Origin: Guyanagaster necrorhizus
Lineage: Eukaryota; Basidiomycota; Agaricomycetes; Agaricales; Physalacriaceae
Reading direction: 5' to 3'
Length of the DNA: 64,000 nucleotides
NCBI RefSeq assembly: GCF_019112545.1
Contig: NW_025064883.1
Coordinates: 1,795,919 to 1,859,918, forward strand
Shown: positions 1 through 64,000 of the stretch, one piece after another
Numbering within the stretch: position 1 is the stretch's first letter
Layout of the letters: every line of letters begins with the position of its first letter
Notes under the pieces: model-generated
Database searches by the model: none
What the model saw: only the letters and a program-made list of their open reading frames with translations
What the model was told of the DNA's origin: nothing
Position numbers and translations under genes: made by a program

Positions 1-1302
1 CATGACCACATCTTGGCAGGTCACTTTGGTCAAAACCGGACATTAGAACTAGTCCGGCGGAACTACACCTGGCCAAAGATGCGTGAATATGTCCGACACT
101 ATGTTAAGTCCTGCACAGTTTGTGGGCGCAACAAGGCACCCAGACACCGCCCCTATGGGTTACTGAAACCTCTGCCAGTTCCTGAACGGCCATGAGATTC
201 CATTTCCATGGACTTCATTGAACAACTACCGGACTCCAATGGATTCACCGCCATCTTAGTAGTCATAGACCGAGCTAGCAAGCAAGCCATCTTCATTCCC
301 ACTCATGACACCATCAACTCCGTGGAGCTCGCCCAACTTTTCCTTATCCATGTATTCTTCAAACATGGGGTACCCAGTCACATCACATCCGACCGTGGCT
401 CCGAATTCGTCTCCCAATTTACTTGCGCCTTAGCCGTGGCCCTTGACATGGAACTCCACCTTACCTCTGGTTATCATCTGGAGGCCGACGGCCAAACTGA
501 ATGAGCAAACCAAACTCTGGAACAATACATCCGCATCTACTGCTCCTACCAGCAGGACAACTGGGACACCCTCTTACCCATTGCTGAATTCACCTACAAT
601 AATGCCCCTAACGCGTCCACCGGAATTTCCCCATTCTTCGCTAACAAGGGTTACCACCCCAACATCACCGTTCACCCTGAAAGGGACATCGCCTCCGCCC
701 AGGCCGGAGATTTCGCAGTCAACCTTGACGAACTCCATCAATTACTGAAGGATGAAATTTCCGAAGCTCAGTCTCGCTACAAGACCCAAGCAGACAAACA
801 TCGGATTCCGGCACCTCCGTTCACAGTAGGGGACAAGGCCTACCTCAGCTCCAAACATATCAAAACCACCCGCCCAACCAGAAAATTTTCGGAAAAATAC
901 CTTGGTCCTTTCGAAATCATAGCCCAACCTGGTACCCACTCCTTTACCCTGAGTCTTCCGCCGGATCTCCGGTCCATTCACCCCGTCTTCCATGTGTCAC
1001 AATTGGAACCCATAGAAGAAAACACCATTCTTAACCGAATCCAACCACCACCGCCTCCAGTCGAAGTCGACAGAGAAGAACATTTCGAAATAGCCCAAAT
1101 CCTCGACTCTAAACTGGACCGCCGGTTCCACTGCCCACTGCTGTACAAAATCCAGTGGCTAGGATACGAAGGTACCAGTGAAGAGTTTGCTTGGTTACCG
1201 GCCTCCGAGTTCTCCGCCGACGAATTTATTGAAGAATTCCATCATCGATACCCAGGCAAACCAGGACCCTTGTCCAAAGTCATTCAAACATCCCATTCCT
1301 AA
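1..1302 (+). pseudogene. Ty3/gypsy integrase with C-terminal chromodomain (B-0 pol end)
   Basis: One frame runs from base 1 to the TAA-type end at 1302, broken by TGA at 193-195 and 502-504. In order it shows a zinc-binding HHCC module (His pair near the start, CTVC about residues 38-41), the integrase core with Asp at 211, Asp at 391 in SDRGSEF and Glu at 499 in DGQTE (D-D-35-E spacing), a GPF module (KYLGPFEII) and a chromodomain (YKIQWLGYEG...EFAWLPASEF). The protein would insert the cDNA into host DNA, and chromodomains of this class target it to modified chromatin. The TGA at 193 sits where relatives carry Trp, and the one at 502 where they carry Trp or Arg, so single transitions explain both. 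Pol continues upstream beyond the window. Confidence 0.88.
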
Positions 1303-1479
1303 TACAATACTACTCTGGACACCACCAGCCCCCACCTTACCATTTCAATCACTTTTACACTTTCAAAATCGAAATCTTGTATTTACATTTCTTTTCTCCA
1401 CTACCAACAATCCTCCATGTGGCCCCACCGGCCATCGGGATCAGCGCTCTTGAGGGCAAGAACGCTAAAGGGGGGATAC

Positions 1480-1971
1480 TGTTACACGCATGCCGCCGGC
1501 CTCCGTGTCACCTCAACCAACCATGAATTCTATCACGCTAATCACCGGACTCCGGCCGCTTTCCATTACCTACTAATTTCATTTCACCATTATCATTTCA
1601 CATCTGTATTTCACATTGTAATACCTAGACCCCGAACTCGGTAGCGAATATTCACACCGGAACCCAATGGAACCCGACTCAGAATTAGCTACCATTAGTA
1701 TATAAAGCCATGTATATCACCGTAACTACTCAGTTCGAATATCAACTTGGATAAGCCATCTACACTTCGTACTCACTCCTCCCTATCTCATCCGTCGGAT
1801 TCCACTCCGAAGGATACTCCTGTTCACTTCTCTGACAGAACTCCGTTCTGTCCATCCAGATCCTTGGGCCCCGACTCAAGGGTGATGTTGCCAATAGCTT
1901 CATCAACACCCACGCACTCCGCCAGACTCCACGCGTGCACTCAAGCCCACTCGATTGGCACGTTCCTAACA
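1480..1971 (+). repeat. 3' LTR of B-0 (492 bp)
   Basis: The LTR begins TGTTACACGCATGCC directly after a purine-rich tract and ends in CCTAACA, giving TGTTA/TAACA terminal inverted repeats. The same LTR, decayed, is found at 6697-7193 (plus), 32850-35740 (minus, interrupted) and 60789-61282 (minus). With the DNA transposon removed, the 32850-35740 copy is also exactly 492 bp, which supports these boundaries. Confidence 0.88.
1699..1742 (+). promoter_or_regulatory. LTR promoter: TATA box and inferred transcript 5' end (family B)
   Basis: TATATAAA at 1699-1706 is followed 33 nt later by AGTTCGAATAT (1732-1742). The latter is the exact complement of the inferred ancestral sequence next to the 5' LTRs of B copies (see 7196-7206 and 60776-60786). 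TATA spacing and complementarity together suggest that transcription starts at 1732 and that the RNA 5' end serves as its own primer, as in Tf1. The start site is inferred, not measured. Confidence 0.55.
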
Positions 1972-3265
1972 GGATCCAGTATAGTACAGCTGAGGCATAT
2001 ATTCAGTGAACCCCTTTAGATCTTATATGAAGTGGTTACTTGCACCAGAATTGAGAAAGCATAGTGACTTTATGGGCTTTCATTCCTGGAATGTCATTGA
2101 GATATATGCTCTATCTGCAACAGATGCATCACATATGTACTCTTCCATTTCAAATGAGCTGAGATGGATTTCATCCTCATCAACCTTCTTAAGACTAAAG
2201 ATGTCAAAGTCAGATATAGACAAAATGGTCACCTTCTCAAAGTCTAAGGATTCAGTACCAATATCAACATCTTCAAAATGAGATAACTCCTCATTTAGTG
2301 CTTTTTCAACTATCATCTCTTGGATAATATCCTTATTGCTAGATACAGTATACACTATAAATGTGATGTGAGGCACATGAGCAACTGTTAGGTTTGCCTG
2401 AGAAGCTACCATATTCTGTATGTTTAATAATGTGTTTGATAATGCATTATTTGTCTGATTGCTTTGTCTGTTTCTCCTAAAATTCTCAGAAAACTGACCT
2501 TTCTTTCCTCCACCAGGCCAGTAGCAGTCTGTGATATTATGGGTTAAATACTTATGAGCCTTGCAGTTTGGATTAGAGCACTATTTACTGGTAGATAGTT
2601 TTGTGTTTAGGGCAAAAGATGTGTCTGTCTTGTTAGAGTATAAGATAATATAGTCAGTCTGCAGAAGTGATATAATATCAACTGACATCTTGCACTGGTA
2701 TAGAGAAGATACAATTGAGAGTCAGTTTCCATTGTGAGAAAGAGCATATGATTATTCCTCTGAAGTCTTTGTCTGTTAATTCCTGCCTGGTTTCAGACAA
2801 ATTATCAACAGCAGTATACTTCATGAAGAGGTTCTGGATGTGGGCATTCATATTGGTGCCCTCTGTATACTTTATGTTCTGGAGGATCTGTTGAGCTTCA
2901 GATAGTGCCATATTGTTTTGAACAGTGTAAGTATCTATTATTGAGTCCCATGCCTCCTTCACTGTTTTCATTACCTTAAATCCTAATCCAATAGAGTCAG
3001 AGACATTGAGGATGATATGTGAGCATACATGAGAGTCACAGAATTTCCATTCATCATATGATGGTGTGGAGTCCAGTGGGAGTGGTGTGGTAGTCAGTGT
3101 TGTGCCTGTAGTCACTTGGGCAGTAGGCATGCATAGGATTGTTCCATCCACATATCCTCACAAGCCTTTACCACTGATAATTTCAGTGATCTTGACTTGC
3201 CAGAATGCAAGGTTCTTTCCATTGAACTGGGAGGCTTCAGGGAGTTGGATAATAAAAGGGCTCAT
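1972..3265 (-). pseudogene. Ty1/copia Gag and start of protease, decayed
   Basis: On the minus strand, an ATG at 3263-3265 opens a copia polyprotein. It contains a UBN2-type Gag core (FNGKNLAFWQVKI, then WKFCDSHVCSHIILNVSD and EAWDSIIDTYT), a zinc-knuckle region near 2570 that ends in DCYWPGGGK, and an aspartic protease start near 2045 that reads LNSGASNHF where active copies have LDSGAS. The Gag part corresponds to open blocks 2678-3151 and 2080-2412. In-frame TGA and TAG codons separate the blocks, for example a TGA in KGL*GYVDG where Trp is usual. The protease breaks off at the B-0 LTR boundary. Asp to Asn at the catalytic site is a G to A transition, consistent with the decay seen elsewhere. 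Confidence 0.8.
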
Positions 3266-4446
3266 TGTCAACATGGTTAGGGATTATAGTTTTTCATATA
3301 AATAGTTGTGGATGAATTGTACTGCATGTTCTCCTTGACTGATTCAGAGGCTAGGGCAGGGCCACATAACCTAAAGTGAGACAAACAACATAGTTAGAAC
3401 TCAGTTGGCACAGTAATAATGAAATGACTGTATTGATATGACACTGTACCTAAAGTGAGACAAAAAATGTAGTTAGAACTAAGTAAATGAGTGAGTAAAG
3501 TATGTAGAGTATATGAGTTAAGTAAAGCATACCTCAATCAGTGCAGTAATAATGAAACAACTGAGGATGCAGATGTAACTACCAGGTATATGTACCTTCA
3601 GGTCAAAGTATAAGAGTATGGGTAAGTGAAATGGTCCATAAGGAATGGTGTACAGTATTAGTAATTGAGTTGGGAATGGTCGGGTGCATGTGTCTCATTC
3701 AACAAAAGAATGGAGTGCAATGAGTTCATGAACCGCCATGATTTGTCCTTTGACCATGATGACAGAGATAGCAAGAGCCAGGAGATGATGAAGCTGTGGG
3801 CAATGCATGGCTCACAAACACCTTGAATTAATATCAATGTGTCAGACATGTTTTCCACATATTAGATCCTCCCTGTTTTGTCGGGCTACAAAACAGCTGG
3901 CATTGGAGTAAGCAACCTGACTCAATAGCAGAAGATGGATTGACCCTCCTAGCAGCCAACCGCAGGGCCAATTGTCAGATTACTCATTGGTCAAGCCACA
4001 GACTCAAGATAGTACTGCCCCCTGTCTGTAGTTCTAAATGCTCCACCGAACTTATGTCTTCTGAGCACTTATCCATGGTTGCCCATACACTTGGATTTTC
4101 ATCAGCTCTGAAGTCATCAATGTGTGGCGGTGAGTCCTCTGAGATGGTGCTAAATGAAGAACCTCAGGATCATGAAAGGATTTGAATGCGAGCACTGAAT
4201 TTTGTGCAAAAGAGCATAGAATCGATTGATGGTCAAAGTGTCGGAAGGGACATTGATGACGACGACACCGCCACCTGAAACTTTTTTCGCAAAAAAAAAA
4301 CATCTGTTGATAAAAACACATTTTATTCATCATTTATTTTGTGACGACGTCGTACCAATACATTTACCTCTGCAATTTGCTTGTAGGATACAGTTCCAAA
4401 TCAGATACTTTAAACAGACGTTGTAATTCTCAGTCAGGGTATCCGC
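3266..4446. other. Region without a recognisable gene
   Basis: No supported coding region is seen. The left part presumably holds the 5' untranslated region and LTR of the copia remnant, but I find no clear LTR ends and no tRNA-type primer site. A short motif beginning CCTAAAGTGAGACAAA occurs twice (about 3371 and 3449), a tandem-like duplication roughly 80 bp apart. From about 3870 to the kinase stop codon the base composition is closer to the host gene; the last 200 bp probably include the kinase 3' untranslated region. Confidence 0.4.
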
Positions 4447-6401
4447 TCAGAAAATGGTCGCCAATGCGCCATCATCATACTTTCCACTTCCCAAACCACC
4501 CATTTTCCCGCCGGCCCCAGGCCCGTTCTTTCCAAAAGTAAAGCCAACCCATACTCCCCTTCCAAATCCTTCGTCCTTCTCCTTCACTTGTTCAACATTT
4601 CTCTGTTTCTCGCGGACCTCGGCGTACTTCGCCATGTCCTCTGTAGATGTGAAATCGTCATAGTAACCTGTATCAATTTCAGAGTCGAGAGCAGGTACAA
4701 ATGGGGCGTCGACAGCACGCAGATCGTCCCATTTAACGCCATCAAAGAATGGGTGGCTGGAGACTTGCGGTAGAGTAGCGTACCGAACACTTGCATGGGA
4801 GAGTAGTCTTCGCATCGTTAGGGGCGAAAGTGCTTTATAACATGGCATTGATGAACATACCTAGTTACTGCATCCCAAGCGGTGTCTGTCAAGTTGAACA
4901 CCAGGTCCTCTGGCTTGTCGTACTCGGGCCTGCGAAGGACTTTCGTCCAGTTCTTGAGATTGGTCCATGTTTCCTCAGGGTTGCCTCCGCTAAAAGGAGG
5001 AAAGCCGGCAAGGAATTCAAAGAGGATGCAGCCCAGCGACCAATAGTCAACGGAGAATGTGTATGGCTTGCCACGCAGGACCTCAGGAGCCTGCGGGGCA
5101 AGTCAATAAGGGGGGGTAAACGCTGTGGGTTGAGGGCAAACCATGTAATCGGGTGATCCAACTATGGAGTCAGCATAGCGGGGATCCTCATTACGGATAG
5201 AGCGATAGATAGAGCGACGTTCTAGAGTTGATCTATGGATGACTTCATTATCCTTGACTTTGTCGAGCTATAATAATATTATAGATGATTGCCGCATGGA
5301 ACTGGTTGGTAAACTTGCCTTGGCTTTGAGAGACTCAATTCGTCGGGGATTCAGCGCACCGGTAGCCAATCCAAAGTCTGTCAGTTTGACATGTCCTGTG
5401 CCATCGACAAGGAAGTTCTGATGTACGTTAGCATGCCAGTTCAGTTGAGACCGCCATACCTCGGGTTTCAGGTCTCTATGAATATACCCCAGCTTGTGGA
5501 GCTCATTGACGCCGGCGAACATCTCGCTGATGTAGAATCGCGCATGTTCTTCTTTGAGAACGCCCGAGTTGTTGAGCAGAGTCCGAAAGTCGCCTCCAGG
5601 GACATACTCCATGGCGAGATAGACGTATTGGGGATCTTGGAAGGCGTAAAGCAGCTTGACGAGCCAGGGTGTCTTGGTAGCCGTCAAGATATCGCGTTCA
5701 ACGAGAACGTGGCGGATCTGGAAGGTGTAAGCTCATATTGCCGGTGAGTGGCGGCAAACGCACCTCATCCATCTTGAACAGCGTCTTCTTTTTCATCTTT
5801 TTCAACGCGCAGACCTCTCCTGTCTCTTGCTTCCGAGCAAGAAACACCTCGCCATATCCACCTTGGCCAACCTGGGCAATGATATGGAACTGGTCGACAC
5901 GAAGGTTGGTGCGCCGCCTACGGAGGAGCACGCGTTCACGACCACAGTAGCTCTTGAACTCTTTTGAGTACTCGGAAGGCTTGAGATCGCGGGCCTTGGT
6001 GTCCTGGTTGAACTTGACTCGCCGTTCTTTGCGGGCGGCAAGGTAGCCCAGCGTCTGGAAGTAATAATCCAGAAAATCTGGACAACGTGAGGATCATCTT
6101 GGTCACGACCGACGGCAAACGTACACAGTTGGGCAACAGTAGCCTTGCGTTTGACCTCTGCAGTATCGAGCAGCTCCCGCTCCCACAACTGAAGTCCGGG
6201 TTGTTTGATGGTCGATGTTCCTTTTGCGGTTTGCATGTTGATGTCATTTGAAAAAGTAAGCCCCTTCGCCGTGTTCATATGGATATCAAAACCTGATATG
6301 GATAATCCCTTGGCGGTGTCCATATGGATGTCGCAGTCGCGGTAGTATGAGAATCTGTCCGTACGTTCGGAAGGTAGACCGGAGATATGTTTCGTCTCCA
6401 T
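4447..6401 (-). CDS. Dbf2/Sid2-type NDR-family serine/threonine kinase
   Basis: Splicing six introns (6078-6124, 5718-5763, 5418-5459, 5268-5318, 5091-5141, 4808-4860) joins seven exons into one 554-residue frame from ATG at 6401 to TGA at 4447. Landmarks: Mob-binding N-terminal region (about 75-150), Gly loop GQGGYG 163-168, Lys185, alpha-C Glu204, HRDLKPEN from 277, DFG 297-299, a long insert before the activation loop, T-loop Ser350 in [14 protein letters not shown], and hydrophobic motif GFTF with Thr525. This matches the Dbf2/Sid2 kinases of the mitotic exit/septation network, which act with Mob1 at the spindle pole body and division site (yeast members are about 570-610 residues). An in-frame TAA lies just upstream of the ATG, so a longer start would need another exon. 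The fourth intron has a GC donor. Function is inferred by family. Confidence 0.92.
5268..5318 (-). other. GC-AG intron in the kinase gene
   Basis: The exon joint K-A-K | L-D-K-V-K-D is only restored if the donor is GCAAGT and the acceptor TATAG. Apart from the GC dinucleotide the donor matches the strong consensus usual for GC-AG introns. The other five introns all start with GT. The intron is 51 bp. Confidence 0.8.
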
Positions 6402-6696
6402 GGATTACAGAAAAGGGCAAAAGAGTGTAGTGAGGTTGGCTGAGTATCACGAACGCCCGAGCACGTGGCTGCCCGTTGAGGCCGAAAGTCCGGTGCACTG
6501 TCCGGCAGCCTGTCCGGGTCCGATTGCTCAGCCAGAGAAAAATAGCTCTCTCCGATGGGCTCTGTCACACAGCCACTGCAGGGATGGAAATTTTGAGCAG
6601 ATGGAGTTTGCAGTGAAATAGTGAAGTTGGTCAACTATGCTGGAATTGATCCATAGCTCCATAGCTACTGTAAGTGGAAACATCATCATATATACA
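6402..6696 (-). promoter_or_regulatory. Upstream region of the kinase gene
   Basis: This 295-bp stretch separates the kinase start codon from the B-1 LTR and must hold the promoter or 5' untranslated exon. Open frames here have no recognisable product. I see no clear TATA element. The LTR has replaced everything further upstream, so LTR-driven or antisense effects on the kinase are possible. Confidence 0.4.
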
Positions 6697-7193
6697 TGTT
6701 ACATACATGCTGACAGCCTCTGCTCCATACCAACTTCAACTTAACCTAACCCAACCAAGTCACCAACAGATTCCACTGGACTCCACCCCATTATATCTAT
6801 TATCCACCCATTTGATTTATCTTCTAGTATTTCACATTTACATTTCATATCACTGGTCTCTGACTTGGTAGGATTACATAGCATCAGATTCCATCAGACT
6901 CCATCATGGAATTAGCTACCAGCATATAAATCCTGTATTATCACTGTAGATAGTCAGTTTGAATATCAACTTGGATAGCTAATACCCTCTATACTCACTC
7001 TCACTCTTGTCTGATGAATTTCACTCCAAAGGACAACTTCTCCATCTTCTCTTCTTGACAGACTCCATTCTATCATTCTAACTCCTTGGGCTTTGACTCA
7101 AGGGTAACATTGCTAATAGCCTTGTTGATGCCTCTGTACTCTGCCAGTCTTCACATGTGCACTCAAGTCTATCCTATTGGCATGTTTCTAACA
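6697..7193 (+). repeat. 5' LTR of B-1
   Basis: It starts TGTTACATACATGCTG and ends TTTCTAACA, aligning along its length with the LTR at 1480-1971 but with most CpG sites changed to TG or CA. The TATA-like CATATAAAT near 6923 and the following AGTTTGAATAT (about 6955) are retained. Confidence 0.85.
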
Positions 7194-7195
7194 GT

Positions 7196-7206
7196 ATATT
7201 TGAATT
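7196..7206 (+). promoter_or_regulatory. Putative self-priming primer-binding site of B-1
   Basis: Two bases after the LTR end lies ATATTTGAATT, a decayed form of ATATTCGAACT. The ancestral form is the exact 11-nt complement of the inferred transcript start AGTTCGAATAT in the LTR (1732-1742). No match to the usual initiator-tRNA site is seen here. See also 60776-60786. Confidence 0.5.
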
Positions 7207-7236
7207 CAACTCTTTGAGTCAAAATTTTTCTATATC

Positions 7237-8725
7237 ATGTCTATCACATTCACCCAACCCACAGAAGCAGATTCTGAACAAACACAGCCTATCTATTCCA
7301 ACATGTTTTCTATGGAAGACATTTTAGCTTCTGCCTTGAAAGAGCAGTCAGATCTCTTCAGATTAGCTTCCAGTGAAGGACAACCCTCTCATAGAAAAAC
7401 CTACACTCATTCCAGTTTCACTGCTCACCAACCTAGCTACAATGACTTCCCTAATTCTTTTGATGCCACCAGCATTTCATCTGACAGAGCCTGATGGACC
7501 AACTCAATGTGTGATGCTTGAAATGACCCTATTACAGACCTCTTGTCTCTAGGCAATATGCATGAAAATTCAGACAGCTCAGACTCTGAAGGTGAAGGTG
7601 ATAATAATACCATCTACTCATACTCTCATCCATTATAGACCAGGCAGCAACTCACTAAACTCTTCTCTGAGAGACTCTAGCAGACCTGGTGAACCAGAAG
7701 AACCAGATGGTCCTGGCAGTCCAAATGGCTCTGATGGTTCTAGAGATAACAACAACCTAAATCAGCAGGATATGTTATAGAAATTCATGAACCTGCTATA
7801 AGGAGTTTTCACTTCTCTCGATAACACTAAGCCCACCACTATCTGCACTAAGGTCAAAGAACCAAAACCCTTTGATGGCTCTGACTCTCACAAACTGAAG
7901 GCCTTCATTGTCTCTCTTTAGTTAAATTTCAATGATAGATCTGTTGTATTTACAGTGAATATCAACAAAGTCAACTGCATCATCTTCTTTTCTGTCTGAC
8001 ACCATGCTCAACTGGTTTGAACCAGACATCTTTAATCTCAGAATCTATCAGCCTAGCAATTCTTCTACATGGCCTTCCTAAATAAGCTCTATAGCAAATT
8101 TGGCCTCTTTGATGCCATTGGGAATGCTGAAGATGCACTGGAGCATCTTTAGATATGTGATAGAGACCAGATCATAAAGTATATAATCTAATTCAATCAG
8201 TATGCATCACAGATCAGATATAGAGATAACTCTCTCTGCTATGCCTTCTACTGTGGCCTCTATACCCATATTAAGAACAACATGGCTCATCATGGAAAGT
8301 ATAGCAATCTCTGCAACATGTGCTTTCTTGCTCAGGAGCTTGATGCTTGATACTGGATCCAGAAAACTGAAATTGCCTGCAAAAATTGAGACAATAAGGC
8401 TTCTAACCCATCCTCCAACTCCAAACTCAAGAGATCCAACACTTCTTCCTTGGTCTCTGACTCCATCCCCAAAACCACAGACTCCACCACCATTCTTAAG
8501 CTCTATGCTGATAAGCTAAGCAAGGATGGCATCTTATTTAGGAAGAAAAAGACTGCTGTCATCAGAACAACCTCTGTATGTTCTGTGGGGCCAAGCACAA
8601 GACTGAGAATTGCAACAGGCAGAAGGCAGCAGCCTCTGCCCTCTGTCAGGAGTTATGCAGCTGAAGTAGACATTGCTTCTGAGGAACTGGCTCCAATGGA
8701 ATTGAAAAACTAGAAAGCAACTCTG
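7237..8725 (+). pseudogene. Gag of B-1 (5' part), decayed
   Basis: The reading starts with ATG at 7237 (MSITFTQPTEADSEQ) 43 bases after the LTR. The capsid-like region is visible as VKEPKPFDGSDSHKLKAF and FNQYASQIRYRDNSL (about 7855-8320), and a CCHC-type knuckle reads CMFCGAKHKTENC near 8575. Several in-frame TGA, TAG and TAA codons break the frame. The paralogous copy on the minus strand at 59340-60750 has the same domain order. A'-1 cuts the gene at 8725; gag ends and protease begins at 25292. Gag would form the particle that packages the RNA. Confidence 0.8.
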
Positions 8726-9269
8726 TGTTAAGCCTAAATTCCACATGACCAATAACATGTGATAAACTAACAGAATCTTGCACTTCAGATTAGACTGTTA
8801 GAGTTCACTGATGCATTGTTGGCTGGTGTGATCAAGACAGTTGCAAGTCACTTGAGATGAGATGATGAAGAATAAACTTTAGCTCAAAGCTGGGGTTACT
8901 ACAGCAAGAGCTATACTATTTAAATACTAATTTCTTATTGTTCTAAGAATATAACTATCTAATTGTCCTTGCTAGTGCTGTGTAGCACTTTGTCCAGCAT
9001 TGCTAAGATACCTATAAAAAGTATTGTTCTGCTGTTGAGCTGTTACTGCTGTACAACTGTGGTTATTGCTGCACAATGATAAAGGAGACATGTCTATCAT
9101 TGTGCTGCTGTGAGGCTTGCAGCAGCACAGTAGAATCTGGGCAGTGCTGCTGACTAAGCACTCTCACGATCCTAAGCACTCAGGTCTAGGTGCTCTGACT
9201 AAGCAGAAATAGGGGTCAATCCTGAATAAATCAAGGAAAAAAAAAAAGAAAATAGGAAAAATTGTAATA
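8726..9269 (-). repeat. 3' LTR of A'-1
   Basis: On the plus strand it starts TGTTAAGCC and ends in ATTGTAATA; the ancestral end TAACA has decayed. It matches 24749-25291 throughout. TTAGCTCAAAGCT at 8879-8891 is the inferred transcript 5' end (reverse complement). Confidence 0.88.
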
Positions 9270-11715
9270 TTACTCCCTCCTTAAGACCATTGTCCCAATG
9301 GCTAATTTAGAGATAAATCTGCCAGTCCATATGCAGTATCCACAGTCTTTTTCAGTCTTGCAGGTGATTGTGACTCAGCAGGGTATAATGTTGAACATGT
9401 CTTCTGTTGATGTTTCATTAGATTTATAATTTAGATAGACATATTTGCCTATATTCACCCTATTATTTCATTGTTTATAGTCATGTATTACTTCTTCTGC
9501 ATCTATATATTTTTTGTTGACCTATTGATTTGATTCTGGACTATATCCTTTCCAGCTGACTAGATAGTCAACAGTTATTTTCATGCCTCCATCTTGCACC
9601 TTGATTTTTCAGTATTTGTGGTTTAAAACCTCATTGATTTTATAGTGTTCTTCATTGTTGATGAGTTCTGGTGGTGGTGGTGGTGGTTGTTCTTGGTTTG
9701 GAAAGGCTGGTGCAATATATAGTGTTAATAATACCTTATTGAAGATATTATGAACTTTCCAAGTTGCTGGTAACTGCAACCTGTATGCAGAGTTGCTGAT
9801 CTTGGCAAGGATATTAAAGGGTCCTGTCCATTTGTCTGCCAATTTCTGTTTTGGTCTGAGGAGATAGAGGTTTATTGTATTCAGCTAGACTTTGTCATTG
9901 ACTGAATATTCATAGGCTATTCTGCAATGTTTGTCATACTGTTTCTTCATAGTTGAAGCAGCCTTTTCAAGGGCTGTTTTCATTTTCTTATGGATATTTG
10001 CTATAGTAGTGGCAAATTCTATGGATGCTGATGTTGTTGTATGTTTTTGTTCACTTTGGGCTATCTGTGGATGTTGTCTATAGTTTATGAAAAATAGTGT
10101 TCTGCCAGTTGCTGAGTGAATCCTGTTATTGTGTTGGAATGCTGCTAGTGCCAGCTATTCCATTCAATCATCCTGTTGGTAGTTGATGAAAAGTTGGAGA
10201 TACTTTTCAACTTCTTGATTCACCCACTCTGTCTGGCCATCTGTCTGAGGATGATATGCTGTTGAGGTGTTCCATTTGATGTTGAGAAGTCAGTACAAGT
10301 CATCCAGGAATTTGGAGATGAATTGTGATCCTCTGTCTGAAATCACTACTTGAGGCATGCTGTACTTTGTATAAACCTCATCTTGTAGGATTTTTGCCTA
10401 TCTTTCTGATGTTAATTCTATTGAGCAGGTGATCAGGATGATTGCCTTTGAGAAGTGATCGACTATGACAATGATGGCATTATAGCCATCACTTTTAGAA
10501 AGTCTGATTATCATATCCACTGAAATGTGAGTCTATGGTGATAAAGAGACCTCATTCAGATGGAGTGAGATTGCTTGAAGTTGTATTGAGGCTTTATCAC
10601 ACTAACAGATCTTGCAAGCCTTGACATATCAGGTGATATTATAGTTTATTTTGGGCCACCAATATTCCTGTAGGATAAGCTCCTTTGTTTTAGCAATCTC
10701 AAGATGATCAGTAGTCATGTGATTATAATATGTGATGATGATATCACTATGAAGTTTCTGATCCCTTGGAATATAGATTCATTTATTGTAGTGGATCAAT
10801 CCTTCTTCTTTCTTCAGTCTCTGCTCATGATTGAGAGATGGGGCTATTTGTTGATCCCACTTATGGGGATCTTAGGTAATACTCTTGATATACTCATGCA
10901 CTTCCTCCTCCATAGGCATGATCATTACTCAGAAGTGTTCTGATCATAGGAGTATGATTTTCTTGTTGTCATCTCCTCCTTAGTTGTGGTTGGCTCTTTG
11001 GCTGAGGAAGTCAGCCTTTTTGTTTACTGCATCAGCCTTATAGTGCAATATGGATTCATATTCCAATAATTCCATGACCCATTAGGCTTGTTGGCAATTG
11101 AGCTTTTGGGAAAGTCAGAAGTATTGAAGGTTCTGATGATCTGTCCAGATCTCAAAGGTCTGGACTGCTTCAATGAGATAATGCCACTATTCAGCCAGAG
11201 TGAGCATTATAGTGAGGAGTTTCTTATCATAGATTTCATAGTTGCACTCTGTGACAGTGAGTGCTTTTGACAAAAAGGTGACTGATTGTTATTTGCCATC
11301 CTGTTCCTGAGAGAGAATCATCCCAATGGCACCCTCACTTGAGTCTGCCTCCACTTAGAATTTTCCATTTGAGTTGGAATTGCCAGGATAACATCTTCAG
11401 CTAATTGGTGTTTAAGATCATTAAATGCTGATTGCTGTGATGGTCTCTAAGTCCATGGCACATTTCTGATTAATTGCATCATGGGTTGAACTATTTTGCT
11501 GTGGTCCTGAATGAATTGCTGGTAAAAGTTGATGAATCCCAGAAATAATTGCAGTTTCTTCTTCTTAGTTGGTTCTGGTCATTCGATTACCTCTGCCACT
11601 TTGACAGGATCTATTCTGATACTTCCTTCACTGATAATGACACTGAGGTATTCAGTTTCTAATACCTCTAATTTATATTTCTCAGCCTTGAGAAAAAGTT
11701 GATGTTTTCTCATTA
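9270..11715 (-). pseudogene. Pol of A'-1, 3' portion (RNase H, integrase, chromodomain), decayed
   Basis: Read on the minus strand, this covers the region from the RT thumb (ending at the A-2 insertion) through RNase H, the integrase zinc module and core, and the GPF module, to the chromodomain. The open block 9609-9842 shows KWTGPFNILAKISNSAYRLQLP and the FPNQEQPPPPPP linker. Many stops are present. The 5' half of the same gene continues at 19694. Names follow alignment by eye with the nearly intact pol of A-1. Confidence 0.82.
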
Positions 11716-12160
11716 TGTTAGGCCCAAGCATCACATAGACAGATACACATGATAAACAGATGTCCCTTCACACTTTGAGGGATCACCTGAGTCCACTGGA
11801 TGTATATCCATTTGGTGTGTCACAAGGTCAGTCAAGACTCAAGGTAGAATGGTGGTTATAAACTTTAGCTTGAAGCTAGAGTATACCAGTGAGAGCTGTG
11901 GTCCTTATATACCATACAGGTTGTGCTAATAATACTACTACTAATTGTATCTGTCTGTATCCATAGTGCTCATTGTCCTTGAGCATCACTACCACACATA
12001 AAAGGTTTCTTGTGTGTTGTCGAATGTTGTTATTTCAGATGAATGATAGGTGGGCTAGTTGTGATGACTAAGCTCTCTCATAGCCCTGTGCATCTTGGCT
12101 AAGCATAAATAGGGGCAAAATTATAGGATAAAGGAGAGGAGAAAAGGAAAAATCATAACA
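11716..12160 (-). repeat. 3' LTR of A-2
   Basis: On the plus strand it begins TGTTAGGCCCAAGC and ends AAAATCATAACA, followed by TTACCCCCTCC, the reverse complement of the polypurine tract. It is almost identical to 19244-19688. Confidence 0.9.
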
Positions 12161-12193
12161 TTACCCCCTCCTTAAGACCATCATTCCGATGGC

Positions 12194-15100
12194 TTAATTT
12201 AGGGATAGTTCATAGTCATGAATTATGTCATCAGCCATCATCTGTTTCTCATTCACCCATTGGTTAGATTTTAGGCCATACTCTTTCCAGCTGACTAGAT
12301 AGTCAATGGTTGTCATCATTCCACCACCTTTTGCTTTGATTTTCTGGAGTTTATAGTTTAGAATTTGATCAATTTCATAATGTTCTTCATCATTGATCAA
12401 TTCCGGAGGTGGTGGAGGAGGGCGTTCTTGGTTTGGGAAGGTGGATGCAATATATGGCATTAGGAGGCTTTCATTGAATACATCATGTATCTTCCAACCG
12501 AGCGGTAGACAGAGTTTATAGGCACTACTCCCCATTTTTGAAATGATAGGGAAAAGACCCATTTATTTGTCTGTGAGTTTTCATTTCAGTTGGGGAAGGT
12601 GTAGGTTTGTTGTGTCTAGCCAAACCTTGTCGTTTGGGGAGTAAGTATGTGCAAGATGGCAGTGTTTATGATATTAGGCTTTCATCGAAGCAGCAGCCTT
12701 TTTGAGAGTGGCTTTTGTTTTAGCATGAATTTTTACCATGTTGGTGGCAAAATCTATGGATGCAGGCATTGTTGTATGGTGACACTCAGTGTGAGCGACA
12801 TAGGGGTGTCTTCTGTGGTTGATGAAAAACAGAGTTTTTCCTGTCATTGAATGGATATGGTTATTGTGTTGGAAGGCTGCAAGTGCTAGCCATTCCATCC
12901 AGTCATCTTGTCGGTAATTGATGAATAAGTGGAGATATTTCTCAATCTCTTGGTTTGCCTGTTCTGTCTGTCTATCGGTTTGTGGATGATATGCGGTGGA
13001 AGCATTCCATTTGATGTTTAGTAGCTTGTAGAGGTCATCAAGAAACTTGGAAATAAACTGTGGTCCCCTGTCAGAGATGACTATCTGGAGCATGCCATAT
13101 TTGATATATACTTCATCTCGTAGAATCTTTGCCCACCCTTCAGAGGTTAATTTCATGGAACACATGATTGGGATGATTGCCTTTAAGAATCGATCAACGA
13201 TAACAAGGATAGCATCATATCCATTGCAATCAGGCAATCCAGTGATCATATTGACTGAGATGTGGGTCCATGGAGATGATGGAATTTTGTTTGGGTGCAG
13301 GGGGGCCACACATGGTTGTGTCGAAGCCTTTCTCCTCTGGCACATCTCACATGTTTGAACATATGCCATAATGTCTTTTCTCATTTTAGGCCACTAATAT
13401 TCTTGTAGAATGAGTTCTTTTGTCTTGGCAATGCCTAGATGTCCTACAGTTGTATGATCATAGCAGATGGCGATGATTTCCTCTCTCAGACTTTGATCCC
13501 TAGAGATGTAGATCCTTCCATCATAGCAGATCATCCTGTTCTCCTTCATCATTCCCCTTTTATGATTAAGTGATGGGGCAACCCTCTGGTTCCATTTGTG
13601 GCTGTCATGGGTCGCACTTCTGATCCGCTCATGGATCTCCTCTTCTGTTGGCATTATCATGGCCCAGAAGTGCTCAGGTCATAGAATCATGACTCTCATA
13701 TTATCGTTTCCTCCCTGGTCATGATCTGCATATTGGGATAGGAGATCAGCCTTTTTGTTGGCTGTTCCTGCCTTATGATAGAGGGTATACTAATATTGAG
13801 TAAGCTCTGTAACCTGTCGGGCCTGTCAATGGTTTAATTTCTGAGGTTGTCGGAAATATCTGAAATTCTGGTGGTTGGTCCAGATCTCAAAGATCTTAGA
13901 GGCTCCAATTAAGTAATGTCACCATTCTTCCAATGTGAGCATTATCACCAGTAGCTCCTTATCATAAATCTCATAATTCCTTTCCATTGTGGTCAATGCT
14001 TTTGAGAGGAATGTGACCAGATGCCACTTCTTGTCCTGTTCCTGGGATAGTATGGCTCTGATTGCTCCCTCGCTGGAGTCGGCTTCTACTCGGAACTTGC
14101 CTTCCTGGGATGGTATGGCGAGGACGACGTCCTCAGCTAAGCATTGCTTTAGGTCGGTGAATGCAAGTCGTTGAGAGTTTTCCCACCCCTATGGAGCATT
14201 GCTGGTGAGCTGAGTCATTGGTTGGATGATCTTACTGTAGTCATGGATAAACTGTCGATAGAAGTTGGTGAATCTGAGGAATGATTGTAACTCCTTTTTC
14301 TTTGTTGGCTCTGGCCATTCAACTACTCCTGCTATCTTGATTGGGTTCATTCTGATGCTTCCCTCAGCAATAATTACTTTGAGATATTCCATTTCTGATA
14401 TCTCGAATTTGCACTTTTTGGCTTTGAGAAATAGTTCATGTTTCCTCATCAAGGCTAGCACTCATCACACCAGATCCTGATGTTCCTCCTTGGTTTGAAA
14501 CATGATTAGAATGTCATCGAGATAGATTGTGACCTTTCCAGTGGCGATGAGATCTTTGAATATATCGTTCATCATCCATTGAAATGTGGTGGAGGAGTTG
14601 GTCAATCCAAAGAACATTATGGTAGGCTCAAACAGGCCCTGATTGGTTCTGAAGGCAGCCTTCCACTCATCCCCCTCCTTGATTCATACATTGTTATACC
14701 CCCAGCAGATGTCAAGCTTGGTGTAATATTTGGCTCTCCAAAGCTTGTCTATCAACTCCGAGATCAGAGGTAGGAGGTATCGATTTTTGATGGTCATTTC
14801 ATTTAGCTTCTGATAGTCTTGGACCGGTCGGAGCTTGCCATCCTTCTTTTTGACAAAGAAGAATGGTGATGCCATAGAGGATTTCGAGGGCTGAATACAT
14901 CCGCTGGACAGGTTCTTGTCTAAGAACTTGTCCAACTCCTGTTGTTCCAAGCTGCTGAGGGGATAGGTTTTGCAGTCGAGGTTGGTGTTAGCATTTGGGA
15001 TCAGCTCAATCATATGATCCCAGGGTTTGGAGACAGGCAGTTCATCGAAACTCTCTTTCTTGAAGAGGTCTTGATAGTCCTTGGCCCATTCTGGTACCAT

Positions 15101-16090
15101 TTCCTCAAACGTCCTTTTCACCTTTCCCTCATTGGCCCTTGCAGCTAGGTTGTTGGCATGATAAATGGCCTGGATGTGGATCTTCTTTTGCAAGTCTACT
15201 GCCAGGATGGTTTCCCCATCTTCCATCTCCTTATCTCACCTATCTTCTGGATCCTCATCTGGTAATTTAAATGGGATCTTCTGACATTGGCATCAGATGA
15301 ATATAATCCACCTAGTCTTCCAGTTTATCAATGGGTTGTATCATATAAGCCAATCATGGCCCAAGAAAATCTCCTTGGTCCCGAGATCCATCACTGCTAA
15401 GTTGATTCGTTTGGAGTGATCTCTAATTGTAAGTCATACTTCAACAAACTCAGTGATTGATCTAGCCTGGTTTTTGGTTCTGTTGGCATTATAAATGGGG
15501 ATGAGGGCTGCAGTGGTCCATATCGGAAGTTTGTGTTTGTTGACAAAAGCTTGATTTATAGAGCTTCCTGTACATCCACTATCAATTAGAACGGTTACAG
15601 AGTGTAGTGCCTGTGATGTCAGGGTCTCGATTTGAGCTTTCGTGACTAAGTCTTGTCTGGGGATCTTAGAACAATGAATGAATTTTTGGGGTCCTTGCAA
15701 TTCATCAAGCCATTTGAGGGCTTGATGATATTCTGCTCTTGTCATTCCTTCTACTACCTCTCTAGTGGCTTTCTCGGCCTGAGTTTGATGTACCCAGTTT
15801 TTTAGCATGGCCATTGCTGCTTCTCCTGTTCCTGCTTCTTTGATGGCTCTCCAAATCCATTTGGTGTTGAATGGTTTGAGCTAAGTTATAGGGCTCACTG
15901 CTCTTGTTCAGCCTGTGGGCATTTGAGTTTCTTTTTGCGATTCATTGGTGTGTGTAGTGACTGATCATGGTATATTCAAATGCGTATATAGTGGTGATAT
16001 AGATGTAACTACAGGGGCATTATCAGTCCAACTAGCAGCTGGAATTAGCACACCATAAAGTCCTTTGGCTGATTCAGTGGAATCGCTCAC
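12194..16090 (-). pseudogene. Pol of A-2: protease, RT, RNase H, integrase, chromodomain; nonsense-riddled
   Basis: From the GTG at 16090 to the TAA at 12194 is 3,897 nt (1,299 codons). The open blocks at 15434-15814, 14684-15226, 14189-14461, 13394-13660, 12674-13384 and 12194-12562 all lie in one frame, so decay is by point mutation without net insertion or deletion. Visible landmarks: protease DSGCTGSS (about 15575), RT RPVQDYQKLNEM and KYYTKLDICWGYNNV, integrase CEMCQRRKAS, and ISDRGPQF followed by HPQTDRQTEQ. The chromodomain tail reads DYLVSWKEYGLKSNQWV. Pol of A-1, with four stops in 1,297 codons, is the best guide to the ancestral protein. Confidence 0.9.
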
Positions 16091-18980
16091 TGATCAGCTC
16101 CATCTTTTACTTTCTCAATCTTGGTCTCCTTCCCAAGTTCTTCATCTTCCTTTTGTAGCTTGGCTATCTGTGCCTATATGTCTTCATGAGTCTATTTCTT
16201 CTTCAGGCAGTCCTTGGCCATGTGCCCCTTCTGTCCACAATTAAAGCATTTATCCTCCTTCTTTATCCGATCTATGTCCATTGGTTTTCTGGCACTAGTG
16301 TATGTGGTTCCTGTCCCTGTCTTCTGGCTGCCATAGTTTGTTGCTGTCGAGGATCCTGGTGATTTTCTGGCAGTTTGCCTAGACTTGTTCTGGGTTAGTG
16401 GGGTCAGCTTTTTGGTGTAGTCTTATAGCATTGACAATTCCACTTTCTGCCTTTATCATTCCTTATACATCTCAATGATCTGCTCTTTCCACTGGTTGTA
16501 TCTGACTGGCATCAGAATCCTGACACCTATGGTGGAGATCATCATGAGATAAGAAGGGGGAACTTCTCTCTTCAGGGCTTTGACCATTCAGCCATCATTT
16601 CCTACATCATCCTAAATCCCAGCTAGTTTGGCGAGCCGTTCTAGCTTGTCGAAGTAATCTGTAGCCGTTTTGTCTCCCATCTTGTATTCCTTGATCTTCT
16701 GTTTATATACCTCTTGTACTATGGGGTCAACAAATTTGTCATTTAGCATTTGTTTGAACACCAGCCATGAGGGATATCGATAGTGCCCCCTTGTGGTTGA
16801 TCAGAAGTTCAGGGAGATGAGGATCCACCATGTCTTCACCTTCTCTTCCAAGTAAGAAGTGATAAAGACGACCTGGTTCATATCAGTTCTTAGATAGCCA
16901 ATGTAGACTTCAAAATACTGCTTGCAGTCTATCAGGAATCTGTCAATATCATTGGATGTCTCTTTGAAAGGACAGGGTTTGTGAAGAAGATCAGGGTGGC
17001 ACTGGAGGACATTGGTGTTTTCCAGCAGGGGGCCCATTGGGTTGGGCCACCCTTCGAACGGTGGCTGTCACTATTCTGCAGGTGGTCCAGGAAACAAATG
17101 AAGTGAGTTATTGTCTGCTACTGGACTTCCTTTTGGTTCTTCAATGTGGACGATAACCCCATCCCAGACCATAAACCCAAGACAGGTGGCTTCAGAATCA
17201 TCTCATACAGATTTCTTTCCAGTCCCACTGGTTCCTGCCTGATCAGGAGGTGGTTGTCCTCCCAATAGTCAGCTCCCTTTGCCAAGCCACAGATTGTTAT
17301 ACTCTGCTTGCAGCTATGTTCGGATCCAGGCTAGTTGAGTTGCCATTGCTAGGAAGGATTGATCAGAGTCTGAAAATGTACTTTGGACTGAGGGGGCCCG
17401 GTATACAGCTCTTTGTAGTGTGACAGGGGGGGATTTCAGCATTGGTCATATAGTAGATATTACCGAATAAGCTGGTGGTCGGCTTATAGGGTATTCCAGA
17501 TGCCATTGAGTATATTGTCAGGTGGCATAGTCTGTTGCCACCCACCTCAGAATTTCTGTTTGTTTGTTAGTTTCTGAACACAAGTATAATTGTCCAATTT
17601 GTGATGCTAGCCAGGAAGTGTCATGCCATAAGAAATTTACTCTGCACAGGTAATACTCCTGGTATTCCCATGTCCTTTCCTCTCTTGCCAGCCTTCCAAC
17701 TTCTTCTTTGTCCGTTTCTTTCTGTTCATCATATAGTGGCCCTCTGGGAGGTTCACTGCTCTCGGTTTCTTTGTCCTCGTCCTCCTTGCCTTGCTCGAGG
17801 AGGGAACTGACAGGCCAGTCATAGATACTCTCCATGACTCCTTGCAGAATCATTGCTTCACTCTCCTGGCTGGATGCTCGGTCCAACGGTCACGGTAACT
17901 TTGTAGTTGGCAGTGGGTCTGCTTCCAATGGATGAGTCATAGTGATTTCCTCCTGTTGCTCTTGCCACCTCCACTCACTCATGATAGAGGCAGACGTTGT
18001 GTCTGTAGTCATCGTTGATCAGCTGCCTGACCACTCTACTTCCGAGAAAACCTCAGAGGGCATGGGTGAGAATGTGAGCATTTCTAGGGGCCCATAGTCC
18101 ATAGTGTTTCAAGACAGACTCATCACTCCCAAAGTTAGTGTCAGCACTAGGGGTTCAGGAGGAAGGGGGATACTCAGGAGTCAGGGCCCTTGAGTATTGT
18201 CGGATTCTGGTGCCATCTGCCCAGTGCTCTGAGATTCTGCTGCTTGAGGTGTTGGGTTCTCTGAAGATGGAGGAAGAGGGTGGGGGATTAGCTTGTACAG
18301 ATGTGAGAATAGTGGCAATGTCAGGACATAGTCTGTACCAGTTGCCAACATTGATTGCTTCAAGCCTGGCCCTCTCCACTTCTCTCTGCTCATCCCCATG
18401 CTGCTTGTCATACTGTGCAGCCTCCTGTCTTCACCACTCTTCTGACTCATGATGTACTAGCTGTGGCTCATCTCTCCTCCTATGCTCCTCTTGTCAAATG
18501 GCGTTGTCGTAGTTAAAAGGGATAGAGAAGTCCCAGATTGGGAAGTACCAATAGATGGTTTCTTCCCATACTCATCATCGCTGCTCTTTGTCATTCAAGA
18601 GGATCCTCCCCACCCTCAAGCTGACTCAGAAGGTAGGGTGGAGGCTGTGAGGCTGGCTTCGAGGAGTTCTGGGGCGGGATTGTCGAGCCATCCAAGGAGC
18701 ATCGAGAGAGTCCCTGACATGGTCAGCAATCCTATGGGTATGGAAGGCAGAATCAGGGGAGGGGGACTGCCAGAAGAAGTCCTCTGGGAGATCTTCATCT
18801 TCATAGTTGGGAGGGGGCCTCATACGAGTATACCATCCCTTCTTGGGATGCTAAGGTCTGTGTTTCTGGGTCGGGAAGGGCACTGCCCTCCTGTTTCTTC
18901 TTGACTATCTCTTGGATGCATGCCACTAGGCCTGGCTTCTGGAGGCTGGTAGGTTGTTCTTCAGGAGTCAGGGATGTCAT
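16087..18980 (-). pseudogene. Gag of A-2, decayed
   Basis: The ATG at 18978-18980 gives MTSLTPEEQPTS, matching the start of gag in A-1 and A-3. A single-base length change near 18810 shifts the frame; downstream blocks at 17518-17886 (acidic region, PVSSLLEQG) and 16801-17037 (capsid-like, FKETSNDIDRFLIDCKQYF) are clear. The CCHC knuckle lies near 16225 (CFNCGQKGHMAKDC). The gene ends at TGA 16087-16089, overlapping the pol start. Its first 1.3 kb overlaps ORF1 in another frame. Confidence 0.82.
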
Positions 18981-19188
18981 AGAGAGGAAGATTAGAGGTT
19001 ATGTTTCATAGAATTTCTCAGATATGTAGAAACTCATTGTAGTGTCTCAGGGCCCAGGTGGTAATAGAGTGATATCCTCGGCACAGCTGGATGATCATTA
19101 GAAGTCCTATCAATGTTTCAATGATGGAAGAGAGGAGTTCAAAGAACTTGTGGTCAAAATTCGGGTCAGTAGAGGTAGTGGGGGGCAT
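17800..19188 (-). pseudogene. ORF1 of A-2: short membrane-segment protein overlapping gag, decayed
   Basis: The ATG at 19186-19188 gives MPPTTSTDPNFDHKFFELL, followed by a hydrophobic stretch (IGLLMIIQLC). Later conserved blocks are the FPIWDF...PFNYDNAI region near 18520 and an open 74-codon block at 18155-18379 (INVGNWYRLCPDIATIL). Stops at three or more places include TGA for Arg. The ATG lies 208 nt upstream of the gag ATG, the same phase (+1) as in A-1, A'-1 and A-3. The left end is approximate. Confidence 0.65.
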
Positions 19189-19229
19189 TCAGTTTCTCAG
19201 CACAATTGGGCTTGAAAAAGGGAAGACAA

Positions 19230-19242
19230 AGCTTCAAGCTAA
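19230..19242 (-). promoter_or_regulatory. Putative self-priming site of A-2
   Basis: In sense orientation this reads TTAGCTTGAAGCT, one base from the 5' LTR. It pairs with the LTR site AGCTTCGAGCTAA except at one CpG that has decayed to TG. Confidence 0.5.
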
Positions 19243-19243
19243 T

Positions 19244-19688
19244 TGTTAGGCCTAAGCATCATGTGGACAGATACACATGATAGACAGATATCCCTTCGCA
19301 CTTTGAGAGATCATCTGAGTCCACTGGATGTATATCTGTTCAGTGTGTCACAAGGTCAGTCAAGACTCAAGATAGAATAGTGGTTATAAACTTTAGCTCG
19401 AAGCTAGAGTATATCAGCAAGAGCTGTAGTCCTTATATACCATACAGGTTGTGCTAATAATACTACTACTAATTGTATCTGTCTGTATCCATAGTGCCTA
19501 TTGTCTTTGAGCATCGCTACTGCACATAAAAGGTTTCTTGTGTGTTGTCGAATGTCATTGTTTCAGGTGAATGATAGGTGGGCTAGTTGTGATGACTAAG
19601 CTCTCCCATGGCCCCATGCATCTTGGCTAAGCATAAATAGGGGCAAAATTATAGGATAAAGGGGAGGAGAAAAGGAAAAATCATAACA
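19244..19688 (-). repeat. 5' LTR of A-2
   Basis: It begins TGTTAGGCCTAAGC on the plus strand and ends AAAATCATAACA, followed by the CATTA target duplication. It is 445 bp, the same as the 3' LTR. Confidence 0.9.
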
Positions 19689-19693
19689 CATTA

Positions 19694-21455
19694 AGGCTAA
19701 TATTTATCATACTAGCTGTTGGTGTTTTTCCTTGGTTTTGGACATGATTAGAATGTCATCCAAGTATATTGTAATCTTTTCAGTGGTAATGAGATCCTTG
19801 AAGATATTATTCATCATCCACTGGAAGGTCACTGGTGAATTGGTGAGTTCAAAGAACATAACTATCAGTTTGAACAACCTGCAGTTAGTTTGAAAAGTGG
19901 TCTTTCATTCATTGCCTTCTCTGATGCAGACATTGTTATATCCCTATTGAATATCCAACTTAGTGTAATATTTGGCATCTTGGAGTTTGTTTATCAATTC
20001 TGAGATCAGAGGAAGCAGATAATGATTCTTGATTGTCATTTTGTTAAGCTTCCAATAATTCTGTACCAGTTGAGGTTTCCCATCCTTCTTCTTGATGAAG
20101 AAGAAGGGTGAGACCATTGGAGATTTTGATGGCTGAATCCTTCCACTGGATAAGTTTTCATCAAGGAACTTATCTAGTTCCTGTTGTTCATTGTTGCCAA
20201 GTGGATAGCACTTGCAATTCAGATTGGCATTTGCATTAGAAATCAGTTCTATGGCATGATCCCAAGGTTTTGGGTCAGGTAATTCATCAAAACTTTCCTT
20301 TTTGAATAAGTTTTGATAGTCCTATACTCACTCAGGCATCATTTCTTTGAATGTCTTTTCCTTCTTGTTGGCATTGGCTTTTGCTGCTAGGTCATTCACA
20401 TGGTGAGTGGCTTAAATATGAATGGCCTTTTGTAGGTCAACAGTGAGAATGGTCTCACCATCTTCTATTTCTTCATCCTATTGGTCATTGGGGTCTTCAT
20501 CAGATAACTCAGATGGGATTTTCTGGCATTAGCATCTGGTGAAAATGATACATCCAGTTTTTCAATTGATTAGTGGATTGTGTTGGATCAACCAATCATG
20601 ACCAAGAAAGATTTTCTTGGTTTCTAAGTCAGTTATGGCTAGGTTGATTTGTTCAGAATGATCTCCAATAGTGAGTCTAAGCTTGACATACTCAGTGATC
20701 AAACTGGCTTGGTTTTTTGTCCTATCTGCATTGTAGACAGGAATTGGGGCAGCTGTGGCCTGGATGAGGAGATTGTGCTTGGTGACAAAGGCACAGTTGA
20801 TTGAACTCCCAGTGCATCCACTATTGATTAGTGTGGTGACTGTATGGGCAGTTTGAGATGTAAGTGTCTCAATTCAGGCTTTGGCCAATAAGTCTTGGCC
20901 CAAAGTTTTAGATCGTCAGATGAACTTCTACAGTCCATGTAGTTCATTGAGCCACTCCAGGGCTCAGCATTGTTCCGCTTCTCGCATTCCAGTGATTATC
21001 TCATTGGTCACTTCTTCAGCTCAGGTTTTGTGTATCCAATTTTTGAGTATGGCTTTTGCTGAGGCTTCATCCTTTATATCCTTGATGGCTTGCTAAGTCC
21101 ATTTGGTGTTGAATGGTCTTAGCCAACTAATGGGACCTTCTGTCTCTATTCAGCCTGTAGGCAGTTGAGTCTGTTCCTTGGCCGATATCCATTTGATAGT
21201 GTTGGGTCTAATGTTAGCTCTTTTAACATTTGATGATAATGCACCAATAGGGCTCTCTGCTCCTATTCAGTGCATGTGCATTTGAGTTGGTTCCTTAAAT
21301 GATCCTGATGTCTGAATGATAATGTCAGATATATTTGAATGCATGCATAATTTAAACATAGATAGTAGTCCTACAGAAATAAAGTCAGTCTGTCCAGCAG
21401 ATAATTGTGACACTCCACTCTTTGATAAGTTGACTGAGTCAGCAGAATTGCTTAC
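19694..21455 (-). pseudogene. Pol of A'-1, 5' portion (protease and RT), decayed
   Basis: This continues the pol gene interrupted by A-2. On the minus strand the RT finger and palm motifs are seen (about 19750-20150), then the PR-RT linker and the protease DSGCTGS equivalent near 20820. The gag-pol junction, GTGAG in other copies, reads GTAAG at 21455. Numerous stops occur. Confidence 0.8.
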
Positions 21456-24400
21456 TGCTCAGTCCCATCTTTTACCTCCTCAGACTTGTCATTCTGTCTA
21501 AGGTCTTCATCTTCCTTTATCAACTCAGTGATCTGCACCCATATATCTTCTTGGATGTGCTTGTTCTTCTTCTGAGGGACAGTTTCATGCTATATGGCCC
21601 TTCTGGCTACAATTGAAACACTTTCCCTCCTTCTTGAGGTGATCCACATCCATCAGCTGACCTGTTCTGATATATGTCATGTCCATATCAGTTCACTTCT
21701 CACTGAATGAGATAGTTGGAGCTGAACTGCCAGACTTAGCAGACATAGTCACATTAGAGGTGGAAGGCTTCATGCTCTGTCTCTGATGCTTCTGTCCACC
21801 CCATGCTAAGGTGGATGACTCCATCTTCTATTGTTGTCACTCCCTGTACATTGTAATAATTTGTGCCTTCCATTCATCATATCCAATTAGGATACTGTAT
21901 CCAATGTCAGAGATAATCTTAAGATAAGAGGCCAGAGCCCCCATCTTCATATACTTGACCATCTTGCCAGTGTTGGATATATCATCCTGGACTTCTGCCA
22001 ACTTGCTGAGTCATTCCAATTCATTGAAGTAATTGGTGGCTGATTTATCTCCTATCTTGAAGTCCTTCATCTTCTGCTTGTGAACTTCTTGTATGGCAAA
22101 ATCTGTGAACTTGTTGATGATTATTTGTTTGAAGACTGGCCATGAGGAGTATTGGTGATGTTGCCATGTGATAGACCAAAACATGGGAAAAATGAAAATC
22201 CACTATGTTTTGGCTTTTTCTGCCATATGGGTGGAGGCAAACATTATTTTATACATGTTAATAAAAAAGTACAAGGTAAAGACTTGAAAATACTGGTTGC
22301 AGTCAGTTAAGAAGCAATCAATATTATCAGATACCTCTTTGAAGAGGCAGGGCTCAGATATGAGGGTAGGCTTGACATTAAGGATTTGAGCACCAGCATC
22401 AAGAGTGGGCATTGGGTTCGGAAGCTCATCAGAAGATGGTCCCACTCACTTGTTCAGAGATCCTGGAAATGAATATAGAGAGCTGTCATCAGCAATGGGA
22501 CTTCCTGGTAGAGATGCTTTCTTTTGCATGATTCACCCATTCTTGATAGTCCACCCTTGAGCGATTATGACAGGGTCATCTTCTGTAGAGTCAGTTGGAA
22601 CTTTTGAGGCCTTCCTACTGTCTTTAGCTTCATCTGATGGTGGCTGACTAGCAAATGGTTGCTGAATTGACAGCCTCCACAGGTTTAGATAATGGCTGCT
22701 CAGTGGAGATTAGCTTTGGGAGAGCCAAGATGTCATGCTGTGGACAGCTAAGGTGATGAATGAGTATCTTAATGATATCATTCAAATTAAGGAGGCTATA
22801 TTAGTTGACTTGCTCAGCACTATACTTGATATCCATAGTCTTAGTATTGTGCCATACTTAGACCTGTATAGCAGCAATGCCTACATCTGATACTCTAAAT
22901 ATCATTTATTATAAATAAAAATAATCTGCTCAGTGGCCACATATTGCAAAATTTCTGCATGCTCAATATGATCAGCAGTGGTATATCTTTGTCTCATGGG
23001 CAACACTAATCAGGTGTTGTCCATCCATAGTATAGTCATACCATCCTAGTACAACTCTATAAAGTCCTTCTGATGCACCTTCTGTGCCAGTTTCTTCATC
23101 TTCTCCTCATGCATCTGTATATCCTATCTGCTGCCCCAATCAGTCTCAGGATCCATAACTTCCTTGTCAAGATTCTCTTCTGCCTTGTTGTCTGTGTTCT
23201 CATTGATAGTCTTGCTTACATCTCCCTTGAGGAGAAAACTGTTGTGCAGGTTATAGACTTCTGGGATGATCATGCTGGGACTACATGCTGGGTCCAATGT
23301 TATTAGATCTGAGTTGAGGAGTAGGCTGCCACTCAGGCTGCCCCTGCTGTTCCTCAACTCTTTCTCTTTCTGTTGCTGCCACCATTGCTCTGTAATATCA
23401 GCAGAAGTTTAGTAGAACCACAGGTTGAGGAAAAAGGCAGCAAAGTTTCTATCAAAGCCTCTCCTGATGTTCTCTATAGAGTCAATGCCCTTGTCATCTC
23501 CCCCAATAGTTTCTTGGTCTACCAATATTCTATCTTCCCTGATAGGGATATTATCAGTTTCTGCAATGGTATTGGTCCCATAAGATAATGGGCAGTTGTC
23601 ATCGAGATCAGTTGACACCTCTCAGTGGACCTTGTCTATGTGGATGACTTCCTCAACTGGCTCTGCCCAGGAGTCAGACTCAGTGGTGGGAGTGCTAGGT
23701 TTCTGAAATGGAGTGTCAGATATGCTGTTGGTGGTGGTACCAATGAGTGTACTGGTTCAGTTGCTTTCTGCCTCTCTTCTCTGCTCAGTGGTTTCTTATG
23801 CTTGGAGATACTGCTCAAAGAGAGTGTTCTCCCTTATGATCTCATTGTTGATGTATGCCTGCTCTTGGAGGTACTTGGAAATGTTTCTAGTATATCAAAT
23901 CTGGTCCTTTTAGAGGAGGACTGGATTGATGATGTCAGCTCATTGTGCTGCATGTGATACCACTCATATGCTGTCTGTTCTACTTGCAGCATAGCTAGTC
24001 ACACATTGCTCTATTTGGTCTGCTGCAATGGCAGCAGCATGCTATCAGTGATGCTCATCATTGTCATCATTAAAATAGAGATCATTATCAACCTCTGTTC
24101 TGTGATCAGTGCTTCTGCTTCAGACTGACATGGTGTGTTAGAACCTAGTGCCTCTAGTACTTCTGGCCCCTTGAGCCATCTGTGTGGCATCAAGAGAGTC
24201 TCTAGCAAGGCACTCAATGCCAGTGCTAGGAACAGAGATTGTTGTCCTCATTGCAGAGAGGTTATGCTTGAGGGATGAGATAGAGGTGTTGGGTCTGAGT
24301 CATTGAAACCCTATAGCTCAAGGGTTTCCAGAGTCTCAGATGACTGCAGACAGGAGTTGCAGGGGGTATGTATGCTGCTGCTCCTCTTTTTTCCTAAAAC

Positions 24401-24481
24401 ACTCTTCAATCAGGCTCCTAGAGATAGCTTTAGATTCTTCCACAGATCAGAAGGACTGTCAGACAGAGGCAGAGATGTCAT
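21456..24481 (-). pseudogene. Gag of A'-1, decayed
   Basis: The ATG at 24479-24481 (MTSLPLSDSPS) matches the gag start of other A copies. The capsid-like block is open at 22203-22445 (FKEVSDNIDCFLTDCNQYF) and the zinc knuckle lies near 21610. The middle region is Ser/Pro/acid-rich and strongly diverged from A-1, as expected for a separate subfamily. Confidence 0.75.
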
Positions 24482-24692
24482 AGAGGGGGAGGTCTGATGT
24501 GATATTTTGGAGGATAGTTTGAATACATTGAAACTCTTGATAGTGTCTGATTGCCCAAGCAGCAATTGATTGATGTCCATAGCATAACTGTATGATCATC
24601 AATAAACCAATTAAGATTCCTATGATAGAAGTAAGGAGTTCAAAGAACTCATGAGTGAAGTTCAGATTGGAGAGATTAAGTGCAGAAGGCAT
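23400..24692 (-). pseudogene. ORF1 of A'-1: membrane-segment protein overlapping gag, decayed
   Basis: The ATG at 24690-24692 opens 77 codons without a stop. The N-terminal hydrophobic segment (FFELLTSIIGILIGLLMII) and the following block (SIAAWAIRHYQEFQ, NITSDLPLYDI) align with ORF1 of A-1. The ATG is 211 nt before the gag ATG, again +1 in phase. A charged, helix-prone stretch follows near 23850. The left boundary is uncertain. Confidence 0.65.
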
Positions 24693-24734
24693 TCAGTTTC
24701 TCAGCACAATTGAACTTGAGAAAGGAAAGCCAGA

Positions 24735-24747
24735 AGCTTTGAGCTAA
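24735..24747 (-). promoter_or_regulatory. Putative self-priming site of A'-1, with paired base change
   Basis: In sense orientation it reads TTAGCTCAAAGCT. Both A'-1 LTRs carry AGCTTTGAGCTAA (8879-8891 and 24902-24914, reverse complement), so the 13-nt pairing is perfect although one base pair differs from family A (C:G replaced by T:A). Confidence 0.55.
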
Positions 24748-24748
24748 T

Positions 24749-25291
24749 TGTTAAGCCTAAATTCCACATGACCAATAATATGTGATAAACTAACAGAATC
24801 TTGCACTTCAGATTAGACTGTTAGAGTTCACTGATGCATTATTGGCTGATGTGATCAAAGCAGTTGCAAGTCACTTGAGATAAAATGGTGAAGAATAAAC
24901 TTTAGCTCAAAGCTGGAGTTACTATAGCAAGAGCTATACTACTTAAATATTAATTTCTTATCATTCTAAGAATATAACTATCTAATTGTCCTTACTGATG
25001 CTGCATAGCATTTTGTCCAGCATTGTTAAGATACCTATAAAAAGTATTGTTCTGCTGTTGAGCTGTTACTGCTGTACAACTGTGATTATTGCTGCACAAT
25101 AATAAAGGAGATATATTCATCATTGTGCTGCTGTGAGGCTCATAGCAGCACAGTAGAATCTGGGCAGTGCTGCTGACTAAGCACTCCCATGATTCTAAGT
25201 GCCCAGATCTAGATGCTCTGACTAAGCAGAAATAGAAGTCAATCCTAAATAAATCAAGAAAAGAGAAAAGAAAATAGGAAAAATTGTAACA
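24749..25291 (-). repeat. 5' LTR of A'-1
   Basis: It starts TGTTAAGCC and ends AAATTGTAACA on the plus strand, followed by the CTCTG duplication. It is 543 bp, matching 8726-9269. Confidence 0.9.
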
Positions 25292-25696
25292 CTCTGTTCC
25301 CTCTATATGAGTTCAGAGTTGCATTGACTCTATTTGCACACTGGAGATCATCACTCTTAACATAATATCCCTCTCCAATCATTTCTTCCACATTCCTCTC
25401 TTAGCAGAACTGTCCTCAGGATCAGAGCCCAATAGCTCTCCAATCTCTATCATTTTGTGTTTTCTTGCTCTTATTGACTTTGAATCTAGCTACTGCTTTG
25501 TTGATACCAAATATATAGCTGATAATAATATTCTGATTAAACCCATCTCTAATATGCAACTTCATCTGTTTGATAGTTCTATTAGAAGCTGCATCTCACA
25601 AATCACAATTATTTCAATCCACTTCTCTTTTGAGAACATCTTGCCTATTGACTTCTATGTCATTCACTTAGATTCATTTTGTAATCTTATTCTTAG
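25292..25696 (+). pseudogene. Gag end and protease of B-1, decayed
   Basis: After the A'-1 insertion the B-1 frame resumes. Near 25460 an aspartic-protease core reads ALIDFESSYCFVD, where active copies have a DSG motif, followed by LHLFDSSIRSCISQITI. It ends at CNLIL, where the paralogue at about 58900 continues into [13 protein letters not shown]; here a foreign segment intervenes. Confidence 0.7.
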
Positions 25697-27062
25697 TGAT
25701 GTATTCAGTAATAGCTAAGCAACTAAGAGAAACAAATGAGAAATGAACTCTTAAATACTAACATCTAACTGCTCAATACACTATCATCAAATACAGTTAA
25801 GGCCAGTTGTTTTGAGTACAATAGAAGCACTCTGCAGTCTTGAATAAATCAAAGAAACAGTTGATAAAGATGATTATTCAGTCTTATCTCATCTTCTAAG
25901 ATACAATACTTATAAGAGCAGTTTATTATGATGTTAAGTACAATTAGAATTTAGAATAGATGCACAATTGCACTCTAAATCAACTTAAAATATTCTGAAA
26001 CCTAATGAACTCTGAAATCCAAATACTAAGTCTATTAAGCACTTAAGCTTGACTAACTACACTCTTGGCTGGCTAGTGGTCCTTAAACCTGAAGAACTTG
26101 TATTCTAATACCAAAAACCTTATAGTTTGAAACTCAAATTAATCTGAAACCCAAAAATACTGTTAATATTCCAATCTTACTCTTTCTAAGTGACAAAGCA
26201 ACTTAAATAAGTTGCTAAGTTAAAGCAAAACTTAAACCTATTGTCTCAGGGACTAACTACAGTGAGCTAGAAGGTCTAAGCACAGAGGGTGGATTGCTTG
26301 CTGCTATTTTCCCTTCTTCTTTACTTTTATATATCAAAAACAGATACAAAACCTATAAATAAAGTGTCTAAAATAATATTTCTCCTGTCTAGACTGAAAT
26401 CAAGCTATTATTCTGACTTAGCAGCATTCCTGGATTCTTCTAGGATTGCTCAGACATGTCTGGCCACTGTACAGCTTCATTTTTGGCCTACAGTGGGTGA
26501 TAGTATCTAACTTCTTTCTGTTATCCTAGAGTATTAATTAATCCTCTAGATTATTCTTAGTAGTTGATTAATCAGGCCTGATCAGACTCAATCAATTGGC
26601 TCTATCCACTCTATTCCTCTCAATTCTAAGTCCCTTAGATCATATAATGCCTAGGAATTCTGACTTAGACATTTCAAGTCAAAATTTGAAGTGTTAGCCA
26701 TAGATCATTGGATTCTATTTTCTACTGCTTCTGGATAGAGTGCTATCTCTACTCAATACTCTATAGTTATCCATAGTCTTATATCTCTAGCTGCCCTAGA
26801 ATATATCTGTCTTAGTGGTATATAGAATTGGCCTCATTTGAGATACTATTTCTAAGTTCAAACACAACTTTAAGATTCTTATCTTTATGCCATGTTATTT
26901 CACAAAGTCACTTTTGGACTTAGTATTGGTGACTAGCATGACTATCAGCTCAGAGTCTCAGCCATAGTCTTTAACTGGCTAATAGTTCTCAGTTTCTAGT
27001 ATATCTTAGTGTGTTATACAGAATTCACAAATTATAAAACTGAATGTGTATCCAGCATATCA
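25697..27062. other. Unclassified AT-rich insertion in B-1 pol
   Basis: About 1.37 kb interrupts the protease of B-1, as shown by the uninterrupted paralogue at 58853-58930. No domain is recognised; the longest open frame (26289-26510) looks random. The sequence is AT-rich and transition-decayed, and contains a perfect hairpin-like palindrome around AGCAACTTA/TAAGTTGCT near 26205. I could not identify LTR ends, terminal inverted repeats or a clear target duplication, so its class is open. Confidence 0.45.
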
Positions 27063-28060
27063 TCAGATACAACTAGCTCTTTTGCTACAATCTATTGATT
27101 AACTGAGCAGATAACAGTATCTCTTTCTATTCAAACTACCAGGACACTATCTTCAGTGGTCCAATGGCCTCATCTAGGACTCTTTTTCCTACTAGAATCT
27201 GATATTCTAACTCTTTCTGAGCTTTCAAGTTCATTTGCAGGACTTCTATGCCTGGAAAACAACAGTCCATTCTCAGCCTAAACTTCTTAGTTCAACTCTG
27301 GGACTTCCACATCCATCAACTTTAATAGTCTATTCTTTGAGGGTTCATCTCATTCCAATCCCAATTAAGATAGCTGGTAGACTCTATTCTTATATGAATC
27401 CATCTATTTCTATCTTCCTTTAGAATCCTTCACTATGAAAGCACATTCAAAGATCTTCATCATATCTGCTGCTGCATTTGTCTGAGCTTATGCAGAGAGA
27501 GACACTCAGCAGTTTACACTGCAGCCTTCTTTGCCTAACATTAAAGCTAAAGCTGCTTCCACAAAACCAGCAGATCTTTCATCAGTGCCAATAGAGTATT
27601 ATAATTTTGCAGATATCTTCAGTGACACCCTCTCTAAGAACTCTCTAAGCATAGATCATATGATCTTAAGATCAACTTTGAGAAAAGCATTTTTTCTCTA
27701 CTCAGACCCATCTATTCTCTCTCAGAATCTGAACTCAAGATCCTATGTGAGTTTATTGATGATAACCTTTGCAACAGTTTTATTATCTCTTCAAACTCTC
27801 TATACAGAGTTCTGATCCTCTTTGTCAAGAAAAAGACTGGTGAACTCTAATTTTATATTAACTACTTGAGTCTGAACAAAATGTCTAAGAAGAATTGCTA
27901 CTCTCTCACTTTCATCTCTGACCTTCTCAATTCTGCTTGCTTTATATGCATTATATTAAGCTCAACTTTTAACATGCCTACTGTCTTGTCTGTATTGCTA
28001 AAGGTGATAAATAGAAAATAGCCATTTGGATCTGCTATAGCTTCTTCAAATAGCCTCAAC
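27063..28060 (+). pseudogene. Pol of B-1, protease end to RT core, decayed
   Basis: It resumes with the sequence that follows the protease core in the B copy at 58853 and 50676 (leftward). The open block 27531-27815 covers the RT N-terminal region (DLSSVPIEYYNFADIFS, then a form of LYDHKI-type text decayed). RT motifs near 27820-27930 read VKKKTGEL and a version of RISKKDRYPLPLISDLL (here MSKKNCYSLTFISDLL). Similarity fades near 28060. Confidence 0.65.
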
Positions 28061-31000
28061 CTGACTCTATGACACTGACAAACCTGTCACAGAAGCATAA
28101 ACATTGTCTAGAACATGTATGAGAATTTGCTTATCTTAAATATGAAGATGAATAATGTGCAATCTAGTCTCAACATAATTTACAAACTCTGTCTTATGAG
28201 CAAGCACAGATGATATAATATTCTTTGAGAGCTCTCACTCCTTTCAACATGCTCTCTTGCAATTGTATTCTTTAATCTTAAGAGACCCATGTCAGTTGCT
28301 ACACCAGAAGATTACTGCTACTGAATTATATTTATATGTGGCACTCTGCATTTTTGAGCTGTTACCTTGCTAAAGCACAAGAGTGATGCTCTGGCTGAAT
28401 TTAAATACTACAAAACCTATGCTGAAAATTTCCATAGCCTGAAAATCTTAGAGAAGCAAGACAATAGTGGAGGAGAATATATGAGTCATGAATTTGATCA
28501 GTTATATATAGATGAAGAGATATCAAGACACTATACTGAGCTTGATGAGCCTCATCAAAATAGAATTGCAGAACATGCAAATCATGATATTGCTGAAGAA
28601 GCTATTATCATGCTCTACAAAGCCCATCTCTCTTTCTTCTTCTAGAGACTACTAGTGCTTGCATTTGTATATATATGCAACTATTGTCCTATAGCACCAC
28701 TTTCTAAAATAACATCATACACTGGCTGGCATAAGAAGAAACTTGATATCTCTAACTTGCATGTCTTCAGCTGCTTAGCTTATATCTATGTCAAAAAGAA
28801 CAAGTGACAAGGCCTTTAGCTATACACTATTAAATGCATATTTGTTGGATATCCATCAGGTACAAAGGCATAGAAGTGCTAGAACCCTGTAACCAAGAAG
28901 TTTATCATATCAAGCCATATTGTTTTTGATGAGCATATGTTTCCAGAAAATACAAAAACTCTTATCAACCCCTTTGATGATCTATTTTCTTCATTCTCAA
29001 ATCTGTCAGATCCTCTTATGCTATCTGATCAAAGAGGAGATCTCAACAATGATGATCTTTCACCTTCAGAAAATTCTCTAGCACTGAATCTCTTACCTCC
29101 TCTAAGTCTACTATCTTCAGTATTACCTCTTTTTCATGATGTTATAATCCCTTCTGGCTCACCATTTAATGGATCTCTCTCAGACCTAACTCTATCACTA
29201 TCATCACCTCCTCCAACAGATCTAGACAAACATGAATACAAAATACATGATGATGGCCTATATAATTCTAACCCTGGTTATGGCTGCAGAATGCACTGAA
29301 ATGCCAATAATGATGATCATGAAGGAAATACAGAGGATAAAGCATACACAGCCTTTATGAAAGACAAAACTATTCTTAAAGATATAGCTTTCTCTAGCCA
29401 GACAATAGAGCACTTGAAAATAGAGGAAGGACTGGAAGTTGTATTTGAGATCATGACAGAAACAGCTTATAAGACATCCACACATGATGGTGAATCTAAA
29501 TCCTTCTGTGAAGCTATGAAATATTCTACAGAAGAAGCTGCAAGTTAATATGAAGCTTTCATACAAGAGATACAAGCACTTGTTGAAAATGGTGTCTTTG
29601 AATTGATGAAATGCTTTTCAAATTGAAAGACAGTTAGAAGTTGCTGAATATTCAAAGTGAAATACAATGCTGGTAGATCAATCAAGTGCCATAAAGTAAG
29701 GCTAGTTGTAAAGAGATACTCATAGTGATCTGGTTTTTATTACATTGAAACCTTCTCTCCAACATCAAAATAGGCTGCTCTATGAGCTATTTTCACACTT
29801 GGTGCCTTTAAGGATTTAGAGCTATGGAGTGCTGACATCTCATCAGCATTTTTCAATAGTGAGCTGACAGAAGAGGTGTATATGAAGCAGCCAGAAAGTT
29901 TTGAGGAGAAAGAAAAAAAATGAGTCTGACATCTCTTCAAGTCTCTATATAGACTAAAGCAAGCTGAGAGAGAATGGCACAAAAAGCTATATGCAACATT
30001 GACCAATGCTATAGATTTTGAATTGGTGAAATGTGAGCATAGTGTTTGAGTTTACAAGAGAGACAGTGAATGTATTATCATTCCAGTTTTTGTTGATGAC
30101 ATGACTATTGCTACAAAGACACCAAATAGTGTTGCAAAGGTCATCAATGATCTTAAGAAGCACTTCAAGCTTTGGGACTTGAGTCTAACATCTTATCTTT
30201 TTAGTATCAAGATCAAGCATAACTGAGCCAACCAAATTCTCTCTCTCTCTTAGCACTAATACATCTTAGATATCCTGCAACATGTAGGAATGACTGACTG
30301 CAACTCTGTTCTGACATCTTTGGATCCAAACATAAAATTTACAGCAGATCAGTCTTCTAAAACACCAAAGGAATATGAGACAATGCTGACAATCTCATAT
30401 CTGAATATGCTCAACTCTGTGGCCTATCTCACTATTGCTACCAGGCCTGATGTTGTCTATCCTGTGAGCATACTCTCACAATTCAGCAAAAACCCTGGCA
30501 CAGCTCACTGGAAAGCTCTCAAACAGCTTCTACACTATCTAAAAGGCACAGTTGACTATTATATTGTCTACTCTCCTGACTCTGAGTCAGATTCACCAGC
30601 CTTTGACTTCAAAACTTATTGCAATACAGATCATGGGAGAGATAAAGATAGTGAGTGTTTCACAAATGACTACATTGTCAAAATAGAGACTGGAGCTATT
30701 AGCTGAATAAGTCATCTTTAGGTATTTGTGATACTATTAATGACAGAGGCAGAATATGTTTCAGCTGTATCTGCTAGTCAGGAAATTCTTTGGCTTCACA
30801 ACTTATTCACAGAGTTTAGCTATTCATTCACCAATACTTCAGTCTTCTATATTGACAATGAGTCTGCTCTATCAGTCACTCAGAACTCTGAACATCATGG
30901 CCAGGTTAAATACCTTAACCTTTGATTCTATTGGCTCTATGATGAAGTTGAGAAGGGTATATTTATGTGGTCCACTTATAAACTGACAATATGCCAGCCA

Positions 31001-31101
31001 ATATCTTGATAAAGAGATTAGAAAGAGAGAAGCTCAGGCATATAATTACCCTACTTGGACTTGTCTTAATATCTCCATAGATATGTTTAGTCAAAGGAGA
31101 C
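28061..31101 (+). pseudogene. Ty1/copia pol remnant: integrase, reverse transcriptase, RNase H
   Basis: From about 28367 the text is copia integrase (YAENFHSLKILEKQDNSGGEY, then AEHANHDIAEEAIIMLYKAH), and near 28860 a GYPSGTKA motif. RT follows with SADISSAFFNSELTEEVYMKQP (about 29830), YRLKQAEREWHKKL (about 29950) and the catalytic VFVDDMTIA (about 30090). RNase H has TRPDVVYPVSILSQF (about 30450), MTEAEYVSAVSASQEILWL (about 30740) and DNESAL (about 30860). Stops are frequent. The first 300 bp (28061-28366) cannot be assigned with confidence. No gag or 5' LTR is present, so the fragment is 5'-truncated or was joined to B-1 by recombination. Confidence 0.78.
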
Positions 31102-31232
31102 TGTTAAGATAAAACATTCTTCATGTTGCTCTTATCTTATATAATCATAGCTACTAATACTAGAGATTGAAGGTCAATACATTCCAGCTTTTGATCTTTG
31201 ACTCCAGATCTGGCTTCTCTCACTGTGTTACA
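31102..31232 (+). repeat. Candidate copia 3' LTR
   Basis: TGTTAAGATAAAAC follows the purine-rich AAAGGAGAC directly downstream of copia RNase H, and 131 bp later the sequence CTGTGTTACA could be its end (TGTTA/TTACA). No second copy is seen in the window, so this is only a candidate. Confidence 0.35.
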
Positions 31233-32750
31233 CAACCTGCTTTCAATAATAATATACTATAATCATGCAATGACAGATTATCTAGGAATCACCAAGACAC
31301 AAGAATTGATCACATGCAAATATTGATGGCCTGATCTCAAGCAGTCAGTGAAAGCATATATTAAAAGATGCAAAACATGTCAGAGAGTGAAATCAAACAC
31401 TCAGCAGTGAATAGTGCTACTACACCCTAATAAGATCCTTCTGACAAGCAGAAGATAATCTCAGTCAACATAATAGGATCTCTTCCTGAGTCCAAGAGAT
31501 ATGATGCTGTTTTAGTAGTGATAGACTAATTTTACAAAGAACTAATTTTAATTATAACAAACACAAATTTGAATGCTGAGAACTGAGCATGTTTGTTCTA
31601 AGATTGTATATATGCCTATCATAGACTCCCTGACAAGATAATCTCAGATTATAGTACACAGTTTATATCACAATTTTTCAAAGAATTTTACAAGTTGCTT
31701 GGAATCACTGAAATTCCTCTATAGCACATCATCCTCAGACTGATGAACAAACAGAGTGAGTTAATCAAGAAATTGAAAAGTACTTCAGGATTTTTATAAA
31801 CTACTAATAAGATGACTGGATGAAGTGGCTTCCAATAGTAGAATTTACCTATAATAACTATGAAAATTCATCAACAGACTACAGTTTATTTTATGTAAAC
31901 ACTGGAATTCATTCAAATACTAAAATGAATCTCTCACAAAGAAAAAGCCAAGTACTCTGAGTAAAAGACTTTTCAGCAGGGATGAAGAAAATTCATGATA
32001 AGACCAAACATGTATTACACAAGACAGCAGAGTCTATAAAGAGACAGTATGATAAGAGAAGAGCACTGAAAAGCTACCAGCCAAGTGATATAATTATGCT
32101 TAACATAAAGAATCTAAAGACAGACAAAAGGATAAAGAAGTTGGATGATAAGTTTGAAGATCCCTTCAAGATTGTGAAGAAAGTAGACAATGAGACATAT
32201 GAATTAGCTATTTCAAAGATATAGAAAATCTATTCTGTCTTCAATAAAATTCTCTTTAAATTATTTTGAACAGCAGAGTTTCTCAACTAAAAGTTGTAGA
32301 TAATAAAGATAAATACAAAATTGATGTGATCTTCGATGATAAAATTTATTATCAAAAACAGTGGTTTTTTGTTCATTTCAAGAGATATGATAATAAGAAC
32401 TGCTAATATGTCAAAAAGGATTTTTCACATGCAAAAAAGCTCATTGTAAAGTACTATGCAGCATAAAACCCACTTGCTGCAGTGAATAATATTAAGCTTA
32501 GATGACTAATATTTAATAAATTAGACTACATTAGAATTCAACAGCTTTTCTTTAAACTCAAACAACATCTATTTAAAGCCAAAAAGCTTTATATATGAAA
32601 AGACAGCAATAAAATCAAAGCAGAGATACTTATAGTCTAATTATTTTCTCTAAATATCTTGATAGAGATCAATGAGAAAGATGAAGCTGTCATTTTGTTT
32701 CTAGGGCTCTTCTGAGCAATTGAGAACAATTGCCTTAAAGAGAGAGATAG
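31233..32750 (+). pseudogene. Ty3/gypsy element C: integrase and chromodomain-like tail, strongly decayed
   Basis: In plus orientation an integrase zinc module is recognisable near 31290-31390 (TKTQELITCKYW then CKTCQRVKS), and the core near 31500-31660 (DAVLVVID, then KIISDYSTQFISQFF). The block 31982-32224 matches the linker and GPF region (KIHDKTKHVLHKTAESIKRQYDKR, then FEDPFKIVKKVDNETYELAI). A chromodomain-like remnant follows near 32290-32410. Almost every block ends in a stop. Sequence identity to A or B is lower than A and B copies have among themselves, so I treat it as a third family. Confidence 0.65.
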
Positions 32751-32849
32751 TGTTATGATTTTAGCTCCTAAATTATGTTTAACTGCTTTAGCTTATGACT
32801 TGATCAGAGACTGATCATATTCAGCTGCCTTTAAATTATATCTAGCTGC
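32751..32849 (+). repeat. Start of LTR of element C, cut by B LTR
   Basis: TGTTATGATTTTAGCTCC begins right after a purine-rich AAAGAGAGAGATAG, the expected LTR position, and resembles the family A LTR start TGTTACGATTTTCCCC. It is broken at 32850 by the B LTR. Confidence 0.45.
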
Positions 32850-33095
32850 TGTTAGAAATATGCCAATTGGCTGGGCTTAAGTGCACATGTGGAGATCAGC
32901 AGAGTGCATGAGTGTCAACAAAGCTATTAGCAACATCCCCTTTGAGTCTGGCCCAAGAATTTGGATGAACAGAATAGAGTTCTGTTGGCAGAGTGAAGGG
33001 TATCCTTTAGAGCAGAGTCTATTGGATGAGATAAAGAGGAGTTGAAGTGAGCACAAAGTGTAAATAGCTATCCAAGTTGATATTCAAACTAAGTA

Positions 33096-33118
33096 CAGTT
33101 GACTATCTCACAATGCAT
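33096..33118 (+). repeat. Left terminal inverted repeat of the pogo-type element
   Basis: It matches the reverse complement of 35470-35492 over all 23 bases; agreement ends immediately inside. It contains one of nine ATGCAT motifs found near the two ends. Confidence 0.93.
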
Positions 33119-33196
33119 ATGGTCGGGAGACACCAAAACTGTATGCATTTATAGATTTATGCAGAACTAAAATAGCATGTGATGTGACATGTGACT

Positions 33197-35209
33197 TTAT
33201 GTGACAACATCGTCATTTCCCCAAAATGCTGTCAGTGGCTTTTGGGTCAGCTTTTCATGCATCTCCTTGAATAATGCCCCTCTCAACTTCCTCAGCTGTG
33301 GTACTAATCCACCCTGGTCACCTTGTGAAACACAAAATGCCTCCAGCTTTTGAATAAGCTCAAATCCTTCCCTTGTAGTTATCAAGGTCTGTTCTTCCTC
33401 ACCCTGTTCTTCCTCTTCTTCCTCCTCCTCATCGTCAATGATAGTTATTTCCCCATTTTCTACTGCAATATCATGCTTGACAGCAGCAACAATCTCCTCA
33501 TCTGTTGACATCGCCTCAAGATCTTCAGTATACTCTTCTGCAATAGAGTTAACCATCTCTTCAATGGTTGGAATGGGACCAAACATGCGATTTCATTGTT
33601 TCAATTCGACAAGATGGTCCTTCAACATTATCTCTGCTGTCTGGAGCTGTTGAATGGGGGCAATTTGGGTGGGAGGTGTGTTTATTTTTGACTGTGATGA
33701 AGAAGCCAACTGATTGACTGCCTCCAGTGCTTTACCAATATCATTCTCTGCATTCATAATGGCCATAAGAGCAGGATGCCAGTCAGCATCAGCATATTAG
33801 TTTCCAAGCAGATTCTGCAATGCCTGTTTGATCCCTGGAAGTGTGTATTTGTCTGTTGAGGCAAAGTCACAAACAAGGTTCCATGCAGACTTGAGGAGTG
33901 AGGCATCTTGGAAATCATTGGATGGTGTGGTAGACTGTGACTCGGATGCATTGTCAGGCATTATACCGGTGTGTTTCCAGCAGTTTGCTATCATTTCACT
34001 GCTGACATTTGCCCAAGCATCACAAGCAATAGTCATAGCTTCAAGGAGATCAAGCTTGAAGATCTCAGACTCTCCAAGATCATCGAGATCAAGTGCACGG
34101 ATACACATGGCATTCCGATAATGTGCCTTGAAGCAGCGGATAATACCAGCATCTAGCAGCTGAACATATGGAGTCATATTGGGCTTGAAGAACTCCAGCT
34201 TTATGTTATAGGGTGTATAAGCGATGGAATGCCCTCGAAAGTTGTCCAAGATCAGCAGAACCTGCCGCATCTCTCTCTTCATCTTTAAATCAAACATCTT
34301 CACCCACTCCATAAATATTTCACTCGTCATCCAGGCCTTCTTGTTATTCCGATAATAGAATCCCATTGCCGTTGGACTCTTTTTCTTGAAACACCATGGT
34401 TGCTTTGACTTGCCAATGAAAACAACTGGCATTCGCTCACTTCCATCTGCATTCACAGCAAAACACATGGTGATGTGGAACTTGTCCTGTTTTCGTCCAC
34501 TCATAGGACCAGATGCCAAGGTATAATCTGGGATAGCAAAGATGACAAGACCGGATTCATCAATATTCCATCTGTTCTGCATTGCATATTTCACCATAAT
34601 GCTGTGAAGACACACACATTCTTTTTCCACTGCCATCATATCCACTGAGCCTGCTTCTCCATGCCACCAAACCTCCTGAATCTTCCATGCCTTGCAGAAT
34701 GACCTCAACCATCCCTCTCCTTTCAAACACTGATCCTTTGGAATATTCATCAGATTTTCAATCTGATTTTGCTTCTCTATCAGCATTGCACCAGTTACAG
34801 TCTCATCTCGGAGCTGCATGTTCTGATACCAGGATGCAACAGCATGCTCCACATCAGGTCGGGTGACAATATGAGACTTTTTGGATGATAGTGCATTAGG
34901 GTTCTCGTTTGCATGCTGTTTGATTTTTGTATGAGATGCCAGTTTCCATGAAAGAGTTGATTGGGTAAAGAGCAGTGCACCTTCCTTTCAGTTTGCGAAA
35001 TGTGCCACAATGTCAGCATGTCAATGGGAAGGATGGTTATCAACATGTTTGAATACTACGAGCCAGTCTCCTGTTGTGAGGTGTGGGCGGGAGATCTGCT
35101 TTGGAGGCTGAGCTGATGATGTGTACATTGGGACTTTCTCCTTCTGTTTTGTATGCTCATATGGATTTCCAGGTTTAGCACGTGGTTTTCATGTTAGTTC
35201 AGGAGGCAT
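33197..35209 (-). pseudogene. Pogo-type transposase with CENP-B-like DNA-binding region, five nonsense codons
   Basis: One frame of 671 codons runs from ATG at 35207-35209 to TGA at 33197. It is broken at codons 7, 63, 74 and 539 (TGA) and 471 (TAA), each one transition from CGA or CAA. Order: N-terminal helix-turn-helix (RPHLTTGDWLVVFKHVDNHP about 40-60, then HADIVAHFAN), a CENP-B/Tc5-type second module (about 120-180), and a DDE_1 catalytic core with Asp217 (NIDESGL), Asp322 (LILDNFRGHS) and Asp353 (VQLLDAGIIRCFKAHYR), i.e. DD30D as in pogo. A C-terminal tail has an acidic run (about codons 590-600) and a predicted helical end. Codons 75-470 are open. No frameshift is needed, so it is a recent casualty. 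It would cut and paste the element at TA sites. Confidence 0.88.
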
Positions 35210-35469
35210 GTTTATAGAGATATAGGCTGCATCGCTTTACAATAATTTTTTTTGTATTTATTATAGTCCATACAAACAAATTATGTTCTTTATTGTTCTA
35301 ATATATGCATAATGTTATATCAGCTTACTATAATTTTCGATCTGACAATGCATATTCCTAACTAGAACCATATGCATTATGCGATATGCATTTCTAGCCC
35401 ATTTCCCTGCTCCCCAACTGCGTTCCAGCCCAATCCATATGCATTGTCAGAATTATGCATTTTGACATC

Positions 35470-35492
35470 ATGCATTGTGAGATAGTCAACTG
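35470..35492 (-). repeat. Right terminal inverted repeat of the pogo-type element
   Basis: This is the partner of 33096-33118. Six further ATGCAT motifs lie within the 170 bp inside this repeat, at 35305, 35348, 35372, 35386, 35439 and 35455; the repeat itself holds one at 35470. Confidence 0.93.
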
Positions 35493-35740
35493 TAGTTATG
35501 ATGATATACATGGCTTTATATACTAATGGTAGCTAATTCTGAGTTGAATCTGTTGGATTCTGGTGTCAACATTTGCTACTGAGTTCGAGGTCTAGATATT
35601 ATAATGTGAAATACAAATGTGAAATGATAATAGTGAAATGAAATTAATAGATAATAGGAAGTGGCCAGAGTCTAGTAAGTAGCATGATTGAATTCATAGT
35701 TGATTGAGATGACATGGAGGCTGGTAGCATGCATATAATA

Positions 35741-35944
35741 GTATCCCTCCATTAGCATTTTTGCCCTCAAGAGTGCAGATTCTGATGGCTGGTGGGGCCA
35801 TCTGGAAGATTGTTGGTGGCTATGAGAGTTTTTGCAGCTTGATCTGATACTACCACCATTGCCTAATTAAGACTATATTATTGCTTACTATGTATTGTCA
35901 CTTACACACTCCTGATCCTCTGGTGAGAGGATCCACTTCCAATG
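35741..35944 (-). other. 3' untranslated remnant of B-3
   Basis: The first 100 bp correspond to the stretch just before the LTR in B-0 (around 1380-1479). The remaining 100 bp up to the A-4 LTR are not matched by eye to anything else in the window. The chromodomain end of B-3 pol is missing here. Confidence 0.5.
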
Positions 35945-35974
35945 TGTTAGACTCAAGTATCATATGAGCAGATA

Positions 35975-36410
35975 TGTTAGGCCCAAGCATCATGTGAACT
36001 CATACACATGGTAAACTGATATCCCTTCACACTTTGAGAGATCACCTGAGTCCACTTTGTTGTACATGCTTGATATGTTGCAAGATCAGATATTTGACTC
36101 GAGGTAGAATGGTAGATGTATAAACTTTAGCTCGAAGCTGGGGTATATCAGTGAGAGCTGTGGGTCTTAAATACTATACAGATCATGCTAATAATACTGC
36201 TACTAATTGTGTCTTTCTGTGTCCATGGTGCCCATTGTCCTTGAGCATCGTTACTGTACATAAAAGGTTGCTTGTGTGTTGTTGAGCATCATTGTCTTAG
36301 GTGAATGATGGCTGGGCTAGTTGTGATGACTAAGCTCTCCTGTGATCTTGTGCATTCTGACTAAGTATAAATAGGGGTAGAATCATAAAAATAAGGAAAA
36401 AATCATAACA
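35975..36410 (-). repeat. 3' LTR of A-3
   Basis: On the plus strand it starts TGTTAGGCCC and ends AAAATCATAACA, before TTACCCCCTCC. The inferred transcript start site (reverse complement of 36127-36139) is unmutated. Confidence 0.9.
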
Positions 36411-36443
36411 TTACCCCCTCCTTAAGACCATCGTCTCAATGGT

Positions 36444-39400
36444 TTAATTTAGGGATAGTTCGTAGTCATGTATTGCATTGTCTATGGACATATGTTTTTC
36501 GTTTACTCACTGATTGGATTCAGGTCCATATCCTTTTCAGCTGACCAGGTAGTCTACTGTCATTGTCATTCCACCATCTTTTGCTTTGATTTTCAGAGTT
36601 TATAGTTTAAAACTTGGTCGATTTCATAATGTTCTTCATTGTCAACCAATTCCAGAGGCAGTAGTGGTGGACATTCCTGGTTTGGGAAGGCAGGTGTGAT
36701 GTAGGGGGAGAGAAGACTTTCATTGAAGATGTCATGTATTTTCCAACTGCTTAGAAGGCAGAGTTTATAGGTGCTGTTCTCTACTTTTGCAATAACAGAG
36801 AAGAGGCCTGTGCATTTGTCCACCAGTTTCTGCTTTGGTCGAGGGAGATGTAGATTAGTTGTGTCCAACTAGACCTTGTTTCCTGGGGAGTATATGTGTG
36901 TGGGGCAGCGGTGTTTGTCATATTGTTTTTTCATTGATGCCACAGCCTTTTCAAGGGTGATCGTTGTTTCAGCATGAATTTTTGCCATATTGGTGGCAAA
37001 GTCTGTGAACACAGGAGTTGTGGTATGGTGACGCTTGGTATGGACAATGTTGGGGTGTCATCCATGGTTAACAAAAAATAGACTCTTTCCTGTTGCCAAA
37101 TAGATGCGATTGTTGTGTTGGAATGCTGCAAGTGCCAGCCATTCAACCCAATCATCCTGTCGGTAGTTGATGAACAGGCATAGATATTTTTCGATTTCCT
37201 GATTCGCCTGTTCTGTCTGTCCATCAGTTTGGAGGTGGTATGCTGTAGAAGCATTCCTTTTGATATTCAGGAGTCGGTATAAGTCATTGAGGAATTTGGA
37301 GACAAATTTGGGTCCCCTATCCGAGATGACTACTTGAGGCATGCCATATTTGGCATATACCTCATCTCATAGGATCTTTGCCCACCCTTCTGAGGTTAAT
37401 TCCATGGAGCATATGACTGGGATGATTGTTTTTGAGAATCAATCAACAATGATGAGGATGGCATCATATCCATTGCAATCCAGTAATCTGATGATCATAT
37501 CGACTGAGATGTGGGTCCAAGGAGCTGATGGGATCTCGTTCGGGTGTAGCGGTGCTGCATGGGGCTGGGTCATAGCCTTTTCCCTTTGGCAGATTTCACA
37601 TGCTTTGACATATGCAGTAATGTTGTTTTCCACCTTAGGCCACCAGTATTCTCACAGCACAAGTTCTTTTGTTTTTGTAATGTCTGGGTGTCCTGCCATT
37701 GCATGATCATGACAGATGGTGATGATTTCTCCTTGTAGGTTTTAATCCCTAGGAATGTAGATCCTTCCATCATAACGAATCATCTCATCCTCCTTCATTA
37801 TTCCTCTTTCATGATTTAGTGATGGGGTGATTCTTTGGTTCCATTTGTGACTGTCATATATCACACTCCTGATGCACTCATGAATTTCTTCTTCTGTTGG
37901 CATTATCATGGCCCTGAAATGTTTGGGCCATAGTAATGTTATTCTGAGATTGTCCATTCCCCCCTGGTCATGATCCACCCATCAGGATAAGAGATTGGCT
38001 TTTTTATTTGCTACTCCCACCTTGTGGTGGAGGGTATATTGGTATTGGCTGAGTTCTGTGACCCACTGAGCTTGCTGGTGGTTCAGCTTCTGAGGCTGCC
38101 AGAAATATCTGAGGTTCTGATGGTCCATCCAGATTTTGAAAGTCTTGTAAGCTCTGATTAAGTAATGCTGCCATTCCTCTAGGATGAGCATTATTGCGAG
38201 TAGCTCCTTGTCATAGATCTTGTAATTTCTTTCTGTAATGGAGAGAGCCTTTGAGAGGAATGCAATGGGATGCCATTTTCCCTTCTGCTTCTGGGACAGC
38301 ACTGCTCCAATTGCTCCCTCGCTCAAGTCTGCCTCAACTCAGAATCTCCCCTCCTGGGATGGAATGGCGAGTACAATGTCTTCAGCCAGTTATCTTTTTA
38401 TGTCTTGGAATGTGGCTTGCTGAGAAGGTCCCCAGGTCCAAGAGGCATTTCCAGTGAGTTAGGTCATAGGCCAGACTACCTTGCTATAGTCCCAAATAAA
38501 CAGTCGGTAGAAGTTCATAAATCCTAAAAAGGATTGTAACTCCTTCTTCTTTCATGGTTCTGGCCATTCAACTACTTCTGCCACTTTGATGGGGTCCATC
38601 CTGATACTTCCTTTGCTAATGATTACCCTAAGATACTCCATCTCAATCACCTCAAACTTGTATTTTTTGGCTTTGAGGAACAATCTGTGTTTCCTCATGA
38701 GGGCTAGTACTTGCCATACTAGCTTTCGATGTTCCTCTTTGGTTTGTGATATGATTAAAATGTCATCCAAGTAGATCATAACCTTTTCTGTCATGATGAG
38801 GTCCTTGAATATGTCATTCATCATCCATTGAAAGGTAGCCAGGGAGTTGGTCAGACTGAAGAACATAACCATGGGTTCGAACAATCCTTGATTAGTTCTG
38901 AAGGCAGCCTTCCATTTGTCTCTCTCCTTGATTTGAACGTTATTGTACCCCCATCATATGTCAAGTTTGGTATAATATTTGGCTCCCCAGAGTTTGTCTA
39001 TCAGCTCCGAGATCAGGGGTAAAGGATATTAGTTCTTGATGGTCATCTCATTTAGCTTCCAATAGTCTTGGACTGGTCAGAGTTTGTCATCCTTCTTTTT
39101 GACAAAGAAGAATGGTGATGCTATAGGGGACTTTGAGGGCTGAATACATCTGCTGGTTATGTTTTCATCCAGGAATTTATCTAACTCCTGTTGTTCTAGG
39201 CTGCTAAGAGGGTAGGTTTTGCAGTCTAGGTTGGCACTGGCATTTGGGATTAGCTCAATCGCATGATCCCAGGGCTTGGGAGCAGAGAGCTTGTCGAAGT
39301 TTTCTTTTTTGAATAGATCCTGATAGTCTCTCGCCCATTCTGGTATCATTTCCTTGAATGTTTTCTCAACTCTTCCTTCCTGGGCCTTGGCTGCTAAGTC

Positions 39401-40339
39401 ATTAGCATAGTGGATGGCTCGAACATGCATCTCCTTCTGTAGATCGACAATGAGGATCGTTTCTCTATCCTCCATCTCCTCATCCCATCTGTCTTCCAGG
39501 TTTTCATCAGGCAATTCAAATGGGATTTTCCGGCATCAGCACTGAGCAAACATGATCTGCCTGGTTTTTCAGTTTATCAGTGGGTTGTGACATATGAGCC
39601 AATCATGACCCAGGAAGATCTTCTTGGTCCTGAGGTCTATTACTGCCAAGTCAATCCACTCAGAGTGATCTCCAATTGTAAGTCATACTTTGACAAACTC
39701 AGTGATTGACCTGGTCTGGTTTTTAGTTCCATCAGCATTGTAAACAGGGATGGAGGCCACAGTGGCCTGTGTTGGAAGTTTGTGCTTGTCAATGAAAGCT
39801 CGATTTATAGAGCTCTCTGTACAACTGCTATCAATTAGGGCAGTTACAGAGTGTAGTGTCTATGATGTTAGGGTCTCGATCTGGGCTTTAGTGGTTAAGT
39901 CCCATCCGGGGGTCTTAGAATGGCAAATGAACTTTCAGGGTCCTCATAATTTGTCAAGCCATTTGAGGGCTTGATGCCGTTCTGCTCGCGTTATCCCTTC
40001 TATCACTTTGCCAGTGGCTTCCTCGGTCCAGGTTCAGTGTACCCAGTTTTTTAGCATGGCTACCGCTGCTTCTCCTGTTCCTGCTTCCTTGATGGCTCTC
40101 TAGATCCACTTGGTGTCAAATGGTTTGAGCCAGGTTATGAGGCTCACTGCTCCTGTTCAGCTTGTAGGTGTTTGAGTTCCTTTCTGCAATTCATTGGTGT
40201 ATGTGTAAATTGGTCAGGGTATATTCGAATGCATATGTATCAGTGACATATTTGTAGCTATGAAAGTACCATGAGTCCAACTAGCAGCTGTTTGGGGCAC
40301 ACCTTTGGTTCTCTGGGCCAGTTCAGTGGAATTGCTCAC
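36444..40339 (-). pseudogene. Pol of A-3: protease to chromodomain, decayed
   Basis: Open blocks at 39077-39514, 38552-38884, 37982-38326, 37742-37978, 37439-37633, 37058-37342 and 36593-36868 share one frame back to the GTG at 40339. A one-base deletion near 36590 shifts the chromodomain tail. Motifs: protease near 39820, RT YLDDILI near 38760, RNase H MSEGAIGAVLSQKQ near 38310, integrase VISDRGPKFVSKF near 37330, GPF-type LFSVIAKV near 36800. At 39075 the Arg codon of the RT motif RPVQ is TGA, while A-1 has CGA. Confidence 0.88.
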
Positions 40340-43205
40340 TGACTGGCTGGCTCTTTTATCTCTTCTACTTTAGTTTCTGTGCTAAGTTCTTTTTTCTCCT
40401 TCTGTAATTTGGCGATCTGGGCTCAGATGTCTTCATGGGTATGTTTTTTCTTTGGGCAGTCTTTGGCTATATGGCCCTTCTGCCCACAGTTGAAGCATTT
40501 TCCCTTCTTCTTCATTCAGTCTATATCCATAGGTTTCTCTGTTTCAGTGTATGTAGTGCCAGTCTCTGTTTTCTGGCTCTCATAGGATGGGGTTGAGGAG
40601 GATGTCCCTTGTGATTTTCCAGCAGTTTGCCCCATCTTGTTTGGGGTTGGCAGGGTCAGCTTCTTGTAGTCTTGTAGTGTCGATGATTCTGCTTTCTGCC
40701 TTTGTTGTTCTTTGTACATCTCGATGATTCACTCTTTCTATTGATTGTAGCCAATGGGCATCAGGAGTTTGACACCCATGGCAGAAATCATTGTGAGGTA
40801 TGAAGAGGGGACTCCTTGTTTGAGAGCCTCAATCATTCATCCATCATTTGCTACATCATCCCAGATCCTGGCCAATTTGGTGAGTCTCTCCAACTCATCA
40901 AAGTAATCTGTTGCCGCCTTATCTCCCATCTTGTACTCCTTGATCTTCTGTTTATGTACTTCTTGTACTGCTGGATCGATGAATTTGTCATTTAACATGC
41001 ATTTAAACACTGGCCACCAGAGATATCAATAGTGTTCTCTTGTGTTTGATCGAAAGTTTGGGGAGATCAAGATCCACCATGTTTTTGCCTTCTCCTCCAA
41101 GTATGAGGTAGCGAAGGTGACTTTATTCATGTCGGTCCTGAGGAACCCAATGTAGACTTTAAAATATTGTTCGCAGTCCACTAGGAACCTATCAATATCA
41201 TCGGATGCTCCCTTGAAGGGACAGGGCTTTCGGAGAAGGTCAGGGCGACATTGAAGGATGTTAGCATTTTCCAGTAGTATGCCCATTGGGTTGGGCCATT
41301 CTGCAGATAGTCCTAGAAATGAATGAAGAGAATTGTCATCTGCTACCAGACTCCCTTTTGGTTCTTCAATCTAGACAATGACTCTGTCTCATACTGTGAA
41401 CCCGAGATGAGTGGCTTTAGGGTCATCCTATATAGGCTTCTTTCCTGCCCCACTGCTCTTGGCTTGGTCAGGGGGTGGCTGTCCTCCTAATAATCGGCTT
41501 CCCTGGCTGGTCCATGGGTTTTGATACCCTGCAATAGGTTGAGTTCAGATGCTAGCTAGCTGGGCTGTTGTACTTTGGATAGAATAGTCAGAGTTTGTGG
41601 AGGTGCTTCTTGCCAATGAGGCCCAATATATGGCTCTCTGCAGCATGACAGATGAGATCTTCAGCATTGGTCATATGATTAGGGTGACTAGGTAAGCCAG
41701 GAGTCAGCTTATCAGGTACTCAGGATGCCTTCAGCTGTACTGTTGGGTGGCATAATCCGTTGCTGCCCATCTCAAGATTTCTGTCTATTTGTTAGTTTCT
41801 GAATGTAAATATAATTGCCCACTTTGTGATACTATCCAGATAGTGTCATGCCATAAGAAATTTACTCCTTGCAGGTAATACTCTTGGTACTCCCACATCC
41901 TTTCTCCTGCGCTAGCTTTCATACTTCTTCTTCATCTGTCTCCTCCTGTGAGTCATATAGTGGCCCCCTGAGTGGTTCGCTGCTTTCAGTTTCTTCTTCC
42001 TCACCCTCGTCATCCTCCTTGAGGAGGGAATCGACAGAATGGTCATAGATACTCTTCTCAGCCCCTTGGAGTATCGTTGCTTTGCTCTCCTGGCTGGGTA
42101 CTCAGGCCAGCATCTGGGGTGTCTTTGTAGGCAGAAGCTGGGCAACTCCCAATGCTGGGGTGGTACCTATTTCCTCCTGTCACTCTTGTCACCTCCACTC
42201 GCTTGTGATAGAGACAGATGTTGTGTCTGTAGTTGTTATTGATAAGCTGTCTGACAACCCAACTTCCAAGAAATCCTCAGAGGGCGCAGGCAGGGATGTG
42301 AGTGTTTTCAGGGACCCATAGTCCATAGTGTCTGAGAACGGACTCATCACTTCGAAAAGTGGAGTCTGTGCTGGGGGTTCATGAGGAGGGGGGATACTTG
42401 GGGGTTGGAGGTCTCGGGTATCATCTGGTCTGGGTGCCATCTGCCCAGTATTCTGGGAAACCACTGCTTGGGGTGCTGGGCTCTCTGAAGACAGGGGAAG
42501 AGAGTGAGGGGTCGGCTTGTATGAGTGCAAGGATGCTGGCGATTTCAGGGTGTAGTCTATACCAGTTGCCAGCATTGATTGCTTCAAATCAGGCCCTTTC
42601 CACTTTTTGCTGCTCGTTTCGGTGCTGCTTATTGTACTGTGTGGCCTCCTGCCTCCACCACTCTTCTGACTTGTAATGTACTGACTGTGGCTCATCCCAC
42701 CACCTGTGCTCCTTCTGTCGAATGGCATTGTCATAGTTGAAGAGGATGGTGAGATCCCAAGTTGGGAAGTACCAGTGAACAGTTTCTTCCCATACTCATC
42801 GTTGCTGCTCTTCATCATTTGGAGGAGTCCTCCCCATCCTCGAGTTGGCTTAGGAGGCAGGATGGGGGCTGTGAGGCTGGTTATGAGGAGGTCTGGGGCT
42901 GAGTCATCGAGCCATCCGAGAGGCATTAAGAGAGTCCCTGGCATGATCAGCAATCCCAGGGGTCTGAGAGGTGGTAGTAGGAGAAGGAGACTGTCAGAAG
43001 AAGTCTTCTGGGAGGTCTTCATCTTCATGGTTGGGGGGTGGTCCTGATACAAGTATACCATCTCTTCTTGTGATGCCACTATCTGTGTTTCTGAGTTGGG
43101 GGGAGCACTATCCTCCCATTTCTTCTTCACCATCCCTCTGATGCATGCCACTAGACCTGGCTTCTGGGGGCTGGTAGGTCATTCATCAGGATTCAGGGAT
43201 GTCAT
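40336..43205 (-). pseudogene. Gag of A-3, largely open N-terminal half
   Basis: The ATG at 43203-43205 gives MTSLNPDE, a TGA for Arg, then PTSPQKPGLVACIRG and 320 open codons down to 42189. This is remarkable for a decayed copy and shows that this frame is real coding sequence. The capsid-like block (41026-41286, FKGASDDIDRFLVDCEQYF) and the knuckle near 40470 (CFNCGQKGHIAKDC) follow in a shifted frame. The TGA at 40336-40338 overlaps the pol GTG. Confidence 0.82.
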
Positions 43206-43413
43206 ATAGGGGGAGGTCAGGGGTTACGTTTCATAGTATTTCACGGATACATAGGAATTCATTGTAATGTCTGAGGACTCAGGCGATGATTGAATAGCAT
43301 CCCTGGCACAGCTGGATGATCACCAACAATCCTATCAGTGTTCCAATGATGAAAGAGAGGAGTTCAAAGAACTCGTCATTGAAATTTGGGTTGATAGAGA
43401 TTGTGGGGGGCAT
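42100..43413 (-). pseudogene. ORF1 of A-3: membrane-segment protein overlapping gag
   Basis: The ATG at 43411-43413 gives MPPTISINPNFNDEFFELL and the hydrophobic IIGTLIGLLVIIQLC, with stops in the next 40 codons. A later block reads TWDLTILFNYDNAIRQ near 42740, closely matching DWDLTVPFDYDEAVRQ in A-1. The same nucleotides read in the gag frame are less similar, so this frame has been under protein-level constraint. The ATG is 208 nt upstream of the gag ATG. The left end is approximate. Confidence 0.68.
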
Positions 43414-43454
43414 TTGGTTTCTCAGCACAATTGGGCTTGAGAAAGGGAAGGTGA

Positions 43455-43467
43455 AGCTTCGAGCTAA
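43455..43467 (-). promoter_or_regulatory. Putative self-priming site of A-3
   Basis: TTAGCTCGAAGCT in sense orientation, one base from the 5' LTR, is fully complementary to AGCTTCGAGCTAA in its own LTRs (36127-36139 region, reverse complement). Confidence 0.55.
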
Positions 43468-43468
43468 T

Positions 43469-43904
43469 TGTTAGGCCCAAGCATCATGTGAACTCGTACA
43501 CATGGTAAACTGATGTCCCTTCACACTTTGAGAGATCACCTGAGTCCACTTTGTTGTACATGCTTGATATGTTGCAAGATCAGATATTTGACTCGAGGTA
43601 GAATGGTAGATGTATAAACTTTAGCTCGAAGCTGGAGTATACCAGTGAGAGCTGTAGGTCTTAAATACTGTACAGATCATGCTAATAATACTGCTACTAA
43701 TTGTGTCTTTCTGTGTCCATGGTGCCTGTTGTCCTTGAGCATTGTTACCATACATAAAAGATTGCTTGTATGTCGTTGAGCATTGTTGTCTCGGGTAAAT
43801 GATGGCTGGGCTAGTTGTGATGACTAAGCTCTCCTGTGATCTTGTGCATCCTGACTAAGCATAAATAGAGGTAGAATTGTAAAAATAAAGGAAAAATCAT
43901 AACA
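43469..43904 (-). repeat. 5' LTR of A-3
   Basis: It is 436 bp, nearly identical to 35975-36410, and is followed by the AGATA duplication and the rest of the A-4 LTR. Confidence 0.9.
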
Positions 43905-43909
43905 AGATA

Positions 43910-44334
43910 CACATGATAAACAGAAGTCACCTTATACTTCAGGTGATTGACTGAGTCTACTGATGCATATTCTAGTTGATATGTTATAAGACCTTTTAGA
44001 ATTGACTCAAGTGTAGAATGATGTGGATATAAACTTTAGCTTGAAGCTGGAGTTATCAGTGAGAGTGAGCTATCTTAAATACAAGTCACAACTAATAATA
44101 CTATTACCTATTGTATGTTGTCAAGTCTTTTGTGCTTATTGTCCTTAAGTGTTGTCATTATATATAAAAAGTTGATTGTGCATTATTGGGCAATGCTGTT
44201 GTGTTGAAAGACAATGACAGACTTGGCTAGTTGTGATGACTAAGCCTTGTCCCATAGTCTTAAGCACTTGTCTTTAGTGCTCTGACTAAATATAAATAGG
44301 AGTTGTTCAAGGAATAAAGTGAAAAATTATAACA
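43910..44334 (-). repeat. 3' LTR of A-4, major part
   Basis: It continues the LTR begun at 35945-35974 and ends AAAATTATAACA. The inferred R start reads TTAGCTTGAAGCT near 44037. It is more diverged from A-2 and A-3 LTRs than these are from each other. Confidence 0.82.
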
Positions 44335-44339
44335 TTAGC

Positions 44340-47300
44340 TTAATTTAGAGATAATTTATAGTTATGGATGGCTCTATCTGCATTTATAAATTTTTTACTT
44401 ATCCACTGGTTGGATTCTGGCTCATATCCCTTCCAGCTGATCAAATAATTAACTGTTGTTGTTGATCCACCCCCTTTCACTTTGATTTTCTATAACCTGT
44501 GGTTTAGAACCTGATCGACTTTATAGTGTTCCTTATCATCAATTAGATCCAGAGATGGTGATGGCAGGCATTTTGTGAGAGTTGTGGTATAGTGGCATTC
44601 TATCTGACTGATGTTGGGGTGTTGCCCATAATTAATGAAGAATAAAGTTTTGCTAGTTGCAGAGTGGACATGATTATTGTGTTGAAAGACAGTGAGAGCC
44701 AACTATTCCACCCAATCATCCTGTTAATAATTAATGAAGAGGCAAAGATATTTTTTGACCTCCTGATTGGCCCTCTCAGTCTGGCCATCTTTCTGGAGAT
44801 GATACACTATGAAAGTGTTTTGTTTGATGTTTAGTAATTGATATAGATTGTCTAGGAATTTAGAGACGAATTGAGGGCTGCAGTCTGAAATGATGACTTG
44901 GGACATTCTGTATTTGGCATAGACTTTGTCACATAAAATCTTGGTCCACCCTTCAGAGGATAGTTCAATCAAACAGGTGATCAGGATGATGGCTTTTGAG
45001 AATCAGTCTATGATGATGAGGATGACATCATAGCTATTGCAATCTAGTAATCTAGTGACTATATTAACTGAGATATGAGTCTATAGTGATGATAGGACCT
45101 CATTCAGATGCAGGAGCATGGCATGAGGCCATGTTAATGACTTTTCCCTTTGGCAAACTTCATAAGATTTGACATATCAAGTGATGTCATTGCTCATTTT
45201 TGGCCACCAGTACTCTTGTAGTATGAGTTCCTTAGTTTTTGCAATGTCTGAGTGACCAGCAGTCACATGGTCATAGCAGTTGGTGATAGTTTCACTCTGA
45301 AGGACTTAGTCTCTTGGAATATAAATTTGCTCATCATAGTGAATTAATCCTTCTTCTTTCACTATTTCTTGTTCATGGTTGAGCAATGGGGCCACTCATT
45401 GGTCTCACTTCTGATTGTTGTGAGTGGCACTTTTGATTTGCTCATGGATTTCCTCTTCTGTCAGCATTATCATGGCCTGAAAGTGTTCAGGCTTCAATAT
45501 TGTTACTTCTTCATTGTTGTGTTCCCCCTGATTGTAGTTGGCTCTTCAGCTGAGGAGATTGGCTTTTTTGTTCACTGTATCAGCCTTGTAGTGCAACATG
45601 TATTGGTATTGACTGAGCTCAGTTACCCAGTGTGCTTAGCATTGGTTCAGTTTCTGAGGCTGTCAGAAATATCATAGATTCTGATGGTCTATCCAGATCT
45701 CAAAAGTTTCCATGGTCCCAACCAGGTAATGTTGCCACTCCTCCAGGACAAGCATTATGGCAAGTAGTTCCTTGTCATAAATTTCATAGTTCCATTCAGT
45801 GACTGTGAGTGCCTTGGAGAGGAATGCTACTGGGTGCCACTTTTTATTCTGCTTCTGAGATAGTATAGCACCTATTGCTCTCTTGCTTGAGTTGGCCTCT
45901 ACACAGAATTTCTCCTTCTGAGTGGGAATTGCAAGTACTACATCTTCAGCAAGGCATCATTTTAGATCATTGAATGCTGCTTGCTGGGATGGTCCCCAAG
46001 TCCAGGGAGTGTTGCCAGTCAGTTGGGTCATTGGTTGGATAATCTTGCTGTAGTCTCAGATGAATTGTCAGTAGAAGTTTGTAAACCTGAGAAAAGATTG
46101 TAATTCTTTCTTCTTGCTTGGCTTGGGCCATTCTGTCACTTCTGCCACCTTGATGGGGTCCATCTGGATACTTTTCTTGCTAATGATAATGCCGAGATAC
46201 TTGGTCTCCAGCATCTTGAACTTGCACTTCTCTGCTTTGAGGGACAATTTATATTTCCTCATTAAAGTGAGTATCTGTTGTACCAATCTCCTGTGCTTCT
46301 TTGTTTTTAACATAATCAAAATGTTGTTGAGATAGATAGTGACTTTTCCAGTGGAGATGAGGTCTTTGAAGATGTCATTTATCATCCACTGGAATGTGGC
46401 CAGAGAGTTGGTAAGTCTAAAGAACATTATGGTTGGCTTGAATAGTCTCTGGTTGGTGTGAAAGGTCACCTTCCACTCATCTCCTTCCTTGATTCATATG
46501 TTATTGTATTCTCACTGAATGTCAAGTTTAGTGTAGTACCAGACCTCTCACAGTTTGTCCATTAGTTTTGAGATGAGAGGTAGTAGGTAGTGATTTTTAA
46601 TCATCATTTTGTTAAGTTTGTGATAGTTTTGTATGAGGTGGAGCTTACTATCCTTCTTCTTTATAAAGAAGAATGGAGATACTATAGAGGATTTTGATGG
46701 TCGAATCCTCTCACTGAACAAGTTTTCATCAAGAAACTTATTAAGTTTCTGTTGTTTATTATGTCTGAGCAGATAGGTTTTGCAATTGAGGTTGGTGTCA
46801 GCATTTGGAATTAACTTGATCATATGGTCTCAGGGTTTGGGTTTAGATAATTCATTAAAACTCTCCTTCTCAAAGAGATCCTTGAAGTCCTCAGCTCATT
46901 TAGGCACTATTTCTTTGAATGTTTTCTCCACCTTCTGCTCATTGGCTCTGGCTGCTAGGTTGTTGGCATAGTGCATTGTGTGAATATGTATCTTGTGTTG
47001 GAGGTCAATAGCAAGGATGGTTTCTCCATTCTCCATTTCTTTATCCCACCAATCTTCAGGGTTCTTGTCTGGTAGTTCAAATGGAAGCTTGCAGCACTTG
47101 CAGAAGGCAAAGGTTATTCTCTTGGTCTTCTAGTTAATCAGCAAATTGTGTTTAATTAATCAGTCATAACTGAAAAAGACTTCTTTGGCCTCTAGATCAG
47201 TTACCATGAGATCAATCCTCTTGGAATGGTCACCAATTGTAAGCCTGAGTTTAACAAACTCAGTAATTGAGCCAGCTTGGTTTTTGGTTCTGTCAGTGTT

Positions 47301-47902
47301 GTAGACAGGGATTAGGGCTGCCATGGTTCTGTGGGGAGTTTGTTCTGTCTGATGAAAGTTTGATTGATCAAACTCTCTGTACAGCCACTGTCAATTAGAG
47401 CAGTTATCATGTAGGTCAAGCAGATTGTTACTGTCTCAACTTGGGCTTTTACAAGGAGATTCCATCCAGGCATTTTAGACCAGCAAATGAACTTTTGTGG
47501 TCCTCATAGTTCATTGAGCCACTCCAAGGCCCAGCTCCTTTCTGCATTCTTCATTTCCCTGATTGTTTCATCAACAACTTCTTCAACTTGCAGTTTATGA
47601 ATCCAATTCCAGAGCATGGCCTTTGCTGCTGCTTCATCCTTGGCATCTTTGATGGCCCTCCATATCTATTCAGTATTGAATGGTTTAAGCCACATAGTGG
47701 GGCTCACTGCTCTTGTTTGGCCCTTAGGCATTTGAGTTGCTTCTTGATGCAATTCTTTAGTGTGTGAGACTGGTAACTGAGGTATATTCAAATGCATAGG
47801 TATAGTAGGCATAGGAGTAACTACAGAAATACTATTAGTCTGACTAGCAGCTATTGATTGCATACCATGAAGTTCTTTGGCCAGTTCAGTAGAATCACTC
47901 AT
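44340..47902 (-). pseudogene. Pol of A-4, decayed
   Basis: Blocks: 47666-47902 (pol N-terminus, MSDSTELAKELHGMQS), protease near 47390, RT 46548-46823 and 46068-46469 (VTIYLNNILIML where YLDD is expected, an Asp to Asn change in both Asp residues), and integrase 44724-44972 (VIISDCSPQFVSKF). The chromodomain tail lies near 44400. Unlike A-2, the frame changes at least once. Notably the gag-pol junction here reads ATGA, giving pol a true ATG that overlaps the gag stop (47899-47902). Confidence 0.82.
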
Positions 47903-47956
47903 TGACTGGCTCCATCTTTTACCTTCTCTACTTTGGTCTCATTGCCAAGGTCTTCT

Positions 47957-50676
47957 CACCCACTGTGAATAGGAGCATCAGAATCAGTGAAAAATAGAGA
48001 TATTCCAGTAGACACATTAGGGGCATTGTTGTATATGAACTCAGCAATGGGTAGGAGGATGTCCCAGTTGTCCTGTTGGTAGGAGCAGTAGATGCAGATG
48101 TACTGTTTCAGAGTTTGGTTTGCCCATTCAGTTTGTCCATTGGCTTCTGGATAGTAATCAGAAGTAAGGTGGAGTTCCATGTCAAGAGCTATAGCTAAGG
48201 CACAAGTAAATTGGGAAACAAATTCAGAGTCACAATCCAAAGTGATATGACTGGATACTCCATGTTTGGAGAAGATATGGATAAGGAAAAGTTGGGTGAG
48301 CTCTGCAGAGTTAATGGTGTCATGAGTGGAGATGGAGATGGCTTGCTTGCTAGCTCAGTCTATGATTATTAAGATGGTGGTAAATCCATTGGAGTCCAGT
48401 AGTTGTTTAATGAAATCTATGGAAATAGAATCCCATAGCTGTTCAGGGACTGGTAGAGGTTTGAGTAGCCCATAGAGGTGGTGTTTAGGTGCCTTGTTGC
48501 ATCCACAAACTGTGCAGAACTTAATGTAGTGTCAAATGGTGTCAAACATATTTATGCATCTTTGGCCAGATGTAATTCTGCCAGACAAGCTCTAATGTCC
48601 AGTTTTGACCAAAATAGCCTGCCAAGATGTGATCATGATTGTTCTGTAGTATACAGAGATAGAGATCTCTAGACTCCAGGATATAGATGTGGCCTTCAAA
48701 GCAGAGAATGTCTGATTCATCAATAGGCCACTGAGAGGGGGAGGATTTCAAAGTGGCCTTAGTCTGGCAAAGGCCATTAGAGAATGTAGAGTCAGAAGAT
48801 TGTGCTTATTTGATATTGATGTGGAGCTTATCAATGTCCATGATGGCACTGGCTTAGAGGGTAGGGCCTTCAAGGTAGATTGCATAGAGTGATATGGAAA
48901 GTTGTTCTTGGGTGAACACCAGTCAGAAATTGTGGGGATTGACTTGAGCATATTGGCTATCTCACTCTTTAGAGTAGATGTCCCATTGTCTAATAAGTGC
49001 ATCTGGTTTTCCACTAAGTTTTTCAGATCAGAATCAGATTACTAGGTTGAACTGGAATAGGTATTCAGACTAGCAGACTTGTCAGCAGGTTAGAATCTTA
49101 GTGGTGGTGAAGTATTCAAGGTTCTTGTAGTCTGTTACAATATCAATAGAGTCTGTGAAGCCTTCAAGGTAGTGCTGCCAATGTTTAAAAGCTTCAAAAA
49201 ATAGCTAGGAGCTCCTTGTCATGAGTGTTATAGTTGAGTTTGATATTGTAGAGGCTCTGGGAGTGGAAAGCAATCAGTTGAATTTTGCTATCTTCAAGGT
49301 AGATGGAGAGGATAGCTGTAATGGTGTAATCAGAGGTGTCAGTTTCCACCACTATCTTTTGATCAGAGACTCAGTGAATAAGAATAGAAGCATGTATAAA
49401 GGCCTGTTTCAAATCATTAAAGGCAGCCAAGTATTTGTTGTCAAATTTCCATGGAATTCTCTTGCAGGTGAATCATATAAGGGGAATGATGATATTGCTA
49501 TATCCATATATGAAGTGACAGTAGAAGTTGGCAAAGCCAAGAAAAGATTAGATGTCTTTGACTTTTTGTAGCACTGGCCAGTCAACAATGGCCTTGACTT
49601 TTTCTTCAGACATGTGAAGTTCTTCAGGTGATAGGATGTAGCCTAGGTACTCTACAGAGTCCCAGTTGAATTTATATTTGGAATCTTTGCAGTAGAGTCC
49701 ATTAGCTCTAAGCCTGTGTAGGATCTCACAAACATGTTTCTGATGATCTTCTGGGTTGTCAGAATATATGAGGATGTCATCAAGGTAGACTACTACTGAT
49801 ATGTTGAGCATATCAGAGAATATATTGTTCACAAATCATTAGAATGCCACTGGAGCATTTATGAGGCTAAAAAGCATGACATGCCATTTGAAGGAACTGT
49901 AACAGATCTGAAAGGCTGTTTTCCATTTATTCCCTTTAGCTATGTGAATGAAATGGTAGGCATGCTGAAGGTTGAGCTTAGTGTAGATGTGCATGAAGCA
50001 GACAGAGTCAAGGAGATCAGAAATGAGGAGAAAAGAGTAGCAATCCTTTTTGGAGATTTTGTTTAGACTGTGGTAGTCAACACAAAGTCAGAGTTCACCA
50101 GTCTTCTTCTTGACAAATAGAACCAGAGCCCTGTGTAGAGAGCAGGACAGGGTAATGAACCCATTGTGCAGGTTATCATCAATAAACTCTCATAGAGCTT
50201 TGAGTTCAGATTCCAAGAGAGAATAAATGGATCCAAGCAGTGGAGATGTTTCTTCCTCAAGGTTGATTTTGAGGTCATATAGAGAGGGTATTGCCTTGGC
50301 TCCAATATTAGGTAAAGAAGGCTGCAGTGTGAACTGCTGAGCACTTTCTTCTGCACTGGCTCAGACAAATGCAGCAGTGGATATGATAGAGATCTTTGGG
50401 TGTGCTTTCATAGTAAAAGACTCTGAAGGAGAATAGAAATAGATGGATTCATATGAGAACTGAGTCTGTCAGCTACCTGCAGGGGATTTGGAATAGGGTG
50501 AAGCCTCAGAGGTTGGACTGATTGAGTCTGGTGGGCACAGAAATCCCAGAATTGAGCTGAAAGGCTTGGAGAGGGGTGGACTGTTATCCTGTAGGCACAG
50601 AAGTCTCAGAGATGTGGTGGAGGCCACAGAATGGGTTGGAATGGGATCCTGATAGCTTGAGCAGAAAGTGATACTG
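47957..50676 (-). pseudogene. Pol of B-3: RT, RNase H and integrase, decayed
   Basis: On the minus strand from the right: end of protease, RT (block 49548-49832 with VVVYLDDILIYSDNPEDHQ), RNase H remnants around 49020-49450, the integrase zinc module (48542-48751, HDHILAGYFGQNWTLELVW) and core (47956-48240, DSEFVSQFTCALAIALDMEL). It stops in the integrase where A-4 starts, so the C-terminal integrase and chromodomain are absent. The A-1 insertion separates it from gag at 58853. Confidence 0.78.
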
Positions 50677-51202
50677 TGTTACGATTTTCCCCTTTCCTTT
50701 TCCTTTTACTCCTATTTACGCTGAGCACAAGACCGCGGGAAGGGCTTAATAAGCACAACTGAGCCACCTAGATACAACGACGCTCACGCACAATGGTCCT
50801 TTTATGTACGACAACGATGCCCAANNNNNNNNNNNNNNNNNNNNNNNNNNNNNNNNNNNNNNNNNNNNNNNNNNNNNNNNNNNNNNNNNNNNNNNNNNNN
50901 NNNNNNNNNNNNNNNNNNNNNNNNNNNNNNNNNNNNNNNNNNNNNNNNNNNNNNNNNNNNNNNNNNNNNNNNNNNNNNNNNNNNNNNNNNNNNNNNNNNN
51001 NNNNNNNNNNNNNNNNNNNNNNNNNNNNNNNNNNNNNNNNNNNNNNNNNNNNNNNNNNNNNNNNTCTACTCTCGAGCCACTGCGTGGCCTTGTGACACAC
51101 CGAAACAGGACAACATCATTGTGGATTCGGGTGATCCCTCGAAGTGCGAAGGGACAGCCATCTATCACGTGTTGTCGGATCACGTGTCGCTTGGGCTTAA
51201 CA
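50677..51202 (+). repeat. 5' LTR of A-1 with assembly gap
   Basis: It runs from TGTTACGATTTTCCCC to GGGCTTAACA. The run of 240 N inside replaces what is 132 bp in the 3' LTR, so the real length should be 418 bp. TATA box and inferred transcript start fall inside the gap. Confidence 0.9.
50825..51064. other. Assembly gap (240 N)
   Basis: Unsequenced bases inside the 5' LTR. Alignment of both sides with the 3' LTR (58577/58710) predicts 132 missing bases, so the gap size is a placeholder. Open frames that run through it are meaningless. Confidence 0.97.
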
Positions 51203-51203
51203 A

Positions 51204-51216
51204 TTAGCTCGAAGCT
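51204..51216 (+). promoter_or_regulatory. Putative self-priming primer-binding site of A-1
   Basis: TTAGCTCGAAGCT begins one base after the LTR. It is the exact reverse complement of AGCTTCGAGCTAA at 58679-58691 in the 3' LTR, located 34 nt after TATTTAAG. In Tf1 the first 11 nt of the mRNA pair with the site next to the LTR and, after cleavage, prime cDNA synthesis. The layout here is the same with a 13-nt pairing. Confidence 0.6.
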
Positions 51217-51258
51217 TCCTCGTTCCCTTTCTCAAGCCCAATTGTGCTGAGAAACCGA

Positions 51259-52803
51259 ATGCCTCCAGTAACAACCGCAGAACTAAACCACGACTTCTTC
51301 GAGCTAATAGCTTCCATCATCGGAACATTGCTCGGTCTCTTAGCCATCATCACTCTTTGCCGCGGAAGACAGTCAGTAGCAGCTTGGATAGTCAGGCACT
51401 ATCAAGCCTTCCAGCAAATTCAACAAATTCTACGAAACGTAACCTCTGATCTCCCTTTCCATGACATCCCCCCCTCCGCCAGAACGTCCTTCTTCCCGCA
51501 AGGGGGACCCGTACCAGAAACCGGGAATAGCAACCCGGATTCGGGGAGCCTTCACGAGGAAGAAGGACCCCGACACCCCATTCGACGAGACGGCGGAGAC
51601 CGCCACCCTGCTCTCACAGGGTTCCGGAACCCGTGGACAACGAACATCGCTCAGGAGCCCGCCGAGGTCTCCAACTACGTCACTCCGGCCGTCTCCCCCG
51701 AGCATTCCGCCTCCCCAATTCCCTCAGGGGTTGGAAACCGTGCTCGGGACTCCCTTGATGCCGCTCGGATGGCTGCGGGACCCCGCGAAAGTCCCAACCC
51801 CCCCCAGAACCCCCCCGAAACCCCCACCGAGCCCAACTCCGGCTCCAGTCCGTCTGTCAGCAGGCTGGGGGTCGACAACCCGCGAGGAAGGGATATCCAT
51901 CCTGACTACGACAACGCGGACATCGCCATCTCGGCAGCAGGAGATCCCTATCGACATCTCCACGTCGGGAGCAAGCCCGAGGCCGAGACCGCTAGTGAAA
52001 GGGGAAGGGCGGCGACAAGAAGAATTATACACAGGATATTCCCAGATTGGGACCTTACCGTTCCCTTTGACTACGACGAAGCCGTACGGCAGCAGCAGCA
52101 GCAGAATCAGAACCGAGAGGAAGAGATCAGGTGAACCCAAGAGGAGCTCGCCGACTATGTCCGAGAAGAGGCCCGAGAACAGTACGAGGCCGCAGAGTAT
52201 GACAGGCAGGGAAGAGAACGAAGAAGAATGGAGGAAGTCGAAAGGATGGGGTCCGCCTCCCCTAGGGAGTATGAGCTCCGTACCGACGCCGGATCCCCTT
52301 TCAGGGAGCCCGACTCAGATAGCGATCCATGGACAGGGCCGGCCAGCATCGTCAGCTGGGACGAGGCAATCAGGCGAGGAAATGCCGAAAGACCCCGACC
52401 CGTCAGCCTCGAATATCCCGCCCGCACCGACACCATCTCCTCCGACGCTGATTCTGTCCTCGGAGCCTATGGGCTCCGAGTACCCGACAATGCCCACGTC
52501 CCCGACAGGGCTCTCCAGCGATTCCTGGGCAGCAGGGTCGCTCGACAGTTCCTTAATCCCAAGTTCCAGCGACTCTTCAGCGTCTATAGCCGAGAACTGG
52601 AGGAAACAAGAGCGCGCGGCGGGACACGCTACAGTCGGCTCAGAAGCCCTCCCATCGCTCGAACCAGTGACCGAGGGGATGACGGCCCAAGCACCCAAGT
52701 CAACAGAAGGGTCCCCGATGACCCTTCGACCAGCCGTGCCGTCCATCTTCGACCAGCCCGTCAGTTCCCTCCTCGAGGAAGGGGACAGCGGGAACGAGGG
52801 TGA
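51259..52803 (+). CDS. ORF1 of A-1: unrecognised membrane-anchored protein overlapping gag
   Basis: From ATG at 51259 to TGA at 52801-52803 there are 514 codons with one internal TGA (codon 292, at 52132). I do not recognise the protein. Near the N-terminus a hydrophobic segment (about residues 16-34, ELIASIIGTLLGLLAIITLC) looks like a membrane anchor, followed by a basic, amphipathic stretch. A Pro/Ser-rich middle follows, then a conserved block (RIFPDWDLTVPFDYDEAV, about 259-276), a short polyglutamine run and a charged helix-prone region (about 292-335). From 51461 onward it overlaps gag in another frame. The start, the hydrophobic segment and the FP-DWDLT block recur in A-2 and A-3, the first two also in A'-1. 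An envelope gene would lie 3' of pol, so env is unlikely. A link to gag by splicing or recoding is possible. Confidence 0.72.
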
Positions 52804-54508
52804 CGAGGAGGATGACGAGGACAGTGACGACCCATACAAACGACGACTAGAGCGAGCAGGAGAAGATACGGATGAAGAAGCATTGCGAGAGGAGATTGAA
52901 AGAGCCAGAAGCAGGGAATATCAGGAATTGTACGAGCAGGGGAGGAATTACTTATGGCAGGACGCGCGCTGGCAAGCGACGTCCTTAGGACTCGAATATA
53001 GGTATGCGGAAGGAACTGAAAAAGAAAAAATTCTACAGTATGCCGCGACGGAGTACGCATGGAAGGAATATGGGCGGCGGCATCCAGAGGACCCGCTCGT
53101 GCCGATACCCCCATATCGACCAAATAACAAGCCGAAGACACCGGCACCAATGCCGCGTACCCCCCCCGTTCCACCACAGCGAGCAGTCTTTATCGCCCCC
53201 TCTATCCGGAGTCAGGCCGAAGACAGCCCGTCGATCCGAAGCACGGCATCGCGACTCCTTCGAAACAGAACTCGACCGGCATGGCAGGCTGTCCAGACCC
53301 AAAATCCTTGGACCCGTCACGGAAGCCGGCTTCTCGGCGGACAGCCTCCCCCGGACCAAGCCGAATCAAGCAGGAAGGACCCCGTTCGGGACGACCCTGA
53401 GGCGGTTCACCTCGGATTTACGGTGCGAGACGGAGTGATTGTCCGAGTTGTCGAACCAAAAGGAAGTCCGGTTGCCGACGACAACTCCTTACACTCCTTC
53501 CCCGGACCACCTGCAGAATGGAAACAGCCACCGTTCGATGGCTGGCCCAACCCGATGGGCGCCCTCCCACAGAACGCCAACGTCTTACAATGTCACCCGG
53601 ATTTACTTCGGAAGCCCCGCCCCTTCAAGGGAGCTTCCGACGATATTGATCGATTCCTGGTTGACTGCGAACAGTACTTTGAAGTCTATATTGGGTATAT
53701 CGGCATAGACATGAACAAAGTTGCATTCGCCACCTCCTATCTGGAAGACAAGGCCAAAACGTGGTGGATCTTGATCTCCCCAAACTTTCGGTCCACCACT
53801 AGGGAGCACTACTGTTATCCCTCGTGGCCGGTGTTCAAGCGAATGCTAAACGACAAGTTCATTGACCCCGCCGTCCAGGAAGTACACAAGCAGAAAATCA
53901 AGGAATACAAGATGAGAGAAAAGGCGGCAACAGACTACTTTGACGAGCTAGAACGACTTGCGAAGCTCGCCGGAATCAGGGAGGACACTGCAAACGACGG
54001 AAGGATGGTGGAGGCACTCAAGCGAGGAGTCCCCTCCTCGTACCTTACGATGATCTCTGCCATGGGCATCAAAATGTTGATGCCGGTGGGATATGACGAA
54101 TGGAAGGAAAGGATCATCGAAATGTACAAGGAGCGACAAAGGCAGAAAGCGGAGGCAACGACATTGCAGGAATATTCCAAAAAGCCGACCCCGTCAACCC
54201 CGAACAAGCCGGGGCAAACTGCCGGAAAAACATCGGGCTCCTCGAACTCCACACCATCATACAGCGCGCAAAAGACCAGGACCGGCACAACTTACACCGG
54301 GGCCGGAAAGCCAATGGACATCGATCGAATGAAGAAGGAAGGGAAGTGCTTTAATTGTGGGCAGAAGGGGCATATAGTGAAGGACTGTCCAAAGAAGAAG
54401 CGAACCCGAGAAGACATACGGGCGCAGATCGCCGAACTTCAGAAGGAAGAAGAAGATCTTAGGAAGGAGACCAAAATCGAGGAGGTAAAAGGCGAGGCCA
54501 GCCAGTGA
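51461..54508 (+). CDS. Gag of A-1 (1,015 residues)
   Basis: The frame is open from ATG 51461 to TGA 54506-54508. The first 440 residues are Pro/Ser/Arg-rich and low in complexity; an acidic run (DEEDDEDSDD) follows at about 445-455. The retrotransposon capsid-like domain lies at about 720-895 (FKGASDDIDRFLVDCEQYF, then YLEDKAKTWWILISPNF), and one CCHC knuckle has C963, C966, H971 and C976. It should assemble the particle and bind RNA. Twice the usual chromovirus Gag length, it owes the excess to the part overlapping ORF1. Use of this ATG is supported because A-2, A-3 and A'-1 start at the same place (MTSL...). No stop occurs in the whole frame, although ORF1 and pol have some. Alternative downstream starts, for example Met near 52679, cannot be excluded. 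Confidence 0.85.
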   Translation: MTSPPPPERPSSRKGDPYQKPGIATRIRGAFTRKKDPDTPFDETAETATLLSQGSGTRGQRTSLRSPPRSPTTSLRPSPPSIPPPQFPQGLETVLGTPLMPLGWLRDPAKVPTPPRTPPKPPPSPTPAPVRLSAGWGSTTREEGISILTTTTRTSPSRQQEIPIDISTSGASPRPRPLVKGEGRRQEELYTGYSQIGTLPFPLTTTKPYGSSSSRIRTERKRSGEPKRSSPTMSEKRPENSTRPQSMTGREENEEEWRKSKGWGPPPLGSMSSVPTPDPLSGSPTQIAIHGQGRPASSAGTRQSGEEMPKDPDPSASNIPPAPTPSPPTLILSSEPMGSEYPTMPTSPTGLSSDSWAAGSLDSSLIPSSSDSSASIAENWRKQERAAGHATVGSEALPSLEPVTEGMTAQAPKSTEGSPMTLRPAVPSIFDQPVSSLLEEGDSGNEGDEEDDEDSDDPYKRRLERAGEDTDEEALREEIERARSREYQELYEQGRNYLWQDARWQATSLGLEYRYAEGTEKEKILQYAATEYAWKEYGRRHPEDPLVPIPPYRPNNKPKTPAPMPRTPPVPPQRAVFIAPSIRSQAEDSPSIRSTASRLLRNRTRPAWQAVQTQNPWTRHGSRLLGGQPPPDQAESSRKDPVRDDPEAVHLGFTVRDGVIVRVVEPKGSPVADDNSLHSFPGPPAEWKQPPFDGWPNPMGALPQNANVLQCHPDLLRKPRPFKGASDDIDRFLVDCEQYFEVYIGYIGIDMNKVAFATSYLEDKAKTWWILISPNFRSTTREHYCYPSWPVFKRMLNDKFIDPAVQEVHKQKIKEYKMREKAATDYFDELERLAKLAGIREDTANDGRMVEALKRGVPSSYLTMISAMGIKMLMPVGYDEWKERIIEMYKERQRQKAEATTLQEYSKKPTPSTPNKPGQTAGKTSGSSNSTPSYSAQKTRTGTTYTGAGKPMDIDRMKKEGKCFNCGQKGHIVKDCPKKKRTREDIRAQIAELQKEEEDLRKETKIEEVKGEASQ

Positions 54509-57500
54509 GCGATTCCACTGGACTGGCCAAAGGACTTAATGGTGTGTCAGCAACAGCCGCTAGTCAGACTGATAGTACCCCTGTAGCTACAAACATGTCT
54601 ACTACGCATTCGAATATACCCAGAACGTCTGGAAAACACACCATTGAATCGCAAAAAAGAACTCAAACGCCCACGGGCCGAACAGGGACAGAGGGTCCCA
54701 CCACATGGCTCAAACCGTTCGACACCGAGTGGACATGGAGGGCCATTAAAAACGCAAAGGACGAAGCCACGGCGATAGCCGTACTTCGAAATTGGATTCA
54801 TCGGACCAGAGCCGAAGAAGTGGTAGATGACCTGATCGAGGGGATCAGGAAAGCCGAACGCTATCGAGCCCTCGAATGGCTGGACGAACTCCGAGGGCCC
54901 AAGAAATACATCTTATGAGCAAAAACCCCTGGACGGGATCTGACCACGAAGGGACAGATCGAAGTATTAACCACCCGCGACATGCATCAAGTGACCGCCC
55001 TAATCGACAGTGGCTGTACAGGAAGCTCGATTAACCGAGCCTTCGTCGAGAAGCACCATCTGCCCACGAGGGCAACAGCCGCACTGATACCAGTCTACAA
55101 TGCTGATGGAACAAAGAACCAGGCCGGTTCCATCACAGAGTTCGTCGAACTCAGGTTGACCATCAGAGATCACTCCGAACGGATCGACTTGGCAGTAACC
55201 GACCTTGGCACCAAAGAACTCTTCCTCGGTCACGACTGGCTGATCCGCCACAACCCGCTAATCAATTGGAAGACCGGCCGAATCACCTTTGCCAGATGCA
55301 GATGCAGGAAGATCCTGTTTGAGTTACCAGACGAGGATCCGGAGGATCAGTGGGACGAGGAAATGGAGGATGGGGAGACGATACTTGCAGTGGATCTCCA
55401 GAAAGAGATCCACATACGAGCCATTCACCATGCAAACAACATGGCCGCCAAGGCAAATCAGAGAAAGGATGAGAAGACGTTTGAAGAGATGGTGCCCGAA
55501 TGGGCACAAGACTACAGGGACCTCTTTGAGAAGGAGAGTTTCGACGAGTTACCTCCCTCAAAGCCCTGGGACCACGCTATCGAGCTAATCCCTAATGCCA
55601 ACGCCAACCTGGACTGTAAAACCTATCCACTTGGCCACCACGAGCAACAGGAACTTGACAAGTTCCTGGAAGAGAACCTGTCCACCGGCAGGATCCGCCC
55701 TTCGAAATCCCCCATGGCCTCTCCTTTCTTTTTCGTCAAGAAAAAGGATGGGAAGCTTCGACCCGTCCAGGACTATCGAAAGCTCAACGAGATGACCATT
55801 AAAAACCGGTACCCATTACCTTTAATCTCAGAGCTAATGGACAAACTTCGGGGCGCCAAATACTACACCAAACTCGATGTACGATGGGGATATAATAATG
55901 TCCGGATCAAAGAAGGGGACGAATGGAAGGCCGCCTTCCGTATGAACTGGGGACTGTTCGAACCAACAGTAATGTTCTTCAGACTCACAAATTCCCCTGC
56001 TACCTTTCAGTGGATGATGAACGACATCTTCAAAGACCTCATCTCCACCGGGAAGGTAACAATTTATCTCGATGACATCTTAATCATGTCAAAAACGAAA
56101 ACAGAGCACCGAGAATTAGTACGGAAGGTACTAGCTCTGATGAGGAAGCACAAATTGTTCCTCAAGGCAGAGAAGTGCGAGTTCGAGGTGGTAGAAATGG
56201 AGTACCTTGGCGTGATCATCAGCGAAGGGAGCATACGAATGGACCTGGTAAAAGTGGCAGGGGTCGCCGAGTGGCCGGAGCCCGCCAAGAAAAAGGAATT
56301 ACAATCATTCCTTGGCTTCACAAACTTTTATCGACGGTTCATCCACGACTACAGCAAAATTGTCCGCCCAATGACACAGCTGACAGGCAATGCTCCCTGG
56401 CAATGGGGACTCTCTCAACAAAATGCCTTCCATGATCTTAAACGATGACTGGCGGAAGACGTGGTACTAGCCGTGCCCACCCAAGAAGGAAGGTTCCGAG
56501 TGGAAGCCGACTCCAGTGAAGGAGCCATAGGAGCTGTCCTGTCCCAAGAACAGGACGGGAGATGGCGACCCGTCGCGTTCCTCTCCAAAGCCTTAACCGC
56601 AACCGAGCGGAACTATGAGATCTATGACAAGGAGTTGCTCGCTATCATGCTCGCTCTCGAAGAGTGGCGACATTACCTCATCGGCGCCGAAGAAATATTC
56701 GAAGTCTGGACAGATCACCAGAACCTACGTTATTTCCGACAACCACAGAAACTCAACCGGCGACAAGCACGTTGGGTGACAGAGCTCAGCCAATATCAGT
56801 ACACCCTGCATCATAAGGCAGGAACAGCCAACAAGAAGGCCGACTTGTTAAGCCGACGAGCAGACCACGATCAAGGAGGAACGGATAACGAGGGAGTAAC
56901 ACTGCTAAGGCCGGAACATTTCCGAGCCATGATAATGCTGACAGAGGAGGAAATCCACGAATGGATCAAAAGTGCGACACGAGATAATCACAAATGAGAC
57001 CAAAGGGTGGCTCCTTCGCTGAACCATGAACGAGGGATGACAAAGAAAGATGGACTAATCCACTATGATGAACGCATCTACGTTCCCCGGGACCACCAAC
57101 TACGCGGCGAAATTATCGCCACCTGTCATGATCACATAACGGCAGGACACCCAGGCATCGCCAAAACCAAGGAGCTCGTCCTCCGAGAGTACTGGTGGCC
57201 GAAACTGGGGAACGACATAACGGCATACATAAGAGCCTGCGAAGCCTGCCAACGGGGGAAATCTTCCACACAGGCTCGAGCAGCGCTGCTACATCCCAAC
57301 GAAGTACCGTCGGCCCCTTGGACACATATTTCGGTCGATATGATCACTGGTCTACCTGAGTGTAATGGGTACGACGCAATCCTCGTCATAGTGGACCGAT
57401 TCTCCAAGGCAATCATCCCAATCCCGTGTTCCACGGAACTAAACTCCGAGGGGTGGGCCAAGATCCTCCGAGACAAAGTATACGCCAAGCACAGAATGCC

Positions 57501-58395
57501 CCAAACTATTATTTCAGATAGGGGCCCTCAATTCGTCTCAAAATTCATAACTGACCTATACCGCATCCTAAACATTAAACAGAACGCGTCGACCACCTAC
57601 CACCCACAAACAGACGGGCAGACCGAACGCGTAAATCAAAAAATCGAAAAATATTTATGACTTTTCATCAATTATCGACAAGATGATTGGACTGAATGGC
57701 TCGCTCTTGCAGCCTTTCAACATAACAACCGGATACATTCCGCGACGGGAAAAACACCATTCTTCGTGAACCATGGATATCATCCACATGTCACACAAAC
57801 AAATCGCCTTCGAACCACAACACCCGCTTCATCTAACTTTGCAGCCGACATGGAAAGGATTCACAACAAGACAAAGGCAGCACTGGAAAAGGCCGCAGGA
57901 TCAATGAAAAGAAACTACGACAAACATCGACGGCCCAGTTGTGTATACCAACCAAACGACAAAGTTTGGTTGGATACAACAAACCTCCACCTACCACGTC
58001 CCAAAAAGAAACTTGACGACAAACACACAGGACCGTTCACGGTCATCAAAGCCATCGGACCAAGCGCATATAAGCTACGCTTACCTCCCACCTGGAAAAT
58101 TCACGACGTCTTCAACGAAACCCTATTAAACCCGTATATAACACCAGCATTCCCTAACCAGGAACGACCACCTCCCCCACCGCCTGACTTGATTGACAAC
58201 GAAGAACACTTCGAAGTTGACCAAGTCCTAAATCACAAACTCCGGCGTGTCAAAGTGAAGGGGGGCGGGACGACAACGACGGTCGACTACCTGGTCAGCT
58301 GGAAGGGTTACGGACCAGAATCTAACCAGTGGGTTAACGAAAAATACATGAACGCGGACACAGCCATACATGATTACGAACTTTCCCTTAATTAA
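54505..58395 (+). pseudogene. Pol of A-1: protease, RT, RNase H, integrase, chromodomain; four TGA codons
   Basis: The frame runs from GTG 54505 (overlapping the gag TGA) to TAA 58393-58395, 1,297 codons, and is open upstream only to 54463. TGA codons lie at 54916, 56446, 56995 and 57658; by comparison with other copies they replace Arg or Trp. Domains: aspartic protease DSGCTGSS (Asp168), RT with YLDD (521-524), RNase H (about 653-790), integrase HHCC module (about 876-920), D945, D1005, E1041 (D-D-35-E), GPF module (about 1175) and chromodomain (DYLVSWKGYGPESNQWV, about 1250-1280). It makes cDNA and integrates it. As written the protein would be cut short, so A-1 may depend on other copies, unless these are sequencing or heterozygous differences. 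Confidence 0.93.
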
Positions 58396-58414
58396 ACCAT
58401 CGGGACGATGGTCT

Positions 58415-58429
58415 TAAACGAGGGGGTAA
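58415..58429 (+). promoter_or_regulatory. Polypurine tract of A-1
   Basis: AAACGAGGGGGTAA ends directly at the 3' LTR. This is the position where plus-strand DNA synthesis is primed. The decayed copies keep TTACCCCCTCC in reverse. Confidence 0.7.
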
Positions 58430-58847
58430 TGTTACGATTTTCCCCTTTCCTTTTCCTTTTACTCCTATTTACGCTGAGCACGAGACCGCGGGAAGGGCTT
58501 AATAAGCACAACTGAGCCACCTAGATACAACGACGCTCACGCACAATGGTCCTTTTATGTACGACAACGATGCCCAAAGACAACGGGCACCATGGACACA
58601 GACCGACACAATAAGTAGTCATATTATTAGCACCACCTGTATAGTATTTAAGACTGGTGGCTCTTGCTGGTATACCCCAGCTTCGAGCTAAAGTTTATAT
58701 TCATACCATTCTACTCTCGAGCCACTGCGTGGCCTTGTGACACACCGAAACAGGACAACATCATTGTGGATTCGGGTGATCCCTCGAAGTGCGAAGGGAC
58801 AGCCGTCTATCACATGTTGTCGGATCACGTGTCGCTTGGGCTTAACA
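58430..58847 (+). repeat. 3' LTR of A-1 (418 bp)
   Basis: It starts TGTTACGATTTTCCCC and ends GGGCTTAACA, followed by the TACTG duplication. TATTTAAG at 58645-58652 is a likely TATA box and AGCTTCGAGCTAA at 58679-58691 the inferred start of the transcript. Confidence 0.95.
58645..58691 (+). promoter_or_regulatory. LTR promoter and inferred transcript 5' end (family A)
   Basis: TATTTAAG lies 34 nt before AGCTTCGAGCTAA, whose complement is the primer-binding site. If transcription starts at the A of this motif, the RNA 5' end can fold onto the site behind the LTR. Confidence 0.55.
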
Positions 58848-58852
58848 TACTG

Positions 58853-60788
58853 TTTTCAGTCCAGTCAATCAGTGGATTGTAGCAGGAGAGCCAGTTGTAT
58901 TCTAGAATAAGATTGCAAGATGGATCCAGATGAGTGACATATAAGTTGATAGAGAAGGTGTCTCTGAAAGGAAAATGTATAGGAATGGTTGCAGTTTAAG
59001 ATATGCAGTTTCTGATAGAACTATCAAATAATTGGAGTTGCATACTGGAGATAGTTTTAACAGGAATATCATTGGCAGCTACACACTTAGTGTCAACAAA
59101 GCAGTGGCTAGAATCAGAATTGATAAGAGCAAGAAAATGCAGAATGGTGGAAGCTGGAGATCTGTTGGGCTTCTTACTAGTTGGTAATTCTGCTGAAAGT
59201 GGAAGATGGAAGGATTAGTTGGAAACAGATGTTGCATTGAGAGTGATGACCTCTAGTGTGCAAATAGAGTTAATGCAACTCTGAACTCACATAGAGAAAA
59301 CAGGGTTGCTTCCTAGTTTTCTGACTTGGTTGGAGCTGGTTCCTTGAGAATGGTGTCTACTTCTGCTGCACAACTCTTGGCAGAAGCCACTGTCTTCCAC
59401 TTGTTGCAATCCTTGGTCTTGTGTTTGACTCCACAGAATATGCAGAGATCGTTCTGACACTGGTGATCTTTTTCTTTCTGGGTCAAATGACTGTCTTTGC
59501 CTAGCTTGTCAGCATAGAGCTTAGCAGTGGTGGATTTCAGTGCAGAGCTGGAGTTTGAGAAATTGGATCTCTTAGATTTGGGATTGGAGGATTGGTTAGA
59601 GACCTTATTGTTTCAGTTTTCTCAGGCAATTTTGGTCTTCCAGGTTCAGTAATGAGCATCAAGTTCTTAGGTGAGGAGATGCATGTCACAGAGATTGCTG
59701 AGCTTCCCATAGTGACCCATATCATCTTTTATGTGGGTACAGAGACCATTGTAAAAAGTGTGGTGGAGAGAGTTGTCTCCATACCTAATTTGCAAGGCAT
59801 ATTGGTTAAATTGGACTATATACTTCATGATCTGGTCTCCATCATGCATTTGGAGGTGTTCTAATACATTCTCAGCATTTTCAATGGTGTCAAAGGGGCC
59901 AAAGTTGCTATGAAGCTCATCCAAAAAAGCTATGTAGGAGAATTGCCAGACTGGCAGATTCTGTGAGTTGAGGTTAAGAATGTCTGGTTCAAACCAGTTA
60001 AGCATGGTGCCAGCCAAAAAGAAAATGGCATAGTTGATCTTGCTAGCATCTATTGTGAATGCAGTAGGTCTGTCATTGAAGTTTAACTGAAGGAAGATGA
60101 TGAAGGCCTTCAGTTTGTGAGAGTTAAAGCTATCAAATGATTCTGGTTCCTTGACTTTAGTGCAAATGGTGGCTGGCTTAGGGTTATTGAGGGAAGTGGA
60201 GACTCCTCATAACAGGTTTATGAATTCTAGAAAAATGTCCTGCTGATTTGGATTGTTGTTTCCTGTGAGGCTGTCAGAGCTGCCAGAGCCATTAAGACTA
60301 TCTGGATCTCTCAGCTCTCCTGGAAAAGGGTTTGGTGGATTATCATCTGGTTCCTGTCAGATGGGAGTATGAGTAGAGGTGTCTTCATTTCTGCTCTCTG
60401 AGTCTGAGCTGTCTGAATTTTCATGTATATTGCCTAGGAATAAAGGGTCTGTCAGAGTGTCAGTTTGAGCACTATACATCAGGCTGACCTGTTAGGCTCC
60501 ATTGGTTGGGATGCTGGTGGCATCAAAAGAGTTAGAGGAATCATTGTAATTAGGTTGGTGGACAGTGAAGCTGGAGTAGGTGTAGATTTCCCTATGAAAA
60601 GATTGTCCTCCACTGAAGGCTGATCCAGAAAGGCATGGTTGTTCTTTTGAGGCAGATGATAGGATGTCTTCCATGGAAAACATGTTGTGATGAGTAGACT
60701 AGGTTTATTCAGGATCAGCTTCTGTGGATTGAGTAAATATGGTGGACATGATAAAAGTTTTAACTCAAGAGTTTGAGTTCAAATATAC
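58853..60788 (-). pseudogene. Gag and protease of B-3, decayed
   Basis: The minus-strand ATG near 60750 gives a protein with the same order as gag in B-1. Block 60492-60683 (MFSMEDILSSASKEQ) and block 59667-60017 (MLNWFEPDILNLNSQNLP, then FNQYALQIRYGDNSL) cover the capsid-like region. A CCHC knuckle reads CIFCGVKHKTKDC near 59440, and a decayed protease lies at 58950-59110. The A-1 insertion separates it from the RT part at 50676. Confidence 0.8.
60776..60786 (-). promoter_or_regulatory. Putative self-priming site of B-3
   Basis: In sense orientation it reads ATATTTGAACT, two bases from the LTR. With one CpG restored it is ATATTCGAACT, the complement of AGTTCGAATAT in the intact B-0 LTR. Confidence 0.5.
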
Positions 60789-61282
60789 TGTTAAGAACAT
60801 GCCAATTAGTTGGGCTTGAGTGCACATATGGAGACCAGCAGAGTGCATAGGCATTAACAAAGCTATTGGCAATATTTCTTTTGAGTTGGGCTCAAGGATT
60901 TGGATGGACAGAATGGAGTTCTGTTGGCAGAGTGAAGGGTATCTTTCAGAGTGGAGTCCATCAGATGAGATAGAGGAGAGTTCAAATGAGCATAAAATGT
61001 TAATGGCTATCCAAGTTGATATTCAAACTAAGTAGTTATGATAATATACATGGCTTTATATACTAATAGTAGCTAATTCTGAGTCAGATTCCATTGGATT
61101 CTAGTGTCAATATTTACTACCAAGTTTGGGGTCTAGATATTACAATGTGAAATACAGATGTGAAATGATAATGGTGAAATGAAATTAGTAGATAATAGGA
61201 AGCAGTCAGAGTCCAGTGGGATAGTGTGATTGAATTCATGGTTGGTTGAGGTGACATGAAGGCTGGCGGCATGCACATAACA
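60789..61282 (-). repeat. 5' LTR of B-3 (494 bp)
   Basis: It runs from TGTTAAGAACATGCC to CATGCACATAACA on the plus strand. The TA at 61033-61034 is the empty counterpart of the transposon target at 33094. The bases outside the two B-3 LTRs (GCTGC left, TTGTG right) do not match, so the two LTRs may derive from different insertions. Confidence 0.85.
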
Positions 61283-62680
61283 TTGTGTTACAATGCAAGT
61301 CCAACTTACTATAAAAACCTCATCTCTTTAAAGAGGCCTCTGATGACATTGACCATTTTCTAGTCAATTATAAACAGTATTTTGAGGTTTACATCAGATA
61401 TCTCAGTATCAATATGAATAAGGTTGCCTTTACTGCCTTGTATCTTGAAGAGAAGGTGAAGATCTGGTGAATCCTTATATCTCTGAACTTCTGATTGTCA
61501 ACTCAGGAGCACTATTGATATTTCTCATGGCTGGTCTTCAAACAAATGCTCTATGACAAATTCATTAATCCTGCCATACAAGAAGTATATAAACAAAAGA
61601 TCAAAGAGTATAAGATGAGAGACAAAGCAGCTACAGATTACTTCGACAAGCTAGAATAGCTTGTAAAGCTTGCAGGGATTCAAGATGACATGACTAATGA
61701 TAGATGAATGGTCAAGGCCCTCAAGAAAGGAGTCTCCTTCTTGTATGTCATGATAATCTCAGCTATCAGTATCAAAGCCCTGATACTAGTAGGATATGAT
61801 GAGTGGAAAGAACAGATCATTGAGATGTACAAGGAGTGATAAAGGCAGAAAGTGGAACAGTCAACCCTGCAAGATTTCTCCAAGAAATTGACTCCATTAA
61901 TCCTAAACAATTCAAAATCATCAGGGACAACTGCCAGAAAATTATTGGGATCTTCAATGGCCCCATCTTATGGTTAGATGTATTAAACCTTAACTCAAGA
62001 CTGGAGTACATCAGTATATACTACTGCCTTATATACTGTCTAAAGAACTCTATATCCTACAAGTGACTATTGTCTGCTTTTTATACTCTCTGCTTATTGT
62101 CTAGGATAACAATAACTATACTCTTGCTTTTATTTATTATTATCACTCTGCTGTACCATTGCTATAGTGAGTTTCCCATATGCCACAGTTTCTATTATGT
62201 TCAAGATGTAGAATAGTGATAGTTACCATATTGTTCCTTATCATCTTATTGTGCATTAATAAATAAGGTGTAGCTATGATGTCATCATGTCTTTATCATC
62301 AAGCATTGGCAGATCATGATTTAGAGGCAAAAATCATTACAGAGCAAGGGAAGCCTATAAACTTGACAGACTAAAGAAAGAGAGGAAGTGCTTCAACTGT
62401 GGAGAAAAGAGCCACTTGTCTCAAAACTGTCTGAAAAAAAAAAAACCTGTAAAGAGATTAGGATGCAGATAGCCAAGTTGCAGAAGAAAGCTGATGGACT
62501 TGAAGAACTTGAAAAGGATATGAAGGTTGAAAAGGTAAAAGATGAGGCTGACAAGTGAGCAATTCCACTTGGTCAGCCAAAGGACTTAATAGTGTGTCTC
62601 AGAATACCACTGGTCAGACTTATGTTAGTTCTGTAAGTACTTATTTATATATGCATTTGAATATACTTGATTCTATCACT
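61283..62680 (+). pseudogene. Family A fragment A-5: Gag end and start of pol, plus strand
   Basis: The capsid-like region begins near 61287 (VLQC... then FKEASDDIDHFLVNYKQYFEVYI in decayed form) and runs to about 61975. After an LTR-like insertion, the knuckle (CFNCGEKSHLSQNC) appears near 62390, the GTGA junction near 62557 and the first pol codons (MSNSTWSAKGLNSVS) after it. It is cut on the left by the B-3 LTR and on the right by an inverted family A fragment. Confidence 0.78.
61975..62325 (-). repeat. Truncated LTR-like insertion in A-5 gag
   Basis: Sequence TGTATTAAACCTTAACTCAAG and what follows resemble the middle of the family A LTR in reverse, where TGTATAAACTTTAGCTCGAAG is found; the end AAAAATCATTACA resembles the other LTR end. 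It replaces about 36 bp of gag. No target duplication is visible, so it looks like a recombined solo-LTR remnant. Confidence 0.5.
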
Positions 62681-62689
62681 CTAAAGAAA

Positions 62690-64000
62690 TTCTTAATTGG
62701 GAAAGGTGAATGCAATATAAAGAGTAAGGAGGGTTTCATTGAAGATGTTATAGATTCACCATCTAGTGGGGAGATAGAGTTTGTAAGCTGATTGGCTAAT
62801 TTTAGTGAGAATAGAAAAAAGGCTGGTTCATTTATCAGCTAACTTTTGTTTGGGATGTGGGAGATAAAGATTGGATGTGTCAAGCCAGACCTTGTTGTTG
62901 ATAGAGTATTGATGTGCAGAGCAGCAATGCTTATCATATTGTGTTTTTATAGAGGAGGCAGCCTTTTCAAGAGTGATGTGGGTTTTATTGTGGATCTTTG
63001 TCATGGTTGTCATAAAATCTGAGAAGGCAGATGTTGTTGTATGGAGTCATTCTATATGGGTGACATTAGGGTGTTGGCCATAATTAACAAAGAATAGCAT
63101 CTTCTCTATAGTGAAATATATGCAGTTGTTATATTAGAATGCAGTCTATGCCAGCCATTTAACCCAGTCATCCTGTCAATAGTTAATGAACATGTGGAGA
63201 TACTTTTGATCTCCTGGTTCACTTGCTCTGTCTGACCATTGGTTTGGAGGTGATATGCTGTGGAGGCATTACTGTGGATGTTTAGGAGTCAGTATAGGTC
63301 ATCAAAGAACTTTGATATAAACTGAGGATCTTAATCAGAGATGATGACTTGTGGCATTCCATATTTGATGTAGACTTTATTGTGAAGGATTTTTGCCCAC
63401 CCTTCTGATGATAATTCCATTGAGTATATGACTGGAATGATGGCTTTTGAGAACCAGTTGATAATGATGAGGATAGCATTATAGCCATTGCAGTCTGATA
63501 GTTCAGTGATCATGTTGACTGATATATGAGTCCAGAGTGTTATTGGAGTCTCATTTGAGTGAAGTGGTGCTGCACATACTTGAGTAGATATCTTTGCCTG
63601 TTGGCATGTTTTGCACCTCTTTACATACCTCTCTATATCCTGTCCCATTTTCAGCCACCAATACTCATGCAGAACCAACTCTTTGGTTTCTGTGATCTCC
63701 AGATATCTTGCCATCACATGGTCATGACAAATGGTGATAATTTCTCTGCAAAGTTGATGATCATGAGGAATATATATCCTTCTATCATAATGGATGAGTC
63801 CATCCTCCTTTATCATTTCTCATTTGTGGTTGAGTGATGGGGCTACCTGTTGATTCCACAGGCTGTTGTTCTGTGTTGTGCTTTTGATTCAGTCATGTAT
63901 CTCCTCCTCTGTTGGCAGTAGCATAGCATGAAAGTGTTTCAGCCTAAATAGTATTACTTCATCATGATCCTCTCCTCTCTGATTGTGATCTGCATATTAA
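62690..64000 (-). pseudogene. Family A fragment A-6: integrase part of pol, runs off the window
   Basis: On the minus strand: GPF region near 62820, linker block 62828-63013 (KIHNKTHITLEKAASSIKTQYDKH), integrase core and zinc module in block 63331-63816 (CKTCQQAKISTQ, then VDM-like and KYGMPQVIISD). Stops interrupt the frame. RNase H would lie to the right of the window. The orientation is opposite to A-5, with the switch at about 62680. Confidence 0.78.

What the first reader, a model, noticed from the sequence alone, without database searches (positions are those of the whole stretch)
51259..52803. An extra membrane-anchored ORF1 overlaps gag out of frame in a chromovirus family
Family A carries ORF1 upstream of gag: ATG at 51259, a hydrophobic segment at about residues 16-34, then 1,343 nt shared with gag in another frame. 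The ORF1 and gag start codons are 202 (A-1), 208 (A-2), 208 (A-3) and 211 nt (A'-1) apart, all equal to 1 modulo 3. ORF1 keeps the N-terminal FFELL-IIG-L-GLL pattern in all four copies and the FP-W-D-PFNYDNAI block in A-1, A-2 and A-3; gag keeps MTS...QKPGLVACIRG in A-2 and A-3, and A-3 is open for 320 codons there. I know of no chromovirus with such a gene; env-like genes normally lie 3' of pol.
Basis: partly seen in the sequence, partly recalled or inferred. Interest (0 to 1): 0.8.

Follow-up and report, generated by a model that had tools for sequence, protein, structure and literature searches.

The report
Membrane-protein gene overlapping gag in retrotransposon
A fungal jumping gene appears to carry a hidden second gene, for a membrane protein, written in another reading frame across the start of its particle gene; honey-fungus (Armillaria) relatives seem to have the same arrangement, so it is very likely a real gene.

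Summary
ORF1 (51259-52803; this copy has a TGA at 52132) precedes gag and overlaps it in the +1 frame; start codons are 202, 208, 208 and 211 nt apart in the four window copies. The genome gave 134 scored ORF1 matches. In 30 copies diversity peaks at ORF1 third positions before gag and over the last ~940 nt of overlap, and at gag third positions downstream. The first ~200 nt of overlap are gag-dominated and the next ~200 constrained in both frames. Later, gag amino acids are nearly free, but the gag frame lacks the stops ORF1 should impose (0 against 4.3-7.2 expected; P 0.0001-0.009). Thirty DNA-selected, decayed copies repeat the pattern. Deposited Armillaria proteins imply the same architecture over more than 300 codons. 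ORF1 has no Pfam family above threshold and no PDB match. Most likely it is an accessory membrane protein made from the first AUG, with Gag made by leaky scanning; mechanism and role are inferred. Nearest precedents (insect sORF2, plant Ogre and Retrosat2 extra ORFs) are described as separate from gag.

The parts
50677..51202 (+). 5' LTR (TGTTACG...TTAACA), partly unread (N)
   Evidence: Direct repeat with 58430-58847; readable parts 147 of 148 and 136 of 138 identical
51203..51214 (+). Presumed self-primer binding site ATTAGCTCGAAG
   Evidence: Its complement CTTCGAGCTAA lies in the LTR (58681); the same pair, with up to 2 mismatches, occurs at 43457/43620, 19232/19392 and 24737/24901. Self-priming as a mechanism is described in PMC2864245 (passages); its Tf1 origin is recalled
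51259..52803 (+). ORF1, accessory membrane protein gene (in this copy interrupted by TGA 52132-52134)
   Evidence: codon-position diversity; ratios
51304..51360 (+). Predicted single membrane segment of ORF1 (residues 16-34), upstream of the overlap with gag
   Evidence: Hydropathy; AlphaFold helix 6-34 at low confidence
51461..54508 (+). gag (1015 codons), +1 frame relative to ORF1; Retrotrans_gag at residues 756-854, zinc knuckle 961-978
51461..51858 (+). First part of the overlap (offsets 202-600): gag-dominated to about offset 400, then both frames constrained
51859..52803 (+). ORF1-dominated part of the overlap; gag frame open but nearly unconstrained in amino acids
54982..56448 (+). Protease-reverse transcriptase ORF of the same element
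   Evidence: PF08284, PF00078
57850..58395 (+). End of the integrase region with Tf2-1-like SH3 and chromodomain
   Evidence: PF24626, PF00385
58430..58847 (+). 3' LTR, with the presumed RNA 5'-end sequence CTTCGAGCTAAA at 58681-58692

Best explanation
ORF1 is a genuine accessory gene of a self-primed, Tf1/Sushi-like fungal chromovirus. It encodes a ~515-residue protein with a short N-terminal tail, one predicted membrane helix, a long Pro-rich part and a charged helix. Shown: both frames are present in the genome's copies; ORF1 is under purifying selection before gag and over most of the overlap; gag is amino-acid-constrained in the first ~400 nt of overlap, and its frame is depleted of stops across the overlap; deposited Armillaria proteins imply the same +1 overlap. 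Inferred: the full-length RNA starts near the self-primer sequence about 217 nt upstream; ribosomes start at the first AUG (ORF1, poor context) or scan past it to the gag AUG 202 nt further on, so that one unspliced RNA makes both. Inferred and weakest: ORF1 keeps its long C-terminal part in the cytosol and works as a membrane anchor or adaptor for Gag particles or host trafficking; in Armillaria a PPxY motif would suit recruitment of an Rsp5/Nedd4 ubiquitin ligase.
For:: 134 scored matches in the genome. (30 A1 copies): diversity at ORF1 codon positions 1/2/3 is .046/.014/.263 in the ORF1-only part and .093/.071/.277 at offsets 600-1536 (both P < 0.0001), and .299/.109/.102 in gag-only DNA, where gag position 3 is highest (P < 0.0001). 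Offsets 210-420.104/.052/.062, gag position 3 highest, P 0.009. The DNA-selected group A2/A3 (30 copies) agrees with transversions only: P < 0.0001 (ORF1-only), 0.041 and 0.035 (gag, 210-420 and 420-600), 0.001 (ORF1, 600-1536). (15 of the 30 A1 copies): NN/SN for ORF1 0.08, 0.67, 0.25, 0.18 in successive segments; NN/NS for gag 0.44 and 0.32 in the first two overlap segments; gag-frame stops per 1000 codons 98 before the gag ATG and 1.2-2.2 after it; third frame 29-50 in the overlap; 0 gag-frame stops in 6 of 6 copies tested, where synonymous resampling expects 4.3-7.2 (P 0.0001-0.009); the ORF1 His codon that holds the gag ATG is CAT in 30 of 30 A1 copies; other ORF1 His codons are CAC 279, CAT 130; 27 Armillaria-type hits, 18 with an N-terminal hydrophobic segment, and gag models that are a +1 reading of ORF1 (164 of 177, 116 of 123 and 95 of 110 residues compatible; scores 247, 234, 173 against maxima below 19 in 8 shuffles each).
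Against: No RNA, ribosome or peptide data. ORF1 constraint is weak at offsets 225-405 (NN/SN 0.67; 1.65 with transversions). Beyond offset ~600 gag shows little amino-acid constraint (NN/NS 0.83; 1.19 with transversions), and the site-level permutation test of stop avoidance there is borderline (P 0.055, 28 sites; P 0.20 in the first part, 10 sites). ORF1-frame stops are commoner than gag-frame stops at offsets 650-1545 (4.1-4.8 against 1.2-1.7 per 1000 codons), which I read as decay of dead copies. Per-copy tests are not independent, since the copies are related. In A1 the gag signal at 210-420 is not significant with transversions alone (P 0.13). The gag AUG also has a poor context here (T at -3, A at +4), and absence of ATGs between the two starts is not significant (20 of 30 copies have none; resampling of 4 copies gives none in 15-33% of cases). 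The A1 copies were ranked by similarity to ORF1 codons 1-291, which favours conserved ORF1; offsets beyond 873 and group A2/A3 were not ranked so. Profile comparison of window ORF1 with Armillaria ORF1 finds no significant homology (probability 4%); only N-terminal alignments are suggestive (4 of 5 pairs for one copy, 1 of 5 for another).
Confidence: 0.72

Rival explanations
1. Only ORF1 is translated across the overlap; Gag starts at an internal AUG near or after the end of ORF1, and the open gag frame upstream is a by-product of ORF1 composition.
For: Gag amino acids are nearly unconstrained at offsets 651-1536 (NN/NS 0.83); one Armillaria gag model begins inside the region (P0003 starts at ORF1 codon 272) and another further down (P0005); site-level stop-avoidance test borderline (P 0.055).
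Against: Gag-type codon periodicity after the gag ATG in two copy groups; stop depletion against synonymous resampling; CAT/ATG kept in 30 of 30 A1 copies; the long open +1 frame in Armillaria.
Confidence: 0.15
2. ORF1 is a leader exon or is joined to Gag by splicing or by a frameshift near its end, so that the membrane segment is the N-terminus of a Gag variant.
For: Five Armillaria gene models begin with the ORF1-like start and continue into gag (P0001, P0002, P0004, P0006, P0007); ORF1 ends next to the point where gag constraint begins.
Against: These models leave the ORF1 frame at different places, and stand-alone ORF1 models exist (P0018, P0032, P0035). Window-species ORF1 keeps its constraint to its end and stops after 503-524 codons in the 9 copies open that far.
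Confidence: 0.1
3. ORF1 is a chance open frame over gag.
For: Open frames do arise by chance in stop-poor DNA, and this copy has a stop in ORF1.
Against: ORF1 third positions are the most variable both upstream of gag and over the last 936 nt of overlap; ORF1 NN/SN 0.08 and 0.18 there.
Confidence: 0.02
4. The low diversity in the first ~400 nt of overlap reflects an RNA element (packaging or dimerisation signal), not dual coding.
For: All codon positions are conserved there, and the 5' part of gag often holds packaging signals in other elements (general knowledge).
Against: Changes silent in gag are two to three times as frequent as changes that alter both proteins (NN/NS 0.44 and 0.32), and gag position 3 is the most variable at 210-420 in both groups (P 0.009 and 0.006; transversions P 0.13 and 0.041).
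Confidence: 0.1

Closest known systems
sORF2 of MDG1-group Metaviridae in insects (PMC11952523: abstract, one section and passages seen)
   Same: Accessory gene upstream of gag on the full-length RNA; single membrane segment with N-terminal ectodomain and cytoplasmic tail; low nonsynonymous/synonymous rates reported there; no envelope gene
   Different: sORF2-like proteins are 63-107 residues with an ectodomain of about 30 and often a myristoylation motif; here ~515 residues, 1.34 kb of it inside gag, a shorter N-terminal tail, no MGxxxS/T start, in a fungal chromovirus
Extra ORFs of Ogre and related plant lineages (PMC6317226 and PMC6431247, passages seen)
   Same: Extra ORFs of unknown function in Ty3/gypsy elements; that Ogre ORF1 lies before gag is recalled
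   Different: Non-chromovirus lineage; overlap with gag or a membrane segment not mentioned in the passages seen
ORF0 of Retrosat2 (PMC3485330, passages seen)
   Same: Extra ORF upstream of the gag-pol ORF, fast evolving, family-specific
   Different: Plant element; overlap with gag not mentioned in the passages seen
Tf1/Sushi and Tcn1-like fungal chromoviruses (PMC2864245, passages seen)
   Same: Chromodomain; self-priming as a known mechanism (not found for SM-Tcn1 in that paper)
   Different: No extra ORF upstream of gag mentioned in the passages seen
Glyco-Gag of gammaretroviruses (recalled)
   Same: An upstream start adds a membrane-spanning product to the gag region
   Different: Glyco-Gag is in frame with gag; ORF1 is out of frame and separate

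Membership tests
Chromovirus (Ty3/gypsy with chromodomain) | Gag with zinc knuckle, protease, reverse transcriptase, C-terminal chromodomain, LTRs | tested here: met
   PF03732, PF00098, PF08284, PF00078, PF24626, PF00385; LTRs. The integrase core was not tested by profile
Tf1/Sushi-type self-primed group | Primer site complementary to the RNA 5' end inside the LTR | tested here: inconclusive
   PBS and LTR complement in the window copies; PBS-like in 28 of 30 A1 and 29 of 30 A2/A3 copies. The RNA 5' end was not mapped and no tree was made
Overlapping (dual-coding) gene pair | Purifying selection detectable in both frames of the overlap | tested here: met
   Both at offsets 405-600 (0.25 and 0.32); mainly gag at 225-405; ORF1 plus gag stop depletion at 600-1536
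FAST/sORF2-like fusogen | Short (under about 200 residues) N-out/C-in single-pass protein with polybasic patch and often N-myristoylation motif | tested here: not met
   N-terminal membrane segment present, but ORF1 is ~515 residues and starts MPPVTT; topology not tested
Envelope gene | Signal peptide, surface and transmembrane subunits, position 3' of pol | tested here: not met
   Position 5' of and inside gag; no Pfam match at E 1 or below for the two window pieces; of two intact copies at E 0.1, one had none and one a sub-threshold PF05262 hit
Rsp5/Nedd4 membrane adaptor | Membrane anchor with PPxY motif | tested here: inconclusive
   PPxY in 25 of 27 Armillaria-type hits, in 0 of 5 window-species ORF1 copies examined

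The most novel reading that the evidence does not exclude
A lineage of mushroom chromoviruses carries, out of frame inside gag, a gene for a membrane adaptor that lets particles use host membranes, for example by recruiting the Rsp5 ubiquitin ligase or by passing between hyphae or nuclei without an envelope. As far as my searches show, it would be the first long overlapping accessory gene of an LTR retrotransposon, and an origin of membrane accessory proteins upstream of gag independent of the insect one.
Probability: 0.2. Interest if true: 0.9.

Novelty: new variant of a known kind. Interest (0 to 1): 0.74.

Why it matters
LTR retrotransposons are usually described as gag plus pol, with envelope-like genes at the 3' end. 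A ~515-codon membrane-protein gene out of frame in gag, under selection and apparently shared by elements of two fungal lineages, means that such elements can carry retrovirus-style accessory genes. Gene models in public databases seem to mis-read it: they switch between the two frames or list it as a host 'uncharacterized protein'. With 134 scored matches in this one genome it is also a well-replicated case for studying overprinting.

Tried and rejected
Homologues of window ORF1 in the protein database: none at E 0.001 or below among 7996 scored candidates. A search of viral contigs with an Armillaria Gag model gave no confirmed match. AlphaFold models of window ORF1 (mean pLDDT 38) and Armillaria ORF1 (47) are poor, so no fold search was run. 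No PDB sequence match at E 1 or below. ORF1 C-terminal parts (4 pairs: 17, 311, 50 and 416 of 500 shuffles as good) and Gag N-terminal parts (4 pairs: 161, 237, 336 and 35 of 500) show no clear similarity between the two genera. The exact 12-mer of the self-primer inside ORF1 (51297) is kept in 6 of 30 copies and was dropped as a functional element. ATG depletion between the two starts was not significant. mis-read minus-strand loci and was superseded. Of the 134 scored matches the 30 best by ORF1 similarity were fetched, and of 40 DNA matches of the second group 30. One copy with N was left out; 15 of 30 were used and 6 of 30. Literature: searches of the held library listed no paper that I recognised, from titles, abstract beginnings and the passages opened, as describing an out-of-frame gene overlapping gag in a chromovirus; most listed papers were seen as listings only.

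Full report
Setting. The window is part of a 53.3-Mb, 109-contig genome. The element at 50677-58847 is a Ty3/gypsy chromovirus: Gag with Retrotrans_gag and zinc knuckle, protease-RT, Tf2-1-like SH3 and a chromodomain. Its readable LTR parts are 147 of 148 and 136 of 138 identical, which suggests a young insertion. The 12 nt after the 5' LTR are complementary to a sequence inside the LTR, and the three other window copies have the same pair with up to 2 mismatches; this points to self-priming. All 14 Gag relatives found in the protein search are named Armillaria ostoyae, the best at about 40% identity. The host species was not identified; a mushroom-forming fungus is an inference.

Anatomy. ORF1 starts at 51259, 56 nt after the LTR, and ends at 52803; gag starts at 51461 in the +1 frame and runs to 54508. 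The window copy has a TGA in ORF1 at 52132. Among 29 of 30 fetched A1 copies without N in the region, 8 are free of ORF1-frame stops to offset 1536 and one more is cut by a contig end; 6 of the 8 are also open in the gag frame. The distances between start codons in the four window copies are 202, 208, 208 and 211.

Selection. Group A1 is the 30 matches ranked highest by similarity to ORF1 codons 1-291. Mean diversity at ORF1 codon positions 1, 2, 3 is .046.014.263 in the 202 nt before gag.104.052.062 at offsets 210-420.100.043.113 at 420-600.093.071.277 at 600-1536; and .299.109.102 at 1566-2100. Gag position 3 is ORF1 position 1. So the freest position is that of ORF1 first, then of gag, then of both alike, then of ORF1, then of gag. 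The change at the end of ORF1 is sharp. Group A2/A3 is 30 copies chosen by DNA similarity and heavily decayed (11-31 nominal ORF1-frame stops each). With transversions only it gives P < 0.0001 (ORF1, before gag), 0.041 (gag, 210-420), 0.035 (gag, 420-600), 0.0011 (ORF1, 600-1536) and < 0.0001 (gag, 1566-2100). Against a clean picture: A1 transversions at 210-420 give only P 0.13; A1 at 420-600 favours ORF1 position 3 (P 0.032), where A2/A3 favours gag; and with all changes A2/A3 at 600-1536 also shows a slight excess at gag position 3 (P 0.044).

Changes were classed by their effect in both frames in 15 of the 30 A1 copies, chosen by me as less broken. ORF1 ratios NN/SN: 0.08 (ORF1-only), 0.67 (225-405), 0.25 (405-600), 0.18 (651-1536); with transversions only 0.07, 1.65, 0.17, 0.21. 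Gag ratios NN/NS: 0.44, 0.32, 0.83 in the three overlap segments and 0.17 downstream; with transversions only 0.48, 0.32, 1.19, 0.15. So gag dominates the first ~200 nt of overlap, both are constrained in the next ~200, and ORF1 alone carries amino-acid constraint over the last ~900.

Open gag frame. Although its amino acids drift there, the gag frame has 1.2-1.7 stops per 1000 codons at offsets 650-1545, against 39-50 in the third frame and 4.1-4.8 in the ORF1 frame. Resampling ORF1 synonymous codons predicts 4.3-7.2 gag-frame stops over offsets 204-1536, depending on copy and codon-usage table; 0 were seen in 6 of 6 copies tested (P 0.0001-0.009 per copy and table; copies are related). The third frame of these copies has 13-20 stops against 19-24 expected, below expectation at P < 0.05 for some copy and table pairs, so the null is not perfect. 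Four-fold codons with middle T before A end in A or G in 1.8% of cases at 651-1536 and in 63% in the ORF1-only part, while the harmless G before G is 30%. A site-level permutation of this is borderline (P 0.055, 28 sites). The simplest reading is that ribosomes do read gag from 51461 through the overlap.

Armillaria. A search with the N-terminus of an Armillaria Gag gene model found 27 proteins; the named ones come from A. ostoyae, A. borealis and A. solidipes, and five are unnamed. Of the 27, 18 begin with a hydrophobic segment and 25 hold a PPxY motif. Several are stand-alone models of 371-397 residues (P0018, P0024, P0032-P0035). Other deposited models read the same coding DNA in the +1 frame: for P0041, P0006 and P0003, 164 of 177, 116 of 123 and 95 of 110 residues are compatible with a +1 reading of ORF1 (of P0015, P0018 and P0018), with scores of 247, 234 and 173 against maxima below 19 in 8 shuffles each. 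The +2 reading gives 51, 18 and 16; a fourth test (P0040) shows a +1 stretch followed by a +2 stretch, as expected of a model that switches frames. Together they cover about ORF1 codons 45-381, with the Gag start in codon 45, i.e. 133 nt after the ORF1 start and again 1 modulo 3. This is inferred from proteins of related copies; the Armillaria DNA was not at hand. In P0040 the residues around the Gag start read I-D-M-A (family, sequence), which implies G at -3 and G at +4, a good initiation context.

How it may work. In the window species the ORF1 AUG has C (27 of 30 copies) or T (3) at -3 and C at +4; the gag AUG has T at -3 and A at +4, so neither is good. In the 22 of 30 A1 copies where the presumed RNA start is readable, the leader is 214-225 nt, with no ATG in 11, one in 9 and two in 2. 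Leaky scanning from ORF1 to gag on one unspliced RNA is favoured but inferred. The membrane segment is followed by basic residues, which by the positive-inside rule (general knowledge) puts the long part in the cytosol. AlphaFold models are poor; a charged helix at about residues 271-327 of window ORF1 and the N-terminal helix 5-44 of Armillaria ORF1 (block pLDDT 60-86) are the better parts. No Pfam family above threshold and no PDB relative was found. A role as membrane anchor or adaptor is a guess guided by topology, the Armillaria PPxY motif, and the precedent of sORF2 in insect elements (PMC11952523).

Homology between the two ORF1 sets. Profile comparison is not significant. N-terminal pairwise alignments beat at least 498 of 500 shuffles in 4 of 5 pairs for L026 but only 1 of 5 (497 of 500) for L040; shuffling a membrane segment is a lenient null. 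The case for common origin rests on equal position, frame relation and topology in elements with related Gag.

Verdict. A real overlapping accessory gene in a fungal chromovirus lineage; function open.

Noticed in passing
54595-54918: 107-codon ORF between gag and protease with a weak Death-domain match (PF00531, E 0.0025, below cut-off); Armillaria polyproteins carry a similar-looking segment (WYKPFEVDWTLRAV...) before the protease (by eye).
   Followed up: no
51203-51214 and 58681-58692: Presumed self-priming signal shared by the four window copies of this family, with up to 2 mismatches.
   Followed up: partly
L031-L060: A2/A3 copies carry many stops, apparently from C-to-T decay; summed nominal stops at offsets 210-1500 are 535 in the ORF1 frame, 206 in the gag frame and 764 in the third (not corrected for indels).
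   Followed up: no
P0001, P0002, P0004, P0006, P0007, P0040: Public Armillaria gene models pass from the ORF1 frame to the gag frame, apparently through predicted introns, so these 'uncharacterized proteins' may partly be artefacts of gene prediction.
   Followed up: partly
51297-51308: Exact 12-mer of the self-primer sequence inside ORF1, kept in 6 of 30 copies; probably chance.
   Followed up: yes
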